Below are positions 1-64,000 of a stretch of 64,000 bases of DNA, one piece after another (position 1 is the first letter of the stretch; every line of letters begins with the position of its first letter). A model generated the notes under the pieces. The model was not told the origin of the DNA. It ran no database searches and saw only the letters and a program-made list of their open reading frames with translations. The stretch covers positions 186,001 to 250,000 of the forward strand of contig NZ_LPWE01000012.1 in NCBI RefSeq assembly GCF_001723355.1, written 5' to 3'. Both the position numbers and the translations under genes were made by a program. The DNA is from Methyloceanibacter stevinii (GTDB taxonomy: Bacteria; Pseudomonadota; Alphaproteobacteria; Rhizobiales; Methyloligellaceae).

Positions 1-933
1 GGGCCCCGCCTGTGCGCGATCCCGTGGCAGTACGCCCTGCTTGATCCTCGACCACCCCTCGCGCAGCAGGGCCGGAAACATCACCAGCAGAATGAGATCG
101 AGGGGGAAGAGAAAGCCGAGTGGCGCCCAGCTCGCGAATGCAAGACCCGTCATCGTCGCCGTCAGACGGTTCGAGGCCATGGGTGCTACGGTGCTGTCGA
201 AAACCCGGACGAGGTCGTGGTCGTTGGCAATTAGCCAGTAGCCGAAGGGCGCGACGATGGCGGCAGCGATGCCCACACTCGCCAGCATGCGCCTGTCGAG
301 GAGACGGGCCCGCAACGCCGGCTGAATCAGCGCGCAATTGCAAAGAATGATCAGGTAGGCGGCGAAGCCGTACTTGGTAAGCAGACCGATACCCGCCACG
401 ACCCCGAAGAGCACATAGTCTCCAAGCCGTCCGCTCTCGACCAATCTCATAAAGGCCCAGAACGATGCGGCGATCGCGCAGGTCATGACAAGGCTGTGTG
501 TCACGCCTTCGTGGAGGTTCCACCCGATCTGATAGAGCAGCAGCGGTGATAGGCTCGCGATCACGACCCAGCGCCGATCGTCGAACAGCCGCTGAGCGAC
601 CAGGTAGAGAAAGACGAATGTTGCGATGAGCAGGCCGTATTTGATGAGCAAGAAGCCCATCAGCCCCGGGCCGGTGACTTGCTGCACCGTCCACAAGATC
701 CACTCGTAAACAGGCGGCTGACGCTCCTGATAGCCGAGCGAAAGGGTCTGGCCGAGCACGTTGGCGGAAGCGTCGTCCAGCGACAGACTATGGGAGAAGG
801 CAAGCCGGAGAGCGGTGTGCACCAGTCCGTAAAGCGCGCCGAACAAGACAACCGCGCAAAGGCACCATGGTGGACAGATTCTCTCTTCTGGGCGCGCGAT
901 GCAGACCTGCACCGGCATCACTGACGACGCCAT
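1..933 (-). CDS. GT39/ArnT-like glycosyltransferase, C-terminus beyond window
   Basis: The frame is open from an ATG at 933 to the window edge (311 codons seen), so only the N-terminal half is present. The protein starts with a hydrophobic segment (residues about 25-45), followed by DDASANVLGQ and the stretch QERQPPVYEW, which match the periplasmic DD/DE motif and the Q-P-P motif of polyprenol-phosphate-sugar-dependent GT-C transferases (PMT/ArnT, GT39). At least six further hydrophobic segments follow. Known family members are inner-membrane enzymes that move a sugar from a lipid carrier onto lipid A, protein or another acceptor; acceptor and sugar cannot be told here. It lies in the same direction as the upstream qor gene, about 130 bp away. 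Confidence 0.8.
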   Translation of the reverse strand, partial: MASSVMPVQVCIARPEERICPPWCLCAVVLFGALYGLVHTALRLAFSHSLSLDDASANVLGQTLSLGYQERQPPVYEWILWTVQQVTGPGLMGFLLIKYGLLIATFVFLYLVAQRLFDDRRWVVIASLSPLLLYQIGWNLHEGVTHSLVMTCAIAASFWAFMRLVESGRLGDYVLFGVVAGIGLLTKYGFAAYLIILCNCALIQPALRARLLDRRMLASVGIAAAIVAPFGYWLIANDHDLVRVFDSTVAPMASNRLTATMTGLAFASWAPLGFLFPLDLILLVMFPALLREGWSRIKQGVLPRDRAQAGP

Positions 934-1006
934 AGCTCTCACTTTTCTTCGCGCCCACGAAGATTTGAGTGAACGGGGCTACGGTTGAAATGTGTCGGCT
1001 TGGTGT

Positions 1007-1031
1007 CATCCGCGCCGCCTGCGGCAGGATG
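1007..1031 (-). terminator. Hairpin downstream of qor
   Basis: Outer arms CATCC/GGATG enclose inner arms CCGC/GCGG with a two-base loop. It sits 35 bp past the qor stop. There is no T-run on either side, so a Rho-independent terminator is possible but not convincing; it may simply be a 3' end stabiliser. Confidence 0.25.
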
Positions 1032-1065
1032 TCATGGACCCGCTTTGGGACCCGCTTGGGCCCCG

Positions 1066-2064
1066 TTATGGGATCAGGACCGACGAGCCCGTGGTCTGAC
1101 GGCCTTCCATGGCGCGATGCGCGTCGGCGGCATCTTTCAGCGCAAAGCTCTGGTTCACCGAAACCCTGACCGCGCCTTTGGCTAGGACGTCAAAAAGGTC
1201 GTTCGCCGTGGAAACGAGTTCCTTACGCGTGGCGATAAAGTCCCAAAGCGAAGGCCGCGTGGCGACGAGCGAGCCCTTTTGCGCCAGAAGATTGATGCGG
1301 AACTCGGGCACAGGCCCAGATGACTGGCCGAAGCTCACCCACAGGCCACGCCGCTTGAGGCAATCGAGCGAGCCGGGAAACGTCTCCTTGCCGACGGAGT
1401 CGTAGACCACATCGACCCCCTCGCCGCCCGTGTACTCCTTCACCTGGGCGACGAAGTCCTCTTCCCGATAGTTGATCACGTGCGTGCAGCCATGGGAGCG
1501 CGCGATCAGCGCCTTGCCGGCCGAGCCCACCGTGCCGATCACGGTCGCGCCCAACGACGACGCCCATTGGCAGGCGATCGTACCCACGCCGCCCGCCGGC
1601 GCGTGGAACAGTAGCGTCGTCTTGGGACCGACCTTGAAGATCTGCCGCAACAGATACTGCGCGGTCATGCCTTTCAGCATCACGGCCGCGGCAACCTCGT
1701 CGCTCACGCTGTCGGGAATGCGCACCACGCGATCGGCGGCAATCAGGCGCTCTTCCGCATAGCTGCCCGTATGGCCGGCATAGGCCACCCGGCGTCCGAC
1801 TTTCAGCGTGCGGACGCCTTCGCCCAGCGCGGTGACGATGCCCGCGCCTTCCGTGCCCGGAACGAACGGCAGCGCATCCTGCGGATAGAGGCCCGAGCGC
1901 ATATAGGCATCGATGAAGTTGAGGCCGATTGCCGTCTGCTTGATGCGGATCTCGCCCGGTCCTGGCTCCCCGATATCGGCCTCTTCCCTTTTGAGGACGT
2001 CGGGGCCGCCATACTCATGCACGCGGATGACGTGGGTCTTATCTTTGGTCTTGGCTCGGGTCAT
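1066..2064 (-). CDS. NADPH:quinone oxidoreductase, MDR family
   Basis: 332 aa, full length for the zinc-free quinone oxidoreductase branch of the medium-chain dehydrogenase/reductase superfamily. The N-terminal GroES-like part carries HEYGGPDVL and GLNFIDAYMRSGLYP, and the NAD(P)-binding Rossmann part has APAGGVGTIACQWA (residues about 155-168). The structural and catalytic zinc cysteines of alcohol dehydrogenases are absent, as expected for this branch. It probably reduces quinones or other electrophiles in the cytoplasm with NADPH. It is the last gene of the run that starts with gatC, 32 bp after gatB. A pathway-specific role cannot be deduced. Confidence 0.9.
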   Translation of the reverse strand: MTRAKTKDKTHVIRVHEYGGPDVLKREEADIGEPGPGEIRIKQTAIGLNFIDAYMRSGLYPQDALPFVPGTEGAGIVTALGEGVRTLKVGRRVAYAGHTGSYAEERLIAADRVVRIPDSVSDEVAAAVMLKGMTAQYLLRQIFKVGPKTTLLFHAPAGGVGTIACQWASSLGATVIGTVGSAGKALIARSHGCTHVINYREEDFVAQVKEYTGGEGVDVVYDSVGKETFPGSLDCLKRRGLWVSFGQSSGPVPEFRINLLAQKGSLVATRPSLWDFIATRKELVSTANDLFDVLAKGAVRVSVNQSFALKDAADAHRAMEGRQTTGSSVLIP

Positions 2065-2096
2065 GTCTCGGACGATCCGCCGCTCGCGCGATCCGG

Positions 2097-3575
<1,479 letters not shown>

Positions 3576-3597
3576 GATGCTGACCTTGGAGGAACCG

Positions 3598-3906
3598 TTA
3601 TTCCTTGGATTCCTTGCGGAGATTTTCTTCCTCGTATTGGATGAACCAGCCGATCATTTGGCGCCACAACGCCTCGACGAGTTCCGGCGGCAGATCGTTC
3701 TTTTCGGCCCGCGCCCGCACCTTGTCGATGACCTGCTGGATGCGCCAAGGCACCGTGGCATCGGCAGGCGACTTCTTCAGTTGCCAGGCCCGGTCCACAT
3801 AGGCGAAGCGCTCGCAGATCAGATCAACCATCTCCTCGTCGATGCGATCGATCTCGACCCGGACATCGTCCATGCTCTCGCAATTCTGTGCCGCGCGTGT
3901 GGCCAT
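3598..3906 (-). CDS. Chorismate mutase, AroQ type
   Basis: 102 aa all-helical protein of the monofunctional AroQ class. Helix 1 has [19 protein letters not shown], followed by the [13 protein letters not shown] region and the C-terminal helix ending [11 protein letters not shown]. The family converts chorismate to prephenate for Phe and Tyr synthesis, and some short homologues serve as isochorismate-pyruvate lyases. It lies between ridA and gatB with gaps of 12 and 22 bp, so it is probably translated from the gat transcript. No signal peptide, so cytoplasmic. Confidence 0.85.
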
Positions 3907-3918
3907 GATCTCGCTCCC

Positions 3919-4314
3919 TTATCCGGATGTCTCGGGGACGACGGCATCGACCGCAATCTCCACCAGCCAGTCCGGAGACACGAACCCCGAAACCGCAAGC
4001 GTGGTATTGGCCGGACGGATGTCGCCGAAGACCTCGCCGTGCACCTTGCTCACCGCTTCGAAGTGGGCAATGTCAACAAGATAGACCGTCGTGCGGACAA
4101 CGTCTTTGAGGCTGGCGTTCGCGTCTTGCAGCGCCTTGTCGATGGTCTCGAAGATCGCGCGCGTCTGCGCCTCCGGATCCCCGATGGCCACGGGCTTGCC
4201 GCCCGACGCCGCGGTCGTGCCCGCAACCGAAACCCAGTTCCCGACGCGCACGGCCCGCGAATAGCCGACGGTCTTCTCGTACGGGCTCCCCGATGAAATC
4301 AGACGCCGGCTCAT
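3919..4314 (-). CDS. RidA family enamine/imine deaminase
   Basis: 131 aa from the ATG at 4314 (MSRRLISSG). That start is favoured because it overlaps the TGA of the restored gatA frame by ATGA. Family features are the SVAGTTA strand and the C-terminal segment LVEIAVDAVVP; the canonical Arg that binds the substrate carboxylate is not evident in the usual TRA-motif position and should be checked. RidA-type proteins hydrolyse reactive 2-aminoacrylate or other imines and form cytoplasmic trimers. Placement inside the gat run suggests co-expression only. A second RidA-like gene lies at 22537. Confidence 0.85.
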   Translation of the reverse strand: MSRRLISSGSPYEKTVGYSRAVRVGNWVSVAGTTAASGGKPVAIGDPEAQTRAIFETIDKALQDANASLKDVVRTTVYLVDIAHFEAVSKVHGEVFGDIRPANTTLAVSGFVSPDWLVEIAVDAVVPETSG

Positions 4315-5793
4315 GGTTTGCTCCACCAGTCCTGCGGCTTGGCCATGGGCCCCGCCGCGTCCTCAATGACCTGTCCCACGCGGAACAGCGTCTCTTCGTC
4401 GAGGCCCGGCCGATGACTGAAGGCCGAGCGGCGTTCCTTCCGACGACAAGCCGGCCGGCACGGAGATGCCCGGCAGGCCCGCCATGTTCACCGTCACCGT
4501 GAAGATGTCGTTCAGATACATCTCCAGCGGATCGCCCGACTTCTCGCCAGCCGCAAAGGCAGGCGCGGGCGTGGTCGGCGTGAGGATCGCGTCGACGCCT
4601 TGGAAAGCCTGGTCGAAGTCCCGCTTGATCAGGGTGCGGACCTTCTGCGCCTTGAGGTAATAGGCGTCGTAATAGCCGGCGGAGAGCACATAGGTCCCGA
4701 TGAGCACGCGCCGCTTCACCTCCGCGCCGAAGCCGGACTCGCGCGTGTTCTCGTACATCGAGATCACATCCGTGCCGGGCTCGCGCAGACCGTAGCGAAC
4801 GCCGTCATAGCGGGCGAGGTTCGACGACGCCTCAGCGGGCGCGACGATGTAATAGGACGGCAGCGCGTATTTCGTATGCGGCAGGCTGATGTCCTTGACG
4901 TTGGCGCCCGCCTCCGTCAGCCAGGCAATGCCCTGCTGCCACAGCGCCTCGATCTCGGGCGCCATACCCTCGACGCGGTACTCTTTGGGAATACCGATGG
5001 TCAGCCCCTTCACGCCCTGATCGATCGCGGCCTCGAAGTCCGGCACCGCAAGATCCGCGCTGGTCGCGTCCTTGGGATCGTGGCCCGCCATGGCGCCGAG
5101 CAGAATGGCCGAGTCCCGCACGGTGCGCGCGATCGGCCCGGCCTGGTCCAGGGACGAGGCAAAGGCGACGATGCCCCAGCGGGAGCAACGCCCGTAGGTC
5201 GGCTTCACCCCGACCGTGCCCGTGAAGGCCGCAGGCTGCCGAATCGACCCGCCCGTGTCGGTGGCTGTCGCGCCAAGGCAGAGGCGCGCCGCAACGGCCG
5301 CGGACGATCCGCCGGACGATCCGCCCGGCACGAGCGGTGCATCGGAGCCCTCGCGCCGCCAGGGATTGATCACCTCGCCGTAGAAGCTCGTCTCGTTGGA
5401 CGAACCCATCGCGAACTCGTCATTGTTGAGCTTGCCGAGCATGACCGCACCTGCGTCCCAGAGATTGCCGGTGACGGTCGACTCGTAGGTCGGCGTGAAA
5501 CGGTCGAGGATATGGGAGCACGCGGTGGTGCGGACGTCCTTCGTGCAGAAGAGATCCTTGATGCCGAGCGGAATACCCTCCAGCGCGCCCGCCTCCCCTT
5601 TGGCGATCCGCGCGTCGCTGGCCTTGGCCATGTCGAGCGCACGCTCCGGCGTCTCGAGCACATAGGCGTTGAGCGACCGGTTGGCCGCCTTGATGGCCGC
5701 CGAGTGGGCTTCCGTCAGCTCCACGGCCGAAAAAGACTTGTTGGCAAGCCCCTTGCGGGCGTCGGCTATCGTCAGGTCTGTGAGATCCGTCAC
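4311..5793 (-). CDS. gatA: Asp-tRNA(Asn)/Glu-tRNA(Gln) amidotransferase subunit A (two frameshifts)
   Basis: Amidase-signature enzyme that releases ammonia from glutamine for GatB. The core has IPLGIKDLF (catalytic Lys), [12 protein letters not shown] and [11 protein letters not shown] (the Ser-cisSer-Lys triad region). The frame breaks near 4416 and again near 4402: adding one base at each place restores IGRA, then [15 protein letters not shown] and a C-terminus ending PQDWWSKP, which is the normal GatA tail. Unrestored, the protein would end at 4363 with a non-family sequence. The restored stop overlaps the ridA start by 4 bp. gatC ends 6 bp upstream. The gene is essential in organisms lacking GlnRS, so sequencing error is the likeliest cause. 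Confidence 0.93.
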
Positions 5794-5799
5794 GGTTGG

Positions 5800-6087
5800 C
5801 TACTCAACGATTTTCGGGACGACGAAGTAGTGGTCATCCTCTTGGGGCGCGTTCTTGACGATGTCCTCGGCCTTGAAGCCGTCGGTCACCTTGTCTTCGC
5901 GCATCTTCATGGTCATGGCCTCGACCCGGGTCATCGGCTCCACGTTGGCCGTGTCGAGCTCGTCCAACTGCGCCACCCAGTCGAGAATGCCCGAAAGCTC
6001 CGATTCCAGACGCCCAGCCTCGTCTTCGGTGATGGCGATGCGGGCAAGACGGGCGATGCGAAAGACGGTGGCGCGATCGACAGACAT
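5800..6087 (-). CDS. gatC: Asp-tRNA(Asn)/Glu-tRNA(Gln) amidotransferase subunit C
   Basis: 95 aa, full length. It contains the helical pattern [17 protein letters not shown] followed by [22 protein letters not shown] and ends in a loop and tail typical of GatC ([15 protein letters not shown]). GatC is the small clamp that holds GatA and GatB together. First gene of the gatC-gatA-ridA-mutase-gatB-qor run. Confidence 0.95.
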
Positions 6088-6183
6088 GGATTTGACGCTG
6101 GCTCGAATTCAGGCCCTCAGGATATCAGTCCCAAAGGCTCGCTGGCTGGGAGAACCGGTGAAACCGGGGTATCCCCTGTAGCA

Positions 6184-6200
6184 CCGCCCCGCCGGGGCGG
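6184..6200. other. GC-rich hairpin between gatC and the UPF0173 gene
   Basis: Perfect 7-bp arms CCGCCCC and GGGGCGG around a GCC loop, 31 bp past the UPF0173 stop. No T-run follows in either direction. It could terminate the UPF0173 transcript with help from Rho. Confidence 0.3.
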
Positions 6201-6231
6201 CAACTGGGCGAAACCCCGCCCCTGTTCGTGC

Positions 6232-6933
6232 TCAAGCGTCGAAAGGAACGCCGACTTCGGGCACCATGACCTCGAGGCCGCCCATGGCCGCCACGAACTT
6301 ATCAGCCGTCTGGTCGATCACGGGAAAAGTGCCGTAATGACAAGGGATAACGGTGTCGAAGTCAAAGTAGCGCTTGCACGCCAGCGCCGCTCCCTTGGCG
6401 CCCATCGTATAACGGTCGCCGATGGGGACGATGCCGATCTGGGGCTCATGCAGCTCGTTGATCAAGGCCATATCGGCGAACACATCCGTGTCGCCCATGT
6501 GATAGAGCGTCTTGCCGCTTTTCGCGGCGATGACGATCCCGCAAGGGTTGCCGAGATAGACCGGGCGCCCATCGACCATGTTGGAGGAGGAGTGGAGCGC
6601 CTGGACGAAGGTCAGGTCGAACCCGTCTTGGGGAACCATGCCGCCGGTATTGCCTGGATCGGTCTTCTCGACCCCGTGGCCGGCGAGATAGGTGGCGAGC
6701 TCGTGCACGGCGATCAGCTTGGTGCCGGTTTCCTTGCAGATCCGGACCGTGTCGCCGACGTGGTCTTCGTGGCCGTGGGTCAGCGCCACATGGGTGATCC
6801 CGTCGATCACGGCGATCTCGGCGATGCCCGCCTTCTCGAAGGTGGGATTGCCGGTAAGAAAGGGATCGATCAGGATGCGGCTTGCGCCGAACTCAACGCG
6901 AAAACAAGAATGACCAAACCACGTTATCTTCAT
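6232..6933 (-). CDS. UPF0173 metal-dependent hydrolase, MBL fold
   Basis: 233 aa from the ATG at 6933 ([13 protein letters not shown]), the start that matches family N-termini. The metallo-beta-lactamase motif HxHxDH is present as [11 protein letters not shown]. Later metal ligands are in HMGDTDVF and the C-terminal PCHYGTFP. The family (YtkL-like) has no settled physiological substrate. It is divergent from ruvX with only 29 bp between start codons, so at least one promoter must lie inside the neighbouring coding sequence. Confidence 0.9.
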
Positions 6934-6962
6934 CGTCTCACCCCTCACATGACGCAGTGACT

Positions 6963-7430
6963 ATGGCTCCGCCCTTTCCTATCGAAGAGTTGCCGTCGAA
7001 GCTACAGCCTGGCGCGCGTCTTCTTGGCTTTGATGTGGGAACCAAAACGATCGGCCTTGCACTGTCGGACGTCACCCGGGCCATCGCGACCCCCTACGAG
7101 ACGGTGCGCCGCACGAAATTCACCGCCGATGCCAAGGCGATCGCCGCCATTGCGGCCAAGGAGGGCGTGGGCGGGCTCGTGATCGGGCTCCCGCTCAATC
7201 TGGACGGTTCCGAAGGGCCGCGCGCCCAGTCGACCCGCGCTTTTGCCCGGAACCTTGGCCAGCATCTAGATCTCCCCATGGCCTTTTGGACGAGCGCCTG
7301 TCGACGGCGGCGGTCGAGCGGCATCTGATCGAGGCCGACGCTCCCGCAACGCCGGGCCGAAGTCATCGACCGGATGGCGGCCGCTTACATCCTGCAGGGC
7401 GCGCTCGACCGCATGAAGGCGCTTCGCTAA
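6963..7430 (+). CDS. ruvX: YqgF/RuvX family nuclease (three missing bases)
   Basis: The N-terminal RNase H-like core is intact: LLGFDVGTKTIGLALSD (first acidic residue) and GGLVIGLPLNLDGSEG. The frame fails near 7290, where one G restores DERLSTAAVERHLIEAD, and again near 7343 and 7350, where two bases restore RRAEVIDRMAAAYILQGA and the terminal DRMKALR before TAA at 7428. With these corrections the protein is about 156 aa, normal for the family, which resolves Holliday junctions or processes pre-16S rRNA. ATG at 6963 gives MAPPFPIEELP. It converges on dsbB. Confidence 0.88.
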
Positions 7431-7447
7431 CGGCCTCCAGGCTCAGC

Positions 7448-8002
7448 TCAATCGTTGATTTGGAAGAGCTCGTAGTTCTCGGGATTGTCGGGGCAAAGAC
7501 CTGTGCCGCAAAGGGCGATGGTCGAAAAGATATTGGCGAAGGTCAGGATGAAAAACAGAAGGATCGCGATCAGGGGCAGCCCCTTCAAGCGCCCGGAAGC
7601 CGACTGCACCTGCGAGAATTGCCGGTCGCCGAGCAGCATGATTCCGCTGCCGAGGACGATGGCGACCGCGAAGAGGAACGCCCAGGTGTAAAGGTGCATG
7701 CCCCAGACCGGAGGACCGTAGAAGCCAGTTCCCGGCACGATGTGCAGCAGGATCTGCCGCATGGAGATCGCGGCGCTCGCGATCCCGCCGATGATGGCAA
7801 TGCCGTAGTGGCTCGGCTTCGGGCCGAACACGACGTTGAGCGCGATGCCGCAGCCGGCGGCGATCAGACCCGCCCGCTGCAAGATGCAGAGCGGGCACGG
7901 AAGCTCGCCGAACCAGACCTGATCGATGAACGCCATCGTCAAGACGGTGCCGATGGCAAGTAACCCCAACGCGTTCAGCAGCTTCGACAGCTCGGCGGAC
8001 AC
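7448..8002 (-). CDS. dsbB: Disulfide bond formation protein B
   Basis: 184 aa inner-membrane protein with four predicted membrane helices. The first redox pair is CPLC (residues about 36-39), in the loop after helix 1. The second pair is in the C-terminal half as CGTGLC, rather than in the usual larger loop, so this is the shorter DsbB variant. The role is to reoxidise DsbA-type thiol oxidases and pass electrons to quinone. It is transcribed away from ruvX with the DUF5993-like gene 11 bp upstream, a likely two-gene unit. Confidence 0.9.
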   Translation of the reverse strand: MSAELSKLLNALGLLAIGTVLTMAFIDQVWFGELPCPLCILQRAGLIAAGCGIALNVVFGPKPSHYGIAIIGGIASAAISMRQILLHIVPGTGFYGPPVWGMHLYTWAFLFAVAIVLGSGIMLLGDRQFSQVQSASGRLKGLPLIAILLFFILTFANIFSTIALCGTGLCPDNPENYELFQIND

Positions 8003-8013
8003 GTTCCGGCTCC

Positions 8014-8169
8014 TCAGAGTTGGATGCTCAAGACTTCACCGACATGAACGCGGAATAGGATCAGCATTGTGGCAAGCCCGATGAGCCAGAAGCCCACGGA
8101 CACACCGCGCTGACGCAGCCACGCCGCACCAATCGCGCACGCAAACAGAACAAAGGGCAAGCTCATCAT
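8014..8169 (-). CDS. DUF5993-like small membrane protein
   Basis: 51 aa, MMSLPFVLFACAI to VGEVLSIQL, two hydrophobic helices separated by a short RQRG basic turn. I recognise the pattern of the small DUF5993 proteins that sit beside DsbB genes. One Cys lies in the first helix. The 11-bp gap to dsbB suggests co-transcription. Function is unknown; an accessory of DsbB is only an inference from position. Confidence 0.7.
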   Translation of the reverse strand: MMSLPFVLFACAIGAAWLRQRGVSVGFWLIGLATMLILFRVHVGEVLSIQL

Positions 8170-8457
8170 GGGGGTCGCGCTCCCAATTGTTCCTGTAGAT
8201 CGGCCAATGTCGGCAGCAGCGCCGCGCCGGAGGGACTAAGCCCCGCTTGGGCATGGCGAAGATTGGTGCTGCCTCTGGCCAACCAACGATTCGTCTAGTC
8301 CCTGACTATTTGGGATTGGCCGCGCCTTGACAAGCCCCGAGGCCCGCGGGGCGCCTGCGCTGACGAAGGCATGACGGCGCGGTTTTCCCCGGTTCGCGTC
8401 CTCGCGTCCGCCATGCGCTTGAAGCTTTGGAAATCGGGGCCTATACAGTGCCCTTTA

Positions 8458-9414
8458 ATGAGCAACGTGGCTGAAGCCCCTACACCATCCTTCCCGCATC
8501 GCCACCTTCTCGGCATCGAAGGTCTGAAGCGGGACGAGATCCTGTCGTTGCTCGACCTCTCCGAGGACGCGGCAGCTCAGAGCCGCAGGGTCGACAAGAA
8601 GAGCAACGACCTGCGCGGCCGGACGCTCATCAATCTTTTCTTCGAAGCCTCCACCCGCACGCAGAGTTCTTTCGAACTGGCGGGCAAGCGCCTCGGCGCG
8701 GACGTCATGAACATGTCGATCCCGACCTCGTCCATCAAGAAGGGCGAGACGCTGATCGACACCGCCGTCACGCTGAACGCCATGCGCCCCGACTTGCTCG
8801 TAGTGCGCCATCACGCGGCCGGCGCGGTCGAGCTCCTGTCGCAGAAGGTCGATTGCTCCGTCATCACGGCGGGCGACGGCAGTCACGAGCATCCCACCCA
8901 GGCCCTGCTCGATGCCCTGACCATACGCCGCCACAAGAAGCGCTTCGAGGGTCTGACCGTGGCGATCTGCGGCGACATCGCCCATTCGCGCGTGGCGCGC
9001 TCCAACATCCTGTCGCTCAACACGCTCGGTGCCCGCGTCCGCGTGGTGGCGCCCTCTACCCTGCTCGGCGAAGCGGTGGACCGGCTCGGGGTCGAAGCGT
9101 TCACCTCCATGCATGAAGGCCTCAAGGACGCAGACGTCGTAATGATGCTCCGCCTTCAGCGCGAACGCATGGCCTCCAGCCTGATCCCGAGTCAGCGGGA
9201 ATATTTCCACTTCTACGGGCTCGACGCCGACAAGCTTGCGAGCGCCCGGGACGACGCCATCGTGATGCATCCGGGGCCGATGAACCGCGGCGTCGAGATC
9301 GACGCTTCAATCGCGGACAGCCCGCGCAGCGTGATCCGCGAACAGGTCGAGATGGGCGTCGCCGTGCGCATGGCCGTGCTGCAAGCCCTCGCGCGCCATC
9401 TTCCGAACGAATGA
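8458..9414 (+). CDS. pyrB: Aspartate carbamoyltransferase catalytic chain
   Basis: 318 aa from the ATG at 8458 (MSNVAEAP). An in-frame extension to 8371 exists but has no family-like sequence. Carbamoyl-phosphate binding is shown by [13 protein letters not shown] and HHAAGAVE, and aspartate binding by HPTQALLD and LRLQRERM. It catalyses the second step of pyrimidine synthesis in the cytosol. Its stop overlaps the start of the downstream dihydroorotase-like gene by ATGA, which fits translational coupling and the known PyrB-PyrC' complex of other bacteria. Confidence 0.97.
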
Positions 9415-10748
9415 TCGACATGGACCACGAAGCCGAACCCGAAACCGCCCACCGCCCACACCGCAAGCCGCTTGCGCTGGTGAATGCGCGGCTCGTCGAT
9501 CCGGCGTCGGGACTGGACGCCTTTGGCGGGCTCCTGATCGCCAACGGCACCATCGCCGATCTCGGCATGCACATCACCGAAGGCTCCATCGAGGGCGCCG
9601 AGTCACTCGATTGCGGCGGGCGCACCGTCGCGCCAGGTCTCATCGACATGATGGTCTTCTGCGGCGAGCCGGGGCATGAGCATCGCGAGACCCTGGCGAC
9701 CGCGAGCCGCGCGGCGGCGGCCGGCGGCGTCACCACGATCTGCTGCATGCCGAACACCGACCCGGTCATCGACGACGTGGCGCTTGTGGACTTCGTGCTC
9801 CGGCGCGCGCGCGATACGGCCCTCGTCAATGTCCATCCCATGGCCGCGATGACTCGCGATCTGAAGGGCGAGGACATGGCCGAGCTTGGCTTGCTGCGCG
9901 ATGCCGGCGCGGTCGCCTTCACCAACGGCAAGACGAGCGTCGCCAACGCCAAGCTGATGCGGAACGTCCTGTCCTACGCCAAGGACTACGGCGCACTGAT
10001 CGTTCACCATCTGGAGGACGCCAATCTCGCCCAGGACGGCGTCATGAACGAAGGCGAGGTCGCGACGCGTCTGGGCTTGCGCGGCATCCCGACGGAAGCC
10101 GAGACCATGATGCTCGACCGCGACATCCGCCTCGTCGAGCTGACCGGGGGCCGTTACCACGCGGCGCAGATATCCTGCCGCGCTTCGCTCGAGGTGATCC
10201 GGTCCGCGAAAGCACGCGGGCTGCCCGTCACGTGTGGCGTCAGCATCAATCATCTGACCCTGAACGAAAACGATATCGGCCCCTACCGGACCTTCTTCAA
10301 AATGACGCCACCGCTCCGGTCGGAGGAAGACCGGCAGGCCATGGTCGAAGGCGTCGCCAGCGGCGACATCGACGTCATCGTCTCCGCGCACGACCCCCGC
10401 GGCGCCGAAGGCAAGCGCCGCCCCTTCGCTGAAGCCAATGACGGGGCCGTGGGCCTCGAGACCATGCTGGGCGCGGGCCTGCGTCTCTTCCATAACGGCG
10501 AGATCACGCTGCACCGGCTCCTCAACGCACTCTCGGCGCGGCCTGCGGAACTCTTGGGGCTCGCGGGCGGACGGTTGGTGAAGGGCGCACCGGCGGATCT
10601 CGCCTTGATCGATCTGGAGATACCCTGGACGGTCGCCCGCGAAGACCTCCGCTCAAAATCGAAGAATACGCCGTTCGACGAAGCCCGGTTCGAGGGACGC
10701 GCCTTGGTGACGTTCGTTGCCGGGCGCCCGGTCTATCACTACGGTTGA
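9411..10748 (+). CDS. Dihydroorotase-like protein, catalytic residues lost
   Basis: 445 aa amidohydrolase fold of the PyrC type. Active class I enzymes have an HxH metal motif after the APGLID stretch; here it reads [15 protein letters not shown], with both histidines gone. The usual late Asp-His pair reads SAHDPR, so the metal-binding Asp is also missing. The metal-bridging Lys region ([11 protein letters not shown]) is altered. This matches the known noncatalytic DHOase homologues that are structural partners of PyrB. An active dihydroorotase should be encoded elsewhere. Start at 9411 overlaps pyrB by 4 bp. Confidence 0.9.
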
Positions 10749-10784
10749 CCCGCGCGACGCGCGACACGGCTGAGGGGGGAAAGC

Positions 10785-11420
10785 ATGCCGACTGAGGACT
10801 GGTCTGCCGCCATGCCGGTTGCGCTCGGCGTCTACCTTCTGTGCTCCGCACTTGGCTACCTCCTCGGCTCCATTCCGTTCGGACTTATACTGACGAAATT
10901 GGCGGGGCTCGGCGATGTCCGCAACATCGGGTCCGGCAATATCGGCGCGACCAACGTGCTGCGCACCGGTAACAAAGGTCTCGCCGCGCTCACCCTGTTG
11001 CTCGACCTGCTGAAGGGAACCGCCGCCGTTGTCATCGCCGGCTCATTCGCCGGGCCCTATGGCGGCATCGTCGCGGGGCTAGGTGCCTTTCTCGGCCATC
11101 TCTTCCCGGTCTGGCTCAGGTTCAGCGGCGGCAAAGGCGTCGCCACCTATATCGGTGTCGCGCTCGGCCTGTTCTGGCCGGCCGCCCTCGTATTCTGCCT
11201 CGTCTGGCTGCTTGTGGCGGCGATCACGCGCTATTCCTCGCTGTCCGCGCTCACCGCCAGCGCCGCCACCGTGATCTTCCTCACGGTGATCGGACAACCG
11301 CCCTTGGCCATCCTGTTTGGCTTGATGACCGCACTCCTCTACCTTCGTCACAAGGAGAATATCTGCCGGCTGCGACGGGGCGAGGAATCACGCATTGGCG
11401 GGAGCAAGCAACAAGTCTGA
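10785..11420 (+). CDS. plsY: Acyl-phosphate:glycerol-3-phosphate acyltransferase PlsY
   Basis: 211 aa integral membrane protein. Family motifs are all visible: [25 protein letters not shown], the [20 protein letters not shown] segment and [11 protein letters not shown] near the end. It transfers acyl from acyl phosphate to glycerol 3-phosphate at the inner face of the inner membrane. The ATG at 10785 is preceded by a strong purine-rich ribosome site. It overlaps dprA by 26 bp. Confidence 0.95.
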
Positions 11421-12549
11421 ACCGGAGCGGCGGCTGAGCGACGCTCAGCGGCTTTCCTGGCTGCGGTTACTGCGCAGTGAGAATGTCGGTCCGGCGACGT
11501 TCCGCGCCCTCGTCAATCAGTTCGGCGGCGCGCAAGCCGCGATCGATGCGCTTCCCGATCTTTCCCGGCGCGGCGGGCGCACCCATGCGATCCGCCTGTG
11601 CAGCATCGACGATGCCGAGGCCGAACTTGCACGCGGAAAACGCCTTGGCGCGCATCTCGTCGCCCATGGAGAACGCGGCTACCCGCCGGCACTGGCCCAT
11701 ACGGACGGCTCTCCACCGCTCATCTATGTCAAGGGGCGGTTGGAACTCGCGGACATGCCGATCGTCTCCATCGTGGGCGCGCGGAACGGATCGGCTGCAG
11801 GGCAGAAATTCACGAGACAAATCGCCAATGCACTCGGACTTGAAGGCTATGTCATCGCGTCGGGATTGGCGCGCGGGATCGATACCGCCGCGCACAATGC
11901 CAGCCTCGACGCCGGCACCATCGCGGTCGTGGCGGGCGGCATCGACGTGGTCTACCCGCCGGAGAACGCCGACCTCCAATCGGCAATCGGCGAACGCGGA
12001 CTGCTCATCAGCGAGAGGTCGCCGGGCCATACGCCGCGCGCAAAGGATTTTCCGCGCCGGAACCGACTGATATCGGGCATCGCGCTCGGCGTGGTGGTGA
12101 TCGAGGCGGCACAGCGCTCCGGATCGCTCATCACGGCCCGCATGGCTGGAGAGCAAGGACGCGAAGTCTTCGCCGTGCCGGGTAGCCCACTCGACCCGCG
12201 CGCCGCCGGCACGAACAACCTCCTGAAACAAGGCGCCACGCTGGTTACCGCGCCGGAGGACATCACCGAGGCGCTCGCGCCGATCCTCGGGCGCCCTGTC
12301 GGCAAGACACCGCGCGAACTGTCCTCCAACGAGGAGCAGGAAGTGCCCCGCCCGCTGCCCGACATCGGTCAGACCGAGCGCGACCGCGTGATCGAGGCCC
12401 TCGGGCCAAGTCCGATCGATATTGACGAGATCATTCGCTGCACGGGCATCGAGACGCGGAAGGTCCACATCATCTTGTTGGAACTCGATCTCGCGGGACG
12501 CCTGCAGCGCCACCCGCGCCAGCTCGTATCGTTGATCGATGCGTCTTAG
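11395..12549 (+). CDS. dprA: DNA-processing protein DprA/Smf
   Basis: 384 aa with TTG start at 11395 (MAGASNK), inside plsY. The Rossmann-like DNA-binding core has [41 protein letters not shown] and [11 protein letters not shown]. The C-terminal winged helix lies at about residues 315-380. DprA binds single-stranded DNA and loads RecA in transformation, and is broadly kept even where competence is unproven. An SAM-like helical region precedes the core. The tight overlap with plsY suggests translational coupling. Confidence 0.93.
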
Positions 12550-12552
12550 GCT

Positions 12553-12795
12553 TCAGTCCTGCCCAGTCCTATCAAGTCGTGCTTGCCGGAGCGCCGCCTC
12601 GATCCGATAGGCGAGTTGCCCCATGTTGTTTTGACGCGCGAGCAGTTCCATGTCCTCGAGCAGGGTCGTTATGTAATCGGCCACGTCCTGGCGCGTCACA
12701 GGACCCCCGGAGAGACCTCGCGCCAATTTCGAGCGCGATTTGGCATTGCCGTTCCGTCCCGAGTCACCGCTTCTTGTCACCGCAACCACATCCAT
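12553..12795 (-). CDS. Hypothetical protein, 80 aa
   Basis: ATG at 12795, stop at 12553, converging on dprA with a 3-bp gap. The N-terminus is basic (SRSKLARG) and the C-terminal half is an amphipathic helix pattern (DYITTLLEDMELLARQNN followed by LAYRIEAALRQA), which resembles small helical proteins common in Hyphomicrobiales. No recognisable domain. Support comes from codon usage like its neighbours and from an AT-rich promoter-like stretch just upstream. Confidence 0.6.
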   Translation of the reverse strand: MDVVAVTRSGDSGRNGNAKSRSKLARGLSGGPVTRQDVADYITTLLEDMELLARQNNMGQLAYRIEAALRQARLDRTGQD

Positions 12796-12845
12796 TTTTG
12801 TGAGAATTCGGCGGGCGCAGCCGTGTCAAAGCCGAGGCCCTTTTG

Positions 12846-12905
12846 ATCGTCTTCCGGTTGCGGACTAGTATTATATACACTCGATAATTGTCAATCGATC
12901 TCGCG
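12846..12905. promoter_or_regulatory. AT-rich divergent promoter region for the 80-aa gene and topA
   Basis: The block 12865-12895 is the most AT-rich stretch of the area. Reading leftward it offers CGATTG and TATAAT separated by 16 bp, a reasonable sigma-70-type promoter for the 80-aa gene. Reading rightward it contains GATAAT, a possible -10 for topA about 130 bp before its start. Neither has an ideal -35. Confidence 0.35.
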
Positions 12906-13015
12906 GCCAATTTGACACCGGCTGATCGAGTCACCATTTTCGCCCACGAGTCCGGGGGCCAATTCCGAAATTTCTCCCTTGGCCGCGCGCCACTCGCACG
13001 GCTAGGAACATCTCA

Positions 13016-15684
13016 ATGAACATCGTCATCGTCGAATCGCCGGCCAAGGCAAAAACCATCAACAAGTATCTCGGCTCAGATTACCGGGTGCTGGCCTCCT
13101 ATGGTCACGTCCGTGATCTGCCGTCGAAGAACGGATCGGTGGTGCCCGACAACGACTTCGAGATGCATTGGGATGTCGATCCGAAATCGGCCAAGCGGCT
13201 GAACGAGATCGCGCAAGCGGTCAAGGGCGCCGACAAGCTCATTCTGGCGACCGACCCTGACCGCGAAGGCGAAGCCATCTCCTGGCACGTGCTTCAGGTG
13301 CTGGAGCGCAAGAAGCTTCTCGGCACGATCCCCGTGGAGCGCGTGGTCTTCAATGCCGTCACCAAGGATGCGATCCGAGACGCGATGAAAAACCCGCGGG
13401 CGATCGACGAGCCGCTCGTCAACGCCTATCTCGCCCGCCGCGCCCTCGACTATCTCGTGGGCTTTACGCTCTCCCCCGTCCTGTGGCGCAAGCTGCCCGG
13501 CGCGCGGTCGGCCGGCCGTGTCCAGTCCGTTGCGCTGCGGCTCGTCTGCGAGCGCGAACTGGAGATCGAGAAATTCGTCGCCCAGGAGTACTGGTCGATC
13601 ACGGCCGCGCTGGCGACCGGCAAGAACGAGACCGTCACGGCACGCCTTTTCTCCGTGGAAGGCGACAAGCTCGGCAAGTTCGACGTGCCCGACGAAGCGA
13701 CAGCAATGGCCTTGAAGGCGGCGCTGGACGGCGGACGCTATAGCGTCGGATCGATCGAGAGCAAATCCCAGAAGCGCAATCCTGCGGCCCCGTTCACCAC
13801 GTCCACCCTGCAGCAGGAAGCTTCGCGCAAGCTCGGCTTCAGCCCGCGCCAGACCATGCAAGTGGCGCAGCGGCTCTACGAGGGCGTCGCCCTCGGCGGC
13901 GTCACCGAAGGCCTCATCACCTATATGAGAACCGACGGCGTGCAGATCGTGCCCGAAGCGATCTCGCAGGTCCGCTCGTTGGTGAGCGGCCTTTACGGCT
14001 CGCGCTACGTGCCGGCAAGCCCGCGCCAATACCAGACCAAGGCGAAGAACGCGCAGGAAGCGCACGAAGCCATTCGGCCGACCGACTTCAGCAAGGCGCC
14101 CGACAAAGTCAGCCGGTATCTCGAGCCGGATGCGCTGAAGCTCTATAAGCTCATCTGGCAGCGCACGCTCGCAAGCCAAGCTGCCAGCGCGGAAATCGAG
14201 CGCACCACGGCCGACATCGACGTGGCCGGAACGGACGGGAAAGCCTACGGCGTCCGCGCCACCGGGTCCGTGATCCGCTTCGACGGTTTTCTGAAGATTT
14301 ACGAGGAAGGCGTTGACGACGCGGTCGGCGAAGACGGCTCCCTGCCCGCGCTGACCCAGGGCGAGAGCCTCGACCCGCGCACCATTGAAGCAAAACAGCA
14401 TTTCACCGAGCCGCCGCCCCGCTACTCGGAAGCAACCCTCATCAAGAAGATGGAGGAGCTCGGAATCGGGCGCCCCTCGACCTACGCCGCGACGTTGAAT
14501 GTGCTACGCGAGCGGGACTACGTCCGCATCGACAAGAAGCGGCTTTACCCCGAAGACAAGGGGCGGCTCGTAACGGCCTTCCTGGAAAGCTTTTTCAAGC
14601 GCTACGTGGAGTACGACTTCACCGCCGATCTGGAGGAGAAGCTCGATCTCATTTCCGCCGGCGACCTTCAGTGGAAGGACGTCCTGCGCGACTTCTGGCG
14701 CGACTTCATCGGTGCGGTCGACGAGATCGGCGATCTTCGGATTGCCCAGGTCCTCGATGCCCTGAACGATCTGCTGGGGCCCCACATCTTCCCGGACACG
14801 GGCGACGGCAAGCCGCGCGCCTGCCCTTCCTGTGGCGACGGACAGCTCAGTCTGAAGGTCGGCAAGTTCGGCGCCTTCGTCGGCTGCTCGAACTATCCCG
14901 ATTGCCGCTATACACGCCAGCTCGCCGAGACCGGCGAGAAGGCGGCCTTCGCCGACGGCAAGGTGCTCGGTCTCGATCCCGAAACGGAGTTGGAAGTCAG
15001 CATCCGCACGGGCCGGTTCGGCCCCTATATCCAGCTCGGCGAGGCGGGAGACGGCGAGAAGCCCAAGCGCGCCTCGATCCCGAAGGGCACGGACCCGGAT
15101 GCTATCGATCTGGAACGGGCCCTCTCCCTTCTGTCGCTTCCCCGTGAGGTCGGCATTCATCCCGAGTCCGGCAAGCCGATCACGGCCGGGTACGGACGCT
15201 TCGGACCCTATGTTCAGTGCGACGGCAAATATGCGAGCCTGTCCACGCCCGAGGAAGTTTTCGAGGTCGGCGCGAACCGCGCCATCACGCTCCTGGCCGA
15301 AAAGGCCGCGAAAGGCGCACAACGCGGCGCCAGCGTCATCAAGGAACTGGGCGAACATCCCGAAGGCGGCGGCAAGGTTCAGGTGCTGAACGGGCGCTAC
15401 GGGCCCTACGTGAAGCATGAGAAGATCAACGCGACGATCCCGCGGGACCGTGCGCCCGAGGACGTCACGCTCGAGGAAGCCGTCGAACTGATCGCGGCGC
15501 GCGCGGCCAAGGGACCCGCGAAGAAGAAAGCGGCGAAGAAGCTCCCGCCAAGAAAAAGGCAGCCAAAAAGACGGCTGCGAAAAAGGCACCGGCGAAAAAA
15601 GCTGCGGCCAAGAAGAGCGCCGCGAAGAAACCGGCGCGAAAGAGCGCCCCGTCCAATGAGGCCGCCGACGAGGCGGCCAGCTAA
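13016..15684 (+). CDS. topA: DNA topoisomerase I (one frameshift in the basic tail)
   Basis: About 889 aa after correction. The Toprim domain is at the start (MNIVIVESPAKAKTI, TDPDREGEAISWH). The active-site Tyr is about residue 303 in ITYMRTDG. A single zinc ribbon CPSCG..GCSNYPDC follows at about residue 600, then three topoisomerase C-terminal repeats recognisable by GRFGPYIQ, GRFGPYVQ and GRYGPYVK. The end is a Lys/Ala-rich histone-H1-like tail. The frame breaks near 15541; adding one base restores the tail (KKAPAKKKAAKKTAAKK) and a stop at 15682, 9 bp before rnr. Without it the frame runs to 15925 inside rnr with an Arg/Pro-rich nonsense tail. Confidence 0.95.
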
Positions 15685-15693
15685 GCGGCAAAC

Positions 15694-18063
<2,370 letters not shown>

Positions 18064-18116
18064 TCAAGCGCCGACAATCAAGGGCCCAGGCCCAACGAAA
18101 GTGAGAGGAAGCAGGA

Positions 18117-18548
18117 ATGTCACAGGACGCAGGCCGGTCGACGGGCGAACGCCCCCTCCAGCAGTCACTTCTGCGGGGCGCGCTGATGAAATGCCCGGCC
18201 TGTGGCGTCGGCTCGCTCTTCACACGCTATCTGAAGGTCGCCGATAACTGCTCCCATTGCGGCGAAGCTCTGCACCACCACCGGGCCGACGACGCGCCGG
18301 CCTATTTCACGATCGTCATTGTCGGCCATGTGATCGTCAGCCTCGTGCTGACGGTCGAAATGGCCTACCACCCGCCCCTTTGGCTTCACGCCGCCATTTG
18401 GCTGCCGATGACCATCCTGGTCGCGCTGGCGGTCCTTGCCCCCATGAAGGGCTTGCTGGTCTCGCTGCAGTGGGCGCTCCTGATGCACGGCTTCGATCCC
18501 GACCACAAAGAAGAGATCGGAGACCGGCTGGCGCCGCCGACCGCCTGA
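18117..18548 (+). CDS. DUF983 family membrane protein
   Basis: 143 aa. An N-terminal zinc-ribbon-like part has CPACG and CSHCGE (two CxxC knuckles) followed by HHHRADDAPAYF, then two membrane helices (about 65-85 and 90-112). This matches DUF983 of alphaproteobacteria, function unknown. It is 53 bp after rnr and preceded by a purine-rich ribosome site, so it is probably the third gene of the topA-rnr unit. Confidence 0.88.
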   Translation: MSQDAGRSTGERPLQQSLLRGALMKCPACGVGSLFTRYLKVADNCSHCGEALHHHRADDAPAYFTIVIVGHVIVSLVLTVEMAYHPPLWLHAAIWLPMTILVALAVLAPMKGLLVSLQWALLMHGFDPDHKEEIGDRLAPPTA

Positions 18549-18561
18549 GCCCCGGCTCAGC

Positions 18562-18589
18562 TTGACTTCCGCACGCGAAACAGTAGGTT
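18562..18589 (+). promoter_or_regulatory. Candidate promoter of rpmG
   Basis: TTGACT and TAGGTT are separated by 16 bp, about 70 bp before the rpmG start. The spacing is one base short of ideal, but the -35 is close to consensus and the position is plausible. Confidence 0.45.
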
Positions 18590-18659
18590 GCGCGCAACTT
18601 GACGCGGGCCCGATTGGGCCAGCGCACCCTATCCCGACAGATTCTATCCGAGGACGACA

Positions 18660-18827
18660 ATGGCGAAGCCCGTCACCCAGAAGATCAAGCTCTTGAGCAC
18701 CGCCGGCACCGGTTACTTCTATGTCACCAAGAAGAACCCGCGCAATCAGACCGAAAAGATGGTCTTCAAGAAGTACGACCCGGTCGTGCGCAAGCACGTC
18801 GAGTTCAAGGAATCCAAGATCAAGTAG
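18660..18827 (+). CDS. rpmG: 50S ribosomal protein L33
   Basis: 55 aa, too short for many gene callers. The sequence starts [14 protein letters not shown], has [14 protein letters not shown] in the middle and ends [10 protein letters not shown]. It lacks the CxxC pairs, so it is the zinc-independent type of L33. ATG at 18660, stop TAG at 18825. Confidence 0.97.
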
Positions 18828-19389
18828 CGCCCCGGGCCTGCCAAGTGTAAGGCGCGCCGATCTAGACGGCGCACTGGTCGCTACTGCGACCCACCACTAA
18901 ATCCTTCAAGATGCTGGGGATGTTGGTCCGTCGTCGAGACGGTCCACCAAAGTGGTGGCCGGTCGAAACGCGGCGTTAACGAGGAGGCCACTCTACCGCA
19001 CTCCGACCGGCCAAACCCCACGGACGCAGGAGATGCGGCGGACCTGAGCATTCCGCAGGGTTGTTCTGTTCACTGGTGGAAGGACGAAGCGATAGGCCAC
19101 GCAGGCGGTTCCGCCTTGTGTCCCAATTCCGCTCGACGCCTTCCACACGGCGCATTTGGAACTAACTCAAAGCATAAAATCATCGGCAACGGGAACCAAA
19201 TCAATCGTTGCCAATTGATTAATACGATAAAATCTCTGTTAGTGTAAAGCCTTAAGCTCAGACCCTCAGCCGAGGTGTCAAGACCGGCAAAGGGCCGGAA
19301 GCGCCTCTCCGGCACCCCGGACGGCCATTGCTCTCAAAGCCAAACTGATTCGGTCCGGGACGCCCCAGCCGGCCTCGAGGCACCAGGCC
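18828..19389. other. Gene-free interval between rpmG and pleD
   Basis: 562 bp. The left part contains the inverted repeats listed at 18924-19013. The stretch 19150-19260 is AT-rich (for example around the sequence CAATTGATTAATACG) and looks like a promoter or a horizontally neutral spacer, yet no gene starts to its right. An open frame of 81 codons on the minus strand (19070-19315) has no coding character. A weak GCCGGA/TCCGGC hairpin at about 19294 could end the pleD transcript. Confidence 0.5.
18924..19013. ncRNA. Possible structured RNA element, unidentified
   Basis: Three adjacent inverted repeats lie in gene-free DNA: 18924-18946 (TGG-T-CCGTC with its complement, one U-U mismatch, five-base loop), 18944-18958 (CCACC/GGTGG, five-base loop) and 18956-19013 (a perfect 10-bp arm pair TGGCCGGTCG/CGACCGGCCA). 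The long loop of the third holds GAGGAGG. The first and second stems share bases 18944-18946, so their ends compete. No known RNA family was recognised. Confidence 0.3.
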
Positions 19390-20763
19390 TCACGCAGCGT
19401 CGCCGACCACCCGGTTGCGCCCATCGCGTTTGGCGCAGTAGAGCGCTTGATCCGCGCGCTTGAGAATGAGTTCGGGCGTGTCTTCCTCGTATTCGAGCGC
19501 CGCCACCCCCATGCTTGCGGTCACGTTGACCGCTTTGTTCTGCGCGCCCGCGATAAAGGGTGCCGCGGCAATGCACTGCCGCAGGCGTTCGCCGACCAGA
19601 TAGGCGCTTTCGAGTCCCGTGTCGGGCATGACGACAACGAACTCCTCACCGCCCAGCCGGCACGCAAGGTCGATACCCCGGATATTGCGCCGTAGCCGCA
19701 ACGCCAGTTCCCGCAGGACATCGTCGCCCGCGTCATGCCCATGCGTATCGTTGATGACCTTGAAATGATCCACATCGATCAGCAGCACTGAAAGAGGCCG
19801 CCCCCGTTCAGCCGATTCCTCGAAGAGCGTCTCCAAGTGGCTGCTCAGATAGCGGCGATTATGGAGGGCCGTGAGGGGATCCAGCACCGCCATCTCGACA
19901 GTCTGCTCCAGCCGCGACCGCAAATAGTCCGTATACCGCTTCCGCTTTACCTGCGTGCGTACCCGCGCAAGGAGCTCGCTCGGGTTGACGGGACGCATGA
20001 CATAGTCGTTGACACCCATGTCGAGACCGCGATGCAGACGCGCCTCCTCCCCGGGCTCAACAATCATCATGATCGGCAGATGCCGCGTGCGATCGAGCGA
20101 GCGAAGCTGGGAACATAGCCGCAGCCCATCGGCGTTCTGCAGGTTCAAACTGACGATGAGAAGGTCGAAGTCCCCACTCGGCGCGACGAGCAAGGCATGT
20201 GCCGGATCCACCATGTGGACGACGTCGTTGTCGGACTGCAGCGCCTCGACGATCCGCGTTGCGGCGCCTTCCCGGTCTTCGACCATGAGAACACGGCCAT
20301 CGCACCCGGTGATGGCAACGTCCTCGCCCAGCATGGCCGGATAGCCCATCTGCTGCTCCGTCGATGCCCGCATGAGCATCTCATCGGTCAACAGCTTCAG
20401 ACGCGCGAGATTCCTGACGCGGGTGATCAAAGCCAGATCATCGACCGGTTTGGTCAGAAAGTCGTCGGCGCCGGATTCGAGCGCTTTCAGCAAGTCGCTC
20501 GGATGATCGAGCGCCGTCACCATCACGATGGGAATATGCTGGGTCCGAAAATCGGACTTGAGCCTCTGGCAGACCTCGAAACCGTCCATGCCGGGCATCA
20601 TGACATCGAGCAGGATGACGTCCGGCAGGTCCTGCCTGCAGATCTCAAGCGCATCGGCGCCACTCGACGCCGTCTGCACCGTGAAATATTCGGCCACGAG
20701 CCGCGCTTCGAGCAGCTTCAGATTGGCCAACATGTCGTCGACGATGAGGACCCGCGCGGTCAT
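19390..20763 (-). CDS. pleD: Response regulator diguanylate cyclase PleD
   Basis: 457 aa: receiver 1 (acceptor Asp53 in ILLDVMMPG), receiver 2 (about 155-275) and GGDEF domain (about 290-457). In receiver 2 the acceptor position reads LLIVSLNLQ, so the Asp is Ser and this domain is an adaptor. The active site is GGEEF, preceded by RGID at the right distance for the c-di-GMP inhibitory site. PleD drives the pole-development switch in Caulobacter. It lies 5 bp after divK in the classical divK-pleD operon. It probably dimerises on phosphorylation and makes c-di-GMP. Confidence 0.96.
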   Translation of the reverse strand: MTARVLIVDDMLANLKLLEARLVAEYFTVQTASSGADALEICRQDLPDVILLDVMMPGMDGFEVCQRLKSDFRTQHIPIVMVTALDHPSDLLKALESGADDFLTKPVDDLALITRVRNLARLKLLTDEMLMRASTEQQMGYPAMLGEDVAITGCDGRVLMVEDREGAATRIVEALQSDNDVVHMVDPAHALLVAPSGDFDLLIVSLNLQNADGLRLCSQLRSLDRTRHLPIMMIVEPGEEARLHRGLDMGVNDYVMRPVNPSELLARVRTQVKRKRYTDYLRSRLEQTVEMAVLDPLTALHNRRYLSSHLETLFEESAERGRPLSVLLIDVDHFKVINDTHGHDAGDDVLRELALRLRRNIRGIDLACRLGGEEFVVVMPDTGLESAYLVGERLRQCIAAAPFIAGAQNKAVNVTASMGVAALEYEEDTPELILKRADQALYCAKRDGRNRVVGDAA

Positions 20764-20768
20764 GAACT

Positions 20769-21143
20769 CTAACGCGCCTCTCCGATGAACTGCTTGACCG
20801 TGTCCAGGAACATCATCACGGAGATCGGCTTGGAGATGTAGGCCTCGCAGCCCCCTTCCCTGATCCGCTCCTCATCGCCCTTCATGGCGAAGGCCGTCAC
20901 GGCAACGACGGGAATGGACCTCAGCTGGTCGTCTTCCTTCAGCCACTTCGTGACCTCGAGACCGGACACCTCGGGAAGCTGAATATCCATGAGGATGAGA
21001 TCGGGATGGTGCTCGCGCGCGAGCTCCAGAGCCTCCACACCGTTGCGGGTCTGAAGCGTCTGATAGCCGTGTGCATCGAGGAGGTCATGGAAGAGCTTCA
21101 TGTTGAGCTCGTTGTCCTCGACAATCAGAACTGTCTTCGTCAT
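20769..21143 (-). CDS. divK: Single-domain response regulator DivK
   Basis: 124 aa from ATG 21143 ([14 protein letters not shown]). An upstream in-frame extension has no family-like sequence. Acidic pocket ED at 9-10, acceptor Asp53 in LILMDIQLP, conserved Thr in VVAVTAFAM and Lys in YISKPIS. In alphaproteobacteria DivK is phosphorylated by DivJ, dephosphorylated by PleC, and controls CtrA. It is directly upstream of pleD. Confidence 0.95.
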
Positions 21144-21489
21144 CGGCATCGGTCCCGGCGATTCTGTTCCGTCATGGTCGGCGACATAGCCACGATGCGC
21201 AGATAGGCTTCGCGCCGCGGGCGGCGCAGCGGGCGGCCGCATCAAAGACGCCATGGGCGCCTGCAGAAAACCACGGTTCGGCGCAGCTGCTTCCACGTAT
21301 GTCGATCGTGTCCTCCAAAACATGGTTCCATCGCCCCTTTTGCTTCAGGGCAATATCCCATCGAACCCGTAACTAAACTCTGAAGCGGAACTGGAAATCG
21401 TGACGGTTCTTGATCATTTTCCGCCATTTACCGAGCATTAGGCCACGGCTTTTTCAGACCCCAACCGAACGCAATGTTCCGTACACGGA
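21144..21489. other. Upstream region of divK
   Basis: 346 bp between the eipB stop and the divK start, both genes on the minus strand. It should hold the divK promoter. A poor match to a CtrA site (TTTA, seven bases, TTAG at 21427-21441) was noticed but lies about 280 bp from the start codon. No small gene seen. Confidence 0.4.
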
Positions 21490-22334
21490 CTATTTACACT
21501 TCTTTTCCTTTAAGTACTCGAGCGAGCTCAGCTTTCCCTCGACCGTGTATTCGCCATAGTCGATGAGCAGGTCGCGGCTGACGCCGTTCTCGTAGAGCCG
21601 AAAGTCGATCTGGTAGCTCGGGGTCAAGTCGCCAGCCGCCAGATCGAAATAGCCGATCGAGATGGGCCAGGAGGGCAATTCGTCGAGCTTCTCGTCCTGA
21701 GCGACCTTTTCGAGCCGGTCCGCGTCGCCGCCGGGTTTCACCATGCTTCCGATGAACGCGGTCGTATCGAAGACCCTCTGGCCCTTCTCCGTGCCGTCAT
21801 AGACCTTCGCTTGGAAGACGCTCTGGCCGCTGGCCGCCCGCTCGATCAACGCGATGCTGTGCTGGGTCGGGAACAGAACGGGGCCGGAAAGGTTGAACTC
21901 TTCCGACTCAGGCTGCGTGAGCCTGACGGTGATGGCCCCGTCGGACCGGCCGCGGCTGGCCCGCCCGATGGTTGCTTCATCGAGCCGGTGGTTCAACCGC
22001 TGCGAGGAGTGAAACCGGAACGACTTCCCGTCGCCGGCCTCCCCGGTCGACGACCAGACATCGGCGAGGATCGTTTCGCCTTGCGTGTCGGTGATCTGGC
22101 TGACCAACCGCGTGTTGAGAGAGTAGCCGCGGCATGCAGACCCCGTGAATTCGAACACCATGCGGCCGTCATAGGCCGTGACACCGGAGCCGGAGCGCGC
22201 CTCGCCGAGCGACATTTCGTAGACCGCCCGATGGGGCGCCAAGTGGCTGGCCCCAATCGCCCAGCCTGATGGGACACCCCCATCGCGGCGCAAAAAACCA
22301 GGAAAGACAGCCAATAACTCTTGGCGCGGTTCAT
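21490..22334 (-). CDS. eipB: EipB/DUF1849 family cell-envelope protein (one frameshift)
   Basis: About 281 aa when corrected. The signal peptide begins at ATG 22334 (MNRAKSYWLSFLVF), and the mature beta-rich domain begins ASHLAPHRAVYEMSL. The two parts are in different frames; one missing base near 22260 joins them. Family hallmarks are YDGRMVFEFTGSACRGY and the C-terminal CK, giving two cysteines (in GSAC and near the last residue) that form a disulfide in the Brucella EipB homologue. The protein is periplasmic and contributes to envelope integrity. It precedes divK on the same strand. Confidence 0.88.
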
Positions 22335-22416
22335 CTATTCGGCCTTCTGATGCTTGCCCGGAGGTCTGCAGCCGTTCTGGCCTGTCCGAGCCGTAATTCT
22401 TGTCACTATCGTTCCG

Positions 22417-22498
22417 GTCCGGCAAGGGCCCCGCCAGCGCTCTCGCCGGACTCCCGAAAACGAATTTCCCGGGCAAGCCTTGCAGGCTAAGGCTTTTT
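22417..22498 (+). promoter_or_regulatory. Structured leader with terminator-like hairpin before ridA2
   Basis: Arms GTCCGGC (22417-22423) and GCCGGAC (22445-22451) can pair. They are followed by a second hairpin AAGCCTT (22475-22481) and AAGGCTT (22489-22495) ending in a run of five T. The latter has intrinsic-terminator form, yet no plus-strand gene lies upstream in the 160 bp back to eipB, which points rightward into a RidA gene. An attenuator or transcribed leader is the simplest reading. Confidence 0.4.
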
Positions 22499-22536
22499 GC
22501 TCAACTGTGAGCGTAACGTCGGGTATGGGAGGAATC

Positions 22537-23000
22537 ATGGCAGGAACGATCGAAGCACGGCTCCAACCTTGGACATCGCGCTGCCCGAGGCAAAGCCGCC
22601 GGTCGCCAGCTATGTGCCCTTCATCCACATGAACGGGCAGCTTCTGGTTTCCGGCCAACTCCCCATGCAGGACGGCGCGATTTCCGTCAAAGGCCAGCTC
22701 GGCGGCAACGTCTCATTGGAGGACGGGCAGGCTGCGGCGCGCCTCTGCGCGCTGAATATCATGGCCCAGGCCAAGCTGGCCCTGGGCGATCTCGACCGCA
22801 TCACGCAACTCCTGCGCCTGAACGGTTTTGTCTGCGCCGCGCCCGAGTTCGGCGACCATCCCAAGGTCATCAACGGCGCATCGGATCTGTTCGTGGAGGT
22901 GTTCGGCGACAAGGGACGCCACACGCGCATTGCCGTCGGCTGCGCGAGCCTGCCACTGAACGCAGCCGTGGAGATCGATGCGGTATTTGCCATAGACTGA
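22537..23000 (+). CDS. RidA family protein, second copy (one frameshift)
   Basis: About 154 aa. The true start is ATG 22537 (MAGTIEARL), preceded by a GGAGG site; a missing base near 22566 separates it from LDIALPEAKPPVASYVP. The core has GQLLVSGQLPMQDG, then LCALNIMAQAKLALGDLDR and the terminal NAAVEIDAVFAID. This is the longer YjgF subgroup, distinct from the copy at 3919. It may remove reactive imines. The GDPD gene follows 22 bp later, so the two form an operon. Confidence 0.88.
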
Positions 23001-23022
23001 TCGCGTCGAAGAGAGGACGCAA

Positions 23023-23769
23023 ATGGGCGAGCTCTACTGGCTGAAGCGGCCGATCGCCCATCGCGGGCTGCACGACACCGCGCGGGGGATCGTCGAGAAC
23101 AGCGCTTCGGCGGTGAAGGCGGCGATGCGGAAGGGCATTGCGGTCGAAGTCGATCTGCAGCGCGCGGCCGGCGACATGCCGGTCGTATTTCACGACGTGA
23201 TGCTCGATCGCCTGACGAACGAAAGCGGTCCTGTCGCCGCGCGCGATGTCGAGGCCTTGCGCGCCATCCCCCTCAAAGACGGCGGCGGCGACCGAATCCT
23301 ATCCTTGCCCGAACTCCTCGAACTCGTGGGCGACACCGTCCCGCTGGTGTTGGAGGTGAAGAACCACGGACAGGGAGACGGCGCCTTCGAGGCCAACATC
23401 GCCAAGCTGCTCGCCGGCTATCGGGGTCCCGTAGCGGTGATGTCCTTCGATCCCCACGCGGTCGCGGCCTTCCGGCGTCACGCGCCCGCCCTGCCCCGCG
23501 GCCTTGTCTCCTGCCGGTTCAACGACGAATTCTCCAAGACGCATCTTTCGACGCTGCAACGTTTCGCCATGCGGCATCTCCTCACATCCACCTTCGCACG
23601 CCCCCATTTTGTCGCGTACGATGTCAACGCGCTGCCGGCTGTCGCGCCGCTGCTCGCCAAATTCGCCGCCGGCCTGCCGTTGCTGGCATGGACCGTTCGC
23701 ACCGAGGCGGAACTGGCGCACGCCCTGCGATATGCCGATGCGCCGATCTTCGAAGAGATCGCGCCCTAA
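23023..23769 (+). CDS. Glycerophosphodiester phosphodiesterase family
   Basis: 248 aa cytoplasmic TIM-barrel phosphodiesterase. Catalytic residues visible: PIAHRGLHD (His and Arg), AVEVDLQR (Glu, Asp), VVFHDVML (general acid His), VLEVKNH. It hydrolyses glycerophosphodiesters to glycerol 3-phosphate and an alcohol. No signal peptide. It is encoded between the second RidA gene and a GNAT-like gene; ATG at 23023 has a GAGAGGA ribosome site. Confidence 0.92.
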   Translation: MGELYWLKRPIAHRGLHDTARGIVENSASAVKAAMRKGIAVEVDLQRAAGDMPVVFHDVMLDRLTNESGPVAARDVEALRAIPLKDGGGDRILSLPELLELVGDTVPLVLEVKNHGQGDGAFEANIAKLLAGYRGPVAVMSFDPHAVAAFRRHAPALPRGLVSCRFNDEFSKTHLSTLQRFAMRHLLTSTFARPHFVAYDVNALPAVAPLLAKFAAGLPLLAWTVRTEAELAHALRYADAPIFEEIAP

Positions 23770-23828
23770 CGGCCGGCATTGGAAGGCCGGGGCGCGGGTC
23801 ACAGAGCACGGCCGGATTGCCGGACATC

Positions 23829-25097
23829 ATGGGCGGCATGGACACACCAGCGGAACGGAACGACCGAAACGCGCCGGACCACGGCGCGGGAGCGCCCCAC
23901 GCGCACGGGAAAAACGCCCCGGAAGCGGTTGTGCGCATCGCAAGCCGCATTGCGGACGTGCGGGCGGACCAATGGGACGCATGCGCGATTGGCGACAGCG
24001 GTCTAGCAGAGCCCCCCAACCCCTTCGTCACCCATGCGTTTCTGAAAGCGCTCGAGGAGAGCGGGTCGGCCACGAGAGAGACCGGCTGGCTGCCCCAGCA
24101 TCTGCTCTACGAGGACGACCAGGGCAGTCTGCTCGGTTGCATGCCCTGCTACCTGAAGGGCAATAGCCAGGGCGAGTACGTGTTCGACCACGGCTGGGCC
24201 GAAGCCTATATGCGCGCGGGCGGCGACTACTATCCGAAGCTCCAGGCGGCGGTGCCGTTCTCCCCGGTCCCAGGCCCGCGGCTGCTCGTCCGGAACTCTG
24301 ATAGCCGACTGGAACGGCAGGCCTTGCTGCTGGAGGCGGGACGGACGCTGACGAACAGGCTCGGCGTGTCTTCGCTGCACATCACCTTCATGACGCGTGA
24401 CGAGTGGCGGCTCGCGGGCGAACTCGGCTACCTGCAGCGGACCGACCAGCAGTTCCACTGGCACAATGACGGCTATAGAAGCTTCGACGACTTCTTGAGT
24501 GCGCTAGCCTCGCGCAAGCGCAAAGCCATCAAACGCGAACGCCGCGCGGCGCTCAGCGACGATATCGAGATCGAGTGGCTCACCGGGTCCGATCTCACTG
24601 AAGCCCACTGGGACGCGTTCTTCGCGTTCTACATGGATACCGGCGCGCGCAAATGGGGACGCCCCTATCTGACCCGCACAGCGTTCAGCCTCCTAACCGA
24701 GACCATGGCCGACCGGCTGCTGCTCGTCATGGCCAAGCGCGGCACGGATTATATCGCGGGCGCTCTCAACGTGATCGGCGCGGACACGCTCTATGGCCGC
24801 TATTGGGGCGCGCTCGAGAGCCACGACTTCCTGCATTTCGAAGTCTGTTACTACCAGGCCATCGACTACGCGATCGCCCACGGCCTCGCCCGCGTCGAGG
24901 CGGGCGCTCAAGGGGGCCACAAGCTGGCACGCGGCTATGTCCCCACCGAGACCTACAGCGCGCACTACATCGCCGATCCCCGGCTTAGAGCCCCCGTCGC
25001 CGACTACCTTCAGCGCGAGAGACTGGCCGTGGCGGAAGAGAACGCCCTACTTGCAGCGGAGTCGCCGTATCGAAACGATACGGCGAAGCGCACCTAA
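23829..25097 (+). CDS. GNAT-like acyltransferase, COG3146 type
   Basis: 422 aa from ATG 23829 (MGGMDTPAER; a second ATG at 23838 is equally possible). It belongs to the large peptidogalycan/Fem-like GNAT group: FVTHAFLKALEES near the N-terminus, HITFMTRDEW, FDDFLSALASRKRKAI, GRYWGALE and RVEAGAQGGHKLARGY. Family members may act on an aminoacyl or peptidyl group, but no reaction is established. The N-terminal 40 residues are low-complexity. It ends overlapping dodecin tail-to-tail by 4 bp. Confidence 0.85.
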   Translation: MGGMDTPAERNDRNAPDHGAGAPHAHGKNAPEAVVRIASRIADVRADQWDACAIGDSGLAEPPNPFVTHAFLKALEESGSATRETGWLPQHLLYEDDQGSLLGCMPCYLKGNSQGEYVFDHGWAEAYMRAGGDYYPKLQAAVPFSPVPGPRLLVRNSDSRLERQALLLEAGRTLTNRLGVSSLHITFMTRDEWRLAGELGYLQRTDQQFHWHNDGYRSFDDFLSALASRKRKAIKRERRAALSDDIEIEWLTGSDLTEAHWDAFFAFYMDTGARKWGRPYLTRTAFSLLTETMADRLLLVMAKRGTDYIAGALNVIGADTLYGRYWGALESHDFLHFEVCYYQAIDYAIAHGLARVEAGAQGGHKLARGYVPTETYSAHYIADPRLRAPVADYLQRERLAVAEENALLAAESPYRNDTAKRT

Positions 25098-25294
25098 TCC
25101 AGTACGAACGAGATCTTGCCGTTGATGCGGTACTTGCTGATCTTGCCGTTCTCGACCGTCGCCTCGAAATTCTTGATGTAGATCGAGCGCACGTTGCGCA
25201 CGCTTTTCTCGGCCGTCTTCAGGGCGGTCTGCGCGGCGTCTTCCCAGCTCTTGTTGGATTCGGCCAGGACTTCGATCACTTTGAGCATTGTCAT
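25094..25294 (-). CDS. Dodecin family flavin-binding protein
   Basis: 66 aa. The sequence VIEVLAESNKSWEDA and RNVRSIYIKNFEATVENG, ending INGKISFVLD, is typical of dodecin, a 12-mer that stores and buffers flavin in the cytoplasm. ATG at 25294 (MTMLKVIEV) is preceded by a GGAGG. A 15-bp palindrome lies 35 bp upstream. Confidence 0.92.
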   Translation of the reverse strand: MTMLKVIEVLAESNKSWEDAAQTALKTAEKSVRNVRSIYIKNFEATVENGKISKYRINGKISFVLD

Positions 25295-25328
25295 TGGACC
25301 CTCCCGAGGTATGCACTTTCAAGAAATT

Positions 25329-25343
25329 TATTGTATAACAATA
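25329..25343 (-). promoter_or_regulatory. 15-bp palindrome in the dodecin promoter
   Basis: TATTGT, ATA, ACAATA: perfect six-base arms, 35-49 bp before the dodecin start. On the minus strand it also contains TATACAAT, a plausible -10 element, so a protein bound here would block transcription. The regulator is unknown. Confidence 0.45.
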
Positions 25344-25519
25344 TGTTAGCGGAGCGGGCGCACGCTGCCCGACTCCAATAGAGTCAATGAACGGGGAGCG
25401 ACAAAGTTCCATCCGCCGGCAAACCCATTCATGTGCCGGTTGACCTAGGGCGCCTAAGGAATCGAAATGATTCAGCAAATCACCCGCGGCTAAGACACGA
25501 CGAGAGGAGACACGATCGG

Positions 25520-25959
25520 ATGGCAGACAACGATGCGGCGGCGTACGACCCGGAGAACATCTTCGCCAAGATGCTGAAGGGAGAGATCCCCTGCCACAAG
25601 CTCTACGAGGACGATGACACCCTCGCCTTCCTCGACATCATGCCGCGTACGGAAGGCCACGCCCTCGTCATCACCAAGGAGCCTGCGGCGGACCTGTTCG
25701 GGATCTCACCGCAAGGCCTCGGCAAGCTCATGACCGTCGTGCAAACGCTCGCGCCGAAGATCAAGCAGGCTGTCGGCGCCGACGGCGTTCTCATCCAGCA
25801 GTTCAACGGCGCGGCGGCAGGCCAGACCGTGTTCCACCTCCACGTCCACATCATCCCCCGCAAGGACGGCTTCCCCATGCGGGCAGAGGCTCAAAGATGG
25901 CCAAGCCCGAAGAGCTCAAAGCCACCGCCGAGAAGATCCGGGCCGTGCTGAACGGCTAG
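25520..25959 (+). CDS. HIT family nucleotide-binding hydrolase (frameshift near the end)
   Basis: About 146 aa. It starts MADNDAAAYDPENIF at 25520. The catalytic histidine triad is HLHVHII near residue 109. The frame shifts between 25883 and 25896: the downstream frame reads KMAKPEELKATAEKIRAVL, the ordinary HIT C-terminal helix, ending at TAG 25957. HIT proteins hydrolyse dinucleoside polyphosphates or AMP-lysine-type adducts. A perfect hairpin separates it from the convergent clpA. Confidence 0.9.
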
Positions 25960-25969
25960 CGGAAACAAT

Positions 25970-26002
25970 CATGGCCGGGGCTCGTATGAGCGCCCGGCCA
26001 TG
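25970..26002. terminator. Bidirectional hairpin between HIT and clpA
   Basis: Perfect 10-bp arms CATGGCCGGG (25970-25979) and CCCGGCCATG (25993-26002). Inside, GCTC and GAGC pair around GTAT with one bulged G. Both flanking genes end here, so it probably terminates both. T-runs are weak (ATTGTTT on the clpA side). Confidence 0.65.
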
Positions 26003-26035
26003 AAGCACTGATCTCTAAATTAAGACGCGAAGCGC

Positions 26036-28483
<2,448 letters not shown>

Positions 28484-28490
28484 GGAATTC

Positions 28491-28820
28491 CTACTCTTTC
28501 TCCATCGTGCATTGAAGCGGATGCTCGTGCTGACGGGCAAAGCTGGTGACCTGAGCTACCTTAGTCTCGGCAACCTCGTAAGTGTAGACCCCACAGATGC
28601 CGACGCCCTTTTGGTGGACGTGCAGCATGATGCGGGTCGCCTCCTCCGGCGCCTTGTTGAAAAACCGCTCAAGGATGTACACGACGAAATCCATCGGCGT
28701 GTAATCGTCATTGAGCAACAACACCTTGTAGAGGCTCGGCCGTTTTGTCTTGGGCCGAGCCTTCGTAACAATCTGGGTGCCGGAGTCGTCGTCCCGGCGC
28801 GGATCGTCATTGCGCGCCAT
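28491..28820 (-). CDS. clpS: ClpS adaptor for N-degron substrates
   Basis: 109 aa. A flexible N-terminus is followed by [38 protein letters not shown] and the C-terminal [12 protein letters not shown]. ClpS binds destabilising N-terminal residues and hands them to ClpA, whose gene starts 7 bp after the stop. The clpS-clpA order is standard. Confidence 0.97.
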
Positions 28821-29027
28821 CGTTAGCCTTCACTCGTCGTCCCTTAATGTGGGACCGCGCCGCGCCAGTTCCAAGGCGGAGCGCCCTGCTGGGTCCGAAA
28901 ACCGTCTCGAACACAGTCTAGCGTGATCGGACCGACGGCAGCAATTCGGTGCGAGGTGAAAATGCTAATGTGACGCGGTTTGCTGACAGAAATGGGGATA
29001 CGCCGCCGCAAGAGGCGGCAACTTGCC

Positions 29028-29058
29028 AAAAAAAAGGCCCGGGGCAGCGCCCCGAGCC
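29028..29058 (-). terminator. Rho-independent terminator of the phasin gene
   Basis: In the minus-strand transcript a 10-bp stem (GGCUCGGGGC with GCCCCGGGCC, one G-U pair) and a three-base loop are followed by eight U residues. It begins about 30 bp past the phasin stop. It is the cleanest intrinsic terminator in the window. Confidence 0.92.
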
Positions 29059-29089
29059 TTCCTTGGGAGGAAGATTAAGTGCTGTCGCG

Positions 29090-29422
29090 CTACGCGGCCT
29101 TCTTGGCCATGGCGGCTTCCATCGGCTTATACGCATCTTTGGCCAGACCGGCATACATCTCGCCAATCTTGGTCATCTCGGCCATGTAGCCGTCGTAAGC
29201 CTTCTTGGCGAACTGCGACTGAATTTCGACGGCCTGCTCGATAGACTTGCAGCCGGCGAGCTGCTCGAAAGCCTTGGTCGAATCTTCGAACGCTTTCTTC
29301 GAATAGTCGGTGAACTCGGCGGCAATGGCCTGAAAGCCTTTGTTCATCTCGCCGAACGAGCGCACATAGGCGTCAAAACCGTCTTTGCCAACTTTCTGAA
29401 ATTCTTCAAAACCTTTGATCAT
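29090..29422 (-). CDS. Phasin family protein
   Basis: 110 aa from ATG 29422 (MIKGFEEFQKVGKDG). It is fully helical, with AFEQLAGCKSIEQAVEIQSQ and FAKKAYDGYMAEMTKIGEM, typical of the phasin_2 family that coats polyhydroxyalkanoate granules. It ends with AMAKKAA. Two PhaR-like TGC-N3-GCA sites lie just upstream and a strong terminator downstream, so it is a monocistronic gene likely repressed by PhaR and induced with PHA accumulation. Confidence 0.93.
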   Translation of the reverse strand: MIKGFEEFQKVGKDGFDAYVRSFGEMNKGFQAIAAEFTDYSKKAFEDSTKAFEQLAGCKSIEQAVEIQSQFAKKAYDGYMAEMTKIGEMYAGLAKDAYKPMEAAMAKKAA

Positions 29423-29479
29423 CGGGCCCTCTACACAGGTTGGGATCGGAAAAATGCTGCGAACGCGAACATAAATATA

Positions 29480-29519
29480 TGCATTGCACAAAAAACGTCA
29501 ACCTGGATTTTGCAGTGCA
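29480..29519. promoter_or_regulatory. Tandem TGC-N3-GCA sites before the phasin gene (PhaR-like operator)
   Basis: TGCATTGCA at 29480-29488 and TGCAGTGCA at 29511-29519, with starts 31 bp apart (three helical turns). They lie 58-97 bp upstream of the phasin ATG. PhaR of Paracoccus and relatives binds TGC-N3/4-GCA sequences. No phaR gene is visible in this window. Confidence 0.6.
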
Positions 29520-29692
29520 CAACATTATGGCGCTTGAGCTCCAGAACTGCCCTTAACGCTTTGGCAATCGACCACTTCTAGCCTGTCCGCTTGTCGGCGT
29601 TGCAACGCGGAATGACGGACCGCAACCGCCTCGAAGGGATGCGCAGAAGCGCTCGAGGGCGGCGTGACAAACGGGGAAAGGCGTAAGCCAAA

Positions 29693-31138
29693 GTGTTCGA
29701 ACAACTACAATTTGAGTCCAAACGGCGCGGATCCCGGATTCGCCCGTCTGGGAATGGCAGGCCTTCGGCCTCCCTGCGTCGCATGACGCAGATCAGCCTG
29801 GTGCTCTTGCTCGCATTCGGTGTGACGCTGACACATGTCGGCGAGGCCTTTGCCGACAAGCGGGTAAAGGCCGCCATCATCGTCGATGCGAACACGAACA
29901 ACGTGCTCTATTCCCAGTCCGCCGACGTCCTGCGCTCGCCGGCCTCGCTCACCAAAATCATGACGCTCTACGTGCTGTTCGCCTATATGCGGGCGGGCCG
30001 CTTCAGCCCCGACACCCAGTTGAAGGTCTCCAAGCACGCCGCCAGCCAGTCCCCGACCAAGCTTTATCTGAAGCCCGGTTCCACCATCGCCGTTAAGGAC
30101 GCCATCAAGGCCCTGGTGACCAAATCGGCCAACGACGCGGCTGCAGTCGTGGCGGAGAATGTGGGCGGCTCGGAGGAGAATTTCGCGCGCATCATGACCC
30201 AGACGGCGCGCAATCTCGGCATGAAGAAGACGACCTACCGCAACGCGTCGGGCCTTCCGAACAATGAGCAGCTGACCACGGCGCGGGACCAGGCGATCCT
30301 GGCCATGCACATCATGCAGGACTACCCGGAGTATTACACCGTCTTCGAGACCAAGTACTTCGACTACAAGGGCCGGAAATACCGGAACCACAATCGCCTG
30401 CTCTTCACCTACAAGGGCACGACGGGCATCAAGACCGGCTATACGCGGGCCAGCGGCTTCAACCTTACGGCTGCCGTCCACCGCGGCGACAAGCACTTGG
30501 TCGGCGTCGTGCTTGGCGGCAACACCAGCTCACTGCGTAATGCCGCCATGACCTCGCTGCTCGACAAGCATTGGTCGAAAGCCTCGTCGAAGAAGCCGGG
30601 TGCCACGAACTTCATTGCATCGCTGCTCGGGGCGCCTAATCCGCCGCGCCCGTCGCGCAAGCCGATCTTCTCTGTGGCGAGCGCCGCCGTCCCTGTCGCA
30701 AGCCACACACCTCCTGCCCAGCCTGCGGTAGCCCAGCCTGCCGTCGCTCAGCCGGCTGTGGCCCAGGCTCCTGCCGTGCAGCCCGCCGTCGCGCAACCGG
30801 CACAGCAGCGCCCCATCGTGCAGGCAAGCCTTGCGCCGAGCCTCGCACCGAACCGTCTCTCCGCGCCGAGTCCTGCTTCCGCGAACCGTATGGGCAACTA
30901 CCACGTCCAAGTCGGGTCCTATACCTCGCCCGCCGATGCCCAGAACCGGCTCGGCATGGTACGCCAGCGTGCGCCGAAACTACTCGATGGGCACCTGCCC
31001 TTCACGGCGACATTCGAGAAAGACAACAAGGAGTGGTACCGGGCCCGGTTCGCCGGCTTCACGAAATCCGACGCGCGCAGTACCTGCGAGGCTCTGAAGC
31101 GCTTGCGGCTCGATTGCATCGCCCTCGCCGCCGAGTAG
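29693..31138 (+). CDS. D-Ala-D-Ala carboxypeptidase (PBP5/6 class) with SPOR domain
   Basis: 481 aa from GTG 29693; ATG 29783 (MTQISLVLLLAFG) begins a normal signal peptide ending GEAFA and may be the true start. The S11 peptidase has SLTK (SxxK), SAN and KTG in the right order. A Pro/Ala/Gln linker (about 345-400) repeats AQPAV four times. The C-terminus (about 405-480) is an SPOR domain, YHVQVGSYTSPADA, that binds denuded glycan strands. The enzyme trims pentapeptide side chains in the periplasm. The fusion to SPOR suggests targeting to septal murein. Confidence 0.93.
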   Translation: MFEQLQFESKRRGSRIRPSGNGRPSASLRRMTQISLVLLLAFGVTLTHVGEAFADKRVKAAIIVDANTNNVLYSQSADVLRSPASLTKIMTLYVLFAYMRAGRFSPDTQLKVSKHAASQSPTKLYLKPGSTIAVKDAIKALVTKSANDAAAVVAENVGGSEENFARIMTQTARNLGMKKTTYRNASGLPNNEQLTTARDQAILAMHIMQDYPEYYTVFETKYFDYKGRKYRNHNRLLFTYKGTTGIKTGYTRASGFNLTAAVHRGDKHLVGVVLGGNTSSLRNAAMTSLLDKHWSKASSKKPGATNFIASLLGAPNPPRPSRKPIFSVASAAVPVASHTPPAQPAVAQPAVAQPAVAQAPAVQPAVAQPAQQRPIVQASLAPSLAPNRLSAPSPASANRMGNYHVQVGSYTSPADAQNRLGMVRQRAPKLLDGHLPFTATFEKDNKEWYRARFAGFTKSDARSTCEALKRLRLDCIALAAE

Positions 31139-31156
31139 CGGCACGCGGGCATAGCG

Positions 31157-31858
31157 CTACCGGCCGATCAGCACATCCTTTGCTTCGTTGATGCGGGCGG
31201 CCAGGTAGGTGGACCCGCCCTGATCGGGGTGCAGCTTCATCATCAAGCGGCGATGTGCCTGCCGAATGTCCTCGTCCGAGGCGTCGGGCGCGACCTCGAG
31301 CACGGCGCGCGCTTCCTCGACACTCATCCGGCCCTTGGAGAACCCGCCCGTCCCGGCACCGGCGCTCGCTTCTTCGGCCCGCTGCTGCCAATCCGGCACC
31401 CGCCAGTCGAGATAGGCCTCCATCAGAGCCGCTTCCTTCAGTCCGTCCGCCTCGAAGGTGGCATAGAGTTCGACGGCTTCGGCGTCGCTCAAGGACGAGA
31501 GCGCGCGCCCTGCAAACCTGCCCTTCAGACATCTGCCGTCCATGTAGCCGGTGTCGTGATCGAGCTCCATTTCCAGCCGCTCGGTCTGCACGTGGGACGC
31601 TTGTCCCTTGGACTTCTCGCCCGAGCCGCCGAACCCACCAACGCCGCTTCCGGCGACCAGGCTCAAGGCGAACGCCGCAAGCGGGATCGCGAGCGGCAAG
31701 GCCCCGCGCAAAGCCAGGAAGCCTGCCACGGCGAACAGTGCCACAGCACCGATTTTGCGCATACCGCCCGCGAGCTGTGTCGGGTTCGCCCTGACGATCA
31801 TGCGGCCGAGAAGCAAGAGGGCGACGAGCAGCGCGCAACCGAGAAAGAAATAGACCAT
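31157..31858 (-). CDS. Membrane-anchored DnaJ-domain protein
   Basis: 233 aa from ATG 31858. Membrane helices lie at about residues 1-20 and 38-70, then a linker, then a C-terminal J-like domain with ARAVLEVAPDASDEDI and MMKLHPDQGGS (HPD motif present). The layout resembles Tim14/Pam18-like J-proteins. The domain would stimulate DnaK on the cytosolic side. It is convergent with the carboxypeptidase and directly downstream of the VWA-like gene (gap 10 bp). Confidence 0.88.
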   Translation of the reverse strand: MVYFFLGCALLVALLLLGRMIVRANPTQLAGGMRKIGAVALFAVAGFLALRGALPLAIPLAAFALSLVAGSGVGGFGGSGEKSKGQASHVQTERLEMELDHDTGYMDGRCLKGRFAGRALSSLSDAEAVELYATFEADGLKEAALMEAYLDWRVPDWQQRAEEASAGAGTGGFSKGRMSVEEARAVLEVAPDASDEDIRQAHRRLMMKLHPDQGGSTYLAARINEAKDVLIGR

Positions 31859-31868
31859 GCGTGCCAGC

Positions 31869-32615
31869 TTACCGCAGCTGTTCGAGCAGCACCGTCGCGG
31901 CGCCACTCTTGGCGTTCTCGAGCGCCTTGCGGCCCCCCGAGGCATAGACCGCCACCGCCGTCAGCAGGGCGCGTAACTGGGCCGCCGAGCCGGCATCGAA
32001 CCGGCAATAGGCGCCGCGCGACAGGCGCGCCGATTTCCTTGACGCCCGTTCGGCGCGCGTATCGTGTCCCTCCTGGAACACGAACACGGGCACGCGCACG
32101 AGACCGAGCTCGCCCGCGAGCTGACACAGCTCGTCAATGCTCTCCTCCATGCAGTCGCCCACATAGACCAGCGCATTGACGGTCTGACGTCCGGTCTCTT
32201 TCTTCGCATGCGACAGAACCTTGCGGATCTGCGTGTGGCCGCCCTCGCAATGAACTTGGCGCATCAGCCGCGCGAGCGCATCCGGGTCGCGCACCCATTT
32301 GCTGGACCGGCACTCGCCGAAGCCCCGGAAGTACATCAGCTGCACATCCAGCCCGCCGACCTGCTTGACCGCGTCGAACATCTCACTTTGAAGGCCGAGG
32401 GCGAGGTCCCAGGTGGGTTGGCGGCTCATGGTGGCATCCATGGCAAAGATCAGTCGTCCCGACCCCGAGGTGGCCGGCTGCAGGCTCTGGACCTTGTTCA
32501 AAAAGGCATCGACTTCCGCCGTCGTCGAGGGCGCTCGCGCGACATCGCCCGACGCGGTCTTGGACGGGGCCGTCGGCGAAGAGGTTTTGGACGCCGGGGT
32601 CTTCGGTTCGCTCAT
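31869..32615 (-). CDS. VWA-like domain protein
   Basis: 248 aa. A Ser/Thr/Pro-rich N-terminus (1-35) is followed by a von Willebrand A-like fold: RLIFAMDATMSR at the metal-binding loop, ALVYVGDCME, and alternating strands and helices to VLLEQLR. The MIDAS pattern is DxTxS rather than DxSxS. There is no signal peptide. It shares a unit with the J-protein gene. Function is unknown; the pair recurs in Hyphomicrobiales as far as I recall. Confidence 0.85.
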   Translation of the reverse strand: MSEPKTPASKTSSPTAPSKTASGDVARAPSTTAEVDAFLNKVQSLQPATSGSGRLIFAMDATMSRQPTWDLALGLQSEMFDAVKQVGGLDVQLMYFRGFGECRSSKWVRDPDALARLMRQVHCEGGHTQIRKVLSHAKKETGRQTVNALVYVGDCMEESIDELCQLAGELGLVRVPVFVFQEGHDTRAERASRKSARLSRGAYCRFDAGSAAQLRALLTAVAVYASGGRKALENAKSGAATVLLEQLR

Positions 32616-32707
32616 CCGCCCGCTCCGCGATGCCGTTCAAACTCTGAGAAAATGCACACGCTTATAGATGGTCATTTTTGGCCACATTCTCAATCCCGAA
32701 CCGGCGC

Positions 32708-35700
32708 CTAGCTGTCGTCGCCGCCCGCCGCGAGCAGGCTCGCATTGCCGCCCGCCGCCGTCAGGTTCGTGGTCCGCACTCGCTCCACCGCGAAGAGCTC
32801 CAGATAGTGCGGCCCACCGGCCTTGGGGCCTGTTCCGGAGAGGCCCTCGCCGCCAAAGGGCTGCACGCCCACCACGGCGCCGATCTGGTTCCGGTTGACG
32901 TAGAAATTGCCGACGCGCACCCGCGCGGCGACGAAATCCGCCGTCGCCTTGATACGGCTATGAAGGCCGAGCGTGAGCCCGTAACCCGTCGCGTTGATCG
33001 CCTCGCAGACCTCGCCTAGACGCTTCCCGTCATACCGGACCACGTGGAGGATCGGCCCGAACATCTCGCGCTCCAGGACGCCGATCTCCGGGATCTCGAA
33101 AATCGCGGGCGCAACGAACGTGCCATGGCTAAGTGCGGGGTCCACCTCCGGATCGAACAGGACGCGTGCCTCGGCACGCATTCTTTCCTTGTGCGCCTCG
33201 AGCACGGCCTTGGCCTCGGCATCGATCACCGGGCCGATGTCGCTCGCATAGTCGAGAGGATCGCCGAGGGTCGGCTCCTGTGCAGCCCCGACGAGCATGT
33301 CGATGACCGGGTCCGCGATGTCGGACTGGAGAAACAGGACGCGCAACGCCGAGCACCGTTGTCCGGCGCTGTCGAATGCCGAACGCAAAACATCGTCGAC
33401 CACCTGTTCGGGCAGCGCGGAGGAATCGACGATCATGGCGTTGATGCCGCCGGTCTCAGCGATGAGTTTCGGGATGGGGCCCGACCGTGCGGCCAAGGCC
33501 TTGGCGATGGCCTTACCCGTATCGGTCCCGCCCGTGAACACCACGCCGTCCACGCGCTCGTCCGCAACCAGCGCAGCCCCGATGGTCTCGCCAGGTCCCG
33601 GCAGGAAATGCAGGACATCGCCCGGCACCCCAGCCTCGTGCAGGAGGCGTATAGCAGCCGCGGCGACGAGCGGCGTCTGCTCCGCAGGCTTGGCCACGAC
33701 CGCATTCCCTGCGGCGAGCGCACCGGCGACCTGCCCGGTGAAGATCGCGAGCGGGAAATTCCACGGCGAGATCGCGGCGAAGACGCCGCGCCCGTGCCGC
33801 GACATCTCGTTGCTTTCACCGGTGGGACCCGCCAGCGTCACCGGCGCCTCGAATTTCGCGCGCGCCTCCGCCGCGTAGTAGCGCAGGAAGTCCACTGCCT
33901 CGCGCAGGTCGCCCTGGGCGTTGGAAAGCGTCTTACCAGCCTCGCGCACCAGGAGCGCCATTAGCCGTGGCCGTGCCGCCTCGAACAGGTCCGCCGCCCG
34001 TTCGAGGATCACCGCGCGGGCTACGCCGCGTCGTCCATCCCAGCCTTCCGCGGCCGCTTTGGCGGCGTCGAGCACGGCATTGATCGCCTTGTCGTCCGCC
34101 AAGGCACATGTGCCGACGACAACCCGGTTGTCGTGGGGCGAGACGATCTCCGTCGTCTTGCCCGCATCGATCTCACGTCCCGCGACAATCGGCGCCGCGG
34201 TTGTGGGAGCCCGCAGAGCCTCCGTCATGGCAGTCAACAGTGGCGCGCGGGTCGCATCGTCCCACAGCGGCAGTCCGAGACTATTCCTCCGCGCGGCCCC
34301 ATAGAGATCGGGCGGAATGGGAATGGCCGGGTTGGCTTTTTCCGGCAGCCTCGCCGCCTTCTCGACGGGATCGGCGACGATCGCCGGGATCGGCGCTTCG
34401 TCGTCCGCAAGGCGATGCACGAACGACGTATTGGCCCCGTTCTCGAGCAGCCGCCGCACCAGATAGGCGAGCAAGTCTCGGTGGCCGCCGACGGGTGCGT
34501 AGATGCGGCAGGGCTTCTTCAGCCCCTCGACCACCTCGCGATGGACCGGCGCCCCCATGCCGTAGAGACGCTGAAACTCGTACGGTGCATCGCCCGCCAA
34601 GTCGGCCACCGCGGCGATGGTGTGGGCGTTATGGGTCGCGAATTGCGGATAGTAGCAATCGGGGCGGGCAAGAAGCGCCCGGACCGCGGCCAGATAGGCC
34701 ACGTCCGTGTTCACCTTGCGCGTGAACACGGGGTAGCCCGCGAGTCCGGCTTCCTGGGCCCATTTGATCTCGCTGTCCCAATAGGCACCTTTCACAAGGC
34801 GGACCGGTATGCGGCGGCCGGTCTTCTCCGCAATGCGCGCCAGCCAGGCGATCAGCGGCAGGGCACGCTTCGAATAGGCCTGGACCGCCAGCCCCAGACC
34901 GTTCCAGTTCGAAAGCCCAGGGTCCGCGAACAGCGGCTCCAGGATCGAGAGCGATAGATCGAGCCGCTCCGCCTCTTCCGCATCGACCGTAAGAGGCAGC
35001 CAAGCCTCGCGCATTTGCAGGGCAAGCGCGCGAACCTTCGGAACGAGTTCCCGGTGCAGCCGCGCCTCTTGCGACGGCACGTAGCGCGGATGCAACGCCG
35101 ACAGTTTGACCGACAGCCCGGACCGCGCGTGCAGGATCTCTTCAGTGCGTGCGGCAGGTGCACCAGCCCGCGTGGCAATGGCCGATGCGGCTTCCGTGTA
35201 GCGCCGGCCATAGCGCTCCGAGTCTTCGGCGGTCCGCGCGCCCTCGCCGAGCATGTCGAAGGAGAACCGGTAGCCATCCCGCATGTCGGGCGCGGCATTG
35301 TCCAAGGCGCCTTGGATCGTCTCCCCCAGCACGAACTGCTTGCCGAGAATGCGCATGGCCCGGCGCACCGCCTCGCGGATGACCGGTTCGCCGCTGCGGG
35401 CTACGAGCCGCTGGACCCGCGCGCCAAGGTCGGCGCTCTTGTCCCCGCCCCAATCGAGCAGGTGCCCGGTCAGCATCAAGCCCCAAGTCGAGGCGTTCAC
35501 GAGAACCGACTCCGAGTGACCCAGATGCCTCGCCCAATCGCCCGAGCCGATCGTGCCGGCGATCAGCCGGTCGGCGGTCGCCCCGTCAGGGATGCGCAAC
35601 AGCGCTTCGGCCAGGCAAAGGAGCAACACGCCCTCCTCGCTGGAGAGCCCGTATTCGGCCAGGAAGGAGTCGATGCCGCCCTGCGCATGCCGCCCTTCGC

Positions 35701-35893
35701 GCGCGGCCTCCACCAGCCTCGTGGCGATGCGCGCGATTCTGTGCCTGTCTTCGCTCGAAAACCGCGCGGCGTCGATCAGCGCCGTGACCAGCGCATCCTC
35801 ATCGGCAAGTAAAGCCGCGTTCAGTTCCGCCCGGCCAAGGCCGTCGCCCGTGTCCGGTACGCTTGAACCCAATGCGGCAGTTGGCGCATTCAT
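32708..35893 (-). CDS. putA: Bifunctional proline dehydrogenase / L-glutamate-gamma-semialdehyde dehydrogenase
   Basis: 1061 aa. The proline dehydrogenase barrel (about 140-480) has RLVKGAYWDSEIK and FATHNAHT. The aldehyde dehydrogenase half (about 540-1040) has PWNFPLAIFTGQ, ETGGINAM and the catalytic Cys in SAGQRCSALR. It oxidises proline to glutamate in two channelled steps with FAD and NAD. The N-terminus lacks a ribbon-helix-helix DNA-binding domain, so it is the short, non-repressor class. It diverges from panC with about 100 bp between start codons. Confidence 0.97.
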   Translation of the reverse strand: MNAPTAALGSSVPDTGDGLGRAELNAALLADEDALVTALIDAARFSSEDRHRIARIATRLVEAAREGRHAQGGIDSFLAEYGLSSEEGVLLLCLAEALLRIPDGATADRLIAGTIGSGDWARHLGHSESVLVNASTWGLMLTGHLLDWGGDKSADLGARVQRLVARSGEPVIREAVRRAMRILGKQFVLGETIQGALDNAAPDMRDGYRFSFDMLGEGARTAEDSERYGRRYTEAASAIATRAGAPAARTEEILHARSGLSVKLSALHPRYVPSQEARLHRELVPKVRALALQMREAWLPLTVDAEEAERLDLSLSILEPLFADPGLSNWNGLGLAVQAYSKRALPLIAWLARIAEKTGRRIPVRLVKGAYWDSEIKWAQEAGLAGYPVFTRKVNTDVAYLAAVRALLARPDCYYPQFATHNAHTIAAVADLAGDAPYEFQRLYGMGAPVHREVVEGLKKPCRIYAPVGGHRDLLAYLVRRLLENGANTSFVHRLADDEAPIPAIVADPVEKAARLPEKANPAIPIPPDLYGAARRNSLGLPLWDDATRAPLLTAMTEALRAPTTAAPIVAGREIDAGKTTEIVSPHDNRVVVGTCALADDKAINAVLDAAKAAAEGWDGRRGVARAVILERAADLFEAARPRLMALLVREAGKTLSNAQGDLREAVDFLRYYAAEARAKFEAPVTLAGPTGESNEMSRHGRGVFAAISPWNFPLAIFTGQVAGALAAGNAVVAKPAEQTPLVAAAAIRLLHEAGVPGDVLHFLPGPGETIGAALVADERVDGVVFTGGTDTGKAIAKALAARSGPIPKLIAETGGINAMIVDSSALPEQVVDDVLRSAFDSAGQRCSALRVLFLQSDIADPVIDMLVGAAQEPTLGDPLDYASDIGPVIDAEAKAVLEAHKERMRAEARVLFDPEVDPALSHGTFVAPAIFEIPEIGVLEREMFGPILHVVRYDGKRLGEVCEAINATGYGLTLGLHSRIKATADFVAARVRVGNFYVNRNQIGAVVGVQPFGGEGLSGTGPKAGGPHYLELFAVERVRTTNLTAAGGNASLLAAGGDDS

Positions 35894-35996
35894 ACGTCCA
35901 ATTTAGGGGTTTCGAGCCGTTACGGCGAGGCGTTATGGTCGCGCCCCTTCCCGGCAGCGGCGCTTTCTCGAAACGCCCCCGATAATGAAAGACCCA

Positions 35997-36854
35997 ATGA
36001 CCACCGAGATCGAGATCGTCAGAACCGTCGCGGACCTGCGGGCCAAAGTCGCCGCCTGGCGCGCAAACGGCGAGACGGTGGCCATGGTGCCCACCATGGG
36101 CGCGATCCACGAAGGCCACATGTCCCTCGTCCGGCAGGCCAAGGGTCTGGCCGATCGCGTGGTGTCGTCGATCTTCGTCAATCCGCTGCAGTTCGGCCCC
36201 AGCGAAGACTTCGAGGCCTATCCGCGTGGCGAGGCGCGAGACGCGGAACTTCTGGCATCGGCCGGCGCGGAACTTCTCTACGCGCCCAACGCGCGCGAGA
36301 TGTACCCGGACGGTTTTTCCACGACCGTTCATGTAGCGGACCTCACAGAAGACCTATGCCGGCGCGAGCGGCCCGATCATTTCGACGGGGTCGCCACGGT
36401 TGTCGCCAAGCTCCTGCTGCAATGCGGTCCGGATATCGCGATCTTCGGCGAGAAGGACTATCAGCAGCTTCTCATCATCAAGCGTTTGGTGCGGGACCTG
36501 AACATTCCGGTGGAGATCGTGGGCGGCGCCATCGTGCGCGAAAGCGACGGGCTCGCCCTCTCCTCCCGCAACGCCTATCTCTCGGATGCCGAACGCGAGA
36601 CGGCACCTCTACTGCGGGCCGCGATCCACCAGGCCGCGCAGCAGATGGCGGCGGGGGACGCCAGCGAAGCCGCGCTAAAGAACGCGCGCGCCGCCCTCGA
36701 AGCGGCAGGCTTCCGGGTCGACTACCTCGAAGCGCGCGATCCGCAGACACTGGCGCCCCTGTCGGGCGCCGCCTCGTCGGCACGGATCCTCGTCGCGGCC
36801 TTTCTGGGCCAGACGCGCCTCATCGACAACATGTCCGTCCCGCCGCAAGCCTAG
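35997..36854 (+). CDS. panC: Pantoate-beta-alanine ligase
   Basis: 285 aa from ATG 35997 (MTTEIEIVRTVADLR); an ATG at 35985 adds four residues. Adenylation-fold motifs are VPTMGAIHEGHMSLV, FVNPLQFGPSEDF and the KDYQQLLIIKRLV loop. It condenses pantoate and beta-alanine with ATP to make pantothenate. The C-terminus converges on the DUF1489 gene. Confidence 0.97.
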   Translation: MTTEIEIVRTVADLRAKVAAWRANGETVAMVPTMGAIHEGHMSLVRQAKGLADRVVSSIFVNPLQFGPSEDFEAYPRGEARDAELLASAGAELLYAPNAREMYPDGFSTTVHVADLTEDLCRRERPDHFDGVATVVAKLLLQCGPDIAIFGEKDYQQLLIIKRLVRDLNIPVEIVGGAIVRESDGLALSSRNAYLSDAERETAPLLRAAIHQAAQQMAAGDASEAALKNARAALEAAGFRVDYLEARDPQTLAPLSGAASSARILVAAFLGQTRLIDNMSVPPQA

Positions 36855-36859
36855 CGGCT

Positions 36860-37300
36860 CTAGTCGATGAGCCGCAGGGCGCGGAGCTCCTCGCGCATGC
36901 CCGGCGGCATATCGGCAATCGAGTCCTCCCCCGCGGAGAGATCCGGCGGCGCCTCGCCGGCCTCCAAATAGCGCCACCCCTGGAACGGTCGGCGCGGGTT
37001 GGGCCGCGTCTCGACGATCTCCGGATCGAGGACGATCCCGCAGCAGGGCGATCCGTCTTCCCGCACGGTCTCCTTCAAGTCGACGATGCGCTGACGCGCC
37101 GAAACGAACCCCTTGATGACCCAATAGAGCGAACCGCCGTCCAAGACCTCGTCTTTCCGGCGCGGCATCTGCTTGGTCTTGTGGCAGAGTTCGGTGACCT
37201 GTCCCGCTCGCGCCAGATCGTGCAAGCGTCTCGCCTGCCAAATCCGCAGATCCTGGAGCCGGTCTATTCCGACGCAGAGCTTCACGAGGTGAACCGTCAT
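36860..37300 (-). CDS. DUF1489 family protein
   Basis: 146 aa. Family traits are VHLVKLCVGID at the start, TELCHKTKQMPRRKDEVLDGG, YWVIKGFVSARQRI, CCGIVLDP and FQGWRYLEA. This is a conserved alphaproteobacterial protein of unknown function, likely cytoplasmic. It is 14 bp downstream of the universal stress protein gene. Confidence 0.9.
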   Translation of the reverse strand: MTVHLVKLCVGIDRLQDLRIWQARRLHDLARAGQVTELCHKTKQMPRRKDEVLDGGSLYWVIKGFVSARQRIVDLKETVREDGSPCCGIVLDPEIVETRPNPRRPFQGWRYLEAGEAPPDLSAGEDSIADMPPGMREELRALRLID

Positions 37301-37314
37301 GGGACCCAGGCCGC

Positions 37315-38154
37315 CTAGTGCGACATGAAGAGGGGAATGGTCGCCTCTTCCAGCATGGTCAACGTCACGCCGCCGAGAATGAACTCACGCCAGCGCGAAT
37401 GATGAAACGCGCCCATGACGATCATGTCGGCGGACAGGTCCTTCGCCCGGGAGAGCAACAGCCGGCCCACATCGCCGCCCTCGTTCATCGGCACCGTCAC
37501 CGGCTCGGCATTGATGCCATGGCGGGCGAGATGCGCGACCATGCCGTCCACAGGAAGGCCGTCGTCGCGGGGCTTGGCCTCGTTGAGGCCAGCCAGAAGC
37601 ACGACCCGTTTCGCTTCTTTCAGAAACGTGCGGGCATCGCCGAACGCGCGTGCTGCCTCGGCGCTGCCGTCCCAAGCTACAACGACCGTCTCGACACCAA
37701 CGGTCTTCCCGGGAGCCGCCGGAACAATGAGAACGGGGCGCCCGGAGGCGAACAGGCAGCGCTCGACCAATGCGTATTGACCGACCAGCGGATCTCCGTC
37801 CCTCGGCTGACCGAGGATCGCCAAATCGGTAAGCCGCGCGGCGGCGGCGAAGTCATGAGGAAACTCGTCGCTGGTCCCATGCATGAGCCGGACGTCGTAA
37901 GAGACACCCGCCGCATCCGCCGCGGTGCGGAACCGCGCCAGCGCCTCCTCGCCCTGGGCCCTAACGCCGTCGAGCACACCGCTCATATCGGCAAATGCGA
38001 CGTCCGCGCCGTAGAGGGGCATCAAGGCCTGGGGCGCAAGGGCAACCGCCACAAGGTGAGCCCCATGCGCCTTTGCGAGGCCGATCGCCATCAGATCGCG
38101 CGCTTTGGACGCGCTCGTCCCGTCGACGTAGACAATGACATCCTTGAAGCTCAT
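37315..38154 (-). CDS. Universal stress protein, tandem UspA domains
   Basis: 279 aa from ATG 38154 (MSFKDVIVYVDG). Two UspA folds: 1-140, and 150-279, which has VVVAWDGSAEAARAF and MGAFHHSRWREFILGG, the latter resembling the ATP-binding G-x2-G-x9-G pattern. Cytoplasmic. It is divergent from the bufferin-like operon (250 bp between starts); both may be stress-responsive, but no shared site is evident. Confidence 0.9.
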   Translation of the reverse strand: MSFKDVIVYVDGTSASKARDLMAIGLAKAHGAHLVAVALAPQALMPLYGADVAFADMSGVLDGVRAQGEEALARFRTAADAAGVSYDVRLMHGTSDEFPHDFAAAARLTDLAILGQPRDGDPLVGQYALVERCLFASGRPVLIVPAAPGKTVGVETVVVAWDGSAEAARAFGDARTFLKEAKRVVLLAGLNEAKPRDDGLPVDGMVAHLARHGINAEPVTVPMNEGGDVGRLLLSRAKDLSADMIVMGAFHHSRWREFILGGVTLTMLEEATIPLFMSH

Positions 38155-38405
38155 CCGGCCCTCCCCGTGACGGCCGATGATAGCGCTTCGGCGCGCGCGG
38201 CCAAGCATACGCTCTATTTTGTCCGCGTTGCGCAGACCTCACGGCCATCGATAGCCGAAGCGCCGGAACCGAATTCACGCCAGCGTGAAGCAAGTCACAA
38301 CGCTTTGAAGAGGTGTGACGCATCGGTTCCGGGAATTGAGGCTACCGTCCAACGATGGCGTTCGGCGCCAGAAATTGGGAACACCCACACACTAGGAGAG
38401 TATCC

Positions 38406-38663
38406 ATGAAGATGAACCAGAAGTCCGGGACCAAGATTGCCCTTACGGCTGCTGCGCTAATCGTATCCGGCACGCTTGCCACGTCCGCCCTGGCCGCTGG
38501 CGGCGAGACCGGAAAGTGCTTCGGCGTGAATGCCTGTAAGGGCCAGAGCGCCTGTAAGACCGCTTCGAACGCCTGCAAGGGCCACAATGCCTGCAAGGGC
38601 AAAGGTTTCGTCGTCACGACGGACACCGAGTGCGCCGAACAGGGCGGCGAGTTCAAGAGCTAG
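38406..38663 (+). CDS. Bufferin-type precursor peptide
   Basis: 85 aa. A signal peptide ([20 protein letters not shown]... ending SALA) is followed by six cysteines at intervals: [30 protein letters not shown] and TDTEC near the C-terminus. Such repeats are the core of BufA2-type peptides modified by DUF692 (MNIO) enzymes, which convert cysteines to copper-binding 5-thiooxazoles. A clean AGGAG ribosome site lies 7 bp before ATG 38406. The peptide is expected to be exported and to trap copper in the periplasm. Modification itself is inferred from the neighbour. Confidence 0.9.
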
Positions 38664-38681
38664 CCCCGCCACGGCCGGAGC

Positions 38682-38699
38682 CGGCCGCGTTTGCGGCCG
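38682..38699 (+). other. Intercistronic hairpin between precursor and MNIO genes
   Basis: Perfect 7-bp arms CGGCCGC and GCGGCCG with GTTT loop, 19 bp after the precursor stop. No T-run follows. It could reduce read-through or protect the upstream mRNA end so that precursor outnumbers enzyme. Confidence 0.55.
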
Positions 38700-38744
38700 C
38701 TTCGCCACTTCCTATATGACTCTCGGTGCTAAGCACCGTTGGAG

Positions 38745-39605
38745 ATGGCATTGTCCGACCACAAACCACCCTATCTCGGCTTCGGCCTTGGGCTCCGGCC
38801 CGAGCACTATGACGAGATTCTGTCCGGCGACCCCAATGTCGACTGGTTCGAGGTCATCTCCGAGAATTACATGATCCCTGGCGGCAAGCCGTTGCGGGTC
38901 CTGGACGAAATTGCCGAACGCTATCCGATCGTGATGCATGGCGTGTCCTTGTCGATCGCTTCCACCGCACCGCTCGACATGGAATATCTGACGGAACTCA
39001 AGACGCTCGCCGACCGCGTCGAGCCGAAATGGATTTCCGATCATCTGTGCTGGACCGGCGTACATGGGGTCAACCTGCACGACCTTCTACCGATTCCGTA
39101 TACGCAAGAAGCCCTCGATCATGTGGTCGACCGCGTCAGTCGTGTGCAGGACTTCTTGGGGCGCCGCCTCACCCTGGAGAACGTTTCGAGCTACGTGACG
39201 TTCGCGGAGTCCGAGATGAGCGAATGGGACTTCGTGAGCGAGGTCGCCCGCCGGGCCGATTGCTGGCTGCTCTTCGACGTCAACAACGTCTATGTCAGCG
39301 CCTGCAATCACGGCTTCTCGACGCGCGACTTCCTGCAAGGGATTCCGCGCGATCGCATCGTGCAGTTCCACTTGGCAGGCCACAGCCACGAAGGCGACCA
39401 CATCGTCGATACGCACGACCATCCCGTCTGCGACGAAGTTTGGGACTTCTATCGCGAGACGGTCTCTCATTTCGGCCCGGTGTCGACCATGATCGAGCGG
39501 GACGACAACATTCCTCCGTTGGCGGAGGTCATTGCCGAGCTCGACATCGCACGCAAGATTGCTCAGGAGGTCGCCGAGGCCAAGAAGGTGATCGCCGCAG
39601 AATGA
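38745..39605 (+). CDS. MNIO (DUF692) enzyme, bufferin maturation
   Basis: 286 aa TIM barrel. Predicted multinuclear iron ligands: IVMHGVSLSI, ISDHLCW, ENVSSYV, FDVNNVYVSA, FHLAGHS and VDTHDH. MNIO enzymes oxidise Cys residues of a substrate peptide with O2. Start: ATG 38745 is only bases from the GGAG at 38741-38744, whereas a TTG at 38751 (SDHKPPYLGFGLG) lies at the ideal spacing and may be used. It follows the precursor gene by about 80 bp. Confidence 0.93.
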   Translation: MALSDHKPPYLGFGLGLRPEHYDEILSGDPNVDWFEVISENYMIPGGKPLRVLDEIAERYPIVMHGVSLSIASTAPLDMEYLTELKTLADRVEPKWISDHLCWTGVHGVNLHDLLPIPYTQEALDHVVDRVSRVQDFLGRRLTLENVSSYVTFAESEMSEWDFVSEVARRADCWLLFDVNNVYVSACNHGFSTRDFLQGIPRDRIVQFHLAGHSHEGDHIVDTHDHPVCDEVWDFYRETVSHFGPVSTMIERDDNIPPLAEVIAELDIARKIAQEVAEAKKVIAAE

Positions 39606-39627
39606 CGACAGTGCTGACGGGATTGTC

Positions 39628-40446
39628 ATGACCAGTCTCAAAGACCTGCAGGCGCGATTCCAGGCCGGCATCGTGGGCGGCGACAACACAGCCCTGAACG
39701 ATATCAACGACAGCGCGACAGAGGATCGAGGCACACTCTTCGGCGTCTATCGCAATGCCTACGGACTGCGGCTCGCCGAGATCCTCGGAAAAGACTACGA
39801 ACTGACGCACACCTATCTCGGCGACGATGCGTTCTCCCGACTTGCTCGGGCCTATATCGCCGCACACCCTTCGGACAAGCGCAATGCGCGCTGGTTCGGC
39901 CGCTACCTGCCAACGTTCGCGCGGACGACGGCGCCATTTTCAAAGCACAAGGAAGTCGCAGAACTCGCCGCGCTCGAAAAGGCTCTTGCCGACGCCTTCG
40001 ACGGTCCCGATGCCGCGCCGGTCTCCATTGAGGAACTCGCCGCGATCCCGCCCGAAGACTGGGCGGAGCTGGTCTTCACGCCCCACCCGACAGCGCAACG
40101 GCTTCGATTCAAGACGAACGCCGCCGATATTTGGACGGCGCTCGACGGCGACACGACACCTCCCCCGCCGGTGCACCTCGCCGAGCCTCAGAACATTCTC
40201 GTCTGGCGGCAGGACCTCACGGCCCGTTTCCGCCCGCTGAGTGCCGAAGAAGCCATGATGTGGGCTGAGGCCACCAGAGGCGTGCGGTTTGGCGTTCTGT
40301 GCGAGATGGTCGCGACCTTCGGCGGTTCCGACGAGGCCGAACTGCGCGCGGCGACTTACCTCAAGACCTGGCTCGACACGGGAGCACTCGCCTGCGTCAG
40401 CCCTGACTGTCCTCAGTCGGACCTGGTGCTGGGAAGAGCGCATTAG
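39628..40446 (+). CDS. BufC-like partner protein (DUF2063)
   Basis: 272 aa. The N-terminal DUF2063 helical part includes YRNAYGLRLAEILGKDYELT and ARAYIAAHPS, followed by a C-terminal beta-rich part with RQDLTARFRPLSAEEA. In buf and hvf operons this protein binds the precursor and presents it to the MNIO enzyme. It begins 22 bp after the MNIO stop. The last 50 bp overlap the convergent ydcF gene. Confidence 0.9.
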   Translation: MTSLKDLQARFQAGIVGGDNTALNDINDSATEDRGTLFGVYRNAYGLRLAEILGKDYELTHTYLGDDAFSRLARAYIAAHPSDKRNARWFGRYLPTFARTTAPFSKHKEVAELAALEKALADAFDGPDAAPVSIEELAAIPPEDWAELVFTPHPTAQRLRFKTNAADIWTALDGDTTPPPPVHLAEPQNILVWRQDLTARFRPLSAEEAMMWAEATRGVRFGVLCEMVATFGGSDEAELRAATYLKTWLDTGALACVSPDCPQSDLVLGRAH

Positions 40447-41230
40447 TGCGGCCCGTCAGCCAATAGGCCACAAGCCCCACCCATTCGCGGGTCGCCGTGT
40501 CGACCCGCCGCAAGCCTTCAGAGACCTTGTCGAAGGGCTTGGTGAAGTCCTCGGGTCCGCGCGTCCTGTAATCGACCGGCCACGGCTCCACGTCGAAGCC
40601 AGCCTGGCGGAACGCCCCGATAGACCGTGGCATATGATACGCCGACGTAATCAGCAGCCAGCGCGTTCCCTGGCTGAAGGCGCCACCTCGGTCCAGCTCC
40701 TTCTTCAGGAAGACCGCGTTCTCATAGGTGTCGCGCGCATTTGCTTCCAACACGAGGCGTCCTCTTTCAACGCCTAGACTGGTGAGGATGTCTGCCGCTC
40801 CTTGCGCTTCGCTGTCGGATTTATAGAGAATACCCGCGTCCCCGCCGGAGAAGGCGACTCTGGCATCGGGAAACCGCAGCGCCAGGATCGCCCCTTCCAG
40901 CAGCCGCTCTCCCGCCTCGTTCAAGGTCGGCGCTTTGCGGGCGCTGCCGACAAGGCGGTTCTCCGCACCCCCCAATATGATGAACCCTGCCGGTGCAGGC
41001 TGTTGATCGAGATCGGTCCTTGGGAAACGATCCTCGAGCGGGAGGATCAGCGCGTTCCCGAGGGGCGACAGTCCGACCACCAGAAGCAGAATGGCCCCGA
41101 TCGAGACGAAGCGCCGGCCCCACCGCGCCCAGCCCGTCCAGATCAGGATCGCGCCGTAGCCGATCAAGAGCGCAATGAACGTGGATGGCTGCAGGACGAA
41201 CCAAACCGCCTTGGCCAAATAGAAGAACAT
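40397..41230 (-). CDS. YdcF/ElyC family inner-membrane protein
   Basis: 277 aa. Two N-terminal membrane helices (about 10-32 and 40-60) precede a DUF218 Rossmann-like domain with FIILGGAENRLV, NARDTYENAVFLKK, LLITSAYHMPRSIGAF. The ElyC group supports envelope polymer synthesis; substrate unknown. The C-terminal 16 codons lie on the opposite strand of the BufC-like gene. Confidence 0.88.
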   Translation of the reverse strand: MFFYLAKAVWFVLQPSTFIALLIGYGAILIWTGWARWGRRFVSIGAILLLVVGLSPLGNALILPLEDRFPRTDLDQQPAPAGFIILGGAENRLVGSARKAPTLNEAGERLLEGAILALRFPDARVAFSGGDAGILYKSDSEAQGAADILTSLGVERGRLVLEANARDTYENAVFLKKELDRGGAFSQGTRWLLITSAYHMPRSIGAFRQAGFDVEPWPVDYRTRGPEDFTKPFDKVSEGLRRVDTATREWVGLVAYWLTGRTNALFPAPGPTEDSQG

Positions 41231-41245
41231 GAAGCCCCCTCGCGC

Positions 41246-42625
41246 CTAAGCTAACCACAAAGCGGCTAGGCCAAGGAAGGCGAAGAATCCCACAACATCC
41301 GTGACGGTTGTGACAAATACGCCGGAAGCAATGGCAGGATCGAGGTCGAGCGCATCGAGCCCGAGGGGGATGAGGATGCCGGCGAGCGCGGCGGCGAAGA
41401 GATTGACGACCATCGCCACGCCGATGACGAGCCCAAGGCCGTCGCTTCCGAACCAGAAATAGGCGATTGCCGCCATGATGACGGCGAAGAGCAAGCCGTT
41501 GAGCAGACCCACGGCGCATTCGCGCAAGATGACGCGCATGGCGTTGGCGGGTCCCAAATCCTGGGTCGCGAGCGCGCGAACCGCGACGGTCATGGTCTGT
41601 GTACCCGCATTGCCGCCCATGGACGCGACGATGGGCATGAGCACGGCGAGCGCTACCATTTGCTCGATCGTCGCTTCGAAGAAGCTGATGACAATGGAGG
41701 CCGCAATGGCGGTGATCAAATTGGCCACGAGCCAGGCAAAGCGTAGCCGCGTCGTCTCCCAGACCGTGTCGACCACGGATTCGCCGCCGACACCACCCAT
41801 GGCCAAAATGTCTTCCGATGCCTCTTCCTGCACGACTTCGACGATGTCGTCGGCGGTGATGACACCTACGAGACGACCGTCCTCGTCGACCACCGGCGCC
41901 GAGTTCAGATTGTAGCGTTCGAACTGGCGCGCCACCTCTTCCTGATCCACTGAGACCGGGATCGGGTGCATTTCCTCGTCGACGATGGCTTCCATCTCGG
42001 TCGGACGCTTGGACCGCAGTATCTTGTTGAGCGCGACACAACCGATCAGATGATAGGCCGGGTCGACCACGAAGATCTCGTAGAAGCGCTCAGGCAAGTC
42101 CCCCGCCTCGCGCATGTAGTCGATGGTCTGACCGACGGACCAGAAGGGCGGCACGGCGATCAGATCGGTCTGCATCATCCGGCCGGCGGAGTCTTCCGGA
42201 TATTCGAGGCTTCGCTGCAGAGCGATGCGCTCGAAATAGGGAAGCTTGGAGAGGATGTCCTCCCGATCTTCCCGGTCGAGATCTTCGAGCAGGTAGACGG
42301 CTTCGTCGGACTCCAGCTCCTGCAGTACCTCGGCCACCCGCTCCGGCGGCATCTCCTCGAGGACTTGGTCACGCACGGCCTCGTCGAGTTCGGGCAGAGC
42401 CGCGGCCTTGAAGTCCTCGCCGAGCGCTTCAATGAGCCGGGCACGGTCGTCCTGACGCAAGATTTCGAGCAGATCGGCAAGGTCGGCTTCGTGCAGATCG
42501 AGCGTCAGCTCGCGCGCACGGGAAATGTCTCCGTCTTCCAGAGCGTCGGCGACCGCATGGAGGAACTCGGGACGGACGTCCCCTTCCTCGTCGCGTAAAG
42601 GAAAATCGCTCAACGCGTCCTGCAT
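41246..42625 (-). CDS. mgtE: Magnesium transporter MgtE
   Basis: 459 aa. N-domain of helical repeats (about 40-140, with EEMPPERVAEVLQELESD), CBS pair (about 140-265, GVITADDIVEVVQEEA) and five membrane helices (about 290-459, with PIVASMGGNAGTQTM). It is an Mg-gated channel in the inner membrane. It lies 15 bp downstream of ydcF's start region on the same strand. No Mg riboswitch could be recognised in the 237 bp upstream. Confidence 0.96.
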   Translation of the reverse strand: MQDALSDFPLRDEEGDVRPEFLHAVADALEDGDISRARELTLDLHEADLADLLEILRQDDRARLIEALGEDFKAAALPELDEAVRDQVLEEMPPERVAEVLQELESDEAVYLLEDLDREDREDILSKLPYFERIALQRSLEYPEDSAGRMMQTDLIAVPPFWSVGQTIDYMREAGDLPERFYEIFVVDPAYHLIGCVALNKILRSKRPTEMEAIVDEEMHPIPVSVDQEEVARQFERYNLNSAPVVDEDGRLVGVITADDIVEVVQEEASEDILAMGGVGGESVVDTVWETTRLRFAWLVANLITAIAASIVISFFEATIEQMVALAVLMPIVASMGGNAGTQTMTVAVRALATQDLGPANAMRVILRECAVGLLNGLLFAVIMAAIAYFWFGSDGLGLVIGVAMVVNLFAAALAGILIPLGLDALDLDPAIASGVFVTTVTDVVGFFAFLGLAALWLA

Positions 42626-42862
42626 AAACCGCCCAATCTCAGGAGTTTTTAGACATCGACCCGGCGAAGAACCGGCTGAAACGGGCCCCGCAGCCCGCGA
42701 CGCCGATTCGACCGCTACCAGCCCGCCTGTGATATCAGCCCAGCCGCCTGCTGCCTACGGAAGAGGGCAATATCGGCAATCTAGGGGGCACGTTGCGCGT
42801 GCGAGACTCGGAAAATCGAGACTTCGACGCGATAAACCCCGAAATGCGTGCGCGCCCTGCCC

Positions 42863-43810
42863 TCAGTCGTTCCCGGGTCCGAGGACCGTCGCAGGCGCGG
42901 TGATCTCGAACGTCGCACCCCCTTCCTCAGCCACAACCATCTCGATGCAATTGCCGGGGCCGTCCGTGATCATCCAAGCATGAGTCTCGAACGTTGGCAC
43001 GACGACCGTCTCGCCCTGATTGATCCCGGTGTGGTCAACGGGCGTGCCATCGGTATCGATCCACACAAGGCCGCGATAGCCGTCTGCCTTGTTGACGAAG
43101 GTGATCTCCGCCGAGACCTCCGAGCGCTCCGATTTGATCGTGCCGAACCTGTCGCACGACACCGCATCCACCTTGGGGCTCACGGGGCCACGCGGCGCCC
43201 GCGATGCCAAATCGTCTATCGCGGCGGCGATCGCGGATCCGGCCGTCTGGGCACTTGGATCTCCTGCCGCAGCCTCGTCTTGAGCGTCCGGCCACGCCCC
43301 GCCGCTGCAGGCGGCCGTGAACTTCCGAAGCGCGTTGGCGGCACCTGTCAGATGCAGCTCCTGCTTTTCCCCACCCGCGATGCCATAGGTGAGGAGGTCA
43401 TCGTTTGCCATGGCTTCCCACAGAGGCGCCGTGGCACTCAGTAGGGCCCGAAGTCCGGACACGCCGACTTCGGCGTCCTTGCCATAGACCTTGGCGGGCA
43501 CTTCTTCAGTGAGATCACCGACCGAAAGGGACAGAACCACGTCCTGGTTTTCGTCGAGGTCGACCGTGTCGTACCAGAAGATCGCACGCGGCGTCGCGCC
43601 GTCTGCTCCGCCGCACATCGCCTCGAACGCAACCGCATCCGTTTCGGGGATGCCGTAAGTCAGGATCACGGTGTCCGCGTCCTCGGGGACATCGCTGTCG
43701 TATCTGTCGACCCTCCACGCCATCCGCTCTTCCGCACCGGCGTTCGGACACGCGAAGGCGCCCAAGATCAGGGCGAACCCGACAGCGTGACATGGGCGGA
43801 GGAATAGCAT
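42863..43810 (-). CDS. Secreted protein with C-terminal VHL-beta-like domain
   Basis: 315 aa from ATG 43810 with a GGAG 9 bp before. Signal peptide ending PNAGA. The middle part (about 25-180) is unassigned, with a CGGADGATPRAIFWYD stretch. The C-terminal 80 residues read like the VHL beta domain: AEITFVNKADGYRGLVWIDT followed by DGTPVDH, GINQGETVVVPTFETHAWM and ITDGPGN. Such domains are known in a minority of bacteria. The role may be protein or ligand binding in the periplasm. It precedes mgtE on the same strand. Confidence 0.75.
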   Translation of the reverse strand: MLFLRPCHAVGFALILGAFACPNAGAEERMAWRVDRYDSDVPEDADTVILTYGIPETDAVAFEAMCGGADGATPRAIFWYDTVDLDENQDVVLSLSVGDLTEEVPAKVYGKDAEVGVSGLRALLSATAPLWEAMANDDLLTYGIAGGEKQELHLTGAANALRKFTAACSGGAWPDAQDEAAAGDPSAQTAGSAIAAAIDDLASRAPRGPVSPKVDAVSCDRFGTIKSERSEVSAEITFVNKADGYRGLVWIDTDGTPVDHTGINQGETVVVPTFETHAWMITDGPGNCIEMVVAEEGGATFEITAPATVLGPGND

Positions 43811-43927
43811 TCGAGAATTCTCCAACGACAAGACCGCGCCGACCCTATCTCAAACGCCATTGTCCGGCATCCGCTAAACCCGCATCCGGCCACAGGACAG
43901 GAAACTGCCAAGACGAGAGGTCGTGAC

Positions 43928-44955
43928 CTAGGGGAACGGCGCCTCGACCTGCCGACCCCGCCGCTTGCGCCCACGGAGCGACGCCGACGAGCCGGCAATC
44001 AATGCAAAGCCGCTGAAAAACAGAACGACGAAGATACAGCCGTCACGCGCGGCAACGATCGGATTGAATGCTTGATGGGTAACGGCTTGACCGTTGATCT
44101 CCTGGCCCTCCCCGCCCGACAGCATCTCGTTCGGGAACATCGACGTCACGACCAGCAACGCCAGCAAGCCGTTCTTGACGACGACCTCGATAACGATGGC
44201 CAGCGCGTCGCGCTCAACCATGCCGCAGGCGAAAGCGCAGAGCCGCGTCAGAAGCAGCGCGCCGACACCGAAGACGGCGACAATGGCCGGCCCCAACCAA
44301 CCGTAGGGGCCGAACTGCAGCCGACCCGCACCGAGCGAGCCGATGATAATCAAGGTCAGCATTGCGAGGCTCGCCCGCACCATGACCTTCGTGAACAGGA
44401 TCTGTTGCTTGGAATGGGTCATGCGCCGGATGACCATGCCAACGAGCAGCGGCACGATCAGAAACAGACCGATGTCCAGCATGATCTGCAGCTTGTCGAT
44501 GCTGAACTCGCCGGGCACTTGAACGTTCACGAGCGCCGCCAGAACGATCGGCGTCGCAAAGAGGCAGATGAGCGTCGTGATGGCCGTCAACGAGACCGAG
44601 AGCGCGACGTTGCCGTTGCCGATGAAGGTGAGCAGGTTCGAGAGCGAACCGCCGGGCATCGCCGCGATCAGCGCGATCCCCGTGGCAATACCGATGGCGC
44701 CCGCCATCGACAAGCCGCCGAAGCCTCCGGGAACAGGCTGATGGCGAACATGGTCAGCCCCGCCCAGATGGGGACGAGGATGAGCTGCGCGATCAGTCCC
44801 ACGGCAAGGCCGCGCCAAGCAGCAAGTGTGTTCGCGAAGTCGCGGACCGTCAGCGTCGCCCCCATGCCGAGCATGGAAAAGGTGACCATCGTCGCCGAAA
44901 GGATGCGCTCGTATTGTCCGAAATTTGCGAAGAAGGAAAGCGGTTGGTCGATCAT
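43928..44955 (-). CDS. SBF-family (bile acid:sodium symporter-like) transporter, one frameshift
   Basis: About 342 aa, restored. It starts at ATG 44955 (MIDQPLSFFANFG) with MLGMGATLTVRDFA in helix 2. The frame breaks near 44731; one base joins FPG and GGFGGLSMAGAIGIATG. Multiple membrane helices follow, with the family motif AAMPGGSLSNLLTF and NGNVALSVSLT. The C-terminal end is a basic tail. Sodium-coupled uptake of organic anions is the family reaction; the substrate is unknown. It diverges from the exported protein at 45273. Confidence 0.88.
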
Positions 44956-45272
44956 CGGGAGCGGAGCCTAGGCTAGTCCGGACAGAACCGGCAAGAACGG
45001 CAGGAGGGGTCGGGAGGCAGCGGAACGTTTGATTTGATTCGGAAGGAAGCCGCAAGTGGCTCCCAGACGCTGGACGCTGCCGGCGCCTCGCCCCCGATTT
45101 CCCCAAAATTCACATGGGCAATTCACCCGCAAATAGGGCCGCATCACGGCGGGAACGCCGTGGACTGAACGACCCTGGTTTTTGTCGCGCGGAATACGTG
45201 TATTTGAGGTTTTTCCACGCGCGATTTCGCGGTACCCTTAGGGATCGGCTGGGGAGTCGTAACGGGGGTTCC
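44956..45272. other. Divergent control region between SBF transporter and exported protein
   Basis: 317 bp. It contains a perfect 7-bp hairpin CACGGCG/CGCCGTG with a GGAA (GNRA) loop at 45145-45162. The run TGGTTTTTGTCG follows about 12 bp later and GAGGTTTTTCC after that. No protein-coding support was found. Promoters for both genes should be here. Confidence 0.45.
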
Positions 45273-47290
45273 ATGCTGCCTGTACGCCAGTCCAGTGTAC
45301 GCCCTGCGGTCACGTCGTTTCTGATCGCTCTCACCCTGGTCGCTTTCCTGCGCCAGCAGGCAAGCGCCGAGGAAGCTGCTGCTGCCTGCGACGAATTCGG
45401 GCTCGCGTTCCTATCATCGCCGATCTCGCCCTGGAAAGGTGCGCCTCTGCGCGTCATCGTCGCGGCCGAGAAGCCGCTCGCCGGCGAGCTCGCGCTCATC
45501 GGTCCTTCTGGAAAGACCGTCGCTCAATCGTCCGACATGCAGGTCGGGCCGCCCTATTTCTGGACCGCCGAAGTCGCCTCCCCCGAGGCCGGCGCTTGGC
45601 AGGCCAAGCTCACACGGCAAGAGGCAGCCGCGAACTGCCGCGATGTCACGCACGACATCGCGGTCGCAGCCAACGGCGCGCGGGCAAGCGGCGGCAAGAA
45701 CGTCTGGCCGATACGTGACGCATGGGATCGCTCGACGGAGAACCTCTATTCGGCCTGGCTCCAGAAGCTCTTCGACGCTCCGGTCGACGAAGAGTTGTCG
45801 TGGAAGGCCATGGGCGAAGTTCTGCACGACGACCAGCGCAACATGCTGTTCAACCATCTTGGCCTGAACGAGGACCAGACGCGAGCGAGGATCCGGCCCG
45901 ACTGTGCCGACCTCCCCTATTTCCTACGCGCCTATTTCGCCTTCAAGATGGGGCTCCCCTTCGGCTATGCGCAATGCACGCGTGGCGACGGCGGACGGCC
46001 GCCGCGGTGCACGAAATGGTGGAACATCGCCAACGAACAGCCGTCGACCGTTGTCGTCACCCAAGAGAGCCGCAAGGCAAGATCGAACGGTCTCTTCGGA
46101 GGCGGGTCGGCGTCCCCATCGCAGGTGCGCTACACGGTGCCGCAACGGCCCAAGGGACTCGTGCCGGGCTTCCAGCACTACCTCGTGAGGTCGATCGCGG
46201 ACGGCGTGCATTCGGGCAACGGCCGGACAGCCGCCGACGACGACAATACGGATTTCTATCCCGTGCCACTGACCCGCGACGCCTTACGTCCCGGCACGAT
46301 CTACGCCGATCCTTACGGGCATATCCTCATGCTGGTGAAGCGCGTGCCGCAGACCGATGACAGCGCCGGCGTCTTCCTCGCCGTCGACGGACAGCCGGAC
46401 GGGACGGTCGCACGCAAACGTTTCTGGCGCGGCAATTTCCTTTTTGCGCAAGACCCCGCGCTCGGTGGCCCCGGCTTCAAACGCATCCGCCCCATCGAGC
46501 GGAGAAGCAACGGCTCGTTGCGGCGATTGACCAATGCCGAGATCAAGGAGAACCCGGACTACGGCGACTTCTCGCTGCAGCAGTCGACCATCGACGTCGA
46601 AACTTTCTATGACCGCATGGACGACGTGATGTCACCCGCGCCACTCGACCCCGTGAAGGCCATGACCGCGGCTGTCACGGCTCTCGAGGAACAGGTGAAT
46701 GCACGCGTCAATTCGGTCGAGAATGGGCGCGAGTTCCTCGCCGGCAACCGCGGGACCGTGGCGATGCCGAACGGCCCTTCGATCTTCGAAACGTCCGGCC
46801 CCTGGGAAAACTTCGCGACCCCGTCCCGCGACTTGCGGCTCTTGATTGCCATGGATGTCGTGCGGAAGTATCCGGAGCGCGTCGCCAGGCGCCCGGAGCG
46901 GTACGCCATGCCGCCGGGCAAGACGCCCGAAGAGGTGAAGGCAGAGCTCGAGGAAACGCTTCTGACGGAACTCAGCAAGCGCAAGTTCTCCTACAAGCGC
47001 AGCGACGGGTCGTCGTGGACCCTTTCGCTCGACGATCTCCTTGTCCGCATCAACGACCTCGAGATGGCCTACAACATCAACGACTGCGCAGAGATGCGCT
47101 GGGGCGCGCTCGAAGGCAGCGAGGAAGCAAAGACCTGCAAGCGCCGTGCACCCGCTTCACAGCGCCGCATCATGGCGACCGACTATCGGCCCTGGTTCGA
47201 CGACGCCGGCGCCCGCCGCGCGGCTGAGGCGCAGCTAGGGTACTTGGCCCCTTCCCCGGAAAGTGCGTCCGTGCCTACCGCATGGTGTAA
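45273..47290 (+). CDS. Large exported protein with possible Cys-His peptidase core (one frameshift)
   Basis: About 672 aa. ATG 45273 begins a signal peptide (MLPVRQSS... ALTLVAFLRQQASA) and has a GGGGG site. Residues about 30-130 are a beta-sandwich-like region. Then DCADLPYFLRAYFA (Cys about residue 211) and PYGHILMLVKR (His about 350) have the spacing and context of an NlpC/papain-like Cys-His pair. Function is not established. The end is probably frameshifted near 47250; a frame ending FPGKCVRAYRMV at TAA 47288 looks natural, whereas the raw frame runs into the HAD gene to 47411. Confidence 0.72.
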
Positions 47291-47337
47291 AGACACCAAC
47301 GGGGAAACGATGATCTTTGGCGCGTTGGAGGCTGCAC

Positions 47338-48021
47338 GTGGCACGCGACACCATCCTGTTCGACATCAACGAGACGGTTCTCGACCTTGCGCCCCTCAGG
47401 CCGAAATTTGAACGCGCGCTCGGAGACGCTACCGTCGCCTCCACATGGTTTGCCATGCTGTTGCACGCCTCCACCGTCTGCGCGCTCACGGGCATGAAGA
47501 CAGGTTTCGCGGAACTGGCCGGGCTGACGTTGGACAGGCTTGCTTCGCTACATGGCCGTACGCTCTTGAGCGAAGACCGCGGCGACATCCTCGGCAGCTT
47601 CGCCAGCCTTGCCCCGCATGACGACGTTAGGCCCGCCTTGGAAGGCTTGCGCGACCACGGCTACCGCACGGTCGCGTTCTCGAACTCCTCGCTCGATCTC
47701 GTGACCAAGCAGATTTCCAATTCCGGCCTCGGCGCGAACTTCGAACTCGTCCTCTCTGTCGAAGAGACGGGTAGCTTCAAGCCGGATGCCAGGGTCTACG
47801 AATTCGCCGCCGCGCGTCTCGATCGCCCCATCGGCGACCTACGCCTGATCGCCGCTCATGACTGGGACACCCACGGCGCCCTGAGCGCCGGCATGCAGGC
47901 GGCCTATCTCGACCGTACCGGCGCCCCCTACAACCCGCTCTACAGGCGGCCTGAAATTTCGGCCGCGACCATGGTCAACTTGGCCGATCGGATCATCGCG
48001 GCGGATGCAGCGAGCATCTAG
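47338..48021 (+). CDS. Haloacid dehalogenase type II-like HAD hydrolase
   Basis: About 227 aa, GTG start at 47338 with GGAGG 6 bp upstream. The nucleophile motif is FDINETVLDL, then VAFSNSSLDLV (motif II), SFKPDARVYEFA (motif III Lys) and AAHDWDTHGALSAGM (motif IV). Family members hydrolyse 2-haloacids or phosphates; this substrate is unknown. It converges with the TonB receptor gene. Confidence 0.9.
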   Translation: MARDTILFDINETVLDLAPLRPKFERALGDATVASTWFAMLLHASTVCALTGMKTGFAELAGLTLDRLASLHGRTLLSEDRGDILGSFASLAPHDDVRPALEGLRDHGYRTVAFSNSSLDLVTKQISNSGLGANFELVLSVEETGSFKPDARVYEFAAARLDRPIGDLRLIAAHDWDTHGALSAGMQAAYLDRTGAPYNPLYRRPEISAATMVNLADRIIAADAASI

Positions 48022-48034
48022 CGTAAAAAGCGTC

Positions 48035-48067
48035 CGATGCCCGCTCGAAACCCTCGAGCGGACATCG
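48035..48067 (-). terminator. Hairpin terminator for the TonB-receptor gene
   Basis: Arms CGATG-C-CCGCTCGA and TCGAGCGG-A-CATCG (one mismatch) with an AACCC loop. On the minus strand the hairpin is followed within 5 bases by five T residues. It sits in the 75 bp between convergent genes and may serve both. Confidence 0.65.
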
Positions 48068-48095
48068 AACTATCTGCTGAGTACTAGGGAATCCT

Positions 48096-50859
48096 CTACC
48101 AGAACTTCACCTTCACGCCACCATAGGCGACCGTCGGGGGCCCGGGTGTGATCGTGCGCGCGTTGGAGAAGAACTCGTCGCCCAGCTGGGGATCCGCCCC
48201 TGCTGCCGAGTTGCCCGCCTCCAGATTGAAGAACGTGCCGAACACGCCGTACTCCTCGTCGAACACATTGTTCACGAGGCCGAAGATCTGGATGCGCGGT
48301 GTGATGTCGTAGCTGGTGTGGAGATTCACGGTCCAGTACCCGCCCAGAGGCTCGTTCAGGTTCGAGTCGTCCTGGAAGAAGTACTGATTGCTGACCGCGA
48401 GCAGATCGCGCCGATTTCCACTTCGGTGTGATCCAGTAGTCGGCGCCGGCCTTGAACCGGTGCTGCGGGATGCCCGGAATACGATCTCCAGGACGGACGT
48501 TGATACAGCGGATTTCTTCTTCCTCGCCTTCTTCGCCGTCCTCGTCGTCGCCGCCACCGCCGCGCTCGACGCATTCACCCGCACGCGGATTGTCCGGCGC
48601 TGCGAGTTCCAGCGGGCTGTCATAGGTCGCGTCGATGAAGGCATAGTTCGCATAGGTGAGCAGGCGTTCGTTGGTATAGGCGATGCTCGCCTCGATGCCT
48701 TGGCGCAGCGTATCGCCGCCGTTCTCGAACACGCCGCGTCCCGCGATCGGCGAGTACACTGTGATGATGTCATCCGTGTTGAGGGTCCTGAACAGGCCCG
48801 CGCTCCATTGCAGAGCCTCACGGCCTCTCTTGTGCTCGCCACGGATACCGAACTCCCACGTGTGCGACACCACCTGGTCCAGAGGCGGATCGGCGACAAG
48901 GAAGCTCTCGATCAGGCACGGGTTATTCGGATCCGAGCAAGCGAGCTCAGACGCCACCGGAGCACGGTTCGCTTCCGAGTAACCGCCGTAGAGCGACAGA
49001 TCGTCATTGAGCTGGTAAGTGGCGCCGATTGCCGGGTTGAAGCGGCTAAACTCGCTGGTTCCGTCCAGCTCGGGCGCATTGCCGCTCAGATCCTTGATCT
49101 CGATCTGGGCGTAGTTCCAGCGGCCACCGGCGGTGACCGCCAGTCTCTCCGTGACGTTGAACGTGTCGGAGAAATAGAGCCCGACATATTCGTTCTCCGT
49201 GCCGAGTTCCTTGAACTCGACTTCGGTCGGGGCGGATAGAACGAGCCCGTTCCCCTCGACGACGAAGCGCGGTTTGAAGAAGCCCAGCTCGCTCGATGCG
49301 CCGTAGGTAACGTCACCCTTGTCATAGCTTGCGCCAATCAGGAACTGATTCTGACGGTCGAACAGGTCGTCGGTGTTCACCAACTGGAGCGAGCCACCCC
49401 AGCCGTCTGCGGTCTGACCGGTCCGGTCGATCGAGCCGATGGGCATGCGCAGATCGTCGAACACGATGGGATTGCCCGTCTGGTCGAGCGCCAGCTCGTC
49501 CTCGATACACAGGAACCGCTCGATGGCCTCGTCACCTTCGCATTCCGCAGCCTCCGAGATGTTGCCGTCATCGTGGCTCTGCTTGAAGTAGCGGTAATAC
49601 GCGACGCCGGTCAGGGCTGTCGTCTCGTTGATCTTCGCCGTCGCGTTCAAGGACGGCATCAACATCTCGTTCTTGGTCGTTTGCGGCGACGTGAACGTGC
49701 GCTGGCGATCGAGATTGAGAAGCTGTATCGGCACGGAAGCGGTAACGCCGACGAAGTTGTCCGCGCCCGTCAGACTTGCGTGCACGTCGAAGACGTCGTT
49801 GCGGTAGCCGAGGTCGAGATACATGCGGCGGATCTCGGACTCGGAGAAATCGCGATAGCCGTTGTCGGTGATGCGCTCACCGCCGAAATAGACGCCCCAG
49901 TTTCCGCTCTTCAAACCGGCCTGGACGTCACCCTCCATGCGGCCGAACGAACCCGCGGAGAAGATCGCCTCACCGCCCTGATAGGTGAAGCCGTTCTTCA
50001 TGTTGACGACGATGGCGCCACCCAGAGCGTTCAGGCCGTAGACCGGATTGCCGCTAACCACGGCGACATCCCCGATGGCGATTTCCGGCAGGAAGTCCCA
50101 GTTCACGTTGTCGCCGAAGGATTCGTTGATGCGAACGCCGTTCTGGTACACCGCCAGGCCCTGGGGCACGCCGTTCACGGGCGAGACCTCAAAGCCCCGA
50201 TATTGGATGTTGGTCTGGAACTCGTTGCCCTGGAGGTCGCCGATGATAACACCGGGGACGCGCTGCTGCAGGATCTCCTGGAAGGTGTCGACATATCCCT
50301 CACGGGCGAAGTCGCTGCCCGTCAGGATCGTGACACCACCGGGCACTTTCGCGAGCGGCAGGTCGGCGCCGGGTACCGGCGACATGGGAACGCCGGTGTT
50401 CGACGTCATCACGCTGCCATCCGTCTCGGCCCCGATCGGCGCGATCCGATCCGTGAAGGTTTGCTCCGCGACGGGGGCGGGAGGCGCGCGGCGGGGCGCT
50501 GCGGCAGGCGCGGCAGGCGGCGGTGTTCGCCGCGCCACAGGCCGAGGCGTCGATTTCGGTACGGACTCCGGCTCCTCGACCGGCTTCGGCTTCGGCTGCA
50601 CCACTTCGATCGCAGGCACCTCTTCGCCAACCTCGCCGTCGACCCCTGCGGCAGTTCCCTCAACCGCTTCGGCGTCGTCCGCGGTCTCGGCGCTCGCCGG
50701 GGCCGACTCTGGCGTTCCCGACGACGTGTCGCCGTTCGACGACGCGGCAGCTTCCGGGGACGAACCACTGTCTCCTCCGTCCGTCTGGGCGAATGCCGTA
50801 CCCGATCCCCACATGACCGCGACAACCGCGAGCCCCTTCAGCAACGTACGAAGTGTCAT
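48096..50859 (-). CDS. TonB-dependent receptor (one frameshift)
   Basis: About 921 aa. ATG 50859 gives MTLRTLLKGL, signal peptide ending GTAFA. Residues about 25-130 are acidic then Pro/Lys-rich (EVVQPKPKPVEEPESVP). The plug has GVTILTGSDFA and NPVYGLNALGGAIVVNMKNG; the barrel follows. A loop between two Cys reads GGGGDDEDGEEGEEEE. The frame breaks near 48409; adding a base restores NQYFFQDDSNLNEPLGGYW and the barrel end YGGVKVKFW. The protein moves a scarce ligand across the outer membrane with TonB energy; ligand unknown. Confidence 0.92.
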
Positions 50860-51097
50860 GACGTCCCCCACCGTTCTAACTTCATTGAAAATGGCGTGCC
50901 GATGCGCACGAAATGACATTGGCGCTCGGAAGCGTACGCAAAAGCGCGCGCGAGCGGCCGCGAAAGAATGTCAGAGCTTGAAAGGAAAGGATGCTTTGGT
51001 GGAGGCCGGCGCCGAATGGCGTCTTGGGCCGCCGCACTCCGGATCGACGGAACGCTTGGAAGAAGAGAGGCAGTGGGATGAGCGCTGAGAAGCGGCT

Positions 51098-51535
51098 CTA
51101 GCGATATCTTGGCGTCGGACCCAATACGCCTGCCCAGCGCTTTGGCCCGTACATGGAGGCCCGTGAGTCCGGCCACGGTCCATCGAATTCCGGCCCGGTC
51201 CTGTGGAGGCGGAACGGGAGGAGCCCCGGCGTTATGCGGATGCCAACGATGCGCGAGCGTCCGTCCAGGACGCATCTCCCGGTCGGAGCACCGCGCGACG
51301 GTGCCGAGGGCGCAAAGTTCTTCGGTCTCGTTGTCGTTGTCGGAGGCTGGCTGGTGCTCGATAGCACCCCGAGCGCGTCTTCAAGGGAACTCTCTTCGGG
51401 GGCGGCCAGCTCGGCCACGGCAAAGACGGCGGCGTCGGAAGCCCCTGGCCCGTCCGTACTGTCCGCACTTGCGCCGCCCGGTCCCAGAAGGAACAAGGTC
51501 AACGCAAACGCGCTTATGATGACGCGAAAAGTCAC
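51098..51535 (-). CDS. Hypothetical secreted protein
   Basis: About 145 aa from GTG 51535 (VTFRVIISAFALTLF), with a signal peptide ending GASAD. The first 75 residues are Ala/Ser/Pro-rich. The second half (GRCVLDGRSRIVGIRIT) does not look like a known domain and may be out of frame, given the error rate here. It lies upstream of the TonB receptor gene on the same strand. Confidence 0.35.
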   Translation of the reverse strand: MTFRVIISAFALTLFLLGPGGASADSTDGPGASDAAVFAVAELAAPEESSLEDALGVLSSTSQPPTTTTRPKNFAPSAPSRGAPTGRCVLDGRSRIVGIRITPGLLPFRLHRTGPEFDGPWPDSRASMYGPKRWAGVLGPTPRYR

Positions 51536-51781
51536 GTCAGCGCCCCCCAACAAAGTCAACGGCCCGTTATTCGGACTCGATTAACCAATCCCTTGATTGA
51601 TCATAGGCTTCTCCGCGACAAAATATCTACCCAATGGCCAGCCCATGTGCGGCAAGTCTGGCGTGAAGATTTGGCATAGAGAATTGCCAAGTTGCCCGTG
51701 CCCCCTGAGCCCGGTCCAGATACCGCCCGATGGCGCGGGCCGGCGGCTCCTTTAGGGCAGAAACCCCTCTCCGGAGACTTT

Positions 51782-52906
51782 CTAGGAAGACAGCACGTCC
51801 TCCAGTGCGGCCCCGCGCCCGACCCCCGGCCGCGGCTCGTCCAGCAGGGCACGGATGCGCGGAAGGGCATCCGGATGCTCGGCGCGCAACCACTCCAGCA
51901 TCTGCTCGCGAATCTCGCAGCGGAGGTCCCAGGCGGTCGGCGAGTTCCGCGCGCTCATCAAGGCCCGCACCGTGATGGTCGAGACGCCGGAGTCGACGAC
52001 CTGCAGGTTCGCAACCTTCCCGTCCCATAACTTGTTCGCATAGAGCAGCTCTTCGAGCTTCGTGCGCATCTCCGCAATCGGGGCGCGGTAGTCGAGATGC
52101 CAAAGCACGACGCCGAGGATGGCCGCGCTCTCCCGCGTCCAGTTCTCGAAAGGCTTCTCGATGAAATGGGACAGCGGCACGATCAGCCGGCGCTGATCCC
52201 AGATGCGGATCACCACATAAGTCGTGGTGATTTCCTCGACCCACCCCCACTCTCCTTCGACGATGAGTACATCGTCGATACGGATCGGCTGGGTAAGCGC
52301 GATCTGCATCCCGGCAATCAGATTGGTGAGGATCGGCCGGGCGGCAAAGCCAAGCACGAGGCCCGCGGCGCCCGCGGACGCGAACAGACTGACGCCGAAC
52401 GAACGCACAGCAGGAAAGATCATGAGGCTCGTACCGAGCGTCAGCAGGAACACGCCGACGAGCGAAGTTCGCCGCAGGATATTGATCTGCGTATGGATGC
52501 GACGGGCCGTGAGATTGTCCTCGACGCCGATGTCGTGGCGACGGGCGACACGCCGGGCCGTGGCATTGATGGCTATCGCCGCGCTCCAGCCGAGCAGCAC
52601 AACAACCCCGACCTTCAAGAGCTGCCGTGTGACCTCCGCGAACTCGGCGTTGAACTCCGCGACCGGCAGCGCCAGGACAAGCGCCAAGAGCACCATCGCA
52701 AGGCGCGTCGGGCCACCGATCCGCTTGAGGATCGAACTCGCGATGCTGTCGCGCTTGATCAGACGGCAGAGCACCAACATCGCCACGGCATGCAGCGCTA
52801 CGGCAATCGCGACAGCGCCTGCGAGCAGGAGCAAGATCGAAAGTTCCCCGTTTCCGGTAATGGAGCGCAGCCGCGCATAGGTGTCGATGGCAATGTCATC
52901 GTTCAT
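51782..52906 (-). CDS. Small-conductance mechanosensitive channel (MscS family)
   Basis: 374 aa. Membrane helices are near 25-50, 70-95, 100-118 and a pore helix with GVSLFASAGAAGLVLGFAA, then GMQIALTQPIRIDDVLIVEG and the beta domain VEEITTTYVVIRIWDQRRLI, PLSHFIEKPFENWTR. It opens on membrane tension to release solutes. Inner membrane. Its stop is at 51782; nothing is apparent in the 246 bp to the hypothetical gene. Confidence 0.93.
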   Translation of the reverse strand: MNDDIAIDTYARLRSITGNGELSILLLLAGAVAIAVALHAVAMLVLCRLIKRDSIASSILKRIGGPTRLAMVLLALVLALPVAEFNAEFAEVTRQLLKVGVVVLLGWSAAIAINATARRVARRHDIGVEDNLTARRIHTQINILRRTSLVGVFLLTLGTSLMIFPAVRSFGVSLFASAGAAGLVLGFAARPILTNLIAGMQIALTQPIRIDDVLIVEGEWGWVEEITTTYVVIRIWDQRRLIVPLSHFIEKPFENWTRESAAILGVVLWHLDYRAPIAEMRTKLEELLYANKLWDGKVANLQVVDSGVSTITVRALMSARNSPTAWDLRCEIREQMLEWLRAEHPDALPRIRALLDEPRPGVGRGAALEDVLSS

Positions 52907-53310
52907 TCGGCGTGCTCCTTACGTTTGCGTGTTCCTTTCAAGTGTCCTCATCTGCTTGCGTCTTTTCGCCAACGCCGCGAACAGCCTAACGCATCCAGGG
53001 GGCTCTACAGAACCGCCCCTGCGTTGATCCGCCGCGCCGGGTGAAGGCGCGGGAAACGGCCCCGGGGCACGACGCAAACATCATCTGTCTTCCGGACGCA
53101 TGAGGCGCCAGCCCTATACCCGAACGTGAGCCGTCACCGATTGATCTTCGACATGCACGACATGCATGTCGAACCTTTAGAACAATGCACTCCATGCGTA
53201 CCTGCGAGTACGGCTATGCTGGGCCGGCCGTGCGACCAGCGCGGCTGGGGGAAGAGTTCCGCGTCAGACGGAGCGCACCCTTGGGGGTATGTCAGACTGA
53301 GGGGATTATC
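52907..53310. other. Divergent region between mscS and the siderophore receptor
   Basis: 404 bp with no convincing gene. It contains the inverted repeat at 53147-53173. Two copies of GTCAGAC occur at 53265-53271 and near 53293. A ribosome site GAGGGGAT precedes the receptor ATG. Confidence 0.5.
53147..53173. promoter_or_regulatory. 27-bp inverted repeat upstream of the siderophore receptor
   Basis: Perfect 11-bp arms TTCGACATGCA and TGCATGTCGAA with a five-base spacer CGACA; the right arm also continues as a CGACATGCA direct repeat. It lies about 140 bp before the receptor start. A metal-responsive operator is a plausible reading but no known Fur, Irr or RirA box was recognised. Confidence 0.45.
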
Positions 53311-55818
53311 ATGGAACTCCGTGACAGCGGCGCCGCTACACCTGTGCGCGCCCCAGGCTATCTTTCCGTTTCCAAATCAAGGCTCCTGGCGCTTTCCGCG
53401 TCCGCGGCGTTCATGCTCCTTCCAGGCGAGATGGTGCGAGCCCAAGAAGGTGCCGCCGGCGCAGCCGAAGGAAATGCGGAGATATCCAACACGGCTGGCA
53501 CCAACGGCGAAGCGGGCGCTGCCGGCCCGGATCCGGAGGGCACGCCGGACGGCGCTACGGACGAGCCCCCCATCGAGACTTCGGTTCCGCCGGTGGTGAT
53601 CGAGCAGCAATCAGATCCCGAGCCGGCTGCCCCGGTAGTGACCGCGGAGCCCGACCCGGACCCCACTCCCTACTCCCGCCCCGAGCCGCGCAGGCGAGCC
53701 GGCACCGCACAGCCGGCGCCATCGACCACCGTACCACCTTCATCGACCGCAGATGGCGGCTTCGCCTCGCAGGAAGCGATCGAGGAGGCGATCTTCGACC
53801 TTCCGGTCGACGGCGACACACTCAATCGCGGCTCGTCCGGCGTCGACGGCTACTTCGCCGCCGGCACGTCCTCGGCGACCAAGACCAATACGCTGATCAT
53901 GAATATCCCCGGAACCGTCTCCATCATCCCGGAGGAACTCGCCGAGGACCAGGGCGCCAACACGCTCGGCCAGGCCCTGCTCTACGTTCCAGGCATTGCC
54001 GTCCAACAGGGCGAGGGACACCGGGACCAGCTCACGTTCCGCGGCCAGGAGACGACGGCCGACTTCTTCGTCGACGGGGTGCGTGACGACATCGAGACCT
54101 TCCGTGATCTGTACAACGTCCAGACTATCGAAGTGCTCAAGGGTCCGAACGCAATGATCTTCGGACGTGGCGGCGGCGGCGGCGTCATCAACCGCGTGAC
54201 CAAGCGCGCGGACGGCATCCCCATCTACGAAGCCACCCTTCAACTGGGAAGCTGGGGCCGCGCGCGCGGAACGGCGGATGTCGGTCAGGCGATCTCGCCC
54301 AACGCCGCAATCCGCCTGAACGCCATGTACGAAGACTCCGAGACCTTCCGCGACTTCTCCTGGCTGGAGCGCTACGGCATCAACCCGACCTTGGGCTTCA
54401 AGCTCGGCGAGCGCACGACCCTGCATTTCAGTTACGAATACAAGACGCACGATCAGAATGTCGATCGTGGCGGCCCCTCGATCGCAGGCGTGCCGTTCGA
54501 GTACCCCATTGAGACCTATTTCGGTCAGCCGAATGCGAGCTTCACGAACTTCGACGGTCACGTGGCGACGGCAACGCTGGAGCACGAGACCAAGGGCGGC
54601 GTGCAGATGCGTAACCACACCTTCTTCGCCGACTACGACAAGCTCTACCAGAACATCTTCGCATCTTCGCCGGTCAACGGACCGGGACCGGGCCTCGTCG
54701 AACTCAACGGCTATCAGAACTCCGAAGCCCGACAGAACTTCGTGAATCAGACCGACTTCTCCTACTCGTTCGCCCATGGAGAACACTTCCGGCACACATT
54801 GGTGGGCGGTTTTGAGTTCGGCATCCAAAGCAATGACGCATTCCGCAATCTGCCGGTCTTCGGTTCTCCGGGCTCAGACATCTTCACGGTCAACGTGCCG
54901 GCAGCGAACCCGACGATCTTCAAGAGGACGCGCTACGACATCCCGAACCGGCGCCGCTTCACCGATCTCGACACCACGAGTGCCTTCATCCAAGACCAGT
55001 TCGAGATCACACGCTATTTCGAGTTGATCGGCGGCATTCGCTTCGACCGTTTCGATGTGAGCTTCGAGGATGGGCTCAACGACTTCCGGACGTCGCGGGT
55101 CGACGACGAGTGGTCGCCGCGCGTGGGTGGCGTTCTCAAGCCTTGGGAGAACTTCCATCTATACGCGAGCTATGCGCGGTCGTTCCTGCCCGCCAACGGC
55201 GACAACTTCGGCGCACTCAGCGTCACGGCTTCCGAACTCGAGCCCGAAACGTTTGAAAACTACGAGACGGGCTTCAAGTGGACGATCCAGCCGCGCCTGC
55301 TGCTGCAGGGTGCAATATACCAGCTCGATCGCGACAATCAGGCCGTTACTGTCGGCCCCGACACGTTTGCGCGCGGTCTCACGCGTACGCGCGGCCAGGA
55401 GATCGAGATCAGCGGCTACGTGACGGACAAGTGGCAAGTCTTCGGCGGCTACGCGCATACGGAATCGGAGATACTCTACGCGGGTGACGACGTGGCGTTG
55501 GTCGGAAACTCCGTCGAGTCCGTGCCGGTCGACACCTTCTCCCTATGGAACAAATATCAGCTCACGGAGAAATGGGGCTTTGGCCTTGGCGTCATCCATC
55601 AGGCCGGTTGGTTCGCCGAAGCGGACAATGCGGTCAAGGTGCCCGGCTACACCCGCGTCGACAGCGCCGTCTACTACGACCTAAACGAGCACTGGTCCGC
55701 GCAGGTCAATATCGAGAACATGTTCAATACGGAGTACTGGATCTCCTCGCACAACAACAACAACATCTCGTACGGCGCACCAACCCAAGCCTTCGCGACC
55801 ATGAAGGCACGATGGTAG
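53311..55818 (+). CDS. TonB-dependent siderophore receptor
   Basis: 835 aa from ATG 53311 (MELRDSGAATPV); an earlier in-frame ATG at 53185 has no ribosome site. A signal-like segment ends MVRAQE. A Pro/Ala/Glu-rich linker covers about 50-150. The plug carries TNTLIMNIPGTVSIIPEELA, LGQALLYVPGIAVQQGEGHRDQ and RGQETTADFFVDGVRDDIET, the motif set of siderophore (catecholate or hydroxamate) receptors. The barrel ends PTQAFATMKARW. It takes up Fe-siderophore. The ligand cannot be determined. Confidence 0.93.
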   Translation: MELRDSGAATPVRAPGYLSVSKSRLLALSASAAFMLLPGEMVRAQEGAAGAAEGNAEISNTAGTNGEAGAAGPDPEGTPDGATDEPPIETSVPPVVIEQQSDPEPAAPVVTAEPDPDPTPYSRPEPRRRAGTAQPAPSTTVPPSSTADGGFASQEAIEEAIFDLPVDGDTLNRGSSGVDGYFAAGTSSATKTNTLIMNIPGTVSIIPEELAEDQGANTLGQALLYVPGIAVQQGEGHRDQLTFRGQETTADFFVDGVRDDIETFRDLYNVQTIEVLKGPNAMIFGRGGGGGVINRVTKRADGIPIYEATLQLGSWGRARGTADVGQAISPNAAIRLNAMYEDSETFRDFSWLERYGINPTLGFKLGERTTLHFSYEYKTHDQNVDRGGPSIAGVPFEYPIETYFGQPNASFTNFDGHVATATLEHETKGGVQMRNHTFFADYDKLYQNIFASSPVNGPGPGLVELNGYQNSEARQNFVNQTDFSYSFAHGEHFRHTLVGGFEFGIQSNDAFRNLPVFGSPGSDIFTVNVPAANPTIFKRTRYDIPNRRRFTDLDTTSAFIQDQFEITRYFELIGGIRFDRFDVSFEDGLNDFRTSRVDDEWSPRVGGVLKPWENFHLYASYARSFLPANGDNFGALSVTASELEPETFENYETGFKWTIQPRLLLQGAIYQLDRDNQAVTVGPDTFARGLTRTRGQEIEISGYVTDKWQVFGGYAHTESEILYAGDDVALVGNSVESVPVDTFSLWNKYQLTEKWGFGLGVIHQAGWFAEADNAVKVPGYTRVDSAVYYDLNEHWSAQVNIENMFNTEYWISSHNNNNISYGAPTQAFATMKARW

Positions 55819-55893
55819 GCGGACGGTTCCGGCGCGGCAAAACTGATCGCGAACGCCAAGCGGTTGAATGCCGGCTCCGGTGCGGCCCTCGTG

Positions 55894-57532
55894 TCAGTCC
55901 CGCACGAAGGTGCCAAGTCCCGTCCGGTCGTAGTAGTCGAGGACGACCTTGGACGCCTTGCCGTCCTTGCCGACGGTGAAGATGGCGCCCGCGAGGCCGT
56001 TGGCATTCTCACCCACGGTCTTGAAGCTAAAGGTGTCGCCGTCGAAGTGGGACAGCGCAAACGTTGTCGGCGCGGCCACCGGCCCCATCGTCATTGAGAG
56101 GCCTCGGTCCGCCACAGAGACGTCCAGCGGACCGTAGTACCCGTTGGCGTACTGGCCGGCATAGGTGGCGAGCTTACGCGCGGGAGCCGGATTGGCCGGC
56201 ACTTTGGTGTAGTCCACCTCCGGCGCTTCGGCCGCCGCCATCTGTTCGAAGACCATCCCGAGAAAGCCGACCCAGTCGACGGTCTGGCGCCCGTTCGTCG
56301 CGACGTCGAGGAACGATTCACCGATCGCCTCGGCAACGCCGATCGGCTGACCGTTGGTCAGAGTCACCACGCCGACATCCTCGCCAGGCAAGAAGATGAT
56401 GTTGGTTGCGGTACCGAGTTCGAATGCGCCCGAATGGCCTGACGCGGACGCGGCCGTGGTCGTCGTAGCCGACGTTCCAGCCGAAGCCATAGAAGCCGGT
56501 CCGGCTGGCGACGGAGCGCGGAGACCCGGGAATGACCTCTGGCGCGCGGGGCGCGCCAAGCGCGTCGGCATCGATGATCTCCTTGCCATCCAGCGTGCCA
56601 TTGGCAAGTTGCAGACGCAGGAAACGCAGCACGTCGTTGAGCGAGGCGCTAGCGCCGCCGGCAGGCGCCTCGGCGTCCGCGTTGCGATCGTACAGAGCGT
56701 CCCAGGACCCGTCCGGTAGGCGCTTGTGGATATGCGCCCGGTCCTCGTGCGCAAGATAGTCCGCGTGGCGATAGCTGGCGGTCTCCATGCCCGCCGGCAC
56801 GAAAAGCGCCTCCTCGGCAAGCTCTTCCCAGCTCTTACCCGCCGCGGCCGCGGCGGCGATGCCGCCCGACGTATACCCGAAATTGGAGTAGTGATAGCTC
56901 GCGCGGAACGCATCGAGCGGCTGCTGGTCGAGATGCGACAAGATGTAGGTCCGGTCGAATCCGAGATCCTCGAGGAGATCGCCTGCCCCCGTACGAAGAC
57001 CGCTCCGATGCGACAGGAGATCGGCGATCGTAGCGTGCTCGGCGACGTAAGCGTCGCTCAGGGCGAAAGCGGGGTTGTGCTCCTTTGCCGGATCGTCCCA
57101 TTTGACGACGCCATCTCCGACCAGCTTGGCGACGACCGTCGACGCAATTGGCTTCGACACCGAAGCCAGCAGGAATACCGTGTCGGGATCGATCTTGCCC
57201 GGCTTGCCCACTTCCCGAACACCGAATCCTTTGGCGTAGATCACCTTGTCCTTGTAGACGACACCGACCGCGATGCCGGGGACCCCTGTTCTGTTCACGG
57301 CGCTCTCGACGATGCCGTCGAGCGCGGCCGTGGCCTTGTCGATGTCGGCTTGGTCGAGAAGCGGCGGCACCGGCGAGATCGGCGCCTTCAGCAGCGGTTT
57401 CTCCGCCTCTTCCGCCGCGGCTGGCCCGGCAGCCAGGATGCAAGCCAGGCAGACGCCGCTCAATGCGGCGAAGAGCACGCGGCGAACACCATGAAGTGCG
57501 GAAGTGCGGCTCGAGACGGTGGGAAATGGCAT
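55894..57532 (-). CDS. Class C beta-lactamase-like serine hydrolase with DUF3471 (one frameshift)
   Basis: About 546 aa. N-terminal signal peptide ending GPAAA. Ser-Lys in LLASVSKPIAS (SxxK), then YSNFGYTSGG (YxN) and, after the frame break near 56448, HSGAFELGT (HxG) match AmpC/EstB-type hydrolases. DUF3471 and a beta tail follow (YAGQYANGYYGPLDVSV). The two halves are in different frames; a single missing base links YDDHGRV to ASGHSGAF. Such proteins may be peptidases, esterases or lactamases. No strong indication which. Confidence 0.88.
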
Positions 57533-57691
57533 GCGGTGTACTCCGGTGCTTGGGCGCCGGACACTATATCAGCGCGGTTTGCGTTGACAGCTTCGGTGGG
57601 TGGCGCCGTCGTGGGCGCGCGCGCGACTGCAGCGCCCGCCGCTTCGGACGCAAGGCGCTGCCAAACACCAAAAAATCAATGAGAGTGAGAG

Positions 57692-57778
57692 TGGTGCGGT
57701 CGAGAAGACTCGAACTTCCACGGGAGTTACCCCACAGCGACCTCAACGCTGCGCGTCTACCAATTCCGCCACGACCGC
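57692..57778 (-). tRNA. tRNA-Leu (anticodon GAG)
   Basis: Reading the minus strand, a 7-bp acceptor stem GCGGTCG pairs with CGACCGC, followed by discriminator A and an encoded CCA. The anticodon stem CAGCG/CGCTG closes loop TTGAGGT, giving anticodon GAG. The long variable arm with a TTCGAGT T-loop is typical of Leu. 87 nt with CCA. Confidence 0.97.
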
Positions 57779-57907
57779 AAGATACCTCGAAAGCTGCCCG
57801 GATACGGCTAAGCGCCATCCAAAGCGAAGCATTTCGTTTCGGTGCGCTGCCTTAGCAAACCTGCCCCGTTGGTGCAAGATGCGCCGCGCCGGACTTTGAT
57901 TTAAGGA

Positions 57908-58597
57908 TTGTGGGCCCATGCCTCTGCTCTCGAAACCCCCGCCGGGACGTCCGAGCCCGTGGCGCGCCCCACCCCGCCCTTGGAGTGGATCGTGGCGCCC
58001 GCCCCCGTCCCCTACGAGGAGGCTCTCGCCTTCATGGACGCGCGCGTCGCGGCGATCGCAGACGGGCGCGAGGCCGAATGTGTCTGGCTCCTCGAGCACC
58101 CGCCCCTTTATACGGCCGGCACCAGCGCCGATCCGGCCGAGCTGGTCGACCCGGACCGCTTCCCGATCTACGAAGCCGGACGCGGCGGGCGCTACACCTA
58201 TCACGGGCCGGGCCAACGCGTGGCCTATGTCATGCTCGATCTCAAAGCGCGTGGCCGCGACGTGCGCCGTTTGGTGACGGGCCTGGAGGACTGGCTGATC
58301 GCGACCCTTTCGGCACTCGGCGTCGCCGGTGAGCGGAGCGACAGTGGCGTCGGCGTCTTTGTCGGAGAGGCGAAGATCGCCTCCATCGGCGTCCGCATCC
58401 GCCGCTGGGTGTCGTTTCACGGGGTCAGCCTGAACGTCTCCCCGAACCTGGAACACTTCTCAGGCATTGTGCCCTGCGGCCTGCACGGCACGCCCGTGAC
58501 GAGCCTCGAGGCGCTCGGGGCCGAAACCGACATGGCCCGCGTCGATACGGCCTTGCGGACGAGCTTCGAGAAGGTGTTCGGCCTGCCGGCAGCCTAG
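57908..58597 (+). CDS. lipB: Octanoyl-[ACP]:protein octanoyltransferase
   Basis: 229 aa from TTG 57908 ([11 protein letters not shown]); a GTG at 57959 and an out-of-frame ATG at 57918 make the start uncertain. The core is clear: [31 protein letters not shown] (catalytic-loop region), [22 protein letters not shown] (catalytic Lys) and [14 protein letters not shown] (catalytic Cys). LipB transfers octanoate from ACP to lipoyl domains. It converges with the acylphosphatase gene, overlapping by four bases. Confidence 0.93.
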
Positions 58598-58880
58598 TGT
58601 GTAGGGAGAACCTGGAAGCCTGAGGGCGGCGCGCCGCCTTCGTCGGTGACGACGACCTTGCTGCGCGGGCATCCGGTGGGCCCTCCGCGCAGCGACGAAG
58701 CATCTCATCCACCTGCAGCGCGTGGCCGGAAAATACCGCCTCGACGCTGCCGTCGCGCCGGTTGCGCACCCAGCCCTCAAGATCGAGCCGATTCGCCATC
58801 TGCTCGGTCCAGGCGCGGTAATAGACGCCCTGGACGCGGCCTTCGATCCGCACGGTGACTGTCTTGCGGTCCGGCGCCAC
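58594..58880 (-). CDS. acyP: Acylphosphatase (one frameshift)
   Basis: About 95 aa from GTG 58880. Catalytic Arg and Asn are in [16 protein letters not shown] and [17 protein letters not shown]. The frame breaks near 58682 after the RRCAEGP stretch; an extra base restores [23 protein letters not shown] and stop TAG at 58594, the natural acylphosphatase C-terminus. It hydrolyses acyl phosphates. It lies 14 bp downstream of the carboxylase alpha-subunit gene. Confidence 0.85.
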
Positions 58881-58894
58881 TACGCCTTCCGCTT

Positions 58895-60913
58895 CTATTC
58901 GAACTCGAGGATGACAGCGTCCACGTTGAGGCTGTCGCCGGGCTCGGCGTGAATCTTCGATACGATGCCGTCCACCTCGGACTTCAGCACGTTCTCCATC
59001 TTCATCGCCTCGACCACGCAGAGCGTCTCGCCCGCGGACACTTCCTGCCCTTCCTCGACGGCCAACGAGACGACCAGGCCCGGCATCGGGCACAAGAGGA
59101 ATTTGGACATGTCCGGCTTTTCCTTCACCGGCATCACCGCGAGATAGTTTGCCTCGCGCTCGGTGAAGACGCGGACGGGCACTTCCACGCCCTGATAGGT
59201 CAGGTGCACGCCATTCAGGATCGACCGGACCTGCACGGCGACCGGTTCGCCGTCGACCGTGCCTTCGAAGACAGGCTCGCCGAACCACCAATTCGAATTC
59301 AGTTCGATGGTGCGCTCGGACTCGCCCGGTGCCCTCTCCGCCGAGCGTCGCACGCATCGGGAAATCGCGGCCCTCGACCCGAACGCGGACCAGGTCGCCG
59401 TCGCCCAGCTCGACCAGACGGTCACCGGAAAAGCAGACAGGCTCCCCGTGCATCTGCTGGGTGATCCGGCGGCGGTTGTGGAAAGGTGATCGATGCTTGC
59501 CGAGACGGCCGCCAGCACATCGCGAACCCGTCCCTCAGGCACCGGCGGCGCGAACCCGTCCGGAAACTCCTCGGCGATGAATTTCGTCGAGATGTCGCCC
59601 GAACGCCAACGCTCGTTCCGCATGAGCACGGCGAGGAAGGGAATGTTGTGGCGGAAGCCGTCGATCGCGAAGGCATCCAGCGCCTGCCCCATCGCATCGA
59701 TCGCCTCGATGCGCGTCGGCGCGTAGGTGACGAGTTTGGCGATCATGGGATCGTAGTAGACCGAGATCTCGCCGCCCTCTTCCACACCCGTGTCCAGCCG
59801 CGTGGTGATACCGTTCTCGGTGCCGAGAAACGGCGGCCGGAAGTGGACCAGGCGCCCCGTAGACGGCAGGAAGTTCCGTACGGGATCTTCCGCATAGATA
59901 CGGGACTCGATCGCCGACCCGGTGAGGGTCACATCCTTCTGCTTGAGGCCAAGCTTCTCGCCGCTGGCGACCTTCAGCATCTGCTCGACGAGGTCGAGCC
60001 CCGTCACGAACTCCGTCACGGGATGCTCCACCTGGAGCCGCGTGTTCATCTCCAGGAAGTAGAAGTTCTTGTCCTTGTCGACGATGAACTCGACGGTGCC
60101 CGCGGAGTCGTAGTCCACGGCCTTAGCGAGCGCGACCGCCTCGGCGCCCATGGCCGCGCGCGTCTTCTCGTCGAGAAAGGGACTGGGCGCCTCTTCGAGG
60201 ACCTTCTGATTGCGGCGCTGAATGGAGCATTCGCGCTCGCCGAGATGAATGACATTGCCGTGCTTGTCGCCGAGTACCTGAATTTCGATGTGGCGGGGCT
60301 CTTCGATGAACTTCTCGATGAAGACGCGATCATCGCCGAAGCTCGACTTCGCCTCCGACTGGGACGAGGCGAAGCCTTCCGCCACCTCGTCACTGCTGTA
60401 GGCGATACGCATGCCCTTGCCACCGCCGCCCGCAGACGCCTTGATCATAACGGGATAGCCGATGTCGTCGGCGATCTTGACGGCCTCCTCCGGCGTCTCG
60501 ATCACGCCGAGATAGCCAGGGACGGTCGAGACCTTGGCAGCGGCGGCGAGCTTCTTGGACTCGATCTTGTCGCCCATGGCCTCGATGGCCTTGGGGTTCG
60601 GGCCGACGAAGATGATCCCAGCCTTCTTGAGCGCTTTGGCGAAGGCGGCATTCTCCGACAGGAAGCCGTAACCCGGGTGGATCGCGTCGGCGCCCGTTTC
60701 CTTGGCCGCCTCGATGATCTTGTCCATGACAAGATAGGATTGCGCCGCGGCCGCGGGCCCGATCGCTACGGCCTCATCAGCCATATAGACATGCAGCGCA
60801 TCGCGGTCGGCCTCCGAATAGACGGCAACGGTCTCAATCCCGAGCCGCTTCGCCGTGCGGATGACGCGGCAGGCAATTTCTCCACGATTGGCGATGAGTA
60901 GCTTTTTGATCAT
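58895..60913 (-). CDS. Acetyl/propionyl-CoA carboxylase alpha subunit (compensated frameshift)
   Basis: 672 aa. Biotin carboxylase (1-450): [51 protein letters not shown]. Biotinyl domain at the end with AMKM (lysine acceptor) in [10 protein letters not shown]. The middle (about 490-540) is displaced in frame: the alternate frame from about 59475 to 59340 reads [20 protein letters not shown], the natural BT linker. It carboxylates an acyl-CoA together with a beta subunit not seen here. The C-terminal architecture is propionyl-CoA-type. Confidence 0.94.
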
Positions 60914-61080
60914 CGGTCCCCGTCCAAATTTTTGTTCAGGCTTTCTAGAGGGAAGCGCGGGGCGAGTAAACCAGCCAGAAAGCCGATTTTGCAGCTTGGG
61001 GCTCGTTCATCCAGCGGCGGTTCCAAAGCCAAAATCCAGCATAACGCGCCTCTCCCGACTGAGGGTCTGTCGGCAATAGA

Positions 61081-61114
61081 TTCAGTTTGTTCAGTCTTGA
61101 CTGAACGAACTGAA
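61081..61114. promoter_or_regulatory. 34-bp palindrome before the MarR gene
   Basis: Nested arms TTCAGTT-T-GTTCAGTC and GACTGAAC-G-AACTGAA around a TT centre; only one arm base and the centre break symmetry. Four TTCAGT/ACTGAA half-sites are present. It ends 17 bp before the regulator start, over the expected promoter, so autoregulation and control of the efflux genes is likely. Confidence 0.75.
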
Positions 61115-61131
61115 CGGCTTAGCTATCAACC

Positions 61132-61637
61132 ATGACAAACAGTGCTGACAAGACGGTCGCGACTTCGTCGAACAGATGGGCTTGATCCTCCAGGCGGAGG
61201 GGATGCCGCGCATCGCCGGCCACATTATGGGCCTCATGATTATGCAAGAAGGGCCCTTCAGCCTGAGCCAATTGGCCGAGCGCCTCAAGGTAAGCCGAGC
61301 AAGCGTCAGCACGAACACGCGGCTGCTGGAGGACTTGGAAGTTATCGATCGCTTCGTCAAACCTGGCGATCGGCAAGTTTATTTTAGGTTGAGCCCGCAG
61401 CCCTATGCACGCATGTTGCGCGGCATAGTCCGTCGGAAACGCCGCGCGCGAGACGTGGTGGAGAGCACGCAGGACGCACTGCCGGAGGGAATGACCGATG
61501 CGCACGCGCGCCTTCAAGAGCTCAATGACTTCTTCGAGGTGCTGATCGACACCTTTGGGGAGCTTATCGATACGTGGGACGCGGACCACAGCGGGCTAGT
61601 GAAGCAAACGAGGAACGGCGACAGGCCGCCCGCATAG
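61132..61637 (+). CDS. MarR-like (GbsR-type) transcription regulator (one frameshift)
   Basis: About 168 aa, start ATG 61132 (MTNSADKTV) joined to RDFVEQMGLILQAEG by one missing base near 61157. The winged-helix part has LMIMQEGPFSLSQLAERLKVS and RASVSTNTRLLEDLEVI; helical ends allow dimerisation. It is followed at once by RND efflux genes, so it probably represses them, with the ligand being a pumped compound. The nested palindrome precedes the gene. Confidence 0.88.
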
Positions 61638-61678
61638 CCGAAAGCGGCGGACGGCACGCAAAACACGCACAACGAGTG

Positions 61679-62835
61679 GAACGGTCACCCTTGAAAAAGT
61701 CATATGTCATCGCTGCGGTTCTCGCCTGCGCCCTCACCGCCTGGGTGTTCGGCGGCTATTATCTGCGCATCTCCGGCAAGGAGATCGCGGAGACGGCCGA
61801 GAAGTCCGAGGGACTTCCCGCAATGAAGGTCTCGGTCCGCACCCAAGAGGCGGAGCCCGTATCGCAGGTCGTCGTCGCCCAAGGGCAGACGGAGCCGAAC
61901 CGGACGGTCACAATCCGGGCCGAGACCATGGGACAGGTGTCCGAGATTCTCGCCGAAGAAGGCAGCACCGTGGAAACGGGAGACGTCATCGTTCGCCTCG
62001 AGGAGAATGACCGCGAGGCGCGGATCGCCCGGGCGAAGCGCATGTGCGCGAGCAGGAAAGCGCCTTCCGGGCGGCCGAAGCGCTCGGCAAGAAGGGCTAT
62101 CAGTCCCAGCGGCAAGCTGACCAAGTCTACTCGTCGCTGCAAACGGCGAAGCACGAACTCCAAGAGGCGCTCATCGAGCTCGAGCGCATTGAGATCAAGG
62201 CGCCGTTCGAGGGGGCGGTTCTATCGCGCCCCGTCGAGCTCGGCACGTATGTCGATACCAACGGCGAAGTGGCGACCATCGTGGACAACGACCCTCTCGT
62301 CGTCAGTGTCCAGATTCCTCAGCAGAAGGTCGCCGATCTCAAGAGGGGTCAGATCGCGTCCGTGCACTTCGCAACCGGTCAGGAGCGTGACGGCAAGATC
62401 CGCTATATCGCCGCGCGGGCCGACGAAGGGACCCGCACCTTCCGGGTGGAAATCGAACTGCCCAACGCGGATGGCTCAATACCGTCCGGCATCAGCGCCG
62501 AAGCAACGATCCCCACGGGATCCGTGCTGGCGCAGTTTCTTTCGCCTGCCGACCTGTCTCTGAACGAGGCCGGAGCCCTCGGTGTCAAGACGGTCAACGA
62601 CAAGGACCAGGTCGAGTTCCACGAGGCACAGATCGTCATGTCCGATGCCAACGGCGCCTGGGTCACCGGCCTTCCCAAGACGGCTCGCATCATCACGCTG
62701 GGCCACGGCTACGTGCAGATCGGCGAGAACGTCCAGGTCGCTGAAGAAGAGGGAAGCAGCGGCGTCGCCGACACGCCGGAGGCATCCCCGCAGGTGGCGA
62801 CTGGAAACGTCGCGAAGCCGACGGCAGCACAATGA
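61679..62835 (+). CDS. RND efflux periplasmic adaptor (one frameshift)
   Basis: About 385 aa. GTG 61679 (VERSPLKKSYVIAA) or TTG 61691 precedes a membrane anchor (about 7-28). The lipoyl half reads TVTIRAETMGQVSEILAEEG, then a helical hairpin (VREQESAFRAAEALGKKGY), then beta-barrel and membrane-proximal parts (IKAPFEGAVLSRPVELG). The frame shifts near 62040, one missing base, before VREQES. It overlaps the transporter gene by ATGA and would bridge the pump to an outer-membrane channel, not in the window. Confidence 0.9.
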
Positions 62836-64000
62836 ACGCGATCATAGACGCCGCTTTCGAGCGAACGCGCACGGTAGTGCTCGCGTTCGTCATGATCGTC
62901 GTCATGGGCGCGGTCGCCTACACGACGATCCCCAAAGAAGCCGATCCGGACATTCAAATCCCCATCATCTACGTCTCGATGACCTATGAGGGAATCTCGC
63001 CTGAGGATTCCGAACGGCTGCTCGTGCGCCCGATGGAGAAGGAACTCCAGGCCATCGAGGGCATCAAGGAGATGCGCTCGATGGCGGGCGAAGGCTACGG
63101 CTCCGTCACGCTCGAATTCTATGCCGGCTTCGATTCGAACAAGGCCCTCGCCGACGTGCGCGAGAAGGTCGACATCGCGCGGGCGGAGTTACCCATCGAG
63201 ACCGACGAACCCCGCGTGAACGAAGTCAACATCGCCCTCTTTCCCGTGATCACGGTCGGGCTGTCGGGGAATGTGCCGGAGCGCACGCTCGTACGCATCG
63301 CCCGCGATCTCCGGGACAAGATCGAAGGATTGAGCGGCGTCCTCGACGTCGATATCGGCGGCGACCGGGAGGAGCTGCTCGAGGTCGTTGTCGATCCGAT
63401 GATGCTCGAGACATACAACATCTCCTTCGCCGACATTTCGAACACCGTCGCACGCAACAACAGGCTCGTGGCCGCAGGCGCGCTAGAGTCCGTCGCCGGG
63501 CGCACGCTCCTCAAGGTCCCCGGCGTCCTCGAAGACGTCCGGGATATTCTGGACCTGCCGGTGAAGGTCTCTGGCGATACAGTCGTCAAGTTCAGCGACG
63601 TTGCCTCCGTGCGGCGCACCTTCAAGGACCCGCAAGGCTTTGCGCGGGTCGGCGGCAATCCGGCCCTGGCGCTGGAAGTCAAGAAGCGCGTCGGCGCCAA
63701 TATCGTCGAGACCATCGAAGACGTCCGCCGCATTGTCTCGGAGGAGCAGGCCAACTGGCCGCCCGGTGTCGAAGTCAGCTACATGCAGGATAAGTCGAAG
63801 CAGATTCGCGACATCCTGGCAGACCTTCAGAACAACGTGCTGGCCGCGATCGCGCTCGTGATGATCGTGATCGTCGCGGCGATCGGCATACGGCCGGCCA
63901 TCCTTGTCGGCCTCGCAATTCCAGGCTCGTTCCTTGCCGGCATCCTCGCCATCTCCTGGATCGGACTCACGTTGAACATCGTCGTGTTGTTCAGCCTGAT
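62832..64000 (+). CDS. RND family inner-membrane efflux pump, C-terminus beyond window
   Basis: The frame is open from ATG 62832 to the window end (about 389 aa seen). First helix RTRTVVLAFVMIVVMGAVAY, then VSMTYEGISPEDSERLLVRP and MEKELQAIEGIKEMRSMAGEG, typical porter domain of AcrB-like HAE pumps. The second helix cluster starts near residue 335 (NNVLAAIALVMIVIV). It couples proton entry to drug or lipid export. Overlap with the adaptor stop is 4 bp. The substrate is not predictable. Confidence 0.93.
   Translation, partial: MNAIIDAAFERTRTVVLAFVMIVVMGAVAYTTIPKEADPDIQIPIIYVSMTYEGISPEDSERLLVRPMEKELQAIEGIKEMRSMAGEGYGSVTLEFYAGFDSNKALADVREKVDIARAELPIETDEPRVNEVNIALFPVITVGLSGNVPERTLVRIARDLRDKIEGLSGVLDVDIGGDREELLEVVVDPMMLETYNISFADISNTVARNNRLVAAGALESVAGRTLLKVPGVLEDVRDILDLPVKVSGDTVVKFSDVASVRRTFKDPQGFARVGGNPALALEVKKRVGANIVETIEDVRRIVSEEQANWPPGVEVSYMQDKSKQIRDILADLQNNVLAAIALVMIVIVAAIGIRPAILVGLAIPGSFLAGILAISWIGLTLNIVVLFSL

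Follow-up and report, generated by a model that had tools for sequence, protein, structure and literature searches.

Several peptide-producing systems that use MNIO (DUF692) oxidases have been described. The oxazolin/fontiphorin operons (HvfABC/FonABC) combine an MNIO with a DUF2063 partner and give a 5-thiooxazole, and a 5-thiooxazole peptide binds copper, as described in the accessible part of PMC13097082. Methanobactin operons (MbnABC) share the MNIO family. Bufferin 1 (BufA1, DUF2282) comprises a Cys precursor, an MNIO, and a DUF2063 partner; according to the accessible part of a review, its central cysteines are modified and its outer Cys pair forms a disulfide (PMC12452194). For Bufferin 2 (Buf_6/12Cys; NF050166 and NF050167), the same part of the review gives six conserved cysteines in 90% of the Buf2 precursors, describes the Buf2 modifications as not identified, and mentions, for one Caulobacter vibrioides Buf2 peptide, a 305-nm band and preliminary evidence of a loss of mass per Cys (PMC12452194). 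The bufferin 2 family is already named, and the existence of the operon described here is not its specialist value, which lies in a testable prediction of four rings and in unusual regulation.

Gene content of the bufA2BC locus

The locus lies in a 64,000-nucleotide stretch of Methyloceanibacter stevinii DNA, the whole of which is here called the window, from a genome of about 3.2 Mb. Reading of the open reading frames together with curated models established bufA2, bufB, and bufC at 38406-40446 on the + strand, the placement that an earlier note on this DNA had given for a precursor, an MNIO, and a DUF2063 gene. The features of the region are as follows.

37315 to 38154 or 38208, divergent, upstream of bufA2: usp, universal-stress gene
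38294..38320, +: conserved dyad GTCAC-N16-GTGAC, core CTTTGAANAGG, candidate operator/promoter of bufA2 (from genus conservation)
38342..38348, +: further conserved patch, CTACCGT here and CTATAG in other species, a possible -10 region (from a 14-row genus upstream alignment)
38394..38399, +: ribosome-binding site AGGAGA of bufA2 (read in the sequence)
38406..38663, +: bufA2, precursor with a likely signal peptide (residues 1-30) and a six-Cys mature part (NF050166)
38682..38699, +: hairpin between bufA2 and bufB, 7-bp stem and GTTT loop (kept in relatives)
38751..39605, +: bufB, MNIO (DUF692) maturase (NF050167; start from relatives)
39628..40446, +: bufC, DUF2063 partner with an RRE-like part (Pfam DUF2063, AlphaFold model)
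40397-40446: 50 nt shared by bufC and the end of a convergent downstream DUF218 gene

Searched against the bufferin families, as the earlier note had suggested, the bufA2 product passed the NCBIfam BufA2 model NF050166 with 87.3 bits (cut-off, 60; 86.4 bits in the genome scan). The precursor is 85 aa long and carries cysteines at residues 38, 44, 50, 57, 63, and 76, four of which stand in a CKG or CKT context, as expected from the earlier description of six cysteines with CKG-like repeats. That description had also set the peptide apart from four-Cys BufA1; six cysteines are the ordinary condition of BufA2. By eye, the N terminus resembles a signal peptide, with an n-region and an h-region ending SALA|AG and with an AxA site. 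Neither a DUF2282 match nor an EGKCG repeat was found in the window precursor, which argues against membership in BufA1 and in the oxazolins (HvfABC), respectively. The strong ribosome site claimed for the precursor is present as AGGAG 7 nt before the ATG, and GGAG is found ahead of bufA2 in 14/14 aligned genus rows.

The downstream DUF692 oxidase was recognized by the MNIO_BufB model NF050167 (389.6 bits; cut-off, 310) and by the Pfam model MbnB_TglH_ChrH (384.6 bits). It fell below the cut-off of each of the HvfB, ApyH, MbnB, and ChrH models, scoring 285.8 bits against HvfB (cut-off, 360) and 79.8 bits against MbnB (cut-off, 325). The nearest solved chains were 3bww, followed by TglH and MbnB; the alignment covered most of the protein for 3bww and TglH and residues 84-255 for MbnB. 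The start of bufB, given earlier as 38739 or 38745, is probably TTG 38751, since L037, L038, L044, and L045 have ATC, TTC, ATC, and ACC, respectively, at the 38745 site, so that these four relatives lack a start there, while at the 38751 site the genus loci shown keep a start codon, whether TTG, GTG, or ATG. As in the window, ATG is retained at the 38745 site by L036 and L039. GGAG lies 6 nt upstream of TTG 38751.

The third protein had been called DUF2063-type, and the bufC product scored 61.3 bits against Pfam DUF2063 (cut-off, 27.2); the NCBIfam HvfC model was not passed (13.4 bits; cut-off, 142). Its AlphaFold model is confident (pLDDT, 93.7) and matched 8hi7_A (TglHI chain A, by size the partner TglI; E, 1.3e-5) and 3dee (NGO1945; E, 1.9e-5; TM, 0.71 by target). 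A BufC profile search of solved structures also returned 3dee (E, 0.0004), and plain phmmer gave nothing useful. The DUF2063 score and the 3dee fold place bufC with the DUF2063 and RRE partners of PME type 1, the match to the RRE protein TbiB1 being weak (E, 0.48; probability, 0.97).

The neighbors of bufA2BC include no DoxX gene, in agreement with the earlier remark that a BufD/DoxX-like neighbor is missing; the genome has four DoxX matches, and the one on the same contig is about 220 kb from the window. In this the locus differs from Bufferin 2 elsewhere, with which it shares the precursor and oxidase family, partner type, gene order, and six cysteines and, as judged by eye, probably the signal peptide. 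Farther downstream in the window are a predicted protein with a weak match to the VHL beta domain (42863-43831, -; 22.3 bits; Pfam cut-off, 21), unexpected in a bacterium, and a pair of TonB-dependent receptors (48070-50919, -; 53185-55818, +) at a distance of 8 to 16 kb from the bufferin operon.

Conservation and relation to other MNIO systems

BufA2 matches at an E value of 0.001 were found in 22 of 30 family genomes, 19 of them above the cut-off. The genus contains 15 bufA2 places, of which 14, including the window, adjoin usp and panC (in L044, panC is beyond the contig end), and 13 of these 14 show bufA2 followed by bufB, bufC, ydcF, and mgtE. The sequence after bufA2 in L048 is a run of N, past which neither bufB nor bufC was found; L035 is a stray bufA2 copy without bufBC. 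Tandem bufA2 copies precede a single bufBC pair in L036, L042, and L046, the second copy of L036 lying 48 nt after the first. Bufferin 2 is thereby documented across Methyloceanibacter. The window MNIO is 94% identical to that of Methyloceanibacter methanicus, the nearest named relative among the matches listed. Because the scores exceed curated cut-offs and the gene order is kept in the genus, the locus is more than a chance arrangement.

The best 80 loci of named genomes among the matches listed were retrieved with the window MNIO and therefore lean to Buf2. They contain 81 MNIO open reading frames; a BufA2 precursor lies upstream in 76, a BufA1 type in 1, and no precursor was found in the remaining 4. 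A BufC relative follows in 75 of the 76 BufA2-preceded cases, the other being cut by a contig end, and more than one precursor accompanies 18 of the 81. In a 112-row tree with a bootstrap that was not fully settled, rows were labeled by precursor models built on Methyloceanibacter family and genus sequences (86 Buf2, 18 Buf1, 1 EGKCG, and 7 none). The starred set that includes the window MNIO (99/92) comprises 36 BufA2-linked rows and 1 unlabeled row, 37 in all. A separate clade (100/100) held 16 of the 18 BufA1-linked MNIOs, with the second MNIO of the same genome included, and 1 unlabeled row. The earlier note had made its reading depend on a phylogeny inside the bufferin-associated MNIOs, which is where the enzyme stands; with the BufA2 and MNIO_BufB models both passed, its interpretation of a bufferin-type operon is supported.

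Three other identities were considered and rejected. Model scores and the tree exclude BufA1, which differs in having four cysteines, another precursor family, and MNIOs mostly in the other clade (16/18). An oxazolin identity is contradicted by the HvfB and HvfC scores (285.8 < 360 and 13.4 < 142) and by the tree; HvfABC/FonABC also differ in having EGKCG repeats, a Lys-Cys rather than a Cys-Lys substrate, and Phe rather than Asp in the enzyme. A methanobactin identity fails on an MbnB score far below the cut-off (79.8 < 325) and on the tree, and the window precursor, unlike MbnABC, has a likely signal peptide.

The one DUF2282 match of the genome is at C4, in the bufA1 locus (L002). There (L002/L179, G000:C4:60301-60444 region), the signal peptide and the mature part of bufA1 are in different frames; in the alignment, the gene has one base fewer than its closest relative, L176, from either a pseudogene or an assembly error. 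The bufA1 upstream region has conserved patches other than those of bufA2.

Cysteine pattern and predicted modifications

BufA2 precursors were aligned in a set of 120 that excludes hits below 50 bits, rows with X, sequences longer than 160 aa, and irregular motifs and that still contains close relatives. Each of the six Cys columns is occupied by Cys in 119 or 120 of the 120 sequences, and Cys38, 44, 50, 57, 63, and 76 of the window match these columns. Lys directly follows Cys2, Cys3, Cys4, and Cys5 in 115, 110, 109, and 118 sequences, respectively. Cys1 is mostly followed by V, F, M, or Y, and Cys6 by T, A, D, or E (by Lys in 13/120). As reported in the accessible part of PMC13097082, the position of Phe in EGKCG enzymes is taken by an Asp in MNIOs acting on Cys-Lys, and this Asp was modeled against the substrate Lys. 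The window MNIO has the motif ERDDN, with Asp at this Phe-to-Asp site. Counting the window MNIO, 73 of 86 BufA2-linked enzymes have this Asp (the others being 5 Ala, 1 Gly, and 7 not read), as do 2 of 18 BufA1-linked MNIOs.

Because Cys2 to Cys5 are followed by Lys, the enzyme carries the Asp, and the outer pair of Buf1 is a disulfide, we predict from the sequences and by analogy four thiooxazoles, at Cys44, Cys50, Cys57, and Cys63 (about -16 Da), and a disulfide between Cys38 and Cys76. Conversion of all six cysteines (about -24 Da), with no structural disulfide, is unlikely in our judgment, since Cys1 and Cys6 mostly lack the following Lys thought to be contacted by the MNIO and since the outer cysteines of Buf1 stay paired (accessible part of PMC12452194). 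The C. vibrioides control genome gave no BufA2 model match, though the literature cites a Buf2 from C. vibrioides; the Buf2 peptide precedent with its mass loss per Cys may thus be distant. The BufA2 structure model is poor (pLDDT, 58.1), too weak for probing a Cys1-Cys6 bond. With the prediction of four rings and one disulfide, how many Buf2 cysteines are modified, and which ones, becomes testable as four inner Cys-Lys sites versus six.

Upstream element, regulation, and proposed function

Upstream of bufA2, 14 of the 15 genus loci have a 27-bp dyad, with 94-102 nt from its TTGAA to the ATG; these 14 sites include near-identical species (window, L039, and L036), and the site in L041 is weak (31.4 bits). 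The dyad is repeated before the second bufA2 of L042 and L046 (44.9 and 41.0 bits; both outside the matrix-building set) and is absent before the second bufA2 of L036 and at the stray bufA2 of L035. Since the second copies in L042 and L046 have their own dyad, its assignment to the divergent universal-stress gene was ruled out. It is the single match in the 3.2-Mb genome at ≤3 mismatches, and shuffles of the window gave 0 matches. A search of the genome for a wider regulon gave 1 exact site and as many 2-mismatch sites as the reversed control (4 versus 4). The dyad looks genus-specific, and no description of it was found in the accessible parts of the literature searched, a scope outside the primary bufferin paper. 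The CTACCGT patch that follows it is possibly a -10 region.

Regulation has been described for two DUF692 operons of Caulobacter, CCNA_03363-03366 and CCNA_02999-03001, which are SigF dependent and copper induced in all four conditions; a sigF mutant grew poorly with copper (accessible part of PMC8224329). From their DUF2282, DUF692, and DUF2063 genes as given in the accessible part of PMC3511200, we read them as bufferin operons. The same source gives the SigF motif as GTAACC-N16-CGAA, lists CC2907 of C. vibrioides as DUF2282, and reports that dichromate induces the operons in a SigF-dependent manner and that sigF is dispensable for dichromate or cadmium resistance (PMC3511200). According to the accessible part of PMC12452194, Buf2 clusters lack sigma genes. 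Among 97 bufA2 upstream regions outside Methyloceanibacter, GTAAC[CT]-N15-17-CG[TA] occurred in 25 (shuffle mean, 0.5; largest, 4) and on the other strand in 0; the 25 regions are not independent, since most are Bradyrhizobium (motif loci: L063-L069, L071-L074, L077, and L078, Bradyrhizobium plus L065; L075, L090, L107, and L147). NrsF was present in 6/6 genomes chosen for a SigF-type motif at bufA2. It gave no match in 16 of 17 Methyloceanibacter genomes, the window's included, or in 7 of 8 good-quality genus genomes (≥90% complete, ≤5% contaminated); G013, the sole genus genome with NrsF, matched neither BufA2 nor DUF2282. The window has GTGAC in place of GTAAC, with no CG[TA] 15-17 nt on. 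The dyad was also rejected as a SigF promoter, since among the 14 genus loci only L037, and not the window, has a loose GTGA-type match.

Because NrsF gave no match in 16 of 17 genus genomes, unlike the case of the SigF-NrsF-controlled Caulobacter operons, Methyloceanibacter seems to have placed bufferin 2 under a different regulator; the upstream element likewise differs from that of the Caulobacter operons. We propose, tentatively and with less than even confidence, that the operon has been freed from the SigF-NrsF stress circuit of relatives and that a dedicated regulator, undescribed in the literature searched, reads the single 27-bp genomic dyad, which accompanies the second bufA2 copy in two of the three tandem loci. 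The element offers a handle on how a Buf2 operon is switched where the SigF-NrsF pair is missing.

The locus is very probably a bufferin-2 operon (BufA2BC, a "Cys-Lys captophorin") that would make a Cys-modified, copper-chelating peptide. By analogy with described systems, BufC would bind the precursor via its RRE domain and hand it to BufB, an iron-dependent MNIO that would act in the cytoplasm, oxidizing Cys to 5-thiooxazoles. After this modification, the peptide would be exported by Sec, lose its signal peptide, and chelate copper in the periplasm. Transcription would start from a genus-specific promoter/operator just upstream of bufA2.

The same chemistry could serve another purpose, such as gold, mercury, oxidative, or sulfur stress or copper delivery rather than detoxification. 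MerC fusions and gold-induced gig operons are named in the accessible part of PMC12452194, dichromate induces the Caulobacter operons through SigF (PMC3511200), and for the related mmr cluster of Microbulbifer, the accessible part of PMC12538549 reports expression not seen under added copper, a slight gain in Escherichia coli, and authors hesitant about a protective role. Against these stand the copper response of the Caulobacter operons in four conditions with the weak growth of the sigF mutant (PMC8224329) and the copper bound by a 5-thiooxazole peptide (PMC13097082), and we consider a purpose other than copper detoxification somewhat unlikely. That bufA2BC is silent or redundant is very improbable, even with a second MNIO, DUF2063, and DUF2282 locus at G000:C4, since the assembly puts the signal peptide and the mature part of bufA1 in different frames and the bufA2BC operon and its upstream element are kept in the genus. 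If the frame break is real, bufA2 is the sole intact exported bufferin of the genome.

In the proposed operon, the hairpin after bufA2, a candidate stabilizer or attenuator, and the TTG start of bufB would together hold the enzyme scarce relative to the peptide. A stem-loop is also present at the bufA2-bufB gap in relatives. Of 85 precursor-MNIO gaps, 83 were folded, in many cases as stretches extending beyond the hairpin into the bufB start, and z was below -2 in 58 of the 83 (median, -2.5); gaps without a strong fold include L059 (z, +1.3) and L062 (z, -0.45). Compared by eye, L036 and L044 differ in the hairpin stem by an A-T to G-C change that affects both sides.
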